Shown piece by piece: positions 1-40,406 of a stretch of DNA of 40,406 nucleotides. The notes under the pieces were generated by a model that did not search any database, was not told the DNA's origin, and worked only from the letters and a program-made list of their open reading frames with translations. Source of the stretch: Nodosilinea sp. LEGE 07298 (GTDB lineage: Bacteria > Cyanobacteriota > Cyanobacteriia > Phormidesmidales > Phormidesmidaceae); contig NZ_JADEXE010000023.1 in the NCBI RefSeq assembly GCF_015207265.1, forward strand, positions 1 through 40,406, read 5' to 3'. How positions within the stretch are numbered: the first letter of the stretch is position 1; each line of letters begins with the position of its first letter. The position numbers and the translations under genes were made by a program.

Positions 1-171
1 CCCCCACCTCTAGAAGCGCCACCCCCTGCGGCTGGTGGGGAGTAGGTCTAAAGGCATAGGCAGCTGGGTAGTTGAGAGCAGTAACGGCAAAAGGGTCAGA
101 CCTGGGGGTGATCCCTTAACTGACCTATCGTCGTAGGATAAAAGACAACCGATTTTGGAGACTAATTTGTT

Positions 172-369
172 ATGGCACTCTATTTTGCGGTATCAGGTGA
201 GGCGGCGACCTCTTCATCCCTTGTGCTGGTCTATGTGGTGGGCTTTGTGGCCGCAGTAACCCTGGGTTCTGTGGCCTGGTACAACTCCAAGCGCCCCGCA
301 GGCTGGGAAGACAAAGAAAAGCCCGACTTCCTACCTACCGTGAAGCCAGAAGAGGGCAAAGAGGGCTAG
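172..369 (+). CDS. psb35: Photosystem II assembly protein Psb35-like
   Basis: A 65-residue protein with one membrane helix (about residues 16-37) followed by a charged, soluble tail that begins WYNSKRPAGWE and ends in acidic residues. This layout and the SVAWYNSKRP junction match my recollection of cyanobacterial Psb35 (Ssl2148 family), a small thylakoid protein linked to CP47 and high-light-inducible proteins; that role is family knowledge and not visible here. The ATG has a GGAG about 14 bases upstream. The gene stands alone, with a strong hairpin terminator about 100 bases after the stop. The 171 bases upstream hold its presumed promoter; I see no other gene there. The name rests on memory of the family, so an unrelated single-helix protein remains possible. 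Confidence 0.6.
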   Translation: MALYFAVSGEAATSSSLVLVYVVGFVAAVTLGSVAWYNSKRPAGWEDKEKPDFLPTVKPEEGKEG

Positions 370-470
370 GTACACCTGTGGCCTAACGACGGCGCGATCG
401 CCCAGATAGAACTGCACTATAGCGCTGTCGGATAGGTTAAGACGGTCACTGATATATATCTGGGAGTACC

Positions 471-509
471 AAAAGCCCCCGCTGCCATAGGTTTGGCGGC
501 GGGGGCTTT
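471..509. terminator. Strong, probably bidirectional hairpin terminator
   Basis: AAAGCCCCCGC (472-482) pairs with GCGGGGGCTTT (499-509), and GCCA/TGGC extends the stem around a short loop. A-runs on one side and T-runs on the other let it act for psb35 on the plus strand and for the rhodanese gene on the minus strand. Confidence 0.8.
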
Positions 510-731
510 CAACATTAAAAATGGAGAGTCAAACCAACCCAGCTGCTGCCTCCAATCTGTAGGGGCATTGCGATACAATACCCCCAACGAGTACTCGTTC
601 TAGATGAGAATTTCTCAAATTGGACTTCGTACTACCCTATTGAAAAGGCATTGAAAAAACACCTTGACGAGGATCGCTGTTAGCCGAATTAGAAAGAAGC
701 GGCATCTACGTATTCAATTGCTCTAGCTGAC
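510..731. other. Gene-free gap, possible decayed coding remnant
   Basis: No intact gene is visible. From about 595 to 730, plus-strand frames read short protein-like stretches (YYPIEKALKKHLDED, then LLAELERSGIYVFN in another frame) broken by a frameshift and stops. This could be the remains of a gene, but the evidence is thin. Confidence 0.25.
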
Positions 732-1274
732 TTAAACTTTAGCGCCAGCGGGCGAAGAAAAGGCTTCTACACCTTCGGTAGGCCCACCAATAGCCTTCCA
801 AGCCGACAATCCACCCTGCAGGTGAGCTACTTTTTGATATCCTGCCTGGCGCAGATGATTTACAACTTCTGTAGCTTGGTCAGCACCGTCACCATAGACG
901 TAAATGTCCCGCTGTGGCTCTAGGGACTGAGTTGCTTCAGCAACCTGATCCCGAGACATTGCGCCAGTAATACGCTCGGCGTTAAAGGATTCGCGGCTGC
1001 GGGCGTCAATAATAGTTAGGGCAGGCTCACCCCAGTTCAACCGCTTTAGCAACTCATCGGCAGTCGCCTGATTAACAGACATTTCTGGGGGAGTTGGCAG
1101 TGGTTGGGTAACCGCAGACTTAGCAGCTTGAACTTGATTAGAAGCTTGATCGGAAAGATTCTTGGCCTGGTCAGCGACTTGGTCGGGAACAATACCTGCT
1201 GTCTTATGTTTGTCTTGATCGGGTTGATCAGGATTATTAGAAATACTCTCGTTTTGATCACGAAAATTAGTCAT
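732..1274 (-). CDS. Rhodanese-like domain protein lacking the catalytic cysteine
   Basis: A 180-residue protein. Residues 1-65 are a low-complexity Asp/Gln/Asn-rich segment; about 65-165 form a rhodanese fold (TIIDARSRESFNAERI, then IYVYGDGADQA, then LQGGLSAWK). In active sulfurtransferases the loop after the central strand starts with cysteine (YCRSG-type); here that position is glycine (YGDGADQA), so sulfur transfer is unlikely and a binding or regulatory role is inferred. The ATG at 1274 is preferred over the adjacent TTG because AGAGGT lies at a good distance upstream. No signal peptide or membrane helix is seen. It is transcribed away from nadA, with about 360 bases between them, and is probably monocistronic. 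Confidence 0.8.
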   Translation of the reverse strand: MTNFRDQNESISNNPDQPDQDKHKTAGIVPDQVADQAKNLSDQASNQVQAAKSAVTQPLPTPPEMSVNQATADELLKRLNWGEPALTIIDARSRESFNAERITGAMSRDQVAEATQSLEPQRDIYVYGDGADQATEVVNHLRQAGYQKVAHLQGGLSAWKAIGGPTEGVEAFSSPAGAKV

Positions 1275-1435
1275 CAAAATACCTCTACTATGGGCATCAA
1301 TAAAACTACCGTAACAAATCGATGAAACAGCTCTATCCGTCAGCAGACAGAATTGAAAGCCAACGTAAGGATGAGATTGCTTGGCCCCAAAAATACAAAA
1401 TTTTTGAGGGTTGATTGACGTTATCCAACATTAAT

Positions 1436-1462
1436 ACCTACCCATTCACGCCATAGGTAGGT
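1436..1462. repeat. Short inverted repeat in the rhodanese-nadA gap
   Basis: ACCTACC (1436-1442) and GGTAGGT (1456-1462) form a perfect 7-bp inverted repeat in the 350-base divergent gap. No T-run follows, so it may be an operator or chance. The rest of 1278-1590 holds no gene that I can support. Confidence 0.3.
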
Positions 1463-1593
1463 GTTGCCGCGAGTTTACTGCCTACAGTACTGATTTAGAC
1501 AGGGGAGTTACATAAAACCCCTCTTACACAGAGCGCTACCTACGTTGATAGGGGACGGGAAGCCCTGGTGATTGGGGTGATGGCTAGTTTTGG

Positions 1594-1612
1594 TGAATTG
1601 AACTATAATTCA
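1594..1612 (+). promoter_or_regulatory. nadA promoter -10 inside a palindrome
   Basis: A perfect TATAAT lies at 1604-1609, 35-40 bases before the nadA start, with no convincing -35 box. It is embedded in the inverted repeat TGAATT (1594-1599)/AATTCA (1607-1612), the layout expected of a repressor site over the -10 element. No regulator can be named from sequence alone. Confidence 0.45.
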
Positions 1613-1643
1613 AGCTATACTAGTTTTCGGCTTGCCTATCATC

Positions 1644-2603
1644 GTGTTTACCACCCTAACGCCTGCGGCTAATCTGCCTACCTACGACCTAGTTGAAGCC
1701 ATTGAGACGCTCAAGCGCGAGCTCAATGCAGTTATTCTGGCCCACTACTACCAGGAGTCTGACATTCAAGATGTCGCCGACTACATTGGCGATTCGCTAG
1801 GGCTGTCTCGGCAGGCCGCTGCCACCAGTGCCGATGTTATTGTGTTTGCCGGGGTGCACTTTATGGCCGAAACTGCCAAAATTCTCAACCCCAATAAGCT
1901 AGTGCTGCTGCCTGACCTCAATGCAGGCTGTTCCCTAGCTGATAGCTGCCCCCCTGATGCTTTTGCGGCATTTAAGGCCGCCCATCCCGACCACCTGGTC
2001 ATTTCTTATATCAACTGCACGGCCGCTATTAAGGCCATGAGCGATATTATTTGCACCAGTTCTAATGCGGTTAGCCTTGTGCAGCAGTTACCCGCTGACC
2101 AAAAAATTATTTTTGCCCCTGATCGCAATCTAGGCCGCTACGTGATGCAGCAGACCGGTCGAGATATGGTGCTATGGCAGGGCAGTTGTATGGTCCACGA
2201 AACCTTTTCTGAGAAAAAGTTGGTGCAGCTACAAAGCGCCCACCCTAAGGCCGAAGTGATTGCCCACCCAGAGTGCGAAGAGGCCGTGTTGCGCCATGCC
2301 CATTTTATTGGCTCAACCACGGCGCTGCTTAAATACGCTCAGCAGAGTGAAAAGCCCGAGTTTATTGTTGTTACAGAACCCGGCATCATTCACCAGATGC
2401 AGAAACAAGCTCCAGACAAGGTATTCATTCCTGCTCCGCCAGCAGCAACGTGTGCCTGCAATGAATGCCCCCATATGCGGCTCAACACGCTCGAAAAGCT
2501 CTACCTAGCTATGAAAACTCGCCAGCCCGAGATCGTCCTTAGCCCAGAGCTACAGCAGCAGGCCCTCAAGCCCATTCAACGCATGCTGGAGATGAGTGTT
2601 TAG
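1644..2603 (+). CDS. nadA: Quinolinate synthase NadA
   Basis: NadA condenses iminoaspartate with dihydroxyacetone phosphate to quinolinate, the de novo entry to NAD, using an oxygen-sensitive 4Fe-4S cluster. The 319-residue protein shows the family signature [20 protein letters not shown] near the N-terminus and the three cluster-cysteine neighbourhoods [19 protein letters not shown] and [12 protein letters not shown] at 1644 gives the usual N-terminus (VFTTLTP); an in-frame TTG at 1632 would add four residues, and neither has a clear ribosome site. L-aspartate oxidase, its usual partner, is not in the window. Later NAD steps (pncB, nadD, nadE) lie 31-37 kb away. Function is clear; only the start is uncertain. 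Confidence 0.95.
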
Positions 2604-2770
2604 ATGATTCCTTAGAAAAGCGAATACCAGCTTTAGTTCAGTGGTTGCAGCTGCTGTGGGGCGGGCAAAACGAAGTGTGCCTATCGAATTCTGGCGATTA
2701 TGGGGATGAGGGGCACGGACAAGACCCTTTGCCCACCCTTACCACGGCTTGAACCTGCCAAAGCTACTCC
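2604..2770. other. Gene-free spacer after nadA
   Basis: This is part of the 388-base convergent gap between nadA and secA. Apart from the secA terminator at 2771-2804, I see no gene, RNA or repeat in 2604-2991. Confidence 0.4.
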
Positions 2771-2804
2771 AAAATATAACCCCCGATGCCGAAGCACCGG
2801 GGGC
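2771..2804 (-). terminator. secA terminator with UUCG tetraloop
   Basis: On the minus strand CCCCCGGTGC, loop TTCG, then GCATCGGGGG forms a 10-bp stem with one G-U pair, followed by TTATATTTT. This is a textbook intrinsic terminator about 190 bases past the secA stop. Confidence 0.8.
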
Positions 2805-2991
2805 TGATTCTGTATAGGGGGCTTGATGTTAAGGCGTTCTGTATAAAGCAAGAAGCTCTTGCTCATCTCCACGATGCCCTAGATTAGAGCCACCCGCCGT
2901 ACCATGCCCTTATCTTTATGGTGAGTTGGTGTAATTACGGACAACCCCAAGGTTTATCCCCATTGTGATGTCAGTCACTGACAGCATTCAC

Positions 2992-5781
<2,790 letters not shown>

Positions 5782-6138
5782 GAATTCAGGCAGATCAGCG
5801 TAGGGTATTGCATTTTAGTCAATCGTAATGGAGACCGCGCAACAAGGGGCGATGTCCACACCTGAGCCCGACCGAGACTGGGTCTCCAGTGTCAGGGGAT
5901 AGGCTGAAAGTGCTTATCTATCCTATCACTTAGGCTTAGGTGACAGGGATTTGGCATTTTGGAGGCGTTTGAACGGAAATTACGCCCAAATTGCCCTCGA
6001 ACTGACCCCTTTGGGCACCTTTTTTTGGCATGGCTCTTTGTTACAATTTTGGTCGCGCCTCACGGCGGCAGACCCCATCAGCCGCTGCCCTTCGCCACGT
6101 CCCACCTCGCCACTTTGTCAGCGGAGCATCTTGCATTT
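5782..6138. promoter_or_regulatory. Divergent promoter region of secA and speA
   Basis: A gene-free 357-base region between divergent starts. TACAAT at 6042-6047 is a plausible -10 element for speA, giving about 85 bases of leader; no good -35 is seen. An in-frame TTG at 5959 keeps the speA frame open back into this region, but the translation there lacks family similarity. Confidence 0.35.
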
Positions 6139-8136
6139 ATGAATATGGCCCAGCAACCGCCCCTGTCGCCGTCATCGCTATCTTCCTCCCATCGCCTGCA
6201 TCGGGCCACCTTAGAAAATATGCTGCAACCGCCAGAGGCCGCTGCCACCGACTGGACCATTGAAGCGAGCGAAGAGCTGTACCGCATTCACAGCTGGGGT
6301 GAGCCGTATTTTTCGATCAACGCCGACGGCCATTTGACGGTGTCACCCAGGGGCGATCGCGGCGGTTCTTTAGATTTGCTCGATCTGGTAGAAGCAATCA
6401 AGCAACGCAATCTCAACCTGCCCCTGCTGATTCGCTTTTCCGATATTCTCGAAGACCGCATCGAGCGCATTAATGCCTGTTTTGCCAAAGCGATCGCCCG
6501 CTACAAATACTCAGGCGTATATCGGGGGGTGTTTCCGGTCAAGTGCAACCAGCAGCGGCAGCTGCTGGAAGATGTAGTGCGCTACGGTCGGCCCTACCAG
6601 TTTGGCCTGGAGGCGGGCTCTAAGCCGGAGCTGCTGATTGCCCTGGCCACCCTCGATACGCCAGGCGCGCTGCTAATCTGCAACGGTTACAAAGACAGAG
6701 ACTACATCGAAACCGCCATGCTGGGCCAGCGGCTGGGCCAGCAGCCGATCATCGTAATTGAGCAGATGAACGAGGTGGAGATTGCTATTGCGGCCAGCCA
6801 GCGCCTCGGCATTCGCCCGGTGCTGGGGGTGCGGGCCAAGCTCAGCACCAAGGGCAGCGGTCGCTGGGGCATTTCGGCGGGCGATCGCGCCAAGTTCGGC
6901 CTCACCGTACCCGAAATTCTGGCGGTGGTAGACCGGCTGCGCGAGGCCGACATGCTCGACTGCCTGCAGCTGCTGCACTTTCACATTGGCTCACAGATCT
7001 CGGCCATCAGCGTGGTCAAAGAGGCCCTGCGGGAGGCCAGTCGCATCTACGTGGAGCTGGCTGAACTGGGGGCGGGTATGCGCTACCTGGATGTGGGCGG
7101 CGGCCTGGCGGTCGACTACGACGGCTCTAAGACCACGTTTTATGCCTCCAAAAACTACAGCACCCAAAACTACGCCAACGACGTAGTGGCCGAGGTGCAG
7201 GAGGCCTGCCGCATCAAGGGCATTGCGGTGCCCACCCTGGTCAGCGAGAGCGGGCGGGCGCTGGTGTCTCACCAGTCGGTGCTGGTCTTTGACGTGCTGG
7301 GCAGCAGCGATGCCCCCTCCCAGGAGGAAGTCGAGGTGCCCAGCGACGACGACCACGTAATTTTGCGCGAGCTGTACGAGATCTACCAAAACCTCAGCGC
7401 CAGCACCGTGCAGGAGCTGTACAACGACGCCGTGCAGTTCAAGGAAGAGGCGATTAGCCTGTTTAACTTTGGCTACCTCAGTCTGTCGGCGCGGGCGCGG
7501 GCCGAGCGGCTATTTTGGGCCTGCTGTCGCAAGGCGCTGTCGGTGGTTAGCGATGCTGACTACGTGCCCGAAGACATCGAAGAGCTGCACCAGAGCATGG
7601 CCTCGATTTACTACATCAATTTGTCAGTGTTTCAGTCAATGCCCGACACCTGGGCGATCGAGCAGCTGTTTCCCATTTTGCCTATCCACCGGCTCAACGA
7701 AGAGCCCAGCAGCCGGGGCACCTTAGCCGACCTCACCTGCGACAGCGACGGCAAAATTACCACCTTTATCGACCTGCGCGACGTTAAACATGTGCTAGAG
7801 CTGCACCCGCTGAAGCCCGATCAGCCCTACTACCTGGGCATGTTTTTGGGCGGGGCTTACCAGGAGATTATGGGCAACCTGCACAATCTGTTTGGCGACA
7901 CCAATGCCGTCCACATTCACATGACCCCCAAGGGGTACCAGGTGGAGCAGGTGGTGAAGGGCGACACCATGACCGAGGTACTGGGCTACGTGCAGTACGA
8001 CGCCGAAGATATGATTGAAAATATTCGCAGGCGATCGGAGCGATCGCTGCAGGACAGCCGCATTACCTTGGAAGAGTCACAGCTGCTGATTCAGCACTAC
8101 GAACGCAGCCTCAGCCAGTACACCTATCTAGCGTAG
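6139..8136 (+). CDS. speA: Biosynthetic arginine decarboxylase SpeA
   Basis: SpeA is a PLP enzyme that converts arginine to agmatine for polyamine synthesis. From ATG 6139 it is 665 residues, within the family range (about 630-680). It shows the alanine-racemase-type barrel with the PLP lysine in FPVKCNQQRQ (about K135), LHFHIGSQI, the glycine-rich DVGGGLAVDYDG phosphate-binding loop and the C-terminal beta domain. A longer frame starting at TTG 5959 would add 60 unrelated residues; ATG 6139 has GGAG 12 bases upstream and starts just before the conserved region. It is monocistronic and converges on pstB, sharing a hairpin in the 99-base gap. No agmatinase or agmatine deiminase gene is nearby. 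Confidence 0.96.
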   Translation: MNMAQQPPLSPSSLSSSHRLHRATLENMLQPPEAAATDWTIEASEELYRIHSWGEPYFSINADGHLTVSPRGDRGGSLDLLDLVEAIKQRNLNLPLLIRFSDILEDRIERINACFAKAIARYKYSGVYRGVFPVKCNQQRQLLEDVVRYGRPYQFGLEAGSKPELLIALATLDTPGALLICNGYKDRDYIETAMLGQRLGQQPIIVIEQMNEVEIAIAASQRLGIRPVLGVRAKLSTKGSGRWGISAGDRAKFGLTVPEILAVVDRLREADMLDCLQLLHFHIGSQISAISVVKEALREASRIYVELAELGAGMRYLDVGGGLAVDYDGSKTTFYASKNYSTQNYANDVVAEVQEACRIKGIAVPTLVSESGRALVSHQSVLVFDVLGSSDAPSQEEVEVPSDDDHVILRELYEIYQNLSASTVQELYNDAVQFKEEAISLFNFGYLSLSARARAERLFWACCRKALSVVSDADYVPEDIEELHQSMASIYYINLSVFQSMPDTWAIEQLFPILPIHRLNEEPSSRGTLADLTCDSDGKITTFIDLRDVKHVLELHPLKPDQPYYLGMFLGGAYQEIMGNLHNLFGDTNAVHIHMTPKGYQVEQVVKGDTMTEVLGYVQYDAEDMIENIRRRSERSLQDSRITLEESQLLIQHYERSLSQYTYLA

Positions 8137-8152
8137 CGGCTGACTAAAAACC

Positions 8153-8184
8153 CTAGTGCGTCATTGCCTTTTGTGACGCACTAG
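8153..8184. terminator. Convergent terminator between speA and pstB
   Basis: CTAGTGCGTCA (8153-8163) and TGACGCACTAG (8174-8184) form a perfect 11-bp stem with a 10-base loop. On the minus strand it is followed by GGGTTTTTAG, so it best fits the end of the pst operon; it may also stop speA transcripts. Confidence 0.7.
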
Positions 8185-8235
8185 ACCCCAAGTTTCAATC
8201 CAGCAGCCTCCTGGAAGAACCCAAAGCAGACTCAA

Positions 8236-9042
8236 TTAACCGAATCGCCCCGATACATAGTCTTGGGTGGCCTGTTCCCTTGGCTCACTGAAAATTTGCT
8301 CAGTATCGCCATATTCCACCAGATAGCCCACTTTATTACCCGTCTCCGTAGACTCCGCGTTAAAGAACGCCGTCTTATCAGAGATCCGCGACGCCTGCTG
8401 CATATTGTGCGTCACGATCACGATAGTGTACCGACTCTCCAGTTCTCGCATCAGCTCTTCGATCTGTAGGGTCGATATGGGGTCAAGGGCAGAGCAGGGC
8501 TCATCCATCAAAATTACTTCAGGTTCGATGGCGATCGCCCGAGCGATACACAGACGCTGCTGTTGACCCCCCGATAGGGAAAGACCGCTCTCCTTAAGCT
8601 TGTCTTTAACCTCATCCCAAAGGGCAGCCCGCTGGAGCGAGGTCTCAACTAGCTCGTCGATACTGCCCTTGTAGCCGTTAATCCGGGCGGCGAAGGCAAT
8701 ATTTTCGTAAATGGACTTAGTAAAGGGGTTAGGCTTTTGAAACACCATGCCAATGCGGCGACGCACGTACACGGGGTCAACCCCCTCATCGTACAAATCG
8801 CTACCCTGGAAGGTCACTTTGCCCTCAACCCGCGCCCCCAGAATGAGGTCGTTGGTGCGGTTGAAGCATCGCAACAGGGTACTCTTTCCGCAACCAGAAG
8901 GGCCAATCAGAGCGGTAATTTCGTTTCTAAAGATGTCGAGGCTGACATCGCGCACGGCCAGGAAAGGGCCGTAGTAAACGCTGACGTTTTTAGCCCTCAG
9001 ACAGGCTTTGGTGGCGACTTGGCTGACAGAGTTTGTGGTCAT
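8236..9042 (-). CDS. pstB: Phosphate ABC transporter ATPase PstB
   Basis: PstB hydrolyses ATP to power high-affinity phosphate import through PstC/PstA. The 268-residue protein has Walker [10 protein letters not shown] (about 48-56), the Q-loop in [10 protein letters not shown], the ABC signature LSGGQQQR, Walker [14 protein letters not shown] and the switch histidine in [10 protein letters not shown]. The [13 protein letters not shown] and VFQKPNPF stretches are typical of PstB. ATG 9042 was chosen over an in-frame TTG at 9063. It is the last gene of pstS-pstC-pstA-pstB, 53 bases after pstA, with a terminator downstream. No phoU gene follows. Confidence 0.96.
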
Positions 9043-9095
9043 GACATTAGCTCTACGCTGCAACTAAAAAACTCGCGCTCATCCTACTTCTGGAT

Positions 9096-10028
9096 CTACT
9101 TCTGAAAACGATTCCGCAGGTAAATTGCGGTGGCATTCATCATTAGCAGAATCACCATCAGTACAATAATGGCCCCTGCTGCTAAATCGTGGAATTCGGT
9201 CTGAGGCCTCGATACCCAATTGTAGATTTGAATGGGTAACACCGTGAACGGACTCTGTAACCCCCTCAATGACAGCTCTGGCAAGAAGGGAATGTAGGTG
9301 AGTGCCCCAATCGTAATCAGAGGGGCGGTTTCGCCAATGGCCCGAGACAGGGCCAAAATGACCCCAGTAAGAATACCCGGCAGCGCCAGGGGAAACACGT
9401 GGGATCGAATGACTTGCCAGCGAGTGGCACCTAAGGCAAAGCCCGCCTGGCGCAAGCTACTGGGAATAGACCGCAGAGACTCACGGGTGGCAATAATCAC
9501 AATGGGCAGCACCAGCAGGGCCAGAGTGAGCGCCCCCGACAACACACTGCGCCCCTGGGTGATGACGAACAGAAGGCGGACAAATACCTGAAGACCGAGC
9601 AGACCATAGATGATAGAGGGTACGCCCGCCAGGTTAGAAATGTTGATTTCAACCGCTTTGGCAATCAGGCTATCGGGCACAAACTCTTCGAGAAAAATGC
9701 CGGCCCCGACCCCAATGGGGAAGGTAAACAGCGCCACCAGCACCATGACCCAAACGGTGCCTACCAGGGCAGAGACAATGCCAGCGTCTGCGGGTCTTCT
9801 AGAGGGAAAGCTGGTGAAGAAGTTCCAGCTGAGCACTGGTGCGCCGTCGATGATTACATCAGCGAGCAGTACCACCAGCACAAACAGGGAAAAAACGACG
9901 GCGAAAAGGGCTAGCCACGAAAACCACTTGTCAATGGCTTTGCGCTTGCCCAGGGCACTTAGAACCTCTTTTTGCTCAATATCCCAACCAGCATCAAGGG
10001 GGGTTGATTGAGACGATAGGGGCGTCAT
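9096..10028 (-). CDS. pstA: Phosphate ABC transporter permease PstA
   Basis: PstA is one of the two inner-membrane permeases of the phosphate importer. From ATG 10028 it has 310 residues: a cytoplasmic N-terminus, about six membrane helices and the permease coupling loop ([27 protein letters not shown], split here as [16 protein letters not shown]) with the EAA-type glycine. The start codon overlaps the pstC stop as ATGA (10025-10028), so translational coupling is likely, and this sets the start; the longer frame from 10061 has no support. Regulation follows the Pho box upstream of pstS. Confidence 0.94.
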
Positions 10029-10960
10029 TCGTAGGTCTCCCGAAACTTGCGAACAAACCAAAAGCTAATAATGTTGAACGCTAGGGTGACCAAAAACAGC
10101 GTCATCCCTACCGCAAAGATTGACTTAAAGGCGATAGACCCAGCCGGCGTGTCGCCTAAGCTGACCTGCACAATATAGGCGGTCATGGTCATCACCGGCA
10201 CAAAGGGGTTGAGGCCTAGTCTAGGGTTTAACCCTGCGGCTAGGGCGACAATCATGGTTTCACCCACGGCCCGAGACACCGCCAAAATAATCGATGCCAC
10301 AATGCCTGACAGAGCCGCAGGCAAAACTACACCAAAAACTGTCTCCCGCTTGGTGAGGCCTAAGGCATAGGAGCCATCTCTGAGCGCACGGGGCACAGCG
10401 TAGATAGCGTCCTCACTCAGGGAGGCAATCAGCGGTGTAATAGAAATGCCTATGACAATGCCTGCACTTAGAGCGTTAAAGCCACCCAGCTGTGGAATGA
10501 AGATCTGGAGAAAGGGCGTAACCAGTAACAAAGCGAAGTAGCCGTAGACTACCGAGGGCACCCCCGCCAAAATTTCTAGGGCGGGTTTGAGCCACTTGCG
10601 CAATTTAGGAGACGCATACTCGCTGAGGTAAATAGCTGAGAGCAGGCCGAGGGGAACCGCGACAAGTATGGCGATAAACGAGGTTAAAAAGGTGGCGCTG
10701 AGCAGCACCAGAATGCCGAACTGAGGGTTTGAGAACAGCGGCGTCCACTGCCGGTCGGTCAAGAAGTTCCACAGGGGAACGACTCTAAAGAATTCTACAG
10801 TCTCAAACAGCAGCGAGAGAACGATACCAACAGTCGTAGCGACGGAAATGATTGCAAACAGGCCAAACAGCCAAATAACGGCCTGCTCTACCCGTTTGTT
10901 GAGCCCCCGGCTGGGCTGCCAAAGGTCGTTTGGGTCGGGCGGCAAAGAGTTTGTCGTCAT
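10025..10960 (-). CDS. pstC: Phosphate ABC transporter permease PstC
   Basis: PstC pairs with PstA to form the phosphate channel. The 311-residue protein has an N-terminal helix near residues 28-50, a periplasmic segment, and a permease domain with [20 protein letters not shown] as the coupling loop. [18 protein letters not shown] is a common PstC stretch. It starts at ATG 10960, about 100 bases after the pstS stop; that gap contains a strong terminator, so pstC is probably read by partial read-through. The stop overlaps the pstA start by four bases. Confidence 0.95.
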
Positions 10961-10972
10961 GATACAGAACTG

Positions 10973-11007
10973 TAAAAAATAAGGGGGCCAGTCCTAACTG
11001 ACCCCCC
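10973..11007 (-). terminator. Intercistronic terminator between pstS and pstC
   Basis: On the minus strand GGGGGTCAGT, loop TAGG, then ACTGGCCCCC forms a 10-bp stem (one T-G pair) followed by TTATTTTTT. Just before it, 11018-11045 can form a second, weaker hairpin (TGGCTTAACC/GGTTAGCCA). It would end most pstS transcripts while letting some continue into pstCAB. Confidence 0.8.
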
Positions 11008-11063
11008 AGAATCTAATGGCTAACCCTCAAGAAGGTTAAGCCAGAGGGTGCTTAAGTACAGAC

Positions 11064-12107
11064 CTAGAGCACTTCATCCATTTTGACGCCGATGGGGGAG
11101 CCACCGTTGAACACACTGCCAGTGGTCTTGTTTGCAAAGCGATCGATCACCTTGGCGTTGATCTCTGAGGGCACGCTAACATAGCCAACTTCATCCACCA
11201 AGTACCCGTTGTCGGGCGAGATGTAGAAGTCAACAAAGGCTGCCACGGCAGGGTCGTCAGCCACCGACTGCTTAACATAGATAAACTCAGGCCGAGAGAG
11301 CGGCTGATAAGTGCCATCGGCAACAGTTTCGGCACTGGGTGCCACACAGCCGTCGCCGTTGTCGATCTCAACAGCCTTTAGGCGATCCTGGTTTTCAACA
11401 AAATAGGCGAGACCAAAGAAGCCAAGGCCGTTGGCATCGGTAGAGACACCCTGCACAATGACGTTATCGTCTTCGCTGGCCGTGAAGTCGCCACGGCTTT
11501 CGCCATCAGCACCGATCGCTTCCATGAAGAAGTCGTAGGTACCCGAGTCAGTACCTGGACCATAGAGACCGAGGGGCGCATCAGGAAAGTCAGAGCGAAC
11601 TTGGTTCCAGCTGGTGATAGTACCCTGGGCGGCGGGCTCCCACATGGTATTCAGCTCTTCAATGGTCAGACATTGAGCGAAATCGTTTTCTGGGTTGACT
11701 ACCACGGTTAGACCGTCAAAGGCAATGGGCAACTCGATGTACTCGATGCCACCCTCAGCGCAGAGGTCAATCTCTTCCTGAGAAATAGGGCGAGAAGCTC
11801 CAGTAATGTCGGTTTCGCCCGCGCAAAATTTCTGGAAGCCACCGCCAGTACCGGATACGCCCACGGTTACCGCTACGTCAGGGTTGACCGCGCCAAACTC
11901 TTCAGCCATGGCCTCAGAGATGGGGAATACGGTACTAGAGCCATCGACCAAAACGGAGCCGCTTACATCAGAGCCAGCAGCCGTTTCAGTGGTACCGGCG
12001 TCGGGGGCTGCGGTTTGGGAACCACCACCGCAAGCTGCCAGACTAGCCATCACTGCTACGAGTGCGGAGGAATAACCCAGACGCAACATTTTCTTATTCA
12101 AAACCAT
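11064..12107 (-). CDS. pstS: Phosphate-binding lipoprotein PstS
   Basis: PstS captures periplasmic phosphate and hands it to PstCA. From ATG 12107 it has 347 residues: a lipoprotein signal peptide with lipobox LAAC (Cys26), a Gly/Ser/Thr linker, then a type II periplasmic binding fold. The phosphate-contact segments [22 protein letters not shown] and [12 protein letters not shown] are clear. AGGG lies about 5 bases before the ATG; the frame extends upstream to 12197 but without a signal-peptide match. First gene of the pst block; a Pho box lies about 340 bases upstream, and a terminator follows the gene, as expected if PstS is made in excess of the permease. Confidence 0.95.
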
Positions 12108-12445
12108 GATCCCTATAAACTCCAAATCCAACGCTTCAACGAACTTATTCAACAAACTTGCAGCTATATTGACCCAGGCAACTGGAACCTTTGTCAATTA
12201 CTTAAAGCGACCCATTACTAAACGCATCAGTGGGCCTTCCGGCAGACAAAATTTGCGTTTTCAAAGGTTTCCGTGGACACTGTACCATTTACAGATTGCA
12301 ACGATAACAGCCTTCGTTTATTGACAAAATGGATATGATTAGCCAAATCGAAGCTGCAAAAGACAACCTTTCAAGATTCAAGACACACTATTCGATAAGG
12401 CGCATTAAACGCCCGATGACATTGTCTGACATCTCCTTCAAGAGA
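12108..12445 (-). other. Long pstS leader region
   Basis: A gene-free 338-base stretch between the Pho box and the pstS ATG. It would be mostly 5' untranslated leader if the Pho box drives pstS directly. I see no recognised riboswitch and no convincing small ORF. Confidence 0.35.
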
Positions 12446-12497
12446 AGGTCAAGCTAACATTAACAAAAGATTTTTCCTAAATTAACATCAGGTTAAA
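12446..12497 (-). promoter_or_regulatory. Pho box (PhoB/SphR-type) upstream of pstS
   Basis: Five 8-base units sit exactly 11 bases apart on the minus strand: TTTAACCT (12490-12497), GTTAATTT (12479-12486), AAAAATCT (12468-12475), GTTAATGT (12457-12464) and CTTGACCT (12446-12453). Four resemble the cyanobacterial PyTTAAPyPyT unit; the third is degenerate. GACAAT near 12420 on the minus strand could be the -10. It begins six bases beyond the acr3 stop and lies about 340 bases before the pstS ATG, which implies a leader of about 300 bases. Confidence 0.75.
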
Positions 12498-12503
12498 GCT
12501 GCG

Positions 12504-13664
12504 CTATTCCAGCGGCTTGATGCAGCGTGGGTCGGGCAGGGTCGCCCTTTCCGGCTGACGGGGAAACCAGAAAGCGGTGCGCTTGCAAAACTCCACCAGC
12601 ACCAGCATCAGGGGAACCTCAATCAGCACCCCGACTACGGTGGCCAAAGCCGCCCCCGAATTGAGGCCAAACAGGGTGACAGCCGTAGCGATCGCCACCT
12701 CGAAGTGATTGCTCGCCCCAATCAGCGCCGCCGGGGCCGCATCTTCGTAGACCAAACCCAGCTTTTGCGCCGCCACATAGGAGATCAAGAAGATGAAGTT
12801 GGTCTGAATAAACAGCGGTACCGCAATCAGCACAATATGCAGCGGGTTGCGCACAATCAGATCGCCTTTAAAGGCAAACAGCAGCACCAGCGTTGTCAAC
12901 AGGGCAATCACCGCCACCGGGTTGAGGGCTTTAAGAAACACCTGCTCAAACCAGGCTTTGCCCTTGTGGCGCAAAATCCAGGTGCGCGAGATGGTTCCAG
13001 CCAGCAGGGGCAATCCGACGTAGATTAGCACTGACAGCACAATGGTCTGCCAGGGCACCGCCAGGTTGTTCGCCGCCAGCAGCCACCGCCCTAGCGGCGC
13101 GTAGAGAAACAGCATGGCCAGGGAGTTGATCGCCACCATCACCAGGGTCAGCCCCTGGTTACTAAACGATAGATAGCCCCACATCAGCACCATGGCGGTG
13201 CAGGGAGCAATGCCCAACAAAATAGCCCCGGCAATATAGGAATCGGCCAGAGCAATCTCGCTGCCGCGAACAATCTCAGTACCCTGGAGCAGCGGTCGAA
13301 ACAGCCCGCCGAGAAACACCTGGGCAAACAGCACCATGGTAAATGGCTTAATCAGCCAGTTCACAACCAGCGTGAGCACGACAGGTCGAGGGGTTTGAGC
13401 CGCTCGCTTTGCCTGAGAAAAATCTATCTTTACCATGATCGGGTACATCATGAAAAAGAGGCAGATGGCGATCGGCACCGACACCTGGTAGATACTCATG
13501 GCATCCAGGGCGATCGCCACCTGAGGCAACAGCCGCCCTAGGGCAATGCCCGCCCCAATACACAGCAGCACCCACAGGGTTAGGTAGCGCTCAAAAAAGC
13601 TGAGCTGCCCTCCCGCGTTGGAGACGTTGGGGCTGACGGCGGCATCCGAACGGTTGGTCGACAT
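12504..13664 (-). CDS. ACR3-family arsenite efflux transporter
   Basis: ACR3 proteins export arsenite using the proton gradient. From ATG 13664 this one has 386 residues and about ten membrane helices. Family marks include VSVPIAICLFFMMYPIMVKI, the conserved cysteine in GIAPCTAMVLMW and ALIGASNHFEVAIATAVTLFG near the C-terminus. The ATG is preferred over TTG 13706, which lies inside a likely operator. Its position upstream of pstS makes physiological sense because arsenate enters through phosphate transporters. No arsR or arsC gene is in the window. Cyanobacterial genes of this family are often called arsB or acr3; I leave the symbol open. Confidence 0.9.
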   Translation of the reverse strand: MSTNRSDAAVSPNVSNAGGQLSFFERYLTLWVLLCIGAGIALGRLLPQVAIALDAMSIYQVSVPIAICLFFMMYPIMVKIDFSQAKRAAQTPRPVVLTLVVNWLIKPFTMVLFAQVFLGGLFRPLLQGTEIVRGSEIALADSYIAGAILLGIAPCTAMVLMWGYLSFSNQGLTLVMVAINSLAMLFLYAPLGRWLLAANNLAVPWQTIVLSVLIYVGLPLLAGTISRTWILRHKGKAWFEQVFLKALNPVAVIALLTTLVLLFAFKGDLIVRNPLHIVLIAVPLFIQTNFIFLISYVAAQKLGLVYEDAAPAALIGASNHFEVAIATAVTLFGLNSGAALATVVGVLIEVPLMLVLVEFCKRTAFWFPRQPERATLPDPRCIKPLE

Positions 13665-13694
13665 AGGGCGTTGGAAGATGCGGTAGAAACGACT

Positions 13695-13717
13695 ACTATA
13701 TTTCAAGAAAAATTGAT
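13695..13717 (-). promoter_or_regulatory. ArsR-like operator and -10 upstream of acr3
   Basis: On the minus strand ATCAA-N6-TTGAA (13702-13717) matches nine of ten bases of the ATCAA-N6-TTGAT pattern I recall for cyanobacterial ArsR sites. TATAGT (13695-13700) follows as a -10, so the palindrome fills the -35/-10 spacer, a repressor position. The rest of 13718-13861 holds no gene. Confidence 0.45.
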
Positions 13718-13861
13718 GTATTGATTCTACAGGGTATCAGTAGCCCTAAATCCAATAAACGCGATCGCCACTGTGCAAAACCTACGAACCGCAAAACGGT
13801 CGAACCGGTGCCCTCGCCTGACAGCCCAGCACGACTTTGTTCACTGCGTTGCAGCCCAGCT

Positions 13862-14731
13862 TTAGTGAGTCTCTGCCGATGTTTTATCGGGCCAGCTGGC
13901 CCAGAGAGCCGTACCAATAGTTAGGCCGCCACCAGCCAGGGTGCGAAGGGCGGGCACTTCCCCCAGCAGCAGGGCCGCCAAAACAATGCCGTAGACGGGC
14001 TCTAGGGCACTAATCACACTGGCGGTTTGGGTTCGCAGCACGGCCAAACTTTCAATAAATAGCGTATGAGCCACGGCGGTACACAGCACCCCCAGCACCA
14101 GCAGCAGGCCTACCTCCTGAGACGTTAGCGCCAGGGTGGACAGGGGCGCGACCAGCAGCAGACTCATAAAGGCAAACAGATCTTGGTAGAAGGCGATCGC
14201 CAAAGCCGAGTACCGCTGCCGGTAGCCTTTATTGAGCAGCTGCAGCAGCGCAAACGACAGCCCCGATAACAGTCCCCAAACTGCTCCTAGCGTTGTAGCC
14301 GAGCCTAACCGGTAGTCAGGGATAACTAGTGCCACACCGACGACGACCAGAGCGGCGATCGCCCCATCTATCCAGCGCCAGGGCGTCTTAAATAGCAGCG
14401 GCTCTAGCAGCGTGACAAACACCGGAAAGCTAGAAAAGGTCAGCAGCCCAATTGCCACCGTCGCTAGCTGAATGCTGTAAAAAAAGCTGACCCAGTGGAA
14501 GGCCAGCAGTATGCCCAAAAGCACCATGCCCAGGCTATCTTGAGGCGATCGCAGCCGTACGGCCCGCCGACCCAGGGCCAGCACCAACCCCAGAGCCAAC
14601 GTGGCAAACCCGGTGCGTCCCAGCACAATCACTGAGGCAGGCAGGGCCAAAAACTTGCCAAACAGCCCCGACAGGCCAAACAAAAACACCGATGTATGCA
14701 CCTGAAGTAGGGCAGCAGTGGGGCGAGCCAT
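13862..14731 (-). CDS. EamA/DMT-family exporter
   Basis: A 289-residue membrane protein with about ten helices arranged as two EamA repeats (roughly 5-135 and 150-285), the usual drug/metabolite transporter layout. ALEPVYGIVLAALLLGEVPALRTLAGG near the end is the conserved second-repeat motif (key residues EPV and GE). The substrate cannot be told from sequence; family members export amino acids and other small metabolites. ATG 14731 was chosen; a TTG at 14818 would add 29 soluble residues. It is in the same direction as acr3 but 197 bases upstream of it, probably a separate unit. Confidence 0.85.
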   Translation of the reverse strand: MARPTAALLQVHTSVFLFGLSGLFGKFLALPASVIVLGRTGFATLALGLVLALGRRAVRLRSPQDSLGMVLLGILLAFHWVSFFYSIQLATVAIGLLTFSSFPVFVTLLEPLLFKTPWRWIDGAIAALVVVGVALVIPDYRLGSATTLGAVWGLLSGLSFALLQLLNKGYRQRYSALAIAFYQDLFAFMSLLLVAPLSTLALTSQEVGLLLVLGVLCTAVAHTLFIESLAVLRTQTASVISALEPVYGIVLAALLLGEVPALRTLAGGGLTIGTALWASWPDKTSAETH

Positions 14732-14901
14732 GGGCAAAAAGCGATCCAAAACTCTGACTATTCTAGCCAGGTGATCAGGTTTGTCCTGGGGCAGCGCTAG
14801 CCCCCGCAAACAGGCCAAGTACAGCCCCAGCCAGCCTTAGATTTTTCATATATTTTGCCGATATGGTTAGGCATAACTTGAGGCAAAATATAGGGCGCTT
14901 T

Positions 14902-15426
14902 ATGCGAGAAAACTTTACTGCCGAAGAATGGTCAATGCTAATTCAAGCTCCCATGCAGGCTGTAATGGGTATTTGTCTGGCCGATCGGGTAGATCCGGTT
15001 TCGTTCTTGCAAGAAGTTAAGTCGGGTATTGCCATTGTGTCTGAAGAGACCCAGCGTTTAGATGTCGGAGGTGGCTTAACCCCAGCTCTGCTCGGCGGCC
15101 TAGCCGAACTCGATGCCGCCGATCCTCTGGCTGGTGAGCAACTCCTGTTGAAAAAGCAGTTTGAGCTGCTGGGCCTGATTCAAACCTTCAAAACCTCTAA
15201 AGAAGGGCGCGATTATGCGATCGCCCATCTGCAAAAAGTGGCTGTCATTCTAGACACTAAGGTGACTGGCGTACAGGCTAGTGAATTCAAGCAGTGGCTA
15301 ATGGCGGTTGCCACCAAAGTAGCCGAGGCCCACCGTGAGGGCGGCATTATGGGCATTGGAGCAAGCCGAGTGAGTGACAAAGAAAACGACATGCTAAAAA
15401 AAATGAGTGCATCGCTGGGTCTGTAA
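14902..15426 (+). CDS. Conserved hypothetical protein
   Basis: I do not recognise a named domain. From ATG 14902 the protein has 174 residues, is soluble and mostly helical, and begins RENFTAEEWSMLIQAPMQA; the middle has a Gly-rich turn (DVGGGLTP) and the end a lysine-rich tail. The N-terminal pattern resembles conserved cyanobacterial hypotheticals. An in-frame ATG at 14863 would add 13 residues. It is transcribed away from the EamA gene and is probably monocistronic. The gap after it (15427-15690) has GTCTAGA (15494)/TCTAGAC (15541) arms around a GC-rich hairpin, a possible terminator, and nothing else. Confidence 0.7.
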   Translation: MRENFTAEEWSMLIQAPMQAVMGICLADRVDPVSFLQEVKSGIAIVSEETQRLDVGGGLTPALLGGLAELDAADPLAGEQLLLKKQFELLGLIQTFKTSKEGRDYAIAHLQKVAVILDTKVTGVQASEFKQWLMAVATKVAEAHREGGIMGIGASRVSDKENDMLKKMSASLGL

Positions 15427-15690
15427 GCTAACTAAACTTTTAGACCAGTGCTAAAGTACAGCCTTTCTTCAGTCGTGGTATAGATAGCTTTGGGTCTAGA
15501 GGCCCTTCGGCTGCGGGCTTAGCCCTGCTCAAGAGGTCGGTCTAGACACTAAAATTCTTGAGAAAACAAGAAAAATTGTAGCAAATGCTACTTTATGGTC
15601 GATAATCTCAGGTTGACAGGGCATTTAGCCCCTAACAGCTAACTTTTCGTTTGCTAACCCCATCGTCTATTTGTGTGAGGAGAACCGCCC

Positions 15691-16059
15691 ATGCTGATTG
15701 GATTTTTAATTAGCGTCGTCATTCTGGCCATCAGCCTGCTAATCATTTCTAAAATTCCCCCAATTGGAGTTGAGATCGATAGCCCCGTTAAAGCCCTGCT
15801 AGGGGGCGCAATTATCGGTGCTTTTAACGGCATTTGGGGCTTTTTCCCCGGTGCTCTGCGCGGCTTTTTTGCCATTATTAGTCTTGGCCTGGTGCCTTTG
15901 ATTGGTGCAATTATTGTGTTTGGTCTGGCCGCTTGGCTAATCGAAGGGTTTCGGCTCCGCTACGGCATTTGGAGCGCTATTCTCGGCGCGATCGCCCTGG
16001 CTATCATCAGCTCCATTCTCAATGCCATTTTGCGATCGGTTGGGTTGGTTGCCATCTAG
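15691..16059 (+). CDS. Phage holin family membrane protein (PF04020-like)
   Basis: A 122-residue, very hydrophobic protein with about four helices. The pattern of an N-terminal helix, VKALLGGAIIGAFNGIW, a central helix pair, then a final glycine/alanine-rich helix is that of the small YvlD/phage-holin-4-like family found in many bacterial chromosomes. Despite the family name, nothing phage-like is nearby, so lysis is unlikely. GAGGAG lies nine bases before the ATG. The gene is isolated and converges on a symporter gene across a gap full of inverted repeats. Confidence 0.7.
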   Translation: MLIGFLISVVILAISLLIISKIPPIGVEIDSPVKALLGGAIIGAFNGIWGFFPGALRGFFAIISLGLVPLIGAIIVFGLAAWLIEGFRLRYGIWSAILGAIALAIISSILNAILRSVGLVAI

Positions 16060-16119
16060 GCGACAGTCAATTGCTTCAAAAGCCCTGAGCTAGGAATCGA
16101 TAAGCCGATTTTGATGTTT

Positions 16120-16173
16120 AGAGTGCGGGGTATACGGTTTAAGGCAGGCCGTGAACCGTATACCCCGCACTCT
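16120..16173. repeat. 20-bp perfect inverted repeat
   Basis: Arms 16120-16139 and 16154-16173 are exact reverse complements (AGAGTGCGGGG...; ...CCCCGCACTCT) separated by a 14-base loop, followed by TTATAAA. It lies between convergent genes and could be a bidirectional terminator, but is longer than needed. Confidence 0.7.
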
Positions 16174-16183
16174 TTATAAACCT

Positions 16184-16284
16184 GCTATAGCCAGAGACAC
16201 CTGAGTTAGGACATCGATAAGCCTGAAAACGTTCAAACGTTTGAACGCCAGTCTGACAGATGTCCTAACCTGATTGGCTACAGC
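16184..16284. repeat. Nested palindrome, possible small mobile element
   Basis: Three concentric inverted repeats: outer GCTATAGCCA (16184-16193)/TGGCTACAGC (16275-16284, nine of ten), middle TTAGGACATC (16206-16215)/GATGTCCTAA (16259-16268), and a central perfect 18-bp palindrome CGTTCAAACGTTTGAACG (16230-16247). The segment at 16201-16223 is nearly repeated directly at 16085-16106. This resembles a MITE or recombined element ends. Confidence 0.5.
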
Positions 16285-16288
16285 TATA

Positions 16289-17176
16289 TCAGCTGACCAG
16301 GGTTTTCTCACTGTTGTTGCGCTGTGCCGACCACGCCGCGAACATGCCCCCACTCACAAACATCAGCAGGCTATAAATAGCCGCCGGAATCGCTAGCTCA
16401 GGCTGGTTGAGCAGGGTCGGGGCACTGGCAATTGCGATCGCCAGGGTGCCGTTTTGAATCCCTACTTCAACGGTAATCGCCGTAACGCTCGGTCGGTCTA
16501 GCTGAGCCAGCAGAGCAATACCATAGCCCAGGGCCATCGCCGCCAGATTTAGCGCCAGGGTCACCAGACCCACCTGGGCAAAAAAGCCCACCACGCTAGC
16601 GCGCTGCTGCACCAAAAGGCCCGCAATAATCAACCCCAGCAGCGCCAGAGACAGCCATTTCACGCCGCGTTCTACCTGGGCCGCGAACTGGGGCAGGTAG
16701 TGGTGTAGCGCCATGCCAATGGCCACCGGAATAATGGTAATCACTGCAATCTGCACCATCGTTGCTACGAAAGGCAGCCGCAGGGTCGCAGCCTCTCCCA
16801 TAAATACCCCCATGGCCAGATTCACCACCAGGGGAATCGTAACCACCGTAATCAAGCTGTTAATAGCCGTCAGCGTAATCGATAGGGCTACGTTACCCCG
16901 TGCCAGGTAGGTCACCAAATTCGAGGTTGGCCCCCCTGGACAGGCCGCCAAAATTATTATCCCTACCGCCAGTTCTGGACTCAGCGGAAACATCGACGCC
17001 AGCCCAAAGCCCAAAAGAGGCAGCATCACCAGCTGTGCCAGCAGCCCCACGATTACGGCCTTTGGATACACCAGCACCCTCGTAAAATCGTCAAGTCTAA
17101 GGCCTAAACCCATACCCAGCATGACCGTAAACAAGGCCAGGGGCAAAAACACTGCTGTTAAAAAGCTTGATTCCAC
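16289..17176 (-). CDS. Bile acid:sodium symporter (BASS) family transporter
   Basis: A 295-residue membrane protein with about nine or ten helices. The stretch IILAACPGGPTSNLVTYLARGN is the BASS sodium-site motif, and the second crossover helix region (VGIQNGTLAIAIA) is also present. In cyanobacteria and plastids BASS proteins carry bicarbonate, pyruvate or other organic acids with sodium; which applies here cannot be read from sequence. It is not the SbtA bicarbonate transporter, which is a different fold. The start is GTG 17176; the next in-frame ATG (17122) would cut the first helix. The 238-base upstream gap contains repeats described separately. Confidence 0.85.
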   Translation of the reverse strand: MESSFLTAVFLPLALFTVMLGMGLGLRLDDFTRVLVYPKAVIVGLLAQLVMLPLLGFGLASMFPLSPELAVGIIILAACPGGPTSNLVTYLARGNVALSITLTAINSLITVVTIPLVVNLAMGVFMGEAATLRLPFVATMVQIAVITIIPVAIGMALHHYLPQFAAQVERGVKWLSLALLGLIIAGLLVQQRASVVGFFAQVGLVTLALNLAAMALGYGIALLAQLDRPSVTAITVEVGIQNGTLAIAIASAPTLLNQPELAIPAAIYSLLMFVSGGMFAAWSAQRNNSEKTLVS

Positions 17177-17278
17177 GACACCACGACTCCACCGCTTTTT
17201 GCTGCGAGTAGTGTAATGCCAATTTTTGATTTTAGATTGGCAATTTTGAATTGAGGTAAGCGTCCATACAATTATGCG

Positions 17279-17405
17279 GACTGAGCGGAGTCGTAAGCCT
17301 TTCGGCAGGCTTCGCTAACGTGGAACGTTTCTCCCCAAACCCTACCCGAGCTGTCCCCTAGCCCCTCTGGGGCGGCTTTGCCAACGGCTCCGCTGGGGAG
17401 ACAGT
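17279..17405. repeat. Intergenic repeats: TGAGCGGAGTCG motif and GC-rich hairpin
   Basis: CTGAGCGGAGTCGTAAG at 17280-17296 belongs to a short motif seen again at 26.8 and 35.2 kb. Downstream, CTGTC-CCC-TAGC near 17351 pairs with GCTGGGGAGACAG ending at 17404, with inner pairing CCCCTCTGGGG. It lies just beyond the stop of the next minus-strand gene and could end its transcript, but lacks a T-run. Confidence 0.45.
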
Positions 17406-17414
17406 GGCGCACGT

Positions 17415-18134
17415 CTAGGTCAGATAGGTAAACACACTGACCATCAGCCCCAGGCCAGCAAATACCAGACCCGCGCCAATCAAGTTGGTTTGCAAAGCCG
17501 TCAGTCGGTAAGCCGGGCGCAGCCAGAAGCTCAACATTCGACTAATGCGGGGCATTACTAACCAGGTCAGAATTGACGAGGTCACTAAATTATTAATGAC
17601 CAAAGAGGTCGCCATCGGCCATGACTGCATAATGCCCAAAGCGCCAAACACCATGCTTTGAATCATGATGGTCGGGTAGAGGCCCAGCACCACCGCCAGC
17701 ACCTGCTTCCAGGGGGGTGGCCCCAGATTGTGCTGTTCAGCCCCACCGGTATGGGTTGAAAACCACCCCTCTAGCCCGGTGGTAAATGACTTGTAGCGGT
17801 AGGCCAAAAAGGCATCGCGCCCCTCCTCCAGCAGACCGGCGCGATCGCTTGACTTCAGCCAGTAGTTCAGGGCGTCCGGCGTTCTGAAGTGAACAATGGA
17901 GTACCACTTCACCACCCCATCGCCACAGTCTAAAGGGGGGCACAGATCGTTGCGAGTGTAGCCCTCAAACTGTCGGGCCGCTTGTACCAACCGGTCATAC
18001 CACCGACGAAAAGTGGCCTCTTGCTCTTTGCCATAGGGCACAATGTATTCCACAACAAAGCTGGAGTAAAAATAATCGTCTTGGGAATCCTGAGAGCCCT
18101 GGGACTCCTGGGTACTTTCAGAGGAAGATGCCAT
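17415..18134 (-). CDS. Antibiotic biosynthesis monooxygenase-fold protein with C-terminal membrane helices
   Basis: A 239-residue protein. Residues 1-22 are Ser/Gln/Asp-rich; 23-120 form a ferredoxin-like alpha+beta barrel of the ABM type (FVVEYIVPYGKEQEATFRRW, KWYSIVHFRTPDALNYWL); 140-239 contain three membrane helices. The ABM fold can be an oxidase without cofactor or a sensor-like domain; fused to a membrane segment, its reaction is unknown. Six bases separate it from the upstream small membrane-protein gene, so the two probably form one operon. Confidence 0.75.
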   Translation of the reverse strand: MASSSESTQESQGSQDSQDDYFYSSFVVEYIVPYGKEQEATFRRWYDRLVQAARQFEGYTRNDLCPPLDCGDGVVKWYSIVHFRTPDALNYWLKSSDRAGLLEEGRDAFLAYRYKSFTTGLEGWFSTHTGGAEQHNLGPPPWKQVLAVVLGLYPTIMIQSMVFGALGIMQSWPMATSLVINNLVTSSILTWLVMPRISRMLSFWLRPAYRLTALQTNLIGAGLVFAGLGLMVSVFTYLT

Positions 18135-18140
18135 GACAGC

Positions 18141-18422
18141 TCAATAGTGAAAGAAGAAAGCCCGAGCCGCGAAGAAGCCGCCTAGCAGCAAAAGCCAGAG
18201 CAGATTCTGCTTAATAGCCTTGAGCTCTGCCAAAATTTTCTCTGCCTGGGCACTCGTCACAGGAGCCGAGGTGGCACCAGGGGTAGCGTCCCCACCTTGG
18301 GCCGAGCTAGATGCAGGCACTTGGGCAGCAGCGGTTGTTGGGGCAGCCTCTCTGGAAATGGTAGAGCTATGCTCAGAAGCGATCGCATCAGTAGATTGAT
18401 AGGTGGATTCCATATCGGCCAT
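18141..18422 (-). CDS. Small tail-anchored hypothetical protein
   Basis: A 93-residue protein: a Ser/Thr/Ala/Pro-rich, presumably disordered N-terminal two thirds, a short amphipathic helix (AEKILAELKAIKQN) and a single C-terminal membrane helix rich in Leu, Phe and Ala. No known domain is recognised. It is the first gene of a two-gene unit with the ABM-fold membrane protein six bases downstream, so it may be that protein's partner. It is divergent from cytM across 179 bases. Confidence 0.55.
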   Translation of the reverse strand: MADMESTYQSTDAIASEHSSTISREAAPTTAAAQVPASSSAQGGDATPGATSAPVTSAQAEKILAELKAIKQNLLWLLLLGGFFAARAFFFHY

Positions 18423-18601
18423 GCTTTAAGGATGTTGGGTAGGGTAACCAAGTCATATCCACTAAAGGTACTATCCCAGACCAGGGGCCTCAATAGCTGA
18501 TGTCGCCTGACCATGACCTAAGCTAGCTGCCGGTCCCAATCCAGATCCTTAAGATTCTGTGGCTAACTGGTTTTAGGTTCTTTAAAGTACGTAACATTTA
18601 G

Positions 18602-19012
18602 TTGAAGATACATTGCATACCCTTGGCACAAGAGACCTTAGACGAGCAAGACAACGACCTCAGAAACCTGCTGAAGAAGGCCGCCCTGATTGCGGTAATG
18701 CTGGTGATCGCCGTTGTGCTGAGCGTCGTTGCGGCGCGCTACTCCCAGGCGTCTGATCCCTATATTCATCAGGTGCTGTCCATGCAGGGTAACAGCACCC
18801 GAGGCGAAGCTATTTTTAGAATGAACTGTGCTGTATGCCACGGCATTGAAGCGACTGGAGAAGTGGGGCCAAAACTAGTAGGGGTGTCTGATCACAAGAC
18901 TAAGGTGGGTCTAATCAAACAGGTCATTAGTGGCCAGACCCCGCCAATGCCTCAGTTTCAGCCCGAGCCTCAAGATATGGCTGACCTGCTTATTTATTTA
19001 GAGCGGCTGTAG
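18602..19012 (+). CDS. cytM: Cytochrome cM
   Basis: CytM is a low-abundance c-type cytochrome of cyanobacteria, implicated in adjusting electron flow between photosynthesis and respiration. The protein has one N-terminal membrane anchor (about 27-46), SDPYIHQVLSMQGN, heme motif CAVCH (76-80), axial-ligand methionine in PPMPQF (M116) and the C-terminal helix MADLLIYLERL, which matches the CytM pattern. The start is uncertain: TTG 18602 gives 136 residues, TTG 18623 gives 129, and the first ATG (18698) would remove part of the anchor. None has a clear ribosome site. Monocistronic, upstream of psbA. Confidence 0.85.
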   Translation: MKIHCIPLAQETLDEQDNDLRNLLKKAALIAVMLVIAVVLSVVAARYSQASDPYIHQVLSMQGNSTRGEAIFRMNCAVCHGIEATGEVGPKLVGVSDHKTKVGLIKQVISGQTPPMPQFQPEPQDMADLLIYLERL

Positions 19013-19234
19013 CGATCGCGCCCAAAACCGCACTCAGATTAAGCGATTGTTACAAGCTTTATGAGAATTGTGACGAATTTTGGCTGGAGGAGCGATCGCT
19101 TCTCAGATTCATAAACCCTTTGCAAAATCAACCGAAACGATCAAAACCCTTTGATCCAAGGACTTCAGCCATCCTCCTCCACCATCTCCACCCCTGTAGC
19201 CGCCCCAATTCATTAAGCTGCGACGGAATTTTTG

Positions 19235-19263
19235 TTTACAAAAGTCCATGACCGTAGTAATGT
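19235..19263 (+). promoter_or_regulatory. psbA promoter candidate
   Basis: TTTACA (19235-19240) and TAATGT (19258-19263) are separated by 17 bases, giving a start near 19270 and a leader of about 70 bases. TTTACA as -35 is common for cyanobacterial psbA genes. AAGGA (19325-19329) lies ten bases before the ATG. The rest of 19013-19234 holds no gene. Confidence 0.5.
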
Positions 19264-19339
19264 GTACTCACAGGGGCAACAAATCTAAACGATTTAGCCC
19301 CCGTACCTTGAAACGATAAATACCAAGGACTAATACATT

Positions 19340-20401
19340 ATGACCACTACTCTACAGCGGCGCGAAAGCGCCTCCCTGTGGGAGCAGTTTTGCCAGTGGG
19401 TCACCAGCACCGAAAACCGCCTGTATGTAGGCTGGTTCGGCGTGTTGATGATTCCTACCCTGCTCGCTGCTACCGCTTGCTTCGTCGTAGCCTTCATCGC
19501 TGCACCCCCCGTCGACATCGACGGCATCCGTGAGCCCGTCGCTGGCTCTCTGATGTACGGCAACAACATCATCTCCGGTGCGGTTGTGCCTTCCTCGAAC
19601 GCCATTGGCTTGCACTTCTACCCCATCTGGGAAGCCGCTTCCCTCGATGAGTGGCTGTACAACGGTGGCCCTTACCAGTTGGTAATTTTCCACTTCCTCA
19701 TTGGCGTCTTCTGCTACATGGGTCGTGAGTGGGAACTGAGCTACCGCTTGGGCATGCGCCCCTGGATCTGCGTTGCTTACAGCGCACCCGTGGCCGCTGC
19801 CTCTGCTGTATTCCTCATCTATCCTCTGGGCCAAGGTTCGTTCTCCGACGGCATGCCTTTGGGTATCTCGGGTACCTTCAACTTCATGCTGGTCTTCCAG
19901 GCTGAGCACAACATTCTGATGCACCCCTTCCACATGCTGGGTGTGGCCGGTGTGTTCGGTGGTTCCTTGTTCTCCGCTATGCACGGTTCGCTGGTGACCT
20001 CTTCACTAGTGCGTGAAACCACCGAGACCGAGTCTCAGAACTACGGCTACAAGTTTGGCCAAGAAGAAGAGACCTACAACATCGTGGCAGCCCACGGCTA
20101 CTTCGGTCGGTTGATCTTCCAATATGCCAGCTTCAACAACAGCCGCTCTCTGCACTTCTTCTTGGGTGCGTGGCCTGTGATTGGCATCTGGTTCACCGCT
20201 CTCGGCATCAGCACGATGGCGTTCAACCTGAACGGGTTCAACTTCAACCAGTCGATCCTTGACTCACAGGGTCGTGTGATTGGCACCTGGGCTGACGTGA
20301 TCAACCGTGCCAACCTGGGTATGGAAGTGATGCACGAGCGCAATGCTCACAACTTCCCCCTCGACCTAGCTACGGCTGAGGCTCCTGAAATCATCGGCTA
20401 G
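19340..20401 (+). CDS. psbA: Photosystem II D1 protein, E130 form
   Basis: D1 is the photosystem II reaction-centre subunit that binds P680, pheophytin, QB and most of the Mn4CaO5 cluster. All key residues are present: Y161, D170, H190, H198, H215, S264, H272, H332, E333, H337, D342 and A344. Residue 130 is Glu (GREWELSYR), the form linked with high-light D1 copies; low-light copies carry Gln. The C-terminal extension after A344 is nine residues (TAEAPEIIG), giving 353 residues instead of the frequent 360. CtpA would remove it. Five membrane helices. Single gene with its own promoter and a strong terminator. Other psbA copies probably exist elsewhere. Confidence 0.99.
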
Positions 20402-20432
20402 TCCCCAAAGACTACCCCATTGATTGATTAGC

Positions 20433-20463
20433 AAAAAGCGCTCCCTTCGGGGGGCGCTTTTTT
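20433..20463 (+). terminator. psbA terminator
   Basis: AAAAAGCGC, TCCC, loop TTCG, GGGG, GCGCTTTTTT forms a stable stem with a T-tail starting 31 bases after the psbA stop. Confidence 0.9.
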
Positions 20464-20642
20464 GTGTCTTATACCAAATCCAAATCCCTTAGCTCCGACC
20501 TCAAAAAGGCTAAATCGTACTGATACCAAGCCTTGCCTGCGCACGCCCGATTGACTGGGCATGACAGGGCAGTGCCCCTACCAGGTAACGGCATTGATAA
20601 AAAATAATTGGAATTGTAAACATGTGAAAAGTTGAGTGTTTT

Positions 20643-20648
20643 TATAAT
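20643..20648 (+). promoter_or_regulatory. Perfect -10 box upstream of the V4R-like gene
   Basis: TATAAT stands in an AT-rich stretch 100 bases before the ATG at 20748; no good -35 accompanies it. It is the best promoter candidate in the 346-base gap after psbA. Confidence 0.35.
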
Positions 20649-20747
20649 TACTGTTAGCCGTTTGGCGGAAATTACGGAAGCCCATTCTTGATGGCATTGG
20701 GAATAATGCAGAAGATTGATACCTAGGCAAAGACCAAGGAACCCATT

Positions 20748-21239
20748 ATGTCCACTGCTGTCATTCCATCTGTAGCTCAGTTACGGTCTGAACTTGGCGA
20801 CTTTAGCAGTATTGTTTGTTTCAGAGCCTTAGTTGTTGGCACCGAAGAAGTCTTAGGTGAAAAGGCCGCTGCGATCGCGCTGATTGGTGCTGGTCGCCGT
20901 CGGGGCCGCCAAGTAGCAGAGCAATTGGGCATTGCGGCAAAAGCTATGCCTCTCGATGAACTGGTGAACATTCTTCAATCTGCGCTGGGTAAAGATGGCA
21001 CCCGCCTCTGCATTGTTGAGAAGATTGTCGAAACTGGAGAAACGATTTTAGTTTACTGCCGAGAAACCATTTGTTCAGCTGATGAACCTGAAGGGTCTCC
21101 CCGCAAACTAACCTTTACGCTGGGTGCAGTTCAGGGTGTGATGGAGAGTGTTACAGGCAAGCGTTTGCGAGGTAAGCAAATAGAATCTGTTCTGCGAGGC
21201 AGTGCCTTTGATGTAATCGAGTTTGAAGTGATCGGCTAA
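20748..21239 (+). CDS. V4R-like (hydrocarbon-binding fold) protein
   Basis: A 163-residue soluble protein. The order of an N-terminal helix pair (RALVVGTEEVLGEKAAAIAL, GRRRGRQVAEQLG), a helix with ALGKDG, a beta hairpin with ETILVYCRETIC, then LGAVQGVMESVTGKRLRG and a closing strand fits the 4-vinyl-reductase/heme-NO-binding-like fold, which binds small hydrophobic ligands. Related cyanobacterial proteins occur in a photosystem II assembly gene cluster in Synechocystis. The domain call is from pattern only. It follows psbA and precedes a cyanobacteriochrome GAF gene, so a role near pigment or photosystem biogenesis is possible but inferred. Confidence 0.6.
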   Translation: MSTAVIPSVAQLRSELGDFSSIVCFRALVVGTEEVLGEKAAAIALIGAGRRRGRQVAEQLGIAAKAMPLDELVNILQSALGKDGTRLCIVEKIVETGETILVYCRETICSADEPEGSPRKLTFTLGAVQGVMESVTGKRLRGKQIESVLRGSAFDVIEFEVIG

Positions 21240-21273
21240 ACCGAATAAGTGAGTTGGCCAATTCAAATGTAGG

Positions 21274-21298
21274 ATGGGTTAGCGATAGCGTAACCCAT
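21274..21298. repeat. Dispersed-type repeat ATGGGTTA...TAACCCAT
   Basis: An 8-bp inverted repeat with spacer GCGATAGCG, inside the widely seen cyanobacterial sequence type AGGATGGGTTAGCGATAGCG. It is probably a copy of a dispersed palindromic repeat; only one copy is in this window. Confidence 0.45.
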
Positions 21299-21391
21299 GC
21301 GGGCATTGGGTTACCCTGCGGGAAGCAAGCTACGTGCCTCAGCCCAACCTGCATCGACTTATATTTAATTACGCTTGCCTACTTACAGCTT

Positions 21392-21430
21392 AAAGACTGT
21401 AGTTTTCCTAAAAGAAAAACTACAGTCTTT
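21392..21430. terminator. 15-bp perfect hairpin
   Basis: AAAGACTGTAGTTTT (21392-21406) and AAAACTACAGTCTTT (21416-21430) are exact complements with a nine-base loop. It lies about 150 bases beyond the V4R-like stop and ends in CTTTGAATTTTC, so terminator use is plausible. The rest of 21240-21664 has no gene I can support. Confidence 0.5.
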
Positions 21431-21664
21431 GAATTTTCTGCTTTTTAATTTGGCTAAAAGATAGAAGTTAGCTGCATTCAGCATCTTGCTAAAGGATGAC
21501 TGTCAACTACAAGAAACTCTGCCTGTTGGTATAACTAGGCGACCAGTTTTTAGGATGATATTGCTTAAGGGTATGAGATTGATTTGCGAGCACAGTAATC
21601 AAACCCTGGCTAAAGGCATTTTGATATACTTACCCTATCTTCAAGCCTTACAGGGAGCCGACCT

Positions 21665-22213
21665 GTGCAACCGTCTTTTCCTCAAAAACTCAATGCTGCC
21701 TCAGATTTGTACGCAGATCCTGGTTTGAAACGGGTGGTTGCCCGTCTTGCTACGACCCTTGAGCGAGATAATTTGGTTACGCAGGTTACGCGCGATCTGC
21801 AACAAAAACTCGGGGTCGATAGAGTGCTGCTATATTACTTCTATCGCCATTGGAAAGGGCGGGTTACCTTTGAAGTCTTGAGCGATCCACAATTTTCTAT
21901 TTTTGGTTCGACTGGGCCAGATGAGTGTTTTAACGGAGATTATGCTGCAATGTACCTGGCTGGACGGGTGCGGGCGATCGCAGATATTGAAGCTGAGCCC
22001 ATTGCAGAGTGCCATCGCGATTTTCTTCGCAATATGCAGGTACGCGCTAATTTAGTTGTGCCGGTGTTAATTCCCGATGGGTTATGGGGGTTGCTGGTGG
22101 CTCACCATTGTCAAGGGGTTCATCCTTGGGCGGAGGCCGATATTGTGGCGATGCAGCAGGGGGCGGAGACTTTAGCGATGGCTCCTTCGGTGCGTGGTGG
22201 TGTAGATATGTAG
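21665..22213 (+). CDS. Stand-alone DXCF-type cyanobacteriochrome GAF protein
   Basis: A 182-residue protein that is essentially one GAF domain (about 30-172) with the marks of bilin-binding cyanobacteriochromes: LERDNLVTQVTRDLQQKLGV, VDRVLLYYFY, AGRVRAIADIEAEPI, the chromophore cysteine-histidine pair C116-H117 (AECHRDFL), VRANLVVPVL and LWGLLVAHHC. It also has D86-E87-C88-F89, the DXCF motif whose cysteine forms the second, reversible bilin link in blue/green sensors. No kinase, GGDEF or other output domain is fused. GTG 21665 is supported by GGGAG seven bases upstream. It probably acts by partner binding, or is a light-sensing or bilin-storing module; spectra and output are unknown. Confidence 0.85.
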   Translation: MQPSFPQKLNAASDLYADPGLKRVVARLATTLERDNLVTQVTRDLQQKLGVDRVLLYYFYRHWKGRVTFEVLSDPQFSIFGSTGPDECFNGDYAAMYLAGRVRAIADIEAEPIAECHRDFLRNMQVRANLVVPVLIPDGLWGLLVAHHCQGVHPWAEADIVAMQQGAETLAMAPSVRGGVDM

Positions 22214-22300
22214 GTTTATGGCATTCCTCTTGTCAGCACGTCTGTAATAAGCTGTTTGAAGCGACGGTACAATAGAGGCAACCTGCCTGGGGAGGTGAGC

Positions 22301-22582
22301 ATGGTTCAAGCGACCGACTACCTTTATGTGGTGCGAGATGATGACATTCTCAATGGAGAACCCATTATCCGTGGCACCCGTACACCGATTAGGGCCATTG
22401 TTGAAACGTGGCGAATGGGCATTGCACCGGAGGAAATCCCTAAAGGGATGCCTCACCTGACTCTTGGGCAGATTTTTGGTGCGTTAACTTACTACAGCGA
22501 TCACCAGGAAGAAATCAATCAATATATTGAGCAAAATCGTATTTCTGATGATTTGATTGATCCGCTAGTTCGAGATTTATGA
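22301..22582 (+). CDS. DUF433-domain antitoxin-like protein
   Basis: A 93-residue protein with the DUF433 pattern: a beta strand (YLYVVRDDDILNGEPIIRGTRTPIRAI), the helix IVETWRMGIAPEEI, then LTLGQIFGALTYYSDHQEEI. DUF433 proteins are wHTH-like and are normally antitoxins paired with a DUF5615 PIN-like toxin just downstream. ATG 22301 is supported by GGGGAGG; a longer frame from 22256 lacks such a site. The expected toxin is missing: an ATGA-overlapping frame at 22579 stops after 11 codons. It therefore looks like an orphan or relic antitoxin at the left edge of the AT-rich island. Confidence 0.75.
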   Translation: MVQATDYLYVVRDDDILNGEPIIRGTRTPIRAIVETWRMGIAPEEIPKGMPHLTLGQIFGALTYYSDHQEEINQYIEQNRISDDLIDPLVRDL

Positions 22583-22646
22583 GCAATTTGTTTATTTGCT
22601 TGTCTTGTGTCTGAAAGAAAAAATCGGTGTTTAGTGACGAAGAATT

Positions 22647-22838
22647 ATGATTAAACCCATTGCGTTTCAGATTGGTGCGGATGTTGCTGATGCGATTAAT
22701 TAGGCTTCTTCTACGCAAAAGATTCGCCAAAAAGTAGCTTCGAATAGTTTGACTGCCGCTGTTCCTATTAAGCCGACAGATCGCTTTTCAGGGATTGCAA
22801 AGAGCATTGATTTTGGATTTGATCATAATAAAACATGA
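22647..22838 (+). pseudogene. Interrupted small ORF coupled to the DUF4062 gene
   Basis: A frame of 64 codons from ATG 22647 to TGA 22838 is interrupted once, by TAG at 22701-22703. Its final TGA overlaps the ATG of the next gene (ATGA at 22835-22838), the signature of translational coupling. The reading (IKPIAFQIGADVADAIN, stop, then ASSTQKIRQKVASNSLTAA and on) matches nothing I know. It may be a decayed gene, a short regulatory frame, or chance. Confidence 0.3.
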
Positions 22839-25276
22839 TTAGCCGACATTCTACTCGGAAAATTCTTACTGTATTTTTGGCATCTCCTGGCGATCTTTCT
22901 GAGGAAAGGCGAGTTGCACGAGAAGTTGTCAAAAAAGTCAATCGTATAGTGAGTTCATCTATTGGCTGGCAAATAGATTTAAGGGAAGGAGAAAATGCTT
23001 TGCCAGGCGCTGGAAGACCTCAAGAGCTTATCAATAAAGACATTGATTCATGTGATCTTTTTTTAGGTGTTTTATGGAGAAGATGGGGTTCTTCAACTGG
23101 AGAGTATTCTTCAGGATTCGAAGAGGAATTTGAAAGAGCAAAGCAAAGGCACCAAAAAAATCAACATCCAACCATGTGGTTGTGCTTCAAAGAGGTAGAA
23201 ATTGAACAAAAAAAAGATCCTGGAGAACAGCTTAAAAAAGTGTTAGCGTTTTACGACACTCAAGTCAGCTCAAAAGAATTTCTTTTCAAGGAGTTCAAAA
23301 ATTCAGAAGACTGGCGAGATAAATTGGATGAATGGCTTTTGAGACATGTACTTAATTTTAGCCAAGAGACAAGTCAGGATGAGCAGTTTGAAGCTAATAT
23401 AGAAATTTCTTCCCCCGCAATTAGTAATTTTTCTGCCATCCCTAATCAGACTCCTTCAGAAGTAGATAGCGACGCAGCCACAACACAGTTGATTAATCTT
23501 GTTACCCATGTTTCTCATTCTTTAAGTTCTCCAAAAGAATCCAATCCTTTAAACAGATTTGAAATAGCTCGCTTATGCTTATTCTCCAAAACCTTGCTAT
23601 CAAATCAATATTACGATGACTTTTTGAGTAATCATGAAATACATCTTCTCTATCAGTATCGGGATCAATTAGAACCAACTATCGAAGAGATTCTTCAGTT
23701 TACAAGAACACTGATTGATGATGATAATAATCTAAAGGTTGGATGGTATTGGCTTCAAGGTCTGGACGTAACAACTTTATTGTTTTACTTAGCGCAAGCA
23801 AATAATGACTCTGATCTTCGTATCCAAGCAATAAAAATACTTGAAGAAGCAAAAGTTTGTTTGACAATAGAGCCGAACAATCGTCTTAAAATTCGGAACG
23901 CAGTTTTAGTTGACAAATCAGTACCTGTCAGGATTGCTTGGTTATCTTACCTTAGTTCATTAGGCAGGCTTGAAGATCTGCCAATAGTCAAGAGTGCCTG
24001 TAACGATGAAGATCTACTGATATCTTCTGCAGCTGAATCTGCCAGAATTTGCATTCTTTTAAGACACAATTTAAATGAAGCTGTAGTAGAGTTGGTCGAA
24101 AACAATCTTCCTATCACAAAACTAATAGTTGAAACTATCAAAAAGCAGAGCGATTTTTTAAGTAATGCAATTATGCTCAAGGCTCTGTCAAGTCAAAATC
24201 CGGAAATTCGCTTGCTCATTCTGAAAGAATTAATAGGCAAAAATATTTTAACGGAAAGACAAATTGATGACTTAATTAATGACGATTCAGTGCTAATAAA
24301 GAAAATTTGCTACGAAGCTCTTTTGAAGATGGGCAGAAATATCAGCTTAGATGAAATCAAAAAAGCTTTGGGCGAAGATTTAATTTTTCATGTTGGAAAT
24401 TCACCATTACTAGAAGCTTACTATCGTATGCTTCCAGTCGAGAAACTTCTAGAAGAAATTTACTCACCTTCAATTTATGCAGCTAATGCATATAAAGCAT
24501 TGGCTACAGACCATTTTGAAACCGTTTCAGATCGCATCAGGCTCGACTTGGAAGACGACTTTTCGAATTTAGAAATGCAGATTATAAGCAAGCTTGAGAT
24601 TCAATTTAAAGAAATACTTTCCTTAAACGAAGGTGAACAGGTAAATCAGATTAATGAATTAATTGAATCTTTCAAGAAAACATTTAGAAAATATAGCAAA
24701 TATGAATTCATAAAAGCCGCGTTGTCAGGAATTGTTTTGCATGGAAATGCCCAAGATATTAGATGGGGTAGAAAATATTTAGAAGAATCTGATAAGTTTA
24801 TTGATTTCAAGTTGGAGGCAATAAAAATAGTAGAAATTTATGGTGATGAATCTGATGCTATCATCCTAGTAAACATCGCAAAAAATAGCTATGGAGATCT
24901 TTCAGACTTGGCGGCCAAAGTGGCTGTGAAACTTTCGCCAGGTATTGATGGTGCAGCATTTGATCTTATAAACTCGGAAAGCTCAAACTTGATCAGAATA
25001 GCTATGCAATCCTTTGAGGATAGAAATGGAGATGAAGGTGAAGTTTTTAGAGCTTTAGAGCCATTCCTGAAGAAGGGAAACTTTTATATGCATGATCAAA
25101 TTCTAAAGTACTTTTTCAAAAAGTTTTCCTTTCAAGAACTTGAAGAATTCTTGGCAAAATATCTCCTCGAGGGGCAATATTACTACCATATTGTCTGCTG
25201 GCTTGACAGGATACTGTATGCACCACCTCGTTACAAACAGATGTATTTGCAAAAGCTCACTCATAAACTTAACTAG
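22835..25276 (+). CDS. DUF4062 domain protein with long helical-repeat C-terminus
   Basis: An 813-residue protein. Residues 9-120 form a DUF4062 domain (VFLASPGDLSEERRVAREVV; CDLFLGVLWRRWGSSTG; SGFEEEFERAK with E96-E98 and E100), which has a flavodoxin-like fold resembling TIR and nucleoside-deoxyribosyltransferase domains. After a linker (about 185-215), residues 220-800 are alpha-helical and include HEAT-like units (SVPVRIAWLSYLSSLGR; NPEIRLLILKELIGK; DSVLIKKICYEALLKMGR). DUF4062 often precedes a STAND NTPase, but no P-loop is visible here. It is markedly AT-rich compared with its neighbours, indicating transfer. Its 3' end faces a TM-macro gene ten bases away. A role in phage defence, as enzyme or sensor, is inferred. 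Confidence 0.8.
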   Translation: MISRHSTRKILTVFLASPGDLSEERRVAREVVKKVNRIVSSSIGWQIDLREGENALPGAGRPQELINKDIDSCDLFLGVLWRRWGSSTGEYSSGFEEEFERAKQRHQKNQHPTMWLCFKEVEIEQKKDPGEQLKKVLAFYDTQVSSKEFLFKEFKNSEDWRDKLDEWLLRHVLNFSQETSQDEQFEANIEISSPAISNFSAIPNQTPSEVDSDAATTQLINLVTHVSHSLSSPKESNPLNRFEIARLCLFSKTLLSNQYYDDFLSNHEIHLLYQYRDQLEPTIEEILQFTRTLIDDDNNLKVGWYWLQGLDVTTLLFYLAQANNDSDLRIQAIKILEEAKVCLTIEPNNRLKIRNAVLVDKSVPVRIAWLSYLSSLGRLEDLPIVKSACNDEDLLISSAAESARICILLRHNLNEAVVELVENNLPITKLIVETIKKQSDFLSNAIMLKALSSQNPEIRLLILKELIGKNILTERQIDDLINDDSVLIKKICYEALLKMGRNISLDEIKKALGEDLIFHVGNSPLLEAYYRMLPVEKLLEEIYSPSIYAANAYKALATDHFETVSDRIRLDLEDDFSNLEMQIISKLEIQFKEILSLNEGEQVNQINELIESFKKTFRKYSKYEFIKAALSGIVLHGNAQDIRWGRKYLEESDKFIDFKLEAIKIVEIYGDESDAIILVNIAKNSYGDLSDLAAKVAVKLSPGIDGAAFDLINSESSNLIRIAMQSFEDRNGDEGEVFRALEPFLKKGNFYMHDQILKYFFKKFSFQELEEFLAKYLLEGQYYYHIVCWLDRILYAPPRYKQMYLQKLTHKLN

Positions 25277-25286
25277 CACTTTGATA

Positions 25287-26144
25287 TCAGAAAACAGCAG
25301 TTTTCAAAAAGTCCTCTAAATCATATAAATTCACGTATTCTAGATCTTGAGGAGGGATAACTATTGTTAGTTTGCGAGCAATAAATTCCTCTTTTGAACC
25401 AATTAAAAATGACGTGATTATCAATTTTACCAATACTACTCTTGGGAGATTTGTTCGAGCGAGATTTGAACCAATTACTGGAATAGATATTTGTTCGCCA
25501 TGTCCTTTTAAGCGAACCTGCTCCCAAAGGTTACTTAGAGAATGCCAAATGCAATCAGCATTGGATTGAATCTTTAAATCGTTTCCCATAGAGCCGTAAG
25601 CGACAAGGAAATAGCGCCTATCAAAATTTCCTAATGAAATAGTTGTTCCAATAGGATAACGACGTTGATTACCTTTGAGTTTGCTGAGATCTTCTTTCCC
25701 ACGTTCTTTATGAGTTTTCAATGCCTCTTCAATATCTGTATCTAACTTTATTTTTTCACTTTTATAAACTTTCAACAAAAACTGCCCTTGAACGCTGGGT
25801 TCCGCAATTATCTCTCCTATTTCGGTATCAAAGACATCATTGAATCCTACTACTAAGTGTCCTTTTTCTTGGAAAATATCGCCCAGCTTTATTTCAATTG
25901 TTGAGTTGGGCGAACTTAGTTTTCTGGAAATAGATTTTTTAGGAAAACGCAGGAAAATGGAAATTAGCATTGAAGATACTAATAGGCTAATATAGCCACT
26001 CAAACCCAATGTAATTGCGTCAGGTATAAACAGTCCTAATGGTTCTATCAACAACCATAAAAAGCCAAAAATACTTATAGAAGTGGTTGCGATTCTCCAA
26101 ATCCCAATAGTCAAAAAAATTTTCAGATATATCTGGAAATTCAT
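25287..26144 (-). CDS. Two-TM macro-domain protein, ThsA-like (type II Thoeris effector)
   Basis: A 285-residue protein: two membrane helices (about 10-34 and 43-65), then a divergent macro domain (about 80-285). The segments EIKLGDIFQEKGHLVVGFND, VFDTEIGEIIAEPSVQGQF, YPIGTTISL, RYFLVAYGSM and ISIPVIGSNLARTNL match the Thoeris ThsA macro family (DUF6430 type) as I know it. In type II Thoeris a TIR protein makes a histidine-ADP-ribose signal that this domain binds, and the membrane part then damages the cell membrane. No classical TIR gene is adjacent; the convergent neighbour carries DUF4062 instead. AT-rich, ATG start, no clear ribosome site. Domain call firm, system assignment inferred. Confidence 0.75.
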   Translation of the reverse strand: MNFQIYLKIFLTIGIWRIATTSISIFGFLWLLIEPLGLFIPDAITLGLSGYISLLVSSMLISIFLRFPKKSISRKLSSPNSTIEIKLGDIFQEKGHLVVGFNDVFDTEIGEIIAEPSVQGQFLLKVYKSEKIKLDTDIEEALKTHKERGKEDLSKLKGNQRRYPIGTTISLGNFDRRYFLVAYGSMGNDLKIQSNADCIWHSLSNLWEQVRLKGHGEQISIPVIGSNLARTNLPRVVLVKLIITSFLIGSKEEFIARKLTIVIPPQDLEYVNLYDLEDFLKTAVF

Positions 26145-26245
26145 GTTTTTTCTTATTAAAATTAAAGGTTACATCAAAGAGATGGCATCTGAATTGTATT
26201 TTCGATCCATGTTTGTGTTCGCTACTATCCTCATTAATCTGAATT

Positions 26246-26519
26246 TTAATTTTTCCCGTCGTGTGGTTGACGGGAAGTGATCGTGCCTCTATACTCATCC
26301 ATCAAGCCGTTCACCCGAGCGGTGGCTCCACAGAACTCGAAAACTTTAGCGCTGTCTGAAGGTGCTTGCGACACCAACAGACAGCTAACCCCGCAAATCT
26401 CCGAAGCAGATTGCGAGGCTAGGCACATGGTACCCTAGCCCCCTCAGTTTGCACTTCAAGCGTGGGTGGCTAGGGTTTTCGCGTTCTGTTTTCCTCAGCC
26501 CTTCTACCCCTAGCGGGGG
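26246..26519. ncRNA. Highly structured non-coding stretch, possible mobile-element RNA
   Basis: Consecutive hairpins fill the gap: TTCCCGTC/GACGGGAA (26253-26276); CACC/GGTG around 26312-26324; a 35-base hairpin at 26351-26385 with arms GCTGTCTG/CAGACAGC, a symmetric AA/AA internal loop and GGTG/CACC; CGCAAATCT/AGATTGCG (26392-26415); ACCCTAGCC/GGCTAGGGT (26432-26476); and CCCC/GGGG at 26506-26519. This density is typical of structured RNAs. Minus-strand pieces such as GGTGTCGCAAGCACC and CCACCGCTCGGGTG suggest to me a HEARO (IscB omega-RNA) type element without its ORF, but I cannot confirm it. A 60-codon open frame here is not credible as protein. Confidence 0.4.
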
Positions 26520-26559
26520 CAGGGTTTGCTTACTGCAACCATAAAAGGAAACAGAACCG

Positions 26560-26922
26560 ATGTTTGAATATTTAGAACCAGACCCCAGCGACAACCAAGA
26601 AGCTGGGGCACTGCCGCTACCACCCAAATCTGGGCCAAATGACCGAGGGGCAAGGCCACTGACGCCCGAGAAAGTGCGCCATATGCTTTACGGCAGCCTG
26701 GCCGCGATCGATCGCACCATCAAAATCCTCCATGCTCTCGGCTATGCCGACCCCAATGACTGGAGCGACCCGATCCCCGTACCACCCATCACCGACGGAT
26801 CAACAACCGCCTGGTCATCGAGCGGAGTCGAGAAGCGGTCATCGAGCGGAGCCGAGAAGCGGTCACTGAGCGGAGCCGAAGTGTGGATGGTGATTATGAC
26901 CAAAACCGTGCTGCTAGAGTAG
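26560..26922 (+). CDS. Conserved cyanobacterial hypothetical protein with inserted 8-residue repeats
   Basis: A 120-residue protein. The N-terminal half (LTPEKVRHMLYGSLAAIDRT, then a helix with LHALGYADPNDWSDP) looks like a small conserved cyanobacterial family of unknown function. Residues about 86-108 are three in-frame copies of SSSGVEKR-like octapeptides encoded by a 24-bp tandem repeat, after which the frame recovers a short hydrophobic end (VWMVIMTKTVLL). The repeat is probably a recent insertion of a dispersed motif that kept the frame. AAGGAAA lies before the ATG. A 66-bp inverted repeat follows the stop. Confidence 0.65.
   Translation: MFEYLEPDPSDNQEAGALPLPPKSGPNDRGARPLTPEKVRHMLYGSLAAIDRTIKILHALGYADPNDWSDPIPVPPITDGSTTAWSSSGVEKRSSSGAEKRSLSGAEVWMVIMTKTVLLE
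26815..26882. repeat. 24-bp tandem repeat carrying GAGCGGAGTCGA motif
   Basis: Units at 26815-26838 and 26839-26862 differ at one base (GAGCGGAGTCGAGAAGCGG against GAGCGGAGCCGAGAAGCGG), and a partial third unit runs to about 26882. The core is the same GAGCGGAGTCGAAG motif found intergenically at 17280 and 35174. Confidence 0.8.
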
Positions 26923-26932
26923 CGGGCAACTC

Positions 26933-26998
26933 AGATCCCAGGGTTCTGGTGCGGGTCTTTGTCTCTAGGCCATAGCCCCCGCTAGAACCCTGGGATCT
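26933..26998. repeat. 15-bp perfect inverted repeat, 66 bases in all
   Basis: AGATCCCAGGGTTCT (26933-26947) and AGAACCCTGGGATCT (26984-26998) are exact complements; inside, GCGGG (26951-26955) pairs with CCCGC (26978-26982). It starts ten bases after the preceding stop. It may terminate transcription or be a small palindromic mobile repeat; no T-run follows. Confidence 0.65.
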
Positions 26999-27087
26999 CG
27001 GCGGGCGAACCCCAGACTTAGGAAAAAGTTTGCGATACTTAAGTAATACTCTTGTTGCTAAAGTGCTGTTGCTGACGCCTTAGATCT

Positions 27088-28536
27088 ATGACCGCCGCCA
27101 ACCCCTTGCTTGCCCTCGACTACCTACCCGCCCTGGAGTCTCTAGGCGATGACTACTACGACATCGTCCCCGCCGCCGAGTTTCCGCAGCAGATTCTGCG
27201 CTTTCGCAACGACGAACTGGTGCGGTTGCTCGGCCTCGACCCCGCCACCGTCAGCGACGAAGATTTTATTGAGGCGTTTGGCAAATTTCGGGGGCGCGAG
27301 TCGTTTTTGGCCCTGCGCTACCACGGCTACCAGTTTGGCGAATACAACCCCTTTTTAGGCGACGGGCGCGGCTTTCTCTACGGCCAGGTGCGCGGCACCG
27401 ATGGCAACCTCTACGACTTTGGCACCAAAGGCTCTGGCACCACCCCCTACTCGCGGGGCGGCGACGGCAGGCTCACCCTCAAAGGCGGCGTACGCGAGGT
27501 GCTGGCCTCCGAAGCGCTCCACGCCCTGGGGGTGAATACCTCCCGCGCCTTCACCCTGGTCGAAACGGGCGAAGCCCTATGGCGCGGCGATGAGCCTTCC
27601 CCAACGCGATCGGCGGTGCTGGTGCGCTTTAGCCAGTCGCACATTCGCTTTGGCACCTTTGAGCGGCTGGAGTACCTCAACCGCCCCGACCTGATCGCCA
27701 AGCTGCTAGAGCACGTTATCGACGTTTACTACCCTGAGGCGCGGCTGTTTACCGATGCCCAGGAGCGGTATTTGCATTTTTATCAGGAGTTGTGCGATCG
27801 CGTGGCCCGCCTTGCCGCCCAGTGGATGTCGGTCGGCTTTTGCCACGCCGTACTCAACACCGACAACATGTCGATCACGGGCGAAAGCTTCGACTACGGC
27901 CCCTTTGCTTTTATGGATGGTTACGACCCGCGCTTTACCGCCGCCTACTTTGACTACGCCGGGCGCTACAGCTACGGCAACCAGCCGCTGATCTGCCAAA
28001 TGAATCTCAAGGCGCTGCAAAAACCCCTCCAGCTGATCATGCCCGAGGCCGATTTAGAAGCCGCCCTAGAACCCTTCAAAGATCGCTACGCCGCCTACTA
28101 TCAGCAGCGAATGCTCCGCAAGCTGGGCTTTGAATCTTTAGCAGATGACCTAGCTACCACCTTGGTTAGCCAAACCATCGAACTACTCAGTGCTGTAGAC
28201 GTGGGCTACCACGATTTCTTCTTTGCCCTCACTGAGCAGCTCTCCCCAACCTGGCGCGAGCATGCCAGTCTCATTTTTAGTTCCACCCTGCACGCTTCAG
28301 ATGCAGCTGCGGCTTCTCAACTCGATGGCTGGCGACAGACCTACTACCGCTGCTTGCAAAGCCTTGATGCCGAGAAGATAGAGAACGTTGCGTCGCTGCT
28401 GAAGTGCACCAATCCCGAAACCGTGCTCCTGCGCCCCGAGATTGAGGCGATCTGGGAACCGATTACCACTGACGACAACTGGCAGCCTTTTTACGAACTA
28501 CTCGACAAAGTTCAGCATCCCTTTGGGCAGGGCTAA
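27088..28536 (+). CDS. selO: Protein adenylyltransferase SelO (YdiU/UPF0061 family)
   Basis: SelO is a pseudokinase-fold enzyme that transfers AMP from ATP to Ser, Thr or Tyr of target proteins, linked to redox stress responses. The 482-residue protein shows [20 protein letters not shown], the ATP-binding [34 protein letters not shown], the catalytic-loop region [14 protein letters not shown] and the DYGPF metal-binding motif. Length is typical. Bacterial proteins lack the C-terminal selenocysteine of animal SelO. It is preceded by a 66-bp inverted repeat and a short AT-rich promoter region, and followed by two HIP1 octamers in the 128-base gap. Probably monocistronic. Confidence 0.95.
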
Positions 28537-28664
28537 GCGATCGCATTCAGGAGGCGATCGCAACCCTTCTCAGCCCATTGACAGACTCTGATAACCCAAA
28601 TGTCCCTCGTTTGGCAATGTCCTTATTTGGCAATATATAGACAGTCTTCTAAAGAACCTCAACC

Positions 28665-29000
28665 ATGTCCGACGACTCGACTTCCGCCAGCCCACTCGCG
28701 CCGACACCGGTAGCCAAAATTTTGCAGTGCTTTAGTGGGGCCTTCGTGGCGGGCACCATTGCCGTGTTGGCCTACCGCCTCATGCTTTCTATTGCCGCCA
28801 ACTTTGCGGCCCATCCGGTAGTATCGGACAATCCGGCGGTGGCTAACATTTCAGCGGCGGTGCGCACCCTGGTAGTGGGCATGGCGGCTCTGGGGTCGGG
28901 GGTTTTTGGCTTGGCGGGGCTGGGGCTGTTTTTGCTGGGCATTCAGCTCCTCCTGGGGCGACTGACGGGTCGGCCTGCTGCCCCTTCTAAAGAGCAGTAG
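28665..29000 (+). CDS. DUF3082-family membrane protein
   Basis: A 111-residue protein with a Ser/Pro/Ala-rich N-terminus and membrane helices at about 20-46 and 65-100. LQCFSGAFVAGTIAVLAYRL and VRTLVVGMAALGSGVFGLAG match the pattern of the cyanobacterial and plastid DUF3082 family, whose function is unknown. ATG start; no strong ribosome site. It stands between selO and a PHP gene, with a long palindrome in the downstream gap. Confidence 0.7.
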   Translation: MSDDSTSASPLAPTPVAKILQCFSGAFVAGTIAVLAYRLMLSIAANFAAHPVVSDNPAVANISAAVRTLVVGMAALGSGVFGLAGLGLFLLGIQLLLGRLTGRPAAPSKEQ

Positions 29001-29066
29001 ACGTTTCCCCATGGAAAGCTGGCGTTTGATTGGTCAGTAACGAACACTTTGCCGGGGTTATTTTTG

Positions 29067-29092
29067 TTAGGTTAAAGATATCTTTAACCTAA
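29067..29092. repeat. 26-bp perfect palindrome
   Basis: Each half reads TTAGGTTAAAGAT and the whole is its own reverse complement with no loop. It contains TTTAACCT on both strands, the same octamer as the first unit of the pst Pho box. It lies in the 258-base gap before the PHP gene; a dimeric repressor site or cruciform is possible. No gene is seen in the gap. Confidence 0.7.
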
Positions 29093-29258
29093 TGGTTAGG
29101 CACGAATTAAGGTCTGTAGCACGGCTCCAACCCGAGCTGAGAGACAGAAATTTTGGTCAATTAGCGACCAGAGCACAAATTTTTCCTCAGTCAACGGACC
29201 AAAGTTATATATTTAATAAAGAACGTTAGGTAAAACGCAGCACTTCACACCAAGATTC

Positions 29259-29996
29259 ATGGTTGTCACTCACAGTCTCAGCACCCTTATCCAGCTCCCT
29301 CGCACCGGGGATGCCGAAATGCTGAGAGAAATTTTTACTGCTATCGATGCAACCAGCTGCCCCTACACCTACAACTTTCACATGCATACCGCCTGCTCGG
29401 ACGGCAAGCTTACCCCTGCCGGCCTGATGGAGCAGGTCGTTGATATCAACCTCAGTGCCTTCGCCATTACCGACCACCACACCGTCAAGGGCTACCAGCA
29501 GGCCAAAGCCTGGCTCGAAGACTGGCAGTGGCGCAACCCCACCTCGTTGCGCAGTCGTCAGCGGGGTAAGGGGGGGGCCGTACCCCGATTGTTTACCGGC
29601 GTAGAAATTACCGCCCTTCTGGCCGAGACCGAAGTGCACATTTTGGGCTATGGTTTTGCGCCTGCCCACGACGCGATCGAGCCCTACCTACGCAGCTACG
29701 CGCCTCGGGGCGATGCCAAACTAGCGGCAGCGGTAATCGCAGCCATTCAGGCCGCTGGGGGTATTGCGGTGCTGGCTCACCCGGCCCGCTATCGGGTGTC
29801 GGCCAAGACCCTAATTCCGATCGCGGCGGCCCTGGGCATCGACGGGGTAGAAACTTACTACGCCTACGCCAACCCCGAAGACTGGGTACCCTGCCCTCGC
29901 CATACCCCCACCGTCGAGCAGCTTGCCCAAGACTACGGCCTGCTGACCACCTGCGGCACCGATACCCACGGGCCTAGCCTGCTGCGGCGACTGTAG
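29259..29996 (+). CDS. PHP-domain phosphoesterase
   Basis: A 245-residue protein of the polymerase-and-histidinol-phosphatase family, metal-dependent phosphoesterases. Metal ligands are visible in order: NFHMHTACSDG (H41, H43, D48), AITDHHT, GVEIT, the ILGYG strand, LAHPARY and GTDTHG near the C-terminus. This full set suggests an active enzyme, similar to the TrpH/RNase AM group that processes 5' ends of RNA or nucleotides; exact substrate unknown. An internal ATG at residue 21 is an alternative start. The next gene begins six bases after the stop, so they are probably cotranscribed. Confidence 0.88.
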   Translation: MVVTHSLSTLIQLPRTGDAEMLREIFTAIDATSCPYTYNFHMHTACSDGKLTPAGLMEQVVDINLSAFAITDHHTVKGYQQAKAWLEDWQWRNPTSLRSRQRGKGGAVPRLFTGVEITALLAETEVHILGYGFAPAHDAIEPYLRSYAPRGDAKLAAAVIAAIQAAGGIAVLAHPARYRVSAKTLIPIAAALGIDGVETYYAYANPEDWVPCPRHTPTVEQLAQDYGLLTTCGTDTHGPSLLRRL

Positions 29997-30002
29997 CCCC
30001 TC

Positions 30003-31079
30003 ATGGTTGACTACGCGACCCTCAAACGGGTACTGGAGCACGATTTAAAGCAGCAAGAAGCTCGCTACGGCCTGGTGGATGAGGCTCTGCACACGCGGGT
30101 TTGGCTGCATCCTCAGCCCACCGACCGGGTCTGCCTGTTTTTTCATGGCTTTACCGCTGGCCCTTACCAAATGGAGCGGATTGGCCAGCACTTTTACCGG
30201 GCGGGGTACAACGTAGTAGCCCCGCTGCTGCCCGGTCATGGTCGGGCTGGCCACTGGGGTAAAGACAACCCGCCGCCCCTACCCACCGACCCCGAGGTGT
30301 ACCAAACGTTTGGCCTGCAGTGGCTAAATTTGGTCAGTCTGCTGGGCGATCGCGTAGTGGTGGGCGGCCTGTCGGGGGGCGGTACTCTGGCGGCCTGGCT
30401 AGCGCTAGAGAAACCAACCCAGGTCGATCGCGCGGTACTCTGCGCGCCTTACCTCAGCGCCAGCAGCAGGGTGATCGACCTATTTGTGAAAAAAGTCGAT
30501 ACCTACTTTGCCTGGGCCGCTGCCCCCAAGCAAATCGTCAATTCCGCTACGGCAGTCCAAGCGCCACCGCTAGGCTACTCAGGCTTTACGACCCCGGCGC
30601 TGCGGGCCGTACTTGAGCTGGGGCAGCTGTGCCAGCAGCGGGTCAAACAGGCTGCGATCGCCCCCACCTTCACGATCTCTAGCGAGAGCGATCGGGCGGT
30701 TAGCAATTTCGACCATCAGCACTTTTTTGCCGCCGCCCTCAAGCACCAGCCCACCAGCTGGCACGTGCTGTTCAACAAAGTGCTCGATATTCCCCACACC
30801 ATGATGACGGCGCAGGAGGGCAACCGCTACCAACACCTGCTCAACGTGATGATTCAGGCCTTTGTCGAAAGCGACCTGACCTGGGCGGAGGTCGAAGAAA
30901 TTGCCTACCGCATGACCAAGAATCGCCCCTTCAACGCTGTAGTGGCCGATCTGGGCTGGCAGACCAAGGCGTCTAAAGACATGCCCGCCATGGTCACAAT
31001 GGTCGACAAATGGGCGATCGCGGTGAAGCGCGAACTGGACAGTCGGCAGAGGGGGTGGCGATCGCCGCGCGATCGCTAA
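30003..31079 (+). CDS. Alpha/beta hydrolase
   Basis: A 358-residue alpha/beta-hydrolase. The oxyanion region is FFHGFTAGP (about 47-54), the nucleophile elbow GLSGGG has Ser124, the acid is probably the Asp in SSESDRAV, and the catalytic His is in LDIPHTMMT. A C-terminal helical extension (about 295-358) ends in a basic tail partly encoded by HIP1 octamers. Carboxylesterase or thioesterase activity is likely; substrate unknown. It follows the PHP gene by six bases. Its TAA directly abuts the stop codon of the convergent fibrillin gene, leaving no spacer. Confidence 0.82.
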   Translation: MVDYATLKRVLEHDLKQQEARYGLVDEALHTRVWLHPQPTDRVCLFFHGFTAGPYQMERIGQHFYRAGYNVVAPLLPGHGRAGHWGKDNPPPLPTDPEVYQTFGLQWLNLVSLLGDRVVVGGLSGGGTLAAWLALEKPTQVDRAVLCAPYLSASSRVIDLFVKKVDTYFAWAAAPKQIVNSATAVQAPPLGYSGFTTPALRAVLELGQLCQQRVKQAAIAPTFTISSESDRAVSNFDHQHFFAAALKHQPTSWHVLFNKVLDIPHTMMTAQEGNRYQHLLNVMIQAFVESDLTWAEVEEIAYRMTKNRPFNAVVADLGWQTKASKDMPAMVTMVDKWAIAVKRELDSRQRGWRSPRDR

Positions 31080-31769
31080 CTACCGCCGAAACACAAACAA
31101 GTTGCCCGTAGCGCCGCGCCCAAACCGCAGATCTTCATCCAGGTAGGAGGTAATCCACAGGGCTTCCTGGCGCAGAAACTCTAGCACCGGTACGGTGATC
31201 TGGGGTAGGTTTAGCCCGGTGATGCCCAGCAGGCGGGTGGCCTGCACGCTAATCGCCCCAAAACTAACGCGGGCGCTTTCGCCTTCCTCGAAGGGTTGCC
31301 AAATGCCCTGGGCGGTGGCGGTGAGTTCGCCTAGAAACGGCAGCGAGAGCACGGCCCCATTTTCGGTGGCGATCGCTCCCAGGGGCCAGTCTTTAGCGAT
31401 CGCCCCCGAAACTCGATTGGCGATCGCCCCCAGGGGTCGGCCTTTGACCATCGCAGCGCCATCGCCTTCAGGGCCGGTCAACCGCTGCCACACCCGCTGA
31501 ATGCCTACGGGTATTGGGAACTGGCGACTGATACGGCGCGTGACCACCGTGCCCCGCGAGGCGTACACTAGCGCCCAAGACCCCAACAGCATGGGCCAGT
31601 GCTCCTGGCGCAGGGGCTGATCGATCGGGTTGAGCGTTTCTAATTCACAGATAATTTGATCGATCGCAGGGTGCTCGGCAGGCAGGATGGCATCCTCGGG
31701 TTCCAGGGTCTCGATCTGCTGGAGCAGCTGGGTTTTGAGCTGAAGGCGGCGTTGATGAACGGGAGTCAT
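31080..31769 (-). CDS. PAP/fibrillin-family protein
   Basis: A 229-residue protein of the plastid-lipid-associated protein (fibrillin) family, lipocalin-like proteins that bind lipids at thylakoids and help in photoprotection. The N-terminal helix, the WPMLLGSWALVYASRGT strand, then GIWQPFEEGESARVSFGAISV and the final ITSYLDEDLRFGRGATGNLFVF motif, which ends the family domain, are clear. Residues 112-134 contain GAIA three times, encoded by three HIP1 octamers within 59 bases (31369-31427); this looks like a HIP1-driven in-frame insertion in a loop. It is convergent with the hydrolase and 64 bases downstream of glcF. Confidence 0.82.
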   Translation of the reverse strand: MTPVHQRRLQLKTQLLQQIETLEPEDAILPAEHPAIDQIICELETLNPIDQPLRQEHWPMLLGSWALVYASRGTVVTRRISRQFPIPVGIQRVWQRLTGPEGDGAAMVKGRPLGAIANRVSGAIAKDWPLGAIATENGAVLSLPFLGELTATAQGIWQPFEEGESARVSFGAISVQATRLLGITGLNLPQITVPVLEFLRQEALWITSYLDEDLRFGRGATGNLFVFRR

Positions 31770-31833
31770 TGTGGCAGAGACATGAAGGGGATGGCCGGAT
31801 TGCGGCCTAGAGTTTTAGGATACCCCCGTCGGG

Positions 31834-33207
31834 TCAGCCATGATTCTCCAAGGGTAGCGGCACCCCGCGAATGGAGTGATCCAGTAGCTCGATGGGGTGA
31901 AAGAGAGGCATGGTGCGATCTTGATCGGCCATGTGCTGCTGAATCTGTAGCGAGCAGCCGGGGTTGGGGGAGGCCACCAGCGCCGCGCCCGTATTCAGCA
32001 GGTTCTTGACCTTCATCTGGCCCAGCTCGGTAGCAACGTCGGGGTGCAGCATGTTGTAGACCCCAGCGCTGCCGCAGCACAGCGCTGCATCGATGGGTTC
32101 CCGCAGGGTGACGCCGGGAATTTGCTTCAGCAGCTGGCGAGGCTGTAGGCTAATTTTTTGGCCGTGCAGCAGGTGGCAGGCATCTTGATAGACGACGGGC
32201 AGGGTGCCCTCGGTGATCGGGTGCAGGGGCGTTGTTAGCCCTACCTGGGCCAGAAATTCCTGTACGTCTCTAACTTTGTCGACAAAGGCTTGGGCGCGAT
32301 CGCGGTACTCCGGGTCATCCTGCAAGATGTGGTGGTACTCCTTCAGCGTGTGGCCGCAGCCCGCTGCATTGATCACCACAAAATCGACCCCAGCAGCCTC
32401 AAAGCAGTTGATCATGTGGCGGGCCAGGGTTTGGGCCTGGGCCTCTTGCCCCTGGTGGGCGGGCAGCGCCGAGCAGCACCCCTGCGCGTGGGGAATTACC
32501 ACTTCGCAGCCGTTAGCACTCAGCACCCGCGCCGTGGCGGCATTCACATCGGAAAAAAACACCCGCTGCACGCAGCCCAACACCATGCCCACCCGGTAGC
32601 GCTTTTCGCCCACCGCCGGGATGAGTTCGGGTAGGTCATCCTGAAAGCTCTCGGCAGTGATTGGGGGCAGCAGCGACTCCATCGCCGCTAGGCTGGGGGA
32701 AAGTTTGGCCAGCAGCCCGGTTTTCTGCACCAGCTTGGAAATGCCCAGCTTTTGGTACAGGTACAGCGGCCCCGCTATGGCCCGCAGCCTGGTGGGGTAG
32801 GGGAACAGGCTGAAGATCAGCGATCGCACCAGCCGCTCTGGCAAAGGCCGACTGTGGTTGCGCTCGACCTGGGGCCGCACCGCCGCAATCAGCTGGTCGT
32901 ACTGCACCCCCGAGGGGCAGGCAGTAGTGCAGGCCAGACAGCCCAGGCACGAGTCGAAGTGCTTCGCTGAAGTGGCCGACAGGGGCGCTTCGCCAGTGTT
33001 GATCGCATCCATTAAATAAATGCGGCCCCGGGGTGAGTCCATTTCGGTGCCGAGCACCCGGTAGCTGGGGCAGGTGGTGAGGCAAAACCCGCAGTGCACG
33101 CAGGCATCGATCAGCTTGGGGTCGGGAGGGTGCTGGGCATCGAAGCCGTTGGCCACACTGGCGGCTGTGGGCCAAGCGAGGGGCGCTGAAGACTCTGAGG
33201 TCGGCAT
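31834..33207 (-). CDS. glcF: Glycolate oxidase/dehydrogenase iron-sulfur subunit GlcF
   Basis: GlcF carries electrons from the flavin subunit GlcD during glycolate oxidation in photorespiration. From ATG 33207 it has 457 residues: two 4Fe-4S motifs, CVHCGFCLTTCPS and CLGCLACTTACPSG, then two CCG (cysteine-rich) domains with GCCSALPAHQG and LCCGSAGVYN. A TTG at 33291 would add 28 residues. glcD is not in the window. Upstream nadE is in the same direction 95 bases away, and the fibrillin gene lies 64 bases downstream, so a loose cluster is possible. A related (Fe-S)-binding subunit such as LutA/LldE is less likely given length and motif order. Confidence 0.88.
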   Translation of the reverse strand: MPTSESSAPLAWPTAASVANGFDAQHPPDPKLIDACVHCGFCLTTCPSYRVLGTEMDSPRGRIYLMDAINTGEAPLSATSAKHFDSCLGCLACTTACPSGVQYDQLIAAVRPQVERNHSRPLPERLVRSLIFSLFPYPTRLRAIAGPLYLYQKLGISKLVQKTGLLAKLSPSLAAMESLLPPITAESFQDDLPELIPAVGEKRYRVGMVLGCVQRVFFSDVNAATARVLSANGCEVVIPHAQGCCSALPAHQGQEAQAQTLARHMINCFEAAGVDFVVINAAGCGHTLKEYHHILQDDPEYRDRAQAFVDKVRDVQEFLAQVGLTTPLHPITEGTLPVVYQDACHLLHGQKISLQPRQLLKQIPGVTLREPIDAALCCGSAGVYNMLHPDVATELGQMKVKNLLNTGAALVASPNPGCSLQIQQHMADQDRTMPLFHPIELLDHSIRGVPLPLENHG

Positions 33208-33302
33208 GGAGACGCGGGTAAGGGCTATGTTTAGGCTAGCGCGATCGCTCCCAGCTTTTGCCGCCCTGCCGCAAAAATCCTGCAATGCCAACCATAGGGA
33301 AT

Positions 33303-35102
33303 CTAGGTCTGCAACAGTGGCTCAGGGTCGGACGGCTGGGCTATGGCTTGTACCTCACTGGTCCAGCGGTTGGCGATCGGCATGCGCCAGCCCATACCAA
33401 AGGCGCGATCGGTGACCTTGAGCACGGGCGGAGCCTGCCGCCGCTTGAACTCAGCCCGCGCCACCAGCCGCACCACCTTGTCGACCACGGCAGCATCGTG
33501 GCCAGCGGCAACCATGTCGGCCACCGACTCGTGGCGCTGCACTAGGCGTTCCAAAATGTCATCTAGCACGTCGTAGGAGGGCAAAGAGTCTTGGTCCACC
33601 TGGCCGGGCTTGAGTTCGGCGCTGGGGGGCTTGTCGAGAATGTGCTGGGGAATGAGGCCATCGGTGAGGGCGCTGGCGCGATCGCCTAGTTCTGCCAAAT
33701 CACCAGGGGCAGCGCCACTATCACCCCGGCCCGCCTGCTGATTGAGCCATTGGCAGAGGGCATAGACCCGCGTTTTGGGCACGTCGGCAATCACCGCCAG
33801 GCCGCCGTTCATGTCGCCGTATAGGGTGCAGTAGCCCACCGCCATCTCCGACTTGTTGCCCGTGGATAGCAGCAGGTGGCCAAATTTATTTGAAATGGCC
33901 ATCAGCAGGTTGCCGCGAATGCGCGACTGAATATTCTCCTCAGCAATGCCGGGGCTAGTGTCTGCGAATAGGGGGTCGAGCACCTGGTCGTAGTCAGCCA
34001 TCAGCGGGCCGATGGCCAAGGTTTGGTGGGCTATACCCAAATTTTGGGCTAGGGCCAGGGCATCGGTGACCGAATGCTCGGAACTGTAGGGGGAGGGCAT
34101 CAGTACGCCCAGCACGTTAGCGGGGCCAAGGGCCGCAGCAGCGATCGCCGCTACCAGGGCCGAGTCAATACCGCCGCTAAGGCCAATCACCGCCTTAGAG
34201 AAGCCGCACTTGTGGGTATAGTCGCGCACCCCCAGCACCAGGGCCGACCAGAGCGCTTCGTTTTCATCGACCGGCAGGGGCGCGATCGCGGTCGGGCACA
34301 GCTCGTGCCCAACGGGGTCATACTCCACCACCGCCAGTCCGGCTTGAAAGGCGGGCAGCCGCGCCACCAGTTCGCCCTGACGGTTAAAGGCCATACTGGT
34401 GCCGTCGAAAATCAGGTCATCGTTCGCTCCGACCTGGTTGACGTAGAGAATGGGGCAGCGGAACCGGGCCGCACTGTGGGCCAGCATGGCGGAGCGGAGC
34501 TGGGCTTTATTGACCGAATAGGGTGAGGCGGAGAGGTTGATGACGATATCGACGCCTTCACCGGCCAGATCGGCGATCGGGTTGCGAGGGTAGCTGCGCC
34601 CGCCCCAAAACTCTTCGTCGTTCCACAGGTCTTCGCAGATCGTGACGCCCACCCGAATGCCCCAGTCGCCGCAGGGTAGGGTAAAGCTGCTTGGCCCCTG
34701 CCCCGCCGCGAAGTAGCGGTTTTCGTCGAAAACATCGTAGGTGGGCAACAGCTGCTTGTGAAACACCTGCTGCACCCGGCCACCCTGGAGCAGGGCCGTG
34801 CTGTTAAACAAAGGCTTTTCGCCAGAGTAGCGGGCTTTGGGATTGGCGGCAGCGTAGCCGACCAGCACCGCTAGATGAGGTGGTAGATCCCTCGCCAGAT
34901 TGTCTAGGGTCTCGGCCATCGCGTGGATAAAGCCCGGTCGCAGCAGCAGATCGCGGGGTGGGTAGCCGCACAGCACCAGCTCGGTTGTGACCAGGACCTG
35001 GGCTCCCAATCGATCGGCCTGGCGGGCGGCATCGAGCACCTGCTGAGCATTGTGGGTCAGGTCGCCAATGGTGGGGTTAAGCTGGGCGATCGCAAATTTC
35101 AT
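33303..35102 (-). CDS. nadE: Glutamine-dependent NAD+ synthetase NadE
   Basis: NadE amidates nicotinate adenine dinucleotide to NAD+, taking ammonia from glutamine. From ATG 35102 it has 599 residues: an N-terminal nitrilase-like amidase (FAIAQLNPTIGDL; ELVLCGYPPRDL; catalytic Cys in GVTICEDLWND) and a C-terminal synthetase with the PP-loop GLSGGIDSALVAAIAA and STGNKSEMAVGYCTLYGDM. The longer frame to 35285 would run through an inverted repeat and into the methyltransferase gene, so ATG 35102 with the usual MKFAIAQLNP start is preferred. It is the last gene of the minus-strand NAD block, after a 100-base gap invaded by a repeat. Confidence 0.96.
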   Translation of the reverse strand: MKFAIAQLNPTIGDLTHNAQQVLDAARQADRLGAQVLVTTELVLCGYPPRDLLLRPGFIHAMAETLDNLARDLPPHLAVLVGYAAANPKARYSGEKPLFNSTALLQGGRVQQVFHKQLLPTYDVFDENRYFAAGQGPSSFTLPCGDWGIRVGVTICEDLWNDEEFWGGRSYPRNPIADLAGEGVDIVINLSASPYSVNKAQLRSAMLAHSAARFRCPILYVNQVGANDDLIFDGTSMAFNRQGELVARLPAFQAGLAVVEYDPVGHELCPTAIAPLPVDENEALWSALVLGVRDYTHKCGFSKAVIGLSGGIDSALVAAIAAAALGPANVLGVLMPSPYSSEHSVTDALALAQNLGIAHQTLAIGPLMADYDQVLDPLFADTSPGIAEENIQSRIRGNLLMAISNKFGHLLLSTGNKSEMAVGYCTLYGDMNGGLAVIADVPKTRVYALCQWLNQQAGRGDSGAAPGDLAELGDRASALTDGLIPQHILDKPPSAELKPGQVDQDSLPSYDVLDDILERLVQRHESVADMVAAGHDAAVVDKVVRLVARAEFKRRQAPPVLKVTDRAFGMGWRMPIANRWTSEVQAIAQPSDPEPLLQT

Positions 35103-35154
35103 AGGAGTTAACGGATAAAAAAGGAATTTCGACCAAAACGCTAGCGGTAGTTTG

Positions 35155-35207
35155 CCTGAGAATTTATCGCTGGCTGAGCGGAGTCGAAGCAGCGGTAAAT
35201 TCTCAGG
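35155..35207. repeat. 18-bp inverted repeat flanking the GAGCGGAGTCGAAG motif
   Basis: CCTGAGAATTTATCGCTG (35155-35172) and CAGCGGTAAATTCTCAGG (35190-35207) pair at all 18 positions with one G-T; the 17-base loop is GCTGAGCGGAGTCGAAG. It covers the last codon and stop of the methyltransferase gene and most of the spacer before nadE. It could attenuate nadE transcription. Confidence 0.75.
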
Positions 35208-36174
35208 CTTCAGTGGGTATGGTTTTTTTAGGGCGGTGGCGCTGGGCAGCCAGGGTATTGCGCTCCCAAAACACGCCATCGGCATAACCCTGAATGCTGG
35301 GATCTAAATTGACTAGCGCCAACCGCTTCTCAGCCAGGCAGCAGTAGTCAACATCTTGCTCAATACCCACATACCGCCGCCCCAGCTTTTTGGCCACCAC
35401 CGAGGTTGTACCGCTGCCGAGAAATGGGTCAAAGACGACATCATTGGGTTTAGAACTGGCGAGAATTAGTTTGGCAACGAGTTTCTCGGGTTTTTGCGTC
35501 GGATGATCGGTGTTTTCGGACATTGACCAAAAGGGCACGGTAATGTCAGTCCACAGGTTAGACGGATGGGTGAGGCGATAGTGTTCTGAGCCGCTGTCGT
35601 CCCAGTCTTTGGGTTGGCCGGTTGAATTTCGGTAGGGAGCCATCACTTGACGCTTAAGCTTCACCGCATCCACATTAAAGGTGTAATGTTCAGATACCGT
35701 GCAGAACCAAATATCTTCGCTAGCGTTCTTCCAGTTGGCCTGGGCACCGCGCCCTTTTTCACGTTCCCAAGTAATTCTATTTTTAATCAAAAAGTATTTT
35801 TCTAGAACTGGATACATGGCTGTTGAGGTGGCCCAGTCGGCGCAAAAATAGGCAGAGGCACTGGGTTTGAGCAGGGGTATGAGCTGAGCAATCCAGCGAT
35901 CTAGCCAGTCGGCGTAGGTGGCGCGATCGCACTGCTTAAACCTCTTGCCGTTGAAGTCTTTAGTCAAGTTGTAGGGCGGATCAACAATCAGCAAATCGAC
36001 AAAAGTCTGGGGCAGATGACGTAGGGCACCAAACACATCCTGACAGATGGTTTTATTGAGAATGTCGGCGGTAGATCGATCGCCATTCAGGCTGATTAAA
36101 CCCGGCGAAAATCTATCTCGATCTTCATCAGTGAGGTCTATAGTTCGATTTTTAGGTGCTCTGACTTTCATCAT
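35203..36174 (-). CDS. Site-specific DNA methyltransferase (beta class), apparently solitary
   Basis: A 323-residue methyltransferase. The catalytic motif IV DPPYNL (about 65-70) comes before the S-adenosylmethionine motif VFDPFLGSGTT (about 245-255), which defines the beta class of N6-adenine/N4-cytosine enzymes; HPTQKPEKL precedes the latter, as usual. No restriction endonuclease gene is nearby, so it is probably one of the orphan methyltransferases conserved in cyanobacteria (GATC-, GGCC- or HIP1-related types); I cannot tell which. It starts six bases after the nrtR stop and ends in an inverted repeat before nadE, so it is embedded in the NAD gene block. Confidence 0.88.
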   Translation of the reverse strand: MMKVRAPKNRTIDLTDEDRDRFSPGLISLNGDRSTADILNKTICQDVFGALRHLPQTFVDLLIVDPPYNLTKDFNGKRFKQCDRATYADWLDRWIAQLIPLLKPSASAYFCADWATSTAMYPVLEKYFLIKNRITWEREKGRGAQANWKNASEDIWFCTVSEHYTFNVDAVKLKRQVMAPYRNSTGQPKDWDDSGSEHYRLTHPSNLWTDITVPFWSMSENTDHPTQKPEKLVAKLILASSKPNDVVFDPFLGSGTTSVVAKKLGRRYVGIEQDVDYCCLAEKRLALVNLDPSIQGYADGVFWERNTLAAQRHRPKKTIPTEA

Positions 36175-36180
36175 TACAAA

Positions 36181-36927
36181 TCAAATAAACACCATCGGCT
36201 TGTCTTTACAGGGCTCAAAGGCGTCGGCATCGAACCGATACAGGCTGGCGGGTCGCCCGGCCCCGCGCGAGGTTTTGCAGCCGGTATCCTGCAAAAAGCC
36301 CAGCTTGAGCAGCCGGGCGCGAAAGTTGGAATAGTCGGAAAAACCTTCTCCCAAAACGGTGACGTAGAGCTGGTAGAGGTCACCCAGGGTAAAGACTTCG
36401 GGCAGCACGTCGAAGGCGATTGGGCTGTACTCTAGCTTGTTGCGCAGACGGCGGTAGCCGTAGGCCAAAATTTCGTTGTGGTCGAAGGCGAGCTGGGGCA
36501 CCTGGGCCAGCGGGTACCAGGCAATACCGCTGACGCCGTCGGCGATCAGTTCAGCATCTTCGAAGCGCACCAGGGCAAAGTGGCTGACGGAGAGGTAGCG
36601 CACATCAAAGGCAGTCGGCGACTCGCGGGGGTCGCGATCGGGGCCGCCGAAGGTATAGAGCTGCTCCAGATAAAGGGTGTTGACCCGAATTTTTTCGGCC
36701 AGCACTCGGTAGGCGGCGTCTTCTAACGATTCGCCCTGGCGCACCAGGGTACCGGGCAGGCTCCAGTAGCCTGCAAAGGGGGTATCAGGGCGCATAACCA
36801 CCAGCACCAGCAGCCGGTTTTGCTGAGTATCTACAGAAAAAATTACGTTGTCGACCCCCACCTTAAAGTCGGCCAGGGGCACCGGGCTTAGGGGGTGGTC
36901 AGAGGTTCGTTGGAGTTTTGCGGACAT
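36181..36927 (-). CDS. nrtR: NrtR-type Nudix transcriptional regulator of NAD metabolism
   Basis: NrtR represses NAD biosynthesis and salvage genes and is released by ADP-ribose-type ligands. The 248-residue protein has an N-terminal Nudix domain (about 22-150) and a C-terminal winged helix (about 160-240; LPEVFTLGDLYQLYVTVLGE is the NrtR hallmark). The Nudix box is degenerate: of the REUxEE core, R74 and E78 remain but the two other glutamates are V75 and K79, so hydrolysis is probably lost and ligand sensing kept. It overlaps the nadD 3' end by 40 bases, implying coupling. Its likely target is the palindrome before pncB. Confidence 0.85.
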   Translation of the reverse strand: MSAKLQRTSDHPLSPVPLADFKVGVDNVIFSVDTQQNRLLVLVVMRPDTPFAGYWSLPGTLVRQGESLEDAAYRVLAEKIRVNTLYLEQLYTFGGPDRDPRESPTAFDVRYLSVSHFALVRFEDAELIADGVSGIAWYPLAQVPQLAFDHNEILAYGYRRLRNKLEYSPIAFDVLPEVFTLGDLYQLYVTVLGEGFSDYSNFRARLLKLGFLQDTGCKTSRGAGRPASLYRFDADAFEPCKDKPMVFI

Positions 36928-37517
36928 GGGTAGAGGTGGTGTTGAGCAATGTAGGCCTGCACCGCTGGGGTGAGCTTGGGGGCACTGGAGGAGCTGGCAT
37001 CATCGTCGCACTGGCGGTAGCGAGACGACGACACATCGATCGCGGGCATGGCCGCTACGGCGACCTGCGTACGCTGCCGCAGACTGGCCAGCCCGGCCTC
37101 GGTGAGGTCATAACCGGGGCGAGGGATAACCAGAATGTTAACCGCTGCGAAGATTTCGTCGACCCGGTGCCAGGTGGGTAACTGCTCGACTAAGTCGGCC
37201 CCAACGATCAGAGAGAACTGGGCACCAGGCCAAATTTGCTGGGCTCGCTCCAGGGTGACGACGGTGCGCATGTGGCTGAGTTCGGGGTGGACCTGCACCT
37301 GTCCGGGGGGCACGTCTAGTTCGTCGATTAAAAGCTCCAGCATGCGAAAGCGATCGCCCAAATCGGTCTGGTGCGCCTTGAAGGGGTTGTTCGCTGTCCA
37401 CACGGCTACATGGTCGAACTGAGTGGCTAGCCAGGCCAAAATGGCGGCGTGCCCCCGGTGCGGCGGGTCAGCACTGGTGCCAAACAGGGCGATGTGGAGC
37501 GTTTCAGGGCAATCCAT
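36888..37517 (-). CDS. nadD: Nicotinate mononucleotide adenylyltransferase NadD-like
   Basis: NadD adenylylates nicotinate mononucleotide to deamido-NAD. The 209-residue protein has the nucleotidyltransferase opening ALFGTSADPPHRGH, with the HxGH catalytic histidines, a VWTANNPFKAHQ substrate loop, SLIVGADLVEQLPTWHRVDE and the second nucleotide motif DVSSSRYR. Length and motifs fit NadD; the opening (GTSADPPHRGH) differs slightly from the common GGTFDPxHxGH. It lies 45 bases after pncB and overlaps nrtR, giving the order pncB-nadD-nrtR. Confidence 0.9.
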   Translation of the reverse strand: MDCPETLHIALFGTSADPPHRGHAAILAWLATQFDHVAVWTANNPFKAHQTDLGDRFRMLELLIDELDVPPGQVQVHPELSHMRTVVTLERAQQIWPGAQFSLIVGADLVEQLPTWHRVDEIFAAVNILVIPRPGYDLTEAGLASLRQRTQVAVAAMPAIDVSSSRYRQCDDDASSSSAPKLTPAVQAYIAQHHLYPCPQNSNEPLTTP

Positions 37518-37562
37518 AGGGCGGCGATCGGCGAGATCAGGCGAGGTCAGGGGGAGCCAGGC

Positions 37563-38918
37563 TTAGTGCCGGCGTAGCGGTGATGGACGGCGACGGGTGC
37601 GGGCCGCTAAATCATCCAGCGCATCGGATAGCGCCACCGCGTAGGTGGCCGGATGCTTTAACTGGCGCACAGATAACGGCAGGCTAGCTACCGAGGCGGC
37701 GGTGCGGGCGGCGATCGCATCCAGCGATTCTAACCCCTGCAGTGGCTGCCCCTGCTTGACGACGAGCTGCAGGAGGGGCTGCTCGTCGGGGGCAGCGGTC
37801 TCGTCTACCAGGCCGAGGCGATCGCCCACCGCTTGCCCACCGTCGTAGCGCCGAAAAACTTGCTTACGCCCCGGCAGGGTGGCCTTGTGGCTCGATTCTT
37901 TCATTACCGCTATGCCGTCGATATCGACCAGCTTATACACGCCATTGACCGGGTCGCCGGTTACCAGTTTGGTGCCCAGGCCATAGCCGTCGATGGTAGC
38001 CCCTGCCCGCTGTAGCCGATCAATTTCGTACTCATCCAGGTCGCCGCTGGCAAAGATTTTAGCCTCAGGCAGGTGCGATCGCACCGCCTTCGACAGCTCC
38101 ACCAGGTCACCCGAATCGAGCCGCACCGCTGCTACCGGCGGTACCTGGCCCGCCAACCGTTCTGCCGCCGCTACCGTATCGTAGGTATCAATCAGCAGGG
38201 CCGCCCCCGGAAAGTAGCGCTGAAAAGCCGCAAAGGCATCGTCTTCGTGACCCTCTAGGGCGGCAAAGACCATCACCAGGGCGTGGGCCATAGTGCCCGC
38301 TGGTTTGCGCCCCAGTTCGATCGCCGCCAACACATTAGAGGTTTCATCTAGCCCCGCCGCCAGGGCCGCCCGCGCCGCCCACAGCGACCCTTGGGGGCTA
38401 AACGCGCGACGGGTGCCAAATTCCAGCAGCTTCGTCGCTGGCCCGGCCACGTCCCGCAGCCGAGCGGCGCGGGTGGCCACCAGAGTCTGGTAGTTGAGGG
38501 TGTTGAGCAAGTAGGTCTCGGCAATTTGGGCCTGCCATAGGGGGGCCTCAACTCGCAGCAGCGGCTCGTTGGCGAACACTGCCGTGCCCTCTGGCACCGC
38601 CCACACATCGCCCGTAAATACCCCATCTTCTAACCGCTGCCAAAACTCAGCCGGGGCGTGGTCAAACAACTCCATTTGCCGCAGAGCCTCCAGATGGCGC
38701 GCTGAAAACCGCAGGTTAGCCAGGTAGTCGATCGCCTGGGCTAGCCCCATGGCAATCAGGTAGCCATAGCCGCTGGGCAAGCGGCGGGTAAACAACTCAA
38801 AACTGGCCCGGCGATCGGCCGTGCCCTCACCCGCATAGCAGCTTGCCATCGTGAGCTGGTACAGATCGGTCAGCAAGCCGTAGTCTTCGGGAGCGGCCAG
38901 AAGCGCTGGATAAGTCAT
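37563..38918 (-). CDS. pncB: Nicotinate phosphoribosyltransferase PncB
   Basis: PncB makes nicotinate mononucleotide from nicotinate and PRPP, the salvage entry to NAD. The 451-residue protein shows YGLLTDLYQLTMA near the N-terminus, FELFTRRLPSGYGYLIAMGL, the LEFGTRRAFSPQG active-site region, GTMAHALVMVF, VRLDSGDL and GYGLGTKLVTGD, all typical of the family. It is the first gene of the NAD block; a palindromic site over its promoter is 19 bases upstream of the ATG. The C-terminus ends in an Arg-rich tail of no known role. Confidence 0.95.
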   Translation of the reverse strand: MTYPALLAAPEDYGLLTDLYQLTMASCYAGEGTADRRASFELFTRRLPSGYGYLIAMGLAQAIDYLANLRFSARHLEALRQMELFDHAPAEFWQRLEDGVFTGDVWAVPEGTAVFANEPLLRVEAPLWQAQIAETYLLNTLNYQTLVATRAARLRDVAGPATKLLEFGTRRAFSPQGSLWAARAALAAGLDETSNVLAAIELGRKPAGTMAHALVMVFAALEGHEDDAFAAFQRYFPGAALLIDTYDTVAAAERLAGQVPPVAAVRLDSGDLVELSKAVRSHLPEAKIFASGDLDEYEIDRLQRAGATIDGYGLGTKLVTGDPVNGVYKLVDIDGIAVMKESSHKATLPGRKQVFRRYDGGQAVGDRLGLVDETAAPDEQPLLQLVVKQGQPLQGLESLDAIAARTAASVASLPLSVRQLKHPATYAVALSDALDDLAARTRRRPSPLRRH

Positions 38919-38936
38919 CGAGAGGTGCGGGTATTT

Positions 38937-38957
38937 TAGTTGTTTATACCATAACTA
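38937..38957 (-). promoter_or_regulatory. Candidate NrtR operator upstream of pncB
   Basis: TAGTTGT (38937-38943) and ATAACTA (38951-38957) form a 21-base palindrome, six of seven pairs matching, with a 7-base AT-rich spacer containing TATAAA on the minus strand. Position just before the first gene of an nrtR-containing operon suggests autoregulation; I do not remember the cyanobacterial NrtR consensus well enough to confirm it. Confidence 0.45.
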
Positions 38958-39383
38958 TTTTGTGATTGTCGTGCAGCCAGGAGGGTTTGTTGACTTAATC
39001 TTGCTTGAAAATTGCCTTGGTTTTGGTGACTTCTACCGTTAAAGCTCGTCCAAGGGCTGGATTAGGGCAGTGGCTGCTGCTGCTGCTGAGCCTGCGGCAA
39101 CAAACAATTCAAAATCTGTCATAGGAATATCCCTAAGCCAGTGCTATACCCTCTATCGTCCATCATTACTGGGTTATAGCAGCCCTGGCTCAGAGCATCG
39201 GCTAGAGCTAAGGAGGCAAGACCACAGGCTAAGCCCCCGATCGCACCAGCTAGCTCACCAGCTAGAGATAGGAGCGCCGAGCCTACATATCGCTACACCA
39301 CTCGGTCTGTCACAGGCAGTACCCAAGCAGCACTTACGAGTAAGCACAAAACACTTTACTTAAAAACCATTGGGAGGATAGCG
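38958..39383. other. Gene-free gap before the NfeD-like gene
   Basis: A 426-base stretch with a (GCT)5 run near 39073-39088, a direct repeat CACCAGCTAG (twice near 39246-39265) and no credible gene. TGGGAGGATAGCG at its end is the ribosome site for the next gene. Confidence 0.4.
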
Positions 39384-39617
39384 ATGAATCTGACCCACAC
39401 GCTGGAACTGTTTGATCACCCCAAAGCCGCCCGGGTAGATTGCCCTATTTCCGCTCAGCTAGAGGGACGGGTCTACTATCAAGGCACCTACTGGCCCGCG
39501 CGGGTCTACGAAGGCGTCATTGATGCTGGTACCGCTCTAGCTCCGTCAAGCTGGGTGACGGTGGTGGGCCGCTACGGGCTTACCCTGCTAATTGTGCCGC
39601 CCCTGGCAGCGGCGTAG
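39384..39617 (+). CDS. Small NfeD-like OB-fold protein
   Basis: A 77-residue soluble protein. QLEGRVYYQGTYWPARVYEG followed by LAPSSWVTVVGRYGLTLLIVP is the pattern of the NfeD C-terminal OB domain, usually attached to membrane helices and tied to stomatin-type membrane proteases; here it stands alone, as in many cyanobacteria. A good GGGAGGA site precedes the ATG. A terminator-like hairpin follows within ten bases. Confidence 0.65.
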   Translation: MNLTHTLELFDHPKAARVDCPISAQLEGRVYYQGTYWPARVYEGVIDAGTALAPSSWVTVVGRYGLTLLIVPPLAAA

Positions 39618-39625
39618 ACCGATGT

Positions 39626-39669
39626 GGCCTGGACTGATTAATCAGCCCAGGCCGCATGGCCGCATTTTT
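39626..39669 (+). terminator. Terminator after the NfeD-like gene
   Basis: GGCCTGG (39626-39632) pairs with CCAGGCC (39647-39653), and CTGATTAATCAG between them is itself palindromic; ATTTTT follows at about 39663. The T-run is a little far from the stem. Confidence 0.5.
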
Positions 39670-39749
39670 GGCAATAATTCCAGGGATACAGCAAAAACCG
39701 CTATGATTAAGGTGGTTTTGTCTAATTTTTCTGCCACCATCGTTGACCT

Positions 39750-40406
39750 ATGGAGAGCCTGGCCCAAAACCTGCTGTGGCTAGTCTGGGAAGCTGACCTA
39801 GATACTGACCACAATCCGCCGCTAACGGCTCCCCCCGCGCACGAGAGGCTACGGGTACCTCGTGCCGTTGCTGTCGCAGCGGGGGCGATCGTTTTGGGCA
39901 CTAGTCTATTGGGCACTGGTCTGAGTGCCCCAGCGGTGGCTGTCGGCCAAAGCTGGGGTAGCACGGTCTATGTTGCCACGCCTCCAGGCTACGCTCTCAA
40001 TGTGCGCTGGGGGCCTAGCACCAACAACGGCATCTATCGCCGGGTGCGGCGGGGCAGCGTGTTACAGGTATCTGGGGCGCGCCGCAACGGTTGGGTAGAG
40101 CTGGTCGACGCCACCTGGGTAGCAGGTAATCTGGTCAGCGCCGCACCGGTGGGAACGGTGCCTACCGATCCACCTGCGGTAGACGATCGCAATTTGGCCA
40201 CGGTAATCACTCCGCAAAATTTTGCCCTCAACATTCGTTCTGGCTCCGGCCGCGAGTACCCGGTGGTGGGGCAGTTCGTCAACGGTAGCCGCATTCCACT
40301 CACCGGGCGCTTTAACGTGGGCTGGGCGCAGCTGACCAGCGGCAACTGGGTCGATAGCAGTTACCTCCAGTACAGCGGCCCGATTCGAAATGACCCAGCC
40401 CCGACT
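39750..40406 (+). CDS. SH3b-repeat protein, 3' end cut by the window
   Basis: The frame from ATG 39750 stays open to the window's end (219 codons, no stop). After a soluble start there is a hydrophobic segment (about 39-66: RAVAVAAGAIVLGTSLLGTG...), a signal or anchor helix. Two bacterial SH3 domains follow: YALNVRWGPSTNNGIYRRV...GWVELV...WVAGNLV (about 75-125) and FALNIRSGSGREYPVVGQF...GWAQL...WVDSSYLQ (about 150-205). Such domains bind cell-wall peptidoglycan, and often precede a hydrolase or peptidase domain, which would lie beyond the window. Envelope location is inferred. A cell-wall amidase or an uncharacterised SH3b protein are both possible. Confidence 0.75.
   Translation, partial: MESLAQNLLWLVWEADLDTDHNPPLTAPPAHERLRVPRAVAVAAGAIVLGTSLLGTGLSAPAVAVGQSWGSTVYVATPPGYALNVRWGPSTNNGIYRRVRRGSVLQVSGARRNGWVELVDATWVAGNLVSAAPVGTVPTDPPAVDDRNLATVITPQNFALNIRSGSGREYPVVGQFVNGSRIPLTGRFNVGWAQLTSGNWVDSSYLQYSGPIRNDPAPT

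Follow-up and report, generated by a model that had tools for sequence, protein, structure and literature searches.

The output of cyanobacteriochromes (CBCRs) is normally understood from the kinase, GGDEF or chemotaxis domains fused to them. A sensor family that is widely conserved and has no output domain poses the question of how its signal is passed on, and this question is raised by a small gene in the window, that is, the whole 40,406-nucleotide stretch of Nodosilinea sp. LEGE 07298 analysed here. The predicted product, of about 20 kDa, would be a natural minimal DXCF photoswitch.

21665..22213, + strand: stand-alone DXCF CBCR, 182 aa, GTG start, single GAF domain
21920..21931, + strand: DXCF motif D86-E87-C88-F89 with the second cysteine C88, aligned with DPCF of TePixJ
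22010..22015, + strand: predicted canonical bilin-binding site C116-H117, aligned with ECH of TePixJ

Predicted fold and putative bilin-binding residues

In a Pfam search with the 182-aa protein, GAF (PF01590, E 5.8e-18, residues 34-173) was the only match. CBCR GAFs were the best matches in a comparison with solved structures. The AlphaFold2 model (pLDDT 87.6, with low values for residues 1-15) was used in a Foldseek search, in which the top matches were CBCR GAFs and engineered derivatives of them, including TePixJ and RcaE; the predicted fold is thus that of a CBCR GAF. In DXCF GAFs, the canonical Cys, usually as Cys-His, is located on the helix that precedes the ANLVVP strand, and C116-H117 was found at this place. 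The second Cys belongs to an Asp-Xaa-Cys-Phe motif, represented here by D86-E87-C88-F89. In the alignment with TePixJ (3vv4), C88 of DECF lay over the Cys of DPCF, and ECH containing C116-H117 lay over the canonical ECH. Furthermore, C88, F89, C116 and H117 were invariant in 116 stand-alone sequences, and a gene for a PcyA-family bilin reductase is present in the source genome.

The first-pass annotation had described a single GAF domain with C88 and C116-H117 and no output domain, and this description agrees with both Pfam and the TePixJ alignment. Its designation of a minimal stand-alone DXCF CBCR can be retained: judging from the aligned and invariant Cys and His residues, the protein is very probably a bilin-binding light sensor. 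The blue/green DXCF GAF of TePixJ (3vv4/4glq) shares the fold and the places of the DXCF and Cys-His residues. However, it is a single domain within a methyl-accepting chemotaxis protein, whereas the window CBCR has no output domain and belongs to another clade.

Conservation and origin of the stand-alone family

Orthologs were sought in 84,980 species genomes and in related genomes; once duplicates had been removed, about 115 distinct sequences of 150-200 aa, from many cyanobacterial genera, were left. Except for a few incomplete or disrupted copies, the stop-to-stop frames around the orthologs measured approximately 165-267 aa, and neither a fused ortholog nor an output domain was present among the orthologs found. 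In a phylum sample, a stand-alone copy was detected in 57 of 386 genomes (matches with E < 1e-45). The GTG start was kept from the source genus out to Nostocales, and dN/dS among close relatives was 0.07-0.25, a range from which the gene is judged to be under purifying selection. Because of these two features and the 100% conservation of C88, C116 and H117 in the 116 sequences, the open reading frame is not a product of chance.

A maximum-likelihood tree was constructed from stand-alone and multidomain CBCR GAFs of the source genome and its relatives together with TePixJ and RcaE, and was rooted at the midpoint. Forty-seven stand-alone sequences and L194 formed one group (support 100/100, stem of 0.95 changes per site), apart from the multidomain CBCR GAFs. 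The stand-alone sequences had been selected by similarity cut-offs, so that fused members too divergent for these cut-offs may have been missed. The family is old and widely conserved, and it seems to have a single origin.

In the source genome, the other 30 matches to the CBCR GAF all sit in open frames of 549-2380 aa. The claim that a stand-alone CBCR is unusual is therefore right. The same long, multidomain-sized frames would fit the idea that the gene arose by recent truncation of a multidomain CBCR, but the well-supported stand-alone clade spanning many genera, the purifying selection and the conserved start codon refute such a recent truncation, which we regard as scarcely credible.

Several residues, namely R34, Y58, Y60, T68, S82-T83-G84, N90 and I176, were conserved in the stand-alone family and not in other DXCF GAFs. 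These positions could be candidates for an interface, a pocket of the family's own or colour tuning, and the family-specific changes could also alter or abolish the photochemistry. L194 (G015:C5:70400-71050) is a second, divergent stand-alone DXCF copy of 179 aa with 48% identity, in a genome that has the usual copy too. Broken or truncated stand-alone genes were seen at L074 (G003:C1:564363-564731), G021:C85:7710-7964 and L076, and the gene is therefore being lost in some lineages.

No description of this clade was found in the literature covered on stand-alone or GAF-only CBCRs, most subscription journals being outside its scope. Seven DXCF GAFs of Anabaena PCC 7120 are said to have been the subject of Ma et al. 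in 2012. The CBCR class itself is already known; the interest lies in an output-less family that is old, widely kept and possibly iron-controlled.

Relationship to psbA and the V4R-like gene

The CBCR gene had been proposed to be tied, through its upstream neighbours, to photosystem biogenesis.

19340..20401, + strand: psbA (D1), TIGR01151; the genome contains seven full copies
20433..20462, + strand: intrinsic terminator after psbA
20748..21239, + strand: neighbour with a predicted V4R fold, 163 aa (AlphaFold2 and Foldseek)

Pfam gave no match for the 163-aa protein, even at a loose threshold. Its AlphaFold2 model (pLDDT 84) was matched by Foldseek to the V4R domains of PoxR and MopR, TRAPP Bet3 and MJ1460; therefore, the term V4R-like holds at the level of the predicted fold. 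A local psbA-V4R-CBCR module, in which the sensing of light or bilin would be coupled to the biogenesis of photosystem II, would be consistent with this modelled V4R fold and with the arrangement of the three genes on the same strand, in which psbA lies 1.3 kb and the V4R gene 0.4 kb from the CBCR gene (425 bases in the latter case, with no convincing gene between). In addition, psbA and the CBCR gene are divergent neighbours in a single genome of the Nostocaceae (G392, L143), and psbA probably adjoins the CBCR gene at L045 too, where psbA is cut by the locus edge.

These points are outweighed by several others. The terminator separates psbA from the downstream genes. Within the genus and outside it, CBCR orthologs were found without the psbA and V4R neighbours. 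Six genomes of the genus (G031, G032, G033, G034, G044 and G045) have both the CBCR and the V4R gene, and in each of them the two were located on separate contigs. In the relative G021, the psbA-V4R DNA was 86-88% identical to the window up to 21241, where the match ended, and the CBCR gene of this genome was a remnant on another contig. Since seven full psbA copies are present in the 7.25-Mb source genome, chance psbA neighbours are likely; by a rough estimate, about one would be expected among 126 loci, and the two lineages with such a neighbour, in which the orientation of psbA differs, thus represent no clear enrichment. These results indicate that the module is mostly refuted and very improbable. 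The suggested check on conservation of the gene pair went against it, a functional link of the CBCR with psbA or the V4R gene is not supported on present evidence, and the adjacency appears accidental.

Upstream of psbA, at 18602-19012 (+), lies a gene for a cytochrome c resembling CytM; the protein has a CxxCH motif and a hydrophobic stretch near its N terminus.

Neighbours in relatives and possible control by FurA

A gene-neighbourhood search across the loci revealed no general recurrent neighbour of the CBCR gene, and any partner would therefore be unlinked. Clade-specific neighbours were ndhH and a gene for a MidA-like methyltransferase in Nostocales, and a hydrolase gene in Microcoleus and its relatives. 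In 13 loci, from Nostocales where named, the family member directly followed ndhH on the same strand.

In PCC 7120, ndhH is alr3355 (PMC8147232; PMC12923008). Because the Nostocales members follow ndhH, the ortholog in this strain is most likely Alr3356, an assignment based on gene order rather than on sequence. The gene alr3356 carries the description 'similar to phytochrome' and has been reported to encode a cyanobacteriochrome and to be a direct target of FurA; its transcript rose 3.94-fold when furA was turned off, FurA bound in vitro, and the gene is under FurA control alongside nblA (PMC4788461). Alr3356 thus resembles the window protein in being a CBCR GAF protein, and its locus tag comes next after that of ndhH, as in the Nostocales loci. 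Its chromosomal neighbours, on the other hand, are unlike those of the window CBCR, and FurA control was shown for Alr3356, whereas no match to the FurA consensus was found in the window when up to 3 mismatches were allowed. The single GAF domain, the absence of an output domain and the membership of one clade were found for the CBCR and its orthologs; this finding does not extend to Alr3356 itself.

An AT-rich element, AATAAATTACTATATAAAT, precedes the start by a few tens of bases at L029 (5936-5954) and at the same place in seven other Nostocales loci, and it is conserved only in this order. It resembles the FurA consensus AAATAAATTCTCAATAAAT with one extra base and may simply be a −10 region. 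By analogy with Alr3356, the CBCR of the source species might also be controlled by FurA. We tentatively suggest, as a possibility, that an ancient output-less DXCF clade, freed from FurA repression under iron shortage, integrates blue/green light and iron status through light-dependent binding to an unlinked partner. Because FurA control has been reported for Alr3356, a connection between light and iron could be tested directly in a strain amenable to genetics.

Proposed mode of action

In DXCF domains, the canonical Cys anchors phycocyanobilin, and the second Cys becomes linked to C10 and contributes to the isomerisation to phycoviolobilin; light breaks the second link, so that a blue-absorbing dark state gives rise to a green-absorbing product (PMC11284453). 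By the same chemistry, C116 of the window CBCR would most likely anchor phycocyanobilin, and C88 would, in the dark state, form a second link to the bilin at C10 and promote the formation of phycoviolobilin. The expected result is a photoswitch from violet/blue to green-teal.

No output domain was found in any ortholog, and FurA control of Alr3356 alongside nblA has been reported (PMC4788461). Both observations would also suit a bilin binder without a signalling role, such as a sink, a filter or a photoprotective protein, made once FurA repression is lifted. We consider this explanation unlikely, since the full conservation of the DXCF Cys, the canonical Cys and the His is more in keeping with a tuned photocycle than with binding alone.

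Signalling in trans is the most likely mode of action because there is neither an output domain nor a general recurrent neighbour. The light state of the CBCR would alter its dimerisation or a partner-binding face, and the altered protein would control an unlinked protein. A comparable case is PixD, a BLUF-only cyanobacterial protein that releases PixE in the light (PMC5812497); the CBCR might likewise hold and release its partner. PixD also consists of a single photosensory domain without an output domain, but it is flavin-based and of an unrelated fold, and the likeness is therefore one of mechanism only and not of membership. Taken together, the protein is a conserved single-domain DXCF CBCR, most likely orthologous to Alr3356, that would probably bind phycocyanobilin, switch between violet/blue and green-teal states and signal in trans.

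Genes downstream of the CBCR gene

A DUF433 antitoxin-like gene (PF04255) is located at 22256-22582 (+); what follows, at about 22648-22704, is no more than a short, stop-interrupted remnant of a partner gene. Farther downstream, a DUF4062-HEAT protein is encoded at 22835-25276 (+; PADLOC PDC-S60, 6.5e-28), convergent with and 11 bp from the gene for a ThsA-type macro domain protein at 25287-26144 (−; PF20016, E 4e-56; PADLOC ThsA1, 5e-70). These two genes may form a Thoeris-like pair for defence that lacks the usual ThsB.

What the first reader, a model, noticed from the sequence alone, without database searches (positions are those of the whole stretch)
22835..26144. Candidate Thoeris-like defence pair: DUF4062-helical-repeat protein facing a TM-macro effector
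Seen: in an AT-rich island, an 813-residue DUF4062 protein with HEAT-like repeats and no visible NTPase ends ten bases from the end of a convergent two-helix macro-domain gene with ThsA-type motifs. Known: in type II Thoeris a TIR protein makes a histidine-ADP-ribose signal that opens a TM-macro ThsA; DUF4062 has a TIR/deoxyribosyltransferase-like fold. Inferred: DUF4062 may replace TIR as signal-making enzyme or sensor, making a Thoeris variant with fused repeat sensor and convergent layout.
Basis: partly seen in the sequence, partly recalled or inferred. Interest (0 to 1): 0.82.

Follow-up and report, generated by a model that had tools for sequence, protein, structure and literature searches.

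The report
Thoeris variant with swapped sensor enzyme
In cyanobacteria a membrane-anchored anti-virus effector that normally takes orders from a TIR enzyme sits instead beside a different, distantly TIR-like enzyme (DUF4062), which suggests that bacteria can exchange the alarm-making half of a two-part immune system.

Summary
In detail: 25287-26144(-) is a two-helix ThsA-macro protein (Pfam ThsA_Macro, 4e-56) and 22835-25276(+) a DUF4062 protein with HEAT-like repeats and no NTPase hit. Fifteen distinct macro genes of one clade (cyanobacteria, one Chloroflexi bin) have a DUF4062 gene beside them, in several orientations, four with one on each side; the more distant macros examined have TIR neighbours. 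The macro tree needs one partner switch. No ThsB_TIR or TIR_2 hit lies near the macro in six DUF4062-type genomes; one genome has none. A Glu aligned with the catalytic Glu of KpSwz, a DUF4062 NADase from a May 2026 preprint, is invariant in 19 of 19 domains. Only 4 of 203 macro columns separate the partner types; two match ADP-ribose contacts of EcThsA. Best reading: a type II Thoeris-like system in which DUF4062 replaces TIR as signal-maker. Shown: sequences, recurrence, tree. Inferred: NAD+ use, signal, membrane attack, defence. DUF4062 as NADase is known; this pairing I did not find in print.

The parts
22835..25276 (+). DUF4062 (TIR-like) protein with C-terminal HEAT-like repeats, 813 aa; proposed sensor and signal-making enzyme
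   Evidence: Pfam DUF4062 1.9e-9, HEAT_2 1e-5 just under its cut-off; N-terminal part of PADLOC PDC-S60 6.5e-28; full-length homologue beside a macro gene in G400, 43% identity
22859..23356 (+). TIR/NDT-like domain (about residues 9-174): alternating beta-alpha order
   Evidence: AF2 model, 10-residue pLDDT means 63-84 there except 43 at 51-60 and 49 at 121-130; VIA-align Z 13.0 to DNPH1, 12.1 to a TIR domain, 11.3 to AbTir, with unrelated proteins at up to 10.9
23126..23128 (+). codon of E98, the proposed catalytic glutamate
   Evidence: invariant in 19 of 19 DUF4062 domains, 18 of them macro-linked; same column as Glu in two KpSwz relatives and Ala in the solved KpSwz chain
23471..25273 (+). 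helical repeat region (about residues 213-813), proposed sensor
   Evidence: HEAT_2 at 316-402; almost all-helical but low-confidence model
25287..26144 (-). two-helix TM plus ThsA-type macro protein, 285 aa; proposed membrane effector
   Evidence: PF20016 3.9e-56; PADLOC ThsA 4.6e-70; PDB ThsA macro chains
25593..25595 (-). codon of G184 (EcThsA S175, distal-ribose contact): Gly in 16 of 16 clade rows (15 DUF4062-linked plus L029), Ser/Thr/Ala in 15 of 15 TIR-partnered rows
   Evidence: contact role from PMC11204291 section 7
25464..25466 (-). codon of N227 (EcThsA G218, backbone contact to the pyrophosphate): Asp/Asn/Thr in 16 of 16 clade rows, Gly in 13 of 15 TIR-partnered rows (Glu and Leu in the others)
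   Evidence: contact role from PMC11204291 section 7

Best explanation
A two-component, Thoeris-like anti-phage system. The helical repeats of the DUF4062 protein recognise infection and let the TIR-like domains assemble; through E98 they break NAD+ and make an ADP-ribose-type signal (free ADPR or a conjugate). The macro domain of the partner binds it, the two-helix part oligomerises in the membrane, and the infected cell stops before the phage multiplies. It descends from type II Thoeris by exchange of the TIR ThsB for a DUF4062 enzyme. Shown here: gene identities, recurrent adjacency, the partner switch on the tree, a conserved Glu in the catalytic column, two changed pocket positions. Inferred: NAD+ use, the signal, binding, membrane damage, defence.
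For: Macro is a ThsA_Macro. DUF4062 gene beside the macro in 15 distinct clade loci. In the 8 of 386 phylum genomes with a macro, all 5 PF13271 hits lie within 3 kb of it, while 24 of 377 genomes have DUF4062 at all. One switch on the tree, branch support 92/87, 90% of bootstraps. No hit of two TIR families near the macro in 6 of 6 genomes; G019 has none at all. E98 invariant and aligned with KpSwz E97. Two of four discriminating macro columns are ligand contacts in EcThsA. NADase and anti-phage activity of DUF4062 proteins is experimental elsewhere (PMC13174449).
Against: No activity is shown for any of these proteins. The known DUF4062 enzymes act by depleting NAD+ themselves, and the TEP1 domain made no other ADPR derivative. 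The own genome has 4 ThsB_TIR and 26 TIR_2 hits elsewhere, so a TIR acting from a distance is not excluded. G441 has a HEAT-type DUF4062 (27%) but no macro hit in its genome, though its contig ends within that gene's frame. 21 of 26 PF13271 hits of the phylum are in genomes without a macro. The nearest homologue of the pair (G400) has a TAG at codon 45. The fold comparison rests on a model of mean pLDDT 47.8. The DUF4062-domain tree does not group the macro-linked forms cleanly.
Confidence: 0.7

Rival explanations
1. Two separate defences that travel together: DUF4062 kills by NAD+ depletion alone, as Swarozyc does, and the macro protein is not its target.
For: KpSwz and TEP1 hydrolyse NAD+. 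HEAT-type and other DUF4062 genes exist in genomes without a macro. Five of 15 pairs are purely convergent.
Against: Adjacency in 15 of 16 clade loci; nine of 15 loci have a DUF4062 gene on the macro's strand (a tenth has a remnant), with gaps mostly of 23-250 bases; no ThsB_TIR or TIR_2 gene nearby that could serve the macro; its pocket differs on the same branch.
Confidence: 0.15
2. The macro effector is driven by a TIR ThsB encoded elsewhere in the genome; DUF4062 is an accessory.
For: Own genome has 4 ThsB_TIR and 26 TIR_2 hits elsewhere.
Against: ThsB_TIR is absent from G019, G103 and G191, and TIR_2 too from G019, each with a DUF4062-macro locus. Other TIR families were not searched.
Confidence: 0.08
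3. A toxin-antitoxin pair: DUF4062 modifies or kills, and the macro domain removes ADP-ribose as antidote, as in DarTG (recalled).
For: Some macro domains hydrolyse ADP-ribosyl bonds (PMC11204291, section 7); small adjacent pair.
Against: The macro belongs to the membrane ThsA family, a known effector, and its tree relatives pair with TIR ThsB.
Confidence: 0.04

Closest known systems
Type II Thoeris (TM-macro ThsA plus TIR ThsB)
   Same: The effector: N-terminal helices and a ThsA macro domain with D89, N102, D106, S226 at the EcThsA positions D83, N96, D100, S217. One effector may have one or several sensor genes (PMC11204291 passage).
   Different: The adjacent sensor gene is DUF4062, not ThsB_TIR or TIR_2. 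Two contact positions differ from all TIR-partnered rows compared (S175 to Gly, G218 to Asp/Asn/Thr).
Swarozyc (DUF4062 NADase, KpSwz; preprint PMC13174449)
   Same: DUF4062 domain at the N-terminus with a Glu in the catalytic column; accessory C-terminal domain.
   Different: Very distant (best profile match to KpSwz E 0.02); C-terminus is HEAT-like, and the sequence match to KpSwz ends at its chain position 143; paired with a macro effector. In the preprint's main text 'ThsA' does not occur and 'macro' only in 'macrophages'.
PADLOC candidates PDC-S60 and PDC-S65
   Same: N-domains match the first 170-200 of 906 positions of PDC-S60; the type B C-terminus matches PDC-S65.
   Different: Only parts match.

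Membership tests
Type II Thoeris | TM plus ThsA-type macro effector | tested here: met
   PF20016 3.9e-56, PADLOC ThsA 4.6e-70, hydrophobic N-terminal stretches
Type II Thoeris | adjacent TIR-domain ThsB gene | tested here: not met
   adjacent gene is DUF4062; no ThsB_TIR or TIR_2 hit near the macro in 6 of 6 DUF4062-type genomes
Type II Thoeris | His-ADPR made by the sensor and bound by the macro domain | not testable with these tools
   described for type II in PMC12847820 and PMC12948488 (passages); contact residues partly changed here
Swarozyc | DUF4062 domain with catalytic Glu (KpSwz E97) | tested here: met
   Pfam DUF4062 over its cut-off; E98 invariant in 19 of 19, column matches Glu in two KpSwz relatives
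Swarozyc | KpSwz-type auxiliary domain that binds the phage portal | tested here: inconclusive
   sequence match to KpSwz ends at its chain position 143; window C-terminus is HEAT-like; that part was not compared by fold
Swarozyc | acts by itself as NAD+-depleting executioner | tested here: inconclusive
   gene is paired with a macro effector in the clade; activity not testable
TIR/NDT-like fold | alternating beta-alpha fold with Glu at the start of helix C | tested here: met
   order of elements and E98 within the start of helix 94-109; Z 13.0, 2.8 A, 127 residues to DNPH1 and Z 12.1, 3.4 A, 139 residues to a TIR domain, unrelated rows up to Z 10.9; Foldseek alone gave nothing at E <= 0.001

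The most novel reading that the evidence does not exclude
The DUF4062 enzyme makes an ADP-ribose-type messenger other than His-ADPR, and the macro pocket changed to fit it: the residue at the distal ribose is Gly in all 16 clade rows and the one at the pyrophosphate is Asp, Asn or Thr, and these differences coincide with the branch on which the partner changed. That would be a second-messenger pathway run by a DUF4062 enzyme, with plug-in sensor ends (HEAT, type A, type B) and in four loci two sensors for one effector.
Probability: 0.3. Interest if true: 0.86.

Novelty: new variant of a known kind. Interest (0 to 1): 0.7.

Why it matters
DUF4062 enzymes were reported in a 2026 preprint as NAD+ destroyers, with a relative in the human vault protein TEP1. 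Here one seems to sit in the seat of a TIR signal-maker. That makes it directly testable whether DUF4062 enzymes can also send a chemical message, and suggests that the sensor and effector halves of Thoeris can be exchanged across enzyme families.

Tried and rejected
Fold searches. Foldseek with the window model gave nothing at E <= 0.001 (best 2.3e-3, PnpB and WrbA, flavodoxin-like; a TIR domain at rank 33); with the type A model the rows shown are generic alpha-beta and other proteins. VIA-align, a second look at Foldseek's own list, put DNPH1, MilB and TIR enzymes on top for the window N-domain, with homoserine dehydrogenase and GTPases at Z 10.7-10.9; for the type A model TIR domains and DNPH1 are mixed with unrelated proteins at Z 9-11. 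KpSwz is not among the rows shown; that excludes nothing. The HEAT region was not modelled well enough to search.

Scans that led nowhere: Rfam over the window, no match; NCBIfam, no match for either protein; phage records, no DUF4062 match and one remote macro; tRNA genes, none; promoter and terminator patterns, below the shuffled mean; PDB search with the whole DUF4062 protein, two engineered repeat proteins and a triosephosphate isomerase at E 0.06-0.8. The weaker relatives in G143, G211 and G175 are in genomes without a macro match.

Rejected: an antidote role of the macro; the convergent layout as a hallmark (5 of 15). The DUF4062-domain tree does not make the macro-linked forms one group (2 changes; 8% of bootstrap trees have one; long branches meet), so it is not used as support. 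The reverse test is partly circular: its 6 strong hits (window, G019 twice, G103, G133, G191) are rows of the alignment used as query, and at most 8 candidates a genome were scored; it shows only that no other strong hit appeared in 377 genomes.

Rows left out of the macro tree: short duplicates L001-L008 and L079-L081, L026, L031, L035, L092 (the same genes as rows used, or the L015 fragment), L083 (same contig as L060), L088 (same match figures as L087), L089 and L015 (fragments). L032 has a long branch and odd letter make-up, L091 the longest branch; their places are unsure. Of 83 plasmid records with a macro match I fetched 7 (H1-H6, H8); H7 has the length and position of L013. L091's partner is called TIR on a PADLOC match of 1.9e-6 alone (no Pfam hit); partners of L038, L060, L082 and L084-L087 are called TIR on tblastn matches to two ThsB proteins. 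In the 0.018 figure I took 12 contact positions from PMC11204291 without checking that each is among the 203 tested columns.
Full report
WHAT IS THERE. The window is cyanobacterial by its genes (for example a 353-aa photosystem II D1 protein at 19340-20401, named by me from its sequence). In an AT-rich stretch (34-37% G+C over 23-26 kb) two ORFs face each other: 813 aa at 22835-25276(+) and 285 aa at 25287-26144(-), with 10 bases between them. Pfam gives DUF4062 (1.9e-9) plus HEAT_2 (26.2 bits, cut-off 27.7) for the first and ThsA_Macro PF20016 (3.9e-56) for the second; PADLOC gives PDC-S60, N-terminal part, and ThsA. The closest solved structures of the macro protein are ThsA macro domains.

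DOES THE PAIR RECUR? PF20016 is rare: 8 of 386 genomes drawn from the phylum. Of these 8, five have a DUF4062 gene next to the macro (window, G019, G103, G133, G191), one (G385) a decayed macro with DUF4062 pieces, and two (G036, G315, with macros only 27-31% identical) a ThsB_TIR neighbour. All 5 PF13271 hits in these 8 genomes lie within 3 kb of the macro, although DUF4062 occurs in only 24 of 377 genomes of the phylum; 5 of 8 against 19 of about 369 genomes gives a Fisher p of about 3e-5 (approximate, as the draws were 386 and 377). A scan of GTDB genome contigs with the clade's macro alignment gave 12 loci: 10 have an adjacent DUF4062 gene, one (L029) is cut at the contig start with no DUF4062 on its readable side, and the most distant one (Actinocorallia, 43%) has a ThsB_TIR neighbour. 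Within the window's order, 4 of 63 genomes have a macro: the window, G400 (another genus: the same convergent HEAT-type pair, DUF4062 43% and macro 64% identical), G420 (ThsB_TIR) and G429 (a 440-aa neighbour with a PADLOC TIR match). A Nostoc plasmid adds one more DUF4062 locus (L034). In all, 15 distinct DUF4062-linked macros.

IS IT TRUE IN REVERSE? Only in part testable. With a profile of these DUF4062 domains (A4: 18 macro-linked rows plus the G441 relative), the 6 strong hits (E < 1e-60) in 377 genomes are all beside a macro, but all 6 are rows of the profile itself; what is informative is that no other strong hit turned up. Of four weaker hits one is a 38-residue remnant beside the G191 macro and three (G143, G211, G175) are in genomes without a macro. 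General DUF4062 genes are mostly in genomes without a macro (21 of 26 PF13271 hits), and a HEAT-type relative in G441 (27%) has no macro in its genome, though its contig ends within that frame.

ARCHITECTURE. The DUF4062 neighbours come in three C-terminal types; local alignments between types cover only the N-terminal 100-260 residues: HEAT (window, G400; also G441), type A (about 480 aa) and type B (about 530 aa; C-terminus like PADLOC PDC-S65). Type B lies upstream of the macro on its strand; type A lies downstream or upstream on the same strand, or convergent. Four loci have A and B, one on each side of the macro (in L028 the A gene is interrupted); five are purely convergent, five have one gene upstream on the same strand, and one (L010) has convergent A plus a type B remnant. 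Three of the loci are on annotated plasmids. One effector with one or several sensor genes is also known for Thoeris (PMC11204291, passage).

THE PARTNER SWITCH. In a maximum-likelihood tree of 31 macros, the 15 DUF4062-linked rows plus the undecided L029 are one side of a branch (support 92/87, one change needed, 90% of 200 bootstrap trees; shuffled labels need 10.3 on average, 0 of 500 as low). They sit in a well-supported clade (98/95) with the TIR-partnered Actinocorallia and Priestia rows; Priestia has three TIR-annotated proteins around its macro, two of which pass the TIR_2 cut-off. The simplest reading is one change from TIR to DUF4062. Support is good rather than maximal, the root is a midpoint root, and the Actinocorallia row has a long branch and odd composition.

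COULD A TIR ACT FROM A DISTANCE? ThsB_TIR and TIR_2 were searched in nine genomes. In the six DUF4062-type ones (G000, G019, G103, G133, G191, G400) no hit lies on the contig of the macro or, on the G103 chromosome, within 0.7 Mb of it. G019, G103 and G191 have no ThsB_TIR; G019 has no TIR_2 either. The own genome has 4 and 26 such hits elsewhere. So no such TIR serves the macro in G019, but one is not excluded in the window's genome; other TIR families were not searched.

ENZYME. Among 19 DUF4062 domains (18 macro-linked) 20 columns are invariant, E98 among them. Their profile finds KpSwz (10wc, E 0.02) as its best match among PDB sequences and TEP1 third (11gz, E 0.6): weak scores, but these are the two DUF4062 proteins shown to be NADases in the preprint. 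The E98 column holds Ala in the solved KpSwz chain and Glu in two KpSwz relatives; the preprint names its construct E97A, so E98 most likely matches the catalytic E97. The window model is poor overall (mean pLDDT 47.8), better over residues 9-175, where it shows the TIR/NDT order of strands and helices with E98 near the start of helix C. VIA-align ranks DNPH1 first (Z 13.0, 2.8 A, 127 residues), then TIR domains (Z 12.1, 3.4 A, 139; AbTir Z 11.3, 3.5 A, 128), CMP N-glycosidase MilB and a deoxyribosyltransferase, mostly enzymes that cut N-glycosidic bonds, with a few unrelated proteins at Z 10.7-10.9. Foldseek by itself was not significant.

EFFECTOR POCKET. EcThsA binds ADPR and, more strongly, imidazole-adenine dinucleotide (PMC11204291, sections 7 and 8). 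D83, N96, D100, S217 are kept in the window protein (D89, N102, D106, S226); N114 is Gln in this clade and in its nearest TIR-partnered rows. Of 203 macro columns only 4 have disjoint residues between clade rows and TIR-partnered rows, and the same 4 appear in three alignments; two of them are contacts: S175 (distal ribose) is Gly in 16 of 16 clade rows against Ser/Thr/Ala in 15 of 15, and G218 (pyrophosphate, by its backbone) is Asp/Asn/Thr against Gly in 13 of 15. With 12 positions counted as contacts the chance of two or more among four is 0.018. That test ignores relatedness and is suggestive only.

HOW IT PROBABLY WORKS. Type II Thoeris TIRs make His-ADPR, which makes TM-macro ThsA oligomerise and damage the membrane (PMC12847820 and PMC12948488, passages). 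DUF4062 enzymes hydrolyse NAD+ to ADPR and nicotinamide, KpSwz when it meets the phage portal (PMC13174449, parts 1 and 2 of 6 of the text). I infer that here the C-terminal part senses infection, the DUF4062 domain converts NAD+ into an ADPR-type signal, and the macro effector answers. The signal may be plain ADPR, His-ADPR or another conjugate; the pocket differences make a different ligand possible.

NOVELTY. Full-text searches of the open library for DUF4062 (9 papers), DUF4062 with TIR (6) and DUF4062 with Thoeris (1) list one paper on DUF4062 in bacterial immunity, the Swarozyc preprint; the other papers I saw only as listings. A search for the name Swarozyc found nothing, probably because of an accented letter; of two further Thoeris searches one listed three papers, none with this pairing in its title or the start of its abstract, and one listed none. 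The preprint's main text has no ThsA, and 'macro' only within 'macrophages', but it says that some DUF4062 genes lie in operons with diverse enzymes (its Figure S1, which I could not see). So DUF4062 as TIR-like NADase is known, and the macro pairing may be in that figure. Filed as a new variant of a known kind: not a member of type II Thoeris in the strict sense, because the TIR sensor is absent, but likely to work like one.

Noticed in passing
window 26560-26922 (+): 120-aa gene without Pfam match that belongs to a multicopy family: 28 hits in the own genome and hits in 22 of 26 genomes of the genus. A copy also lies near the different macro locus of the congener G429 (L091 8842-9210), so the family may mark insertion sites.
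   Followed up: partly
L091 6246-8498 (G429, same genus): A very divergent macro (25% identical) with a 440-aa neighbour that has only a PADLOC TIR match (1.9e-6) and no Pfam hit: possibly another unusual Thoeris-like pair.
   Followed up: no
L071 2486-5026 (G400): The nearest homologue of the HEAT-type DUF4062 gene has an in-frame TAG at codon 45: error or decay.
   Followed up: no
L010 8122-11633 (Nostoc plasmid pTCL26-01_G): Convergent type A DUF4062 intact; a type B gene upstream of the macro is reduced to a 367-aa piece without a DUF4062 hit plus a 38-residue remnant of its start.
   Followed up: partly
L015 5328-9617 (G385): Decayed copy of the system: pieces of macro and DUF4062 with two near-identical short ORFs that look transposase-like by eye between them.
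   Followed up: no
L027 9084-10526 (type A DUF4062), residues 253-342: The C-terminal domain of the type A model aligns with a protein of the phage Milano baseplate structure (8fqc_U1, Z 10.1, 2.7 A, 85 residues). Perhaps a common beta fold, perhaps a clue to what the sensor sees.
   Followed up: no
own genome G000, contigs C173 and C228: Two further ThsB_TIR matches (5.9e-25 and 1.2e-8) outside the window; their neighbours were not looked at.
   Followed up: no
L072 1-2533 (G395): A DUF4062 piece followed by a long ORF that reads like a NACHT-type NTPase by eye, the arrangement described for human DUF4062 proteins.
   Followed up: no
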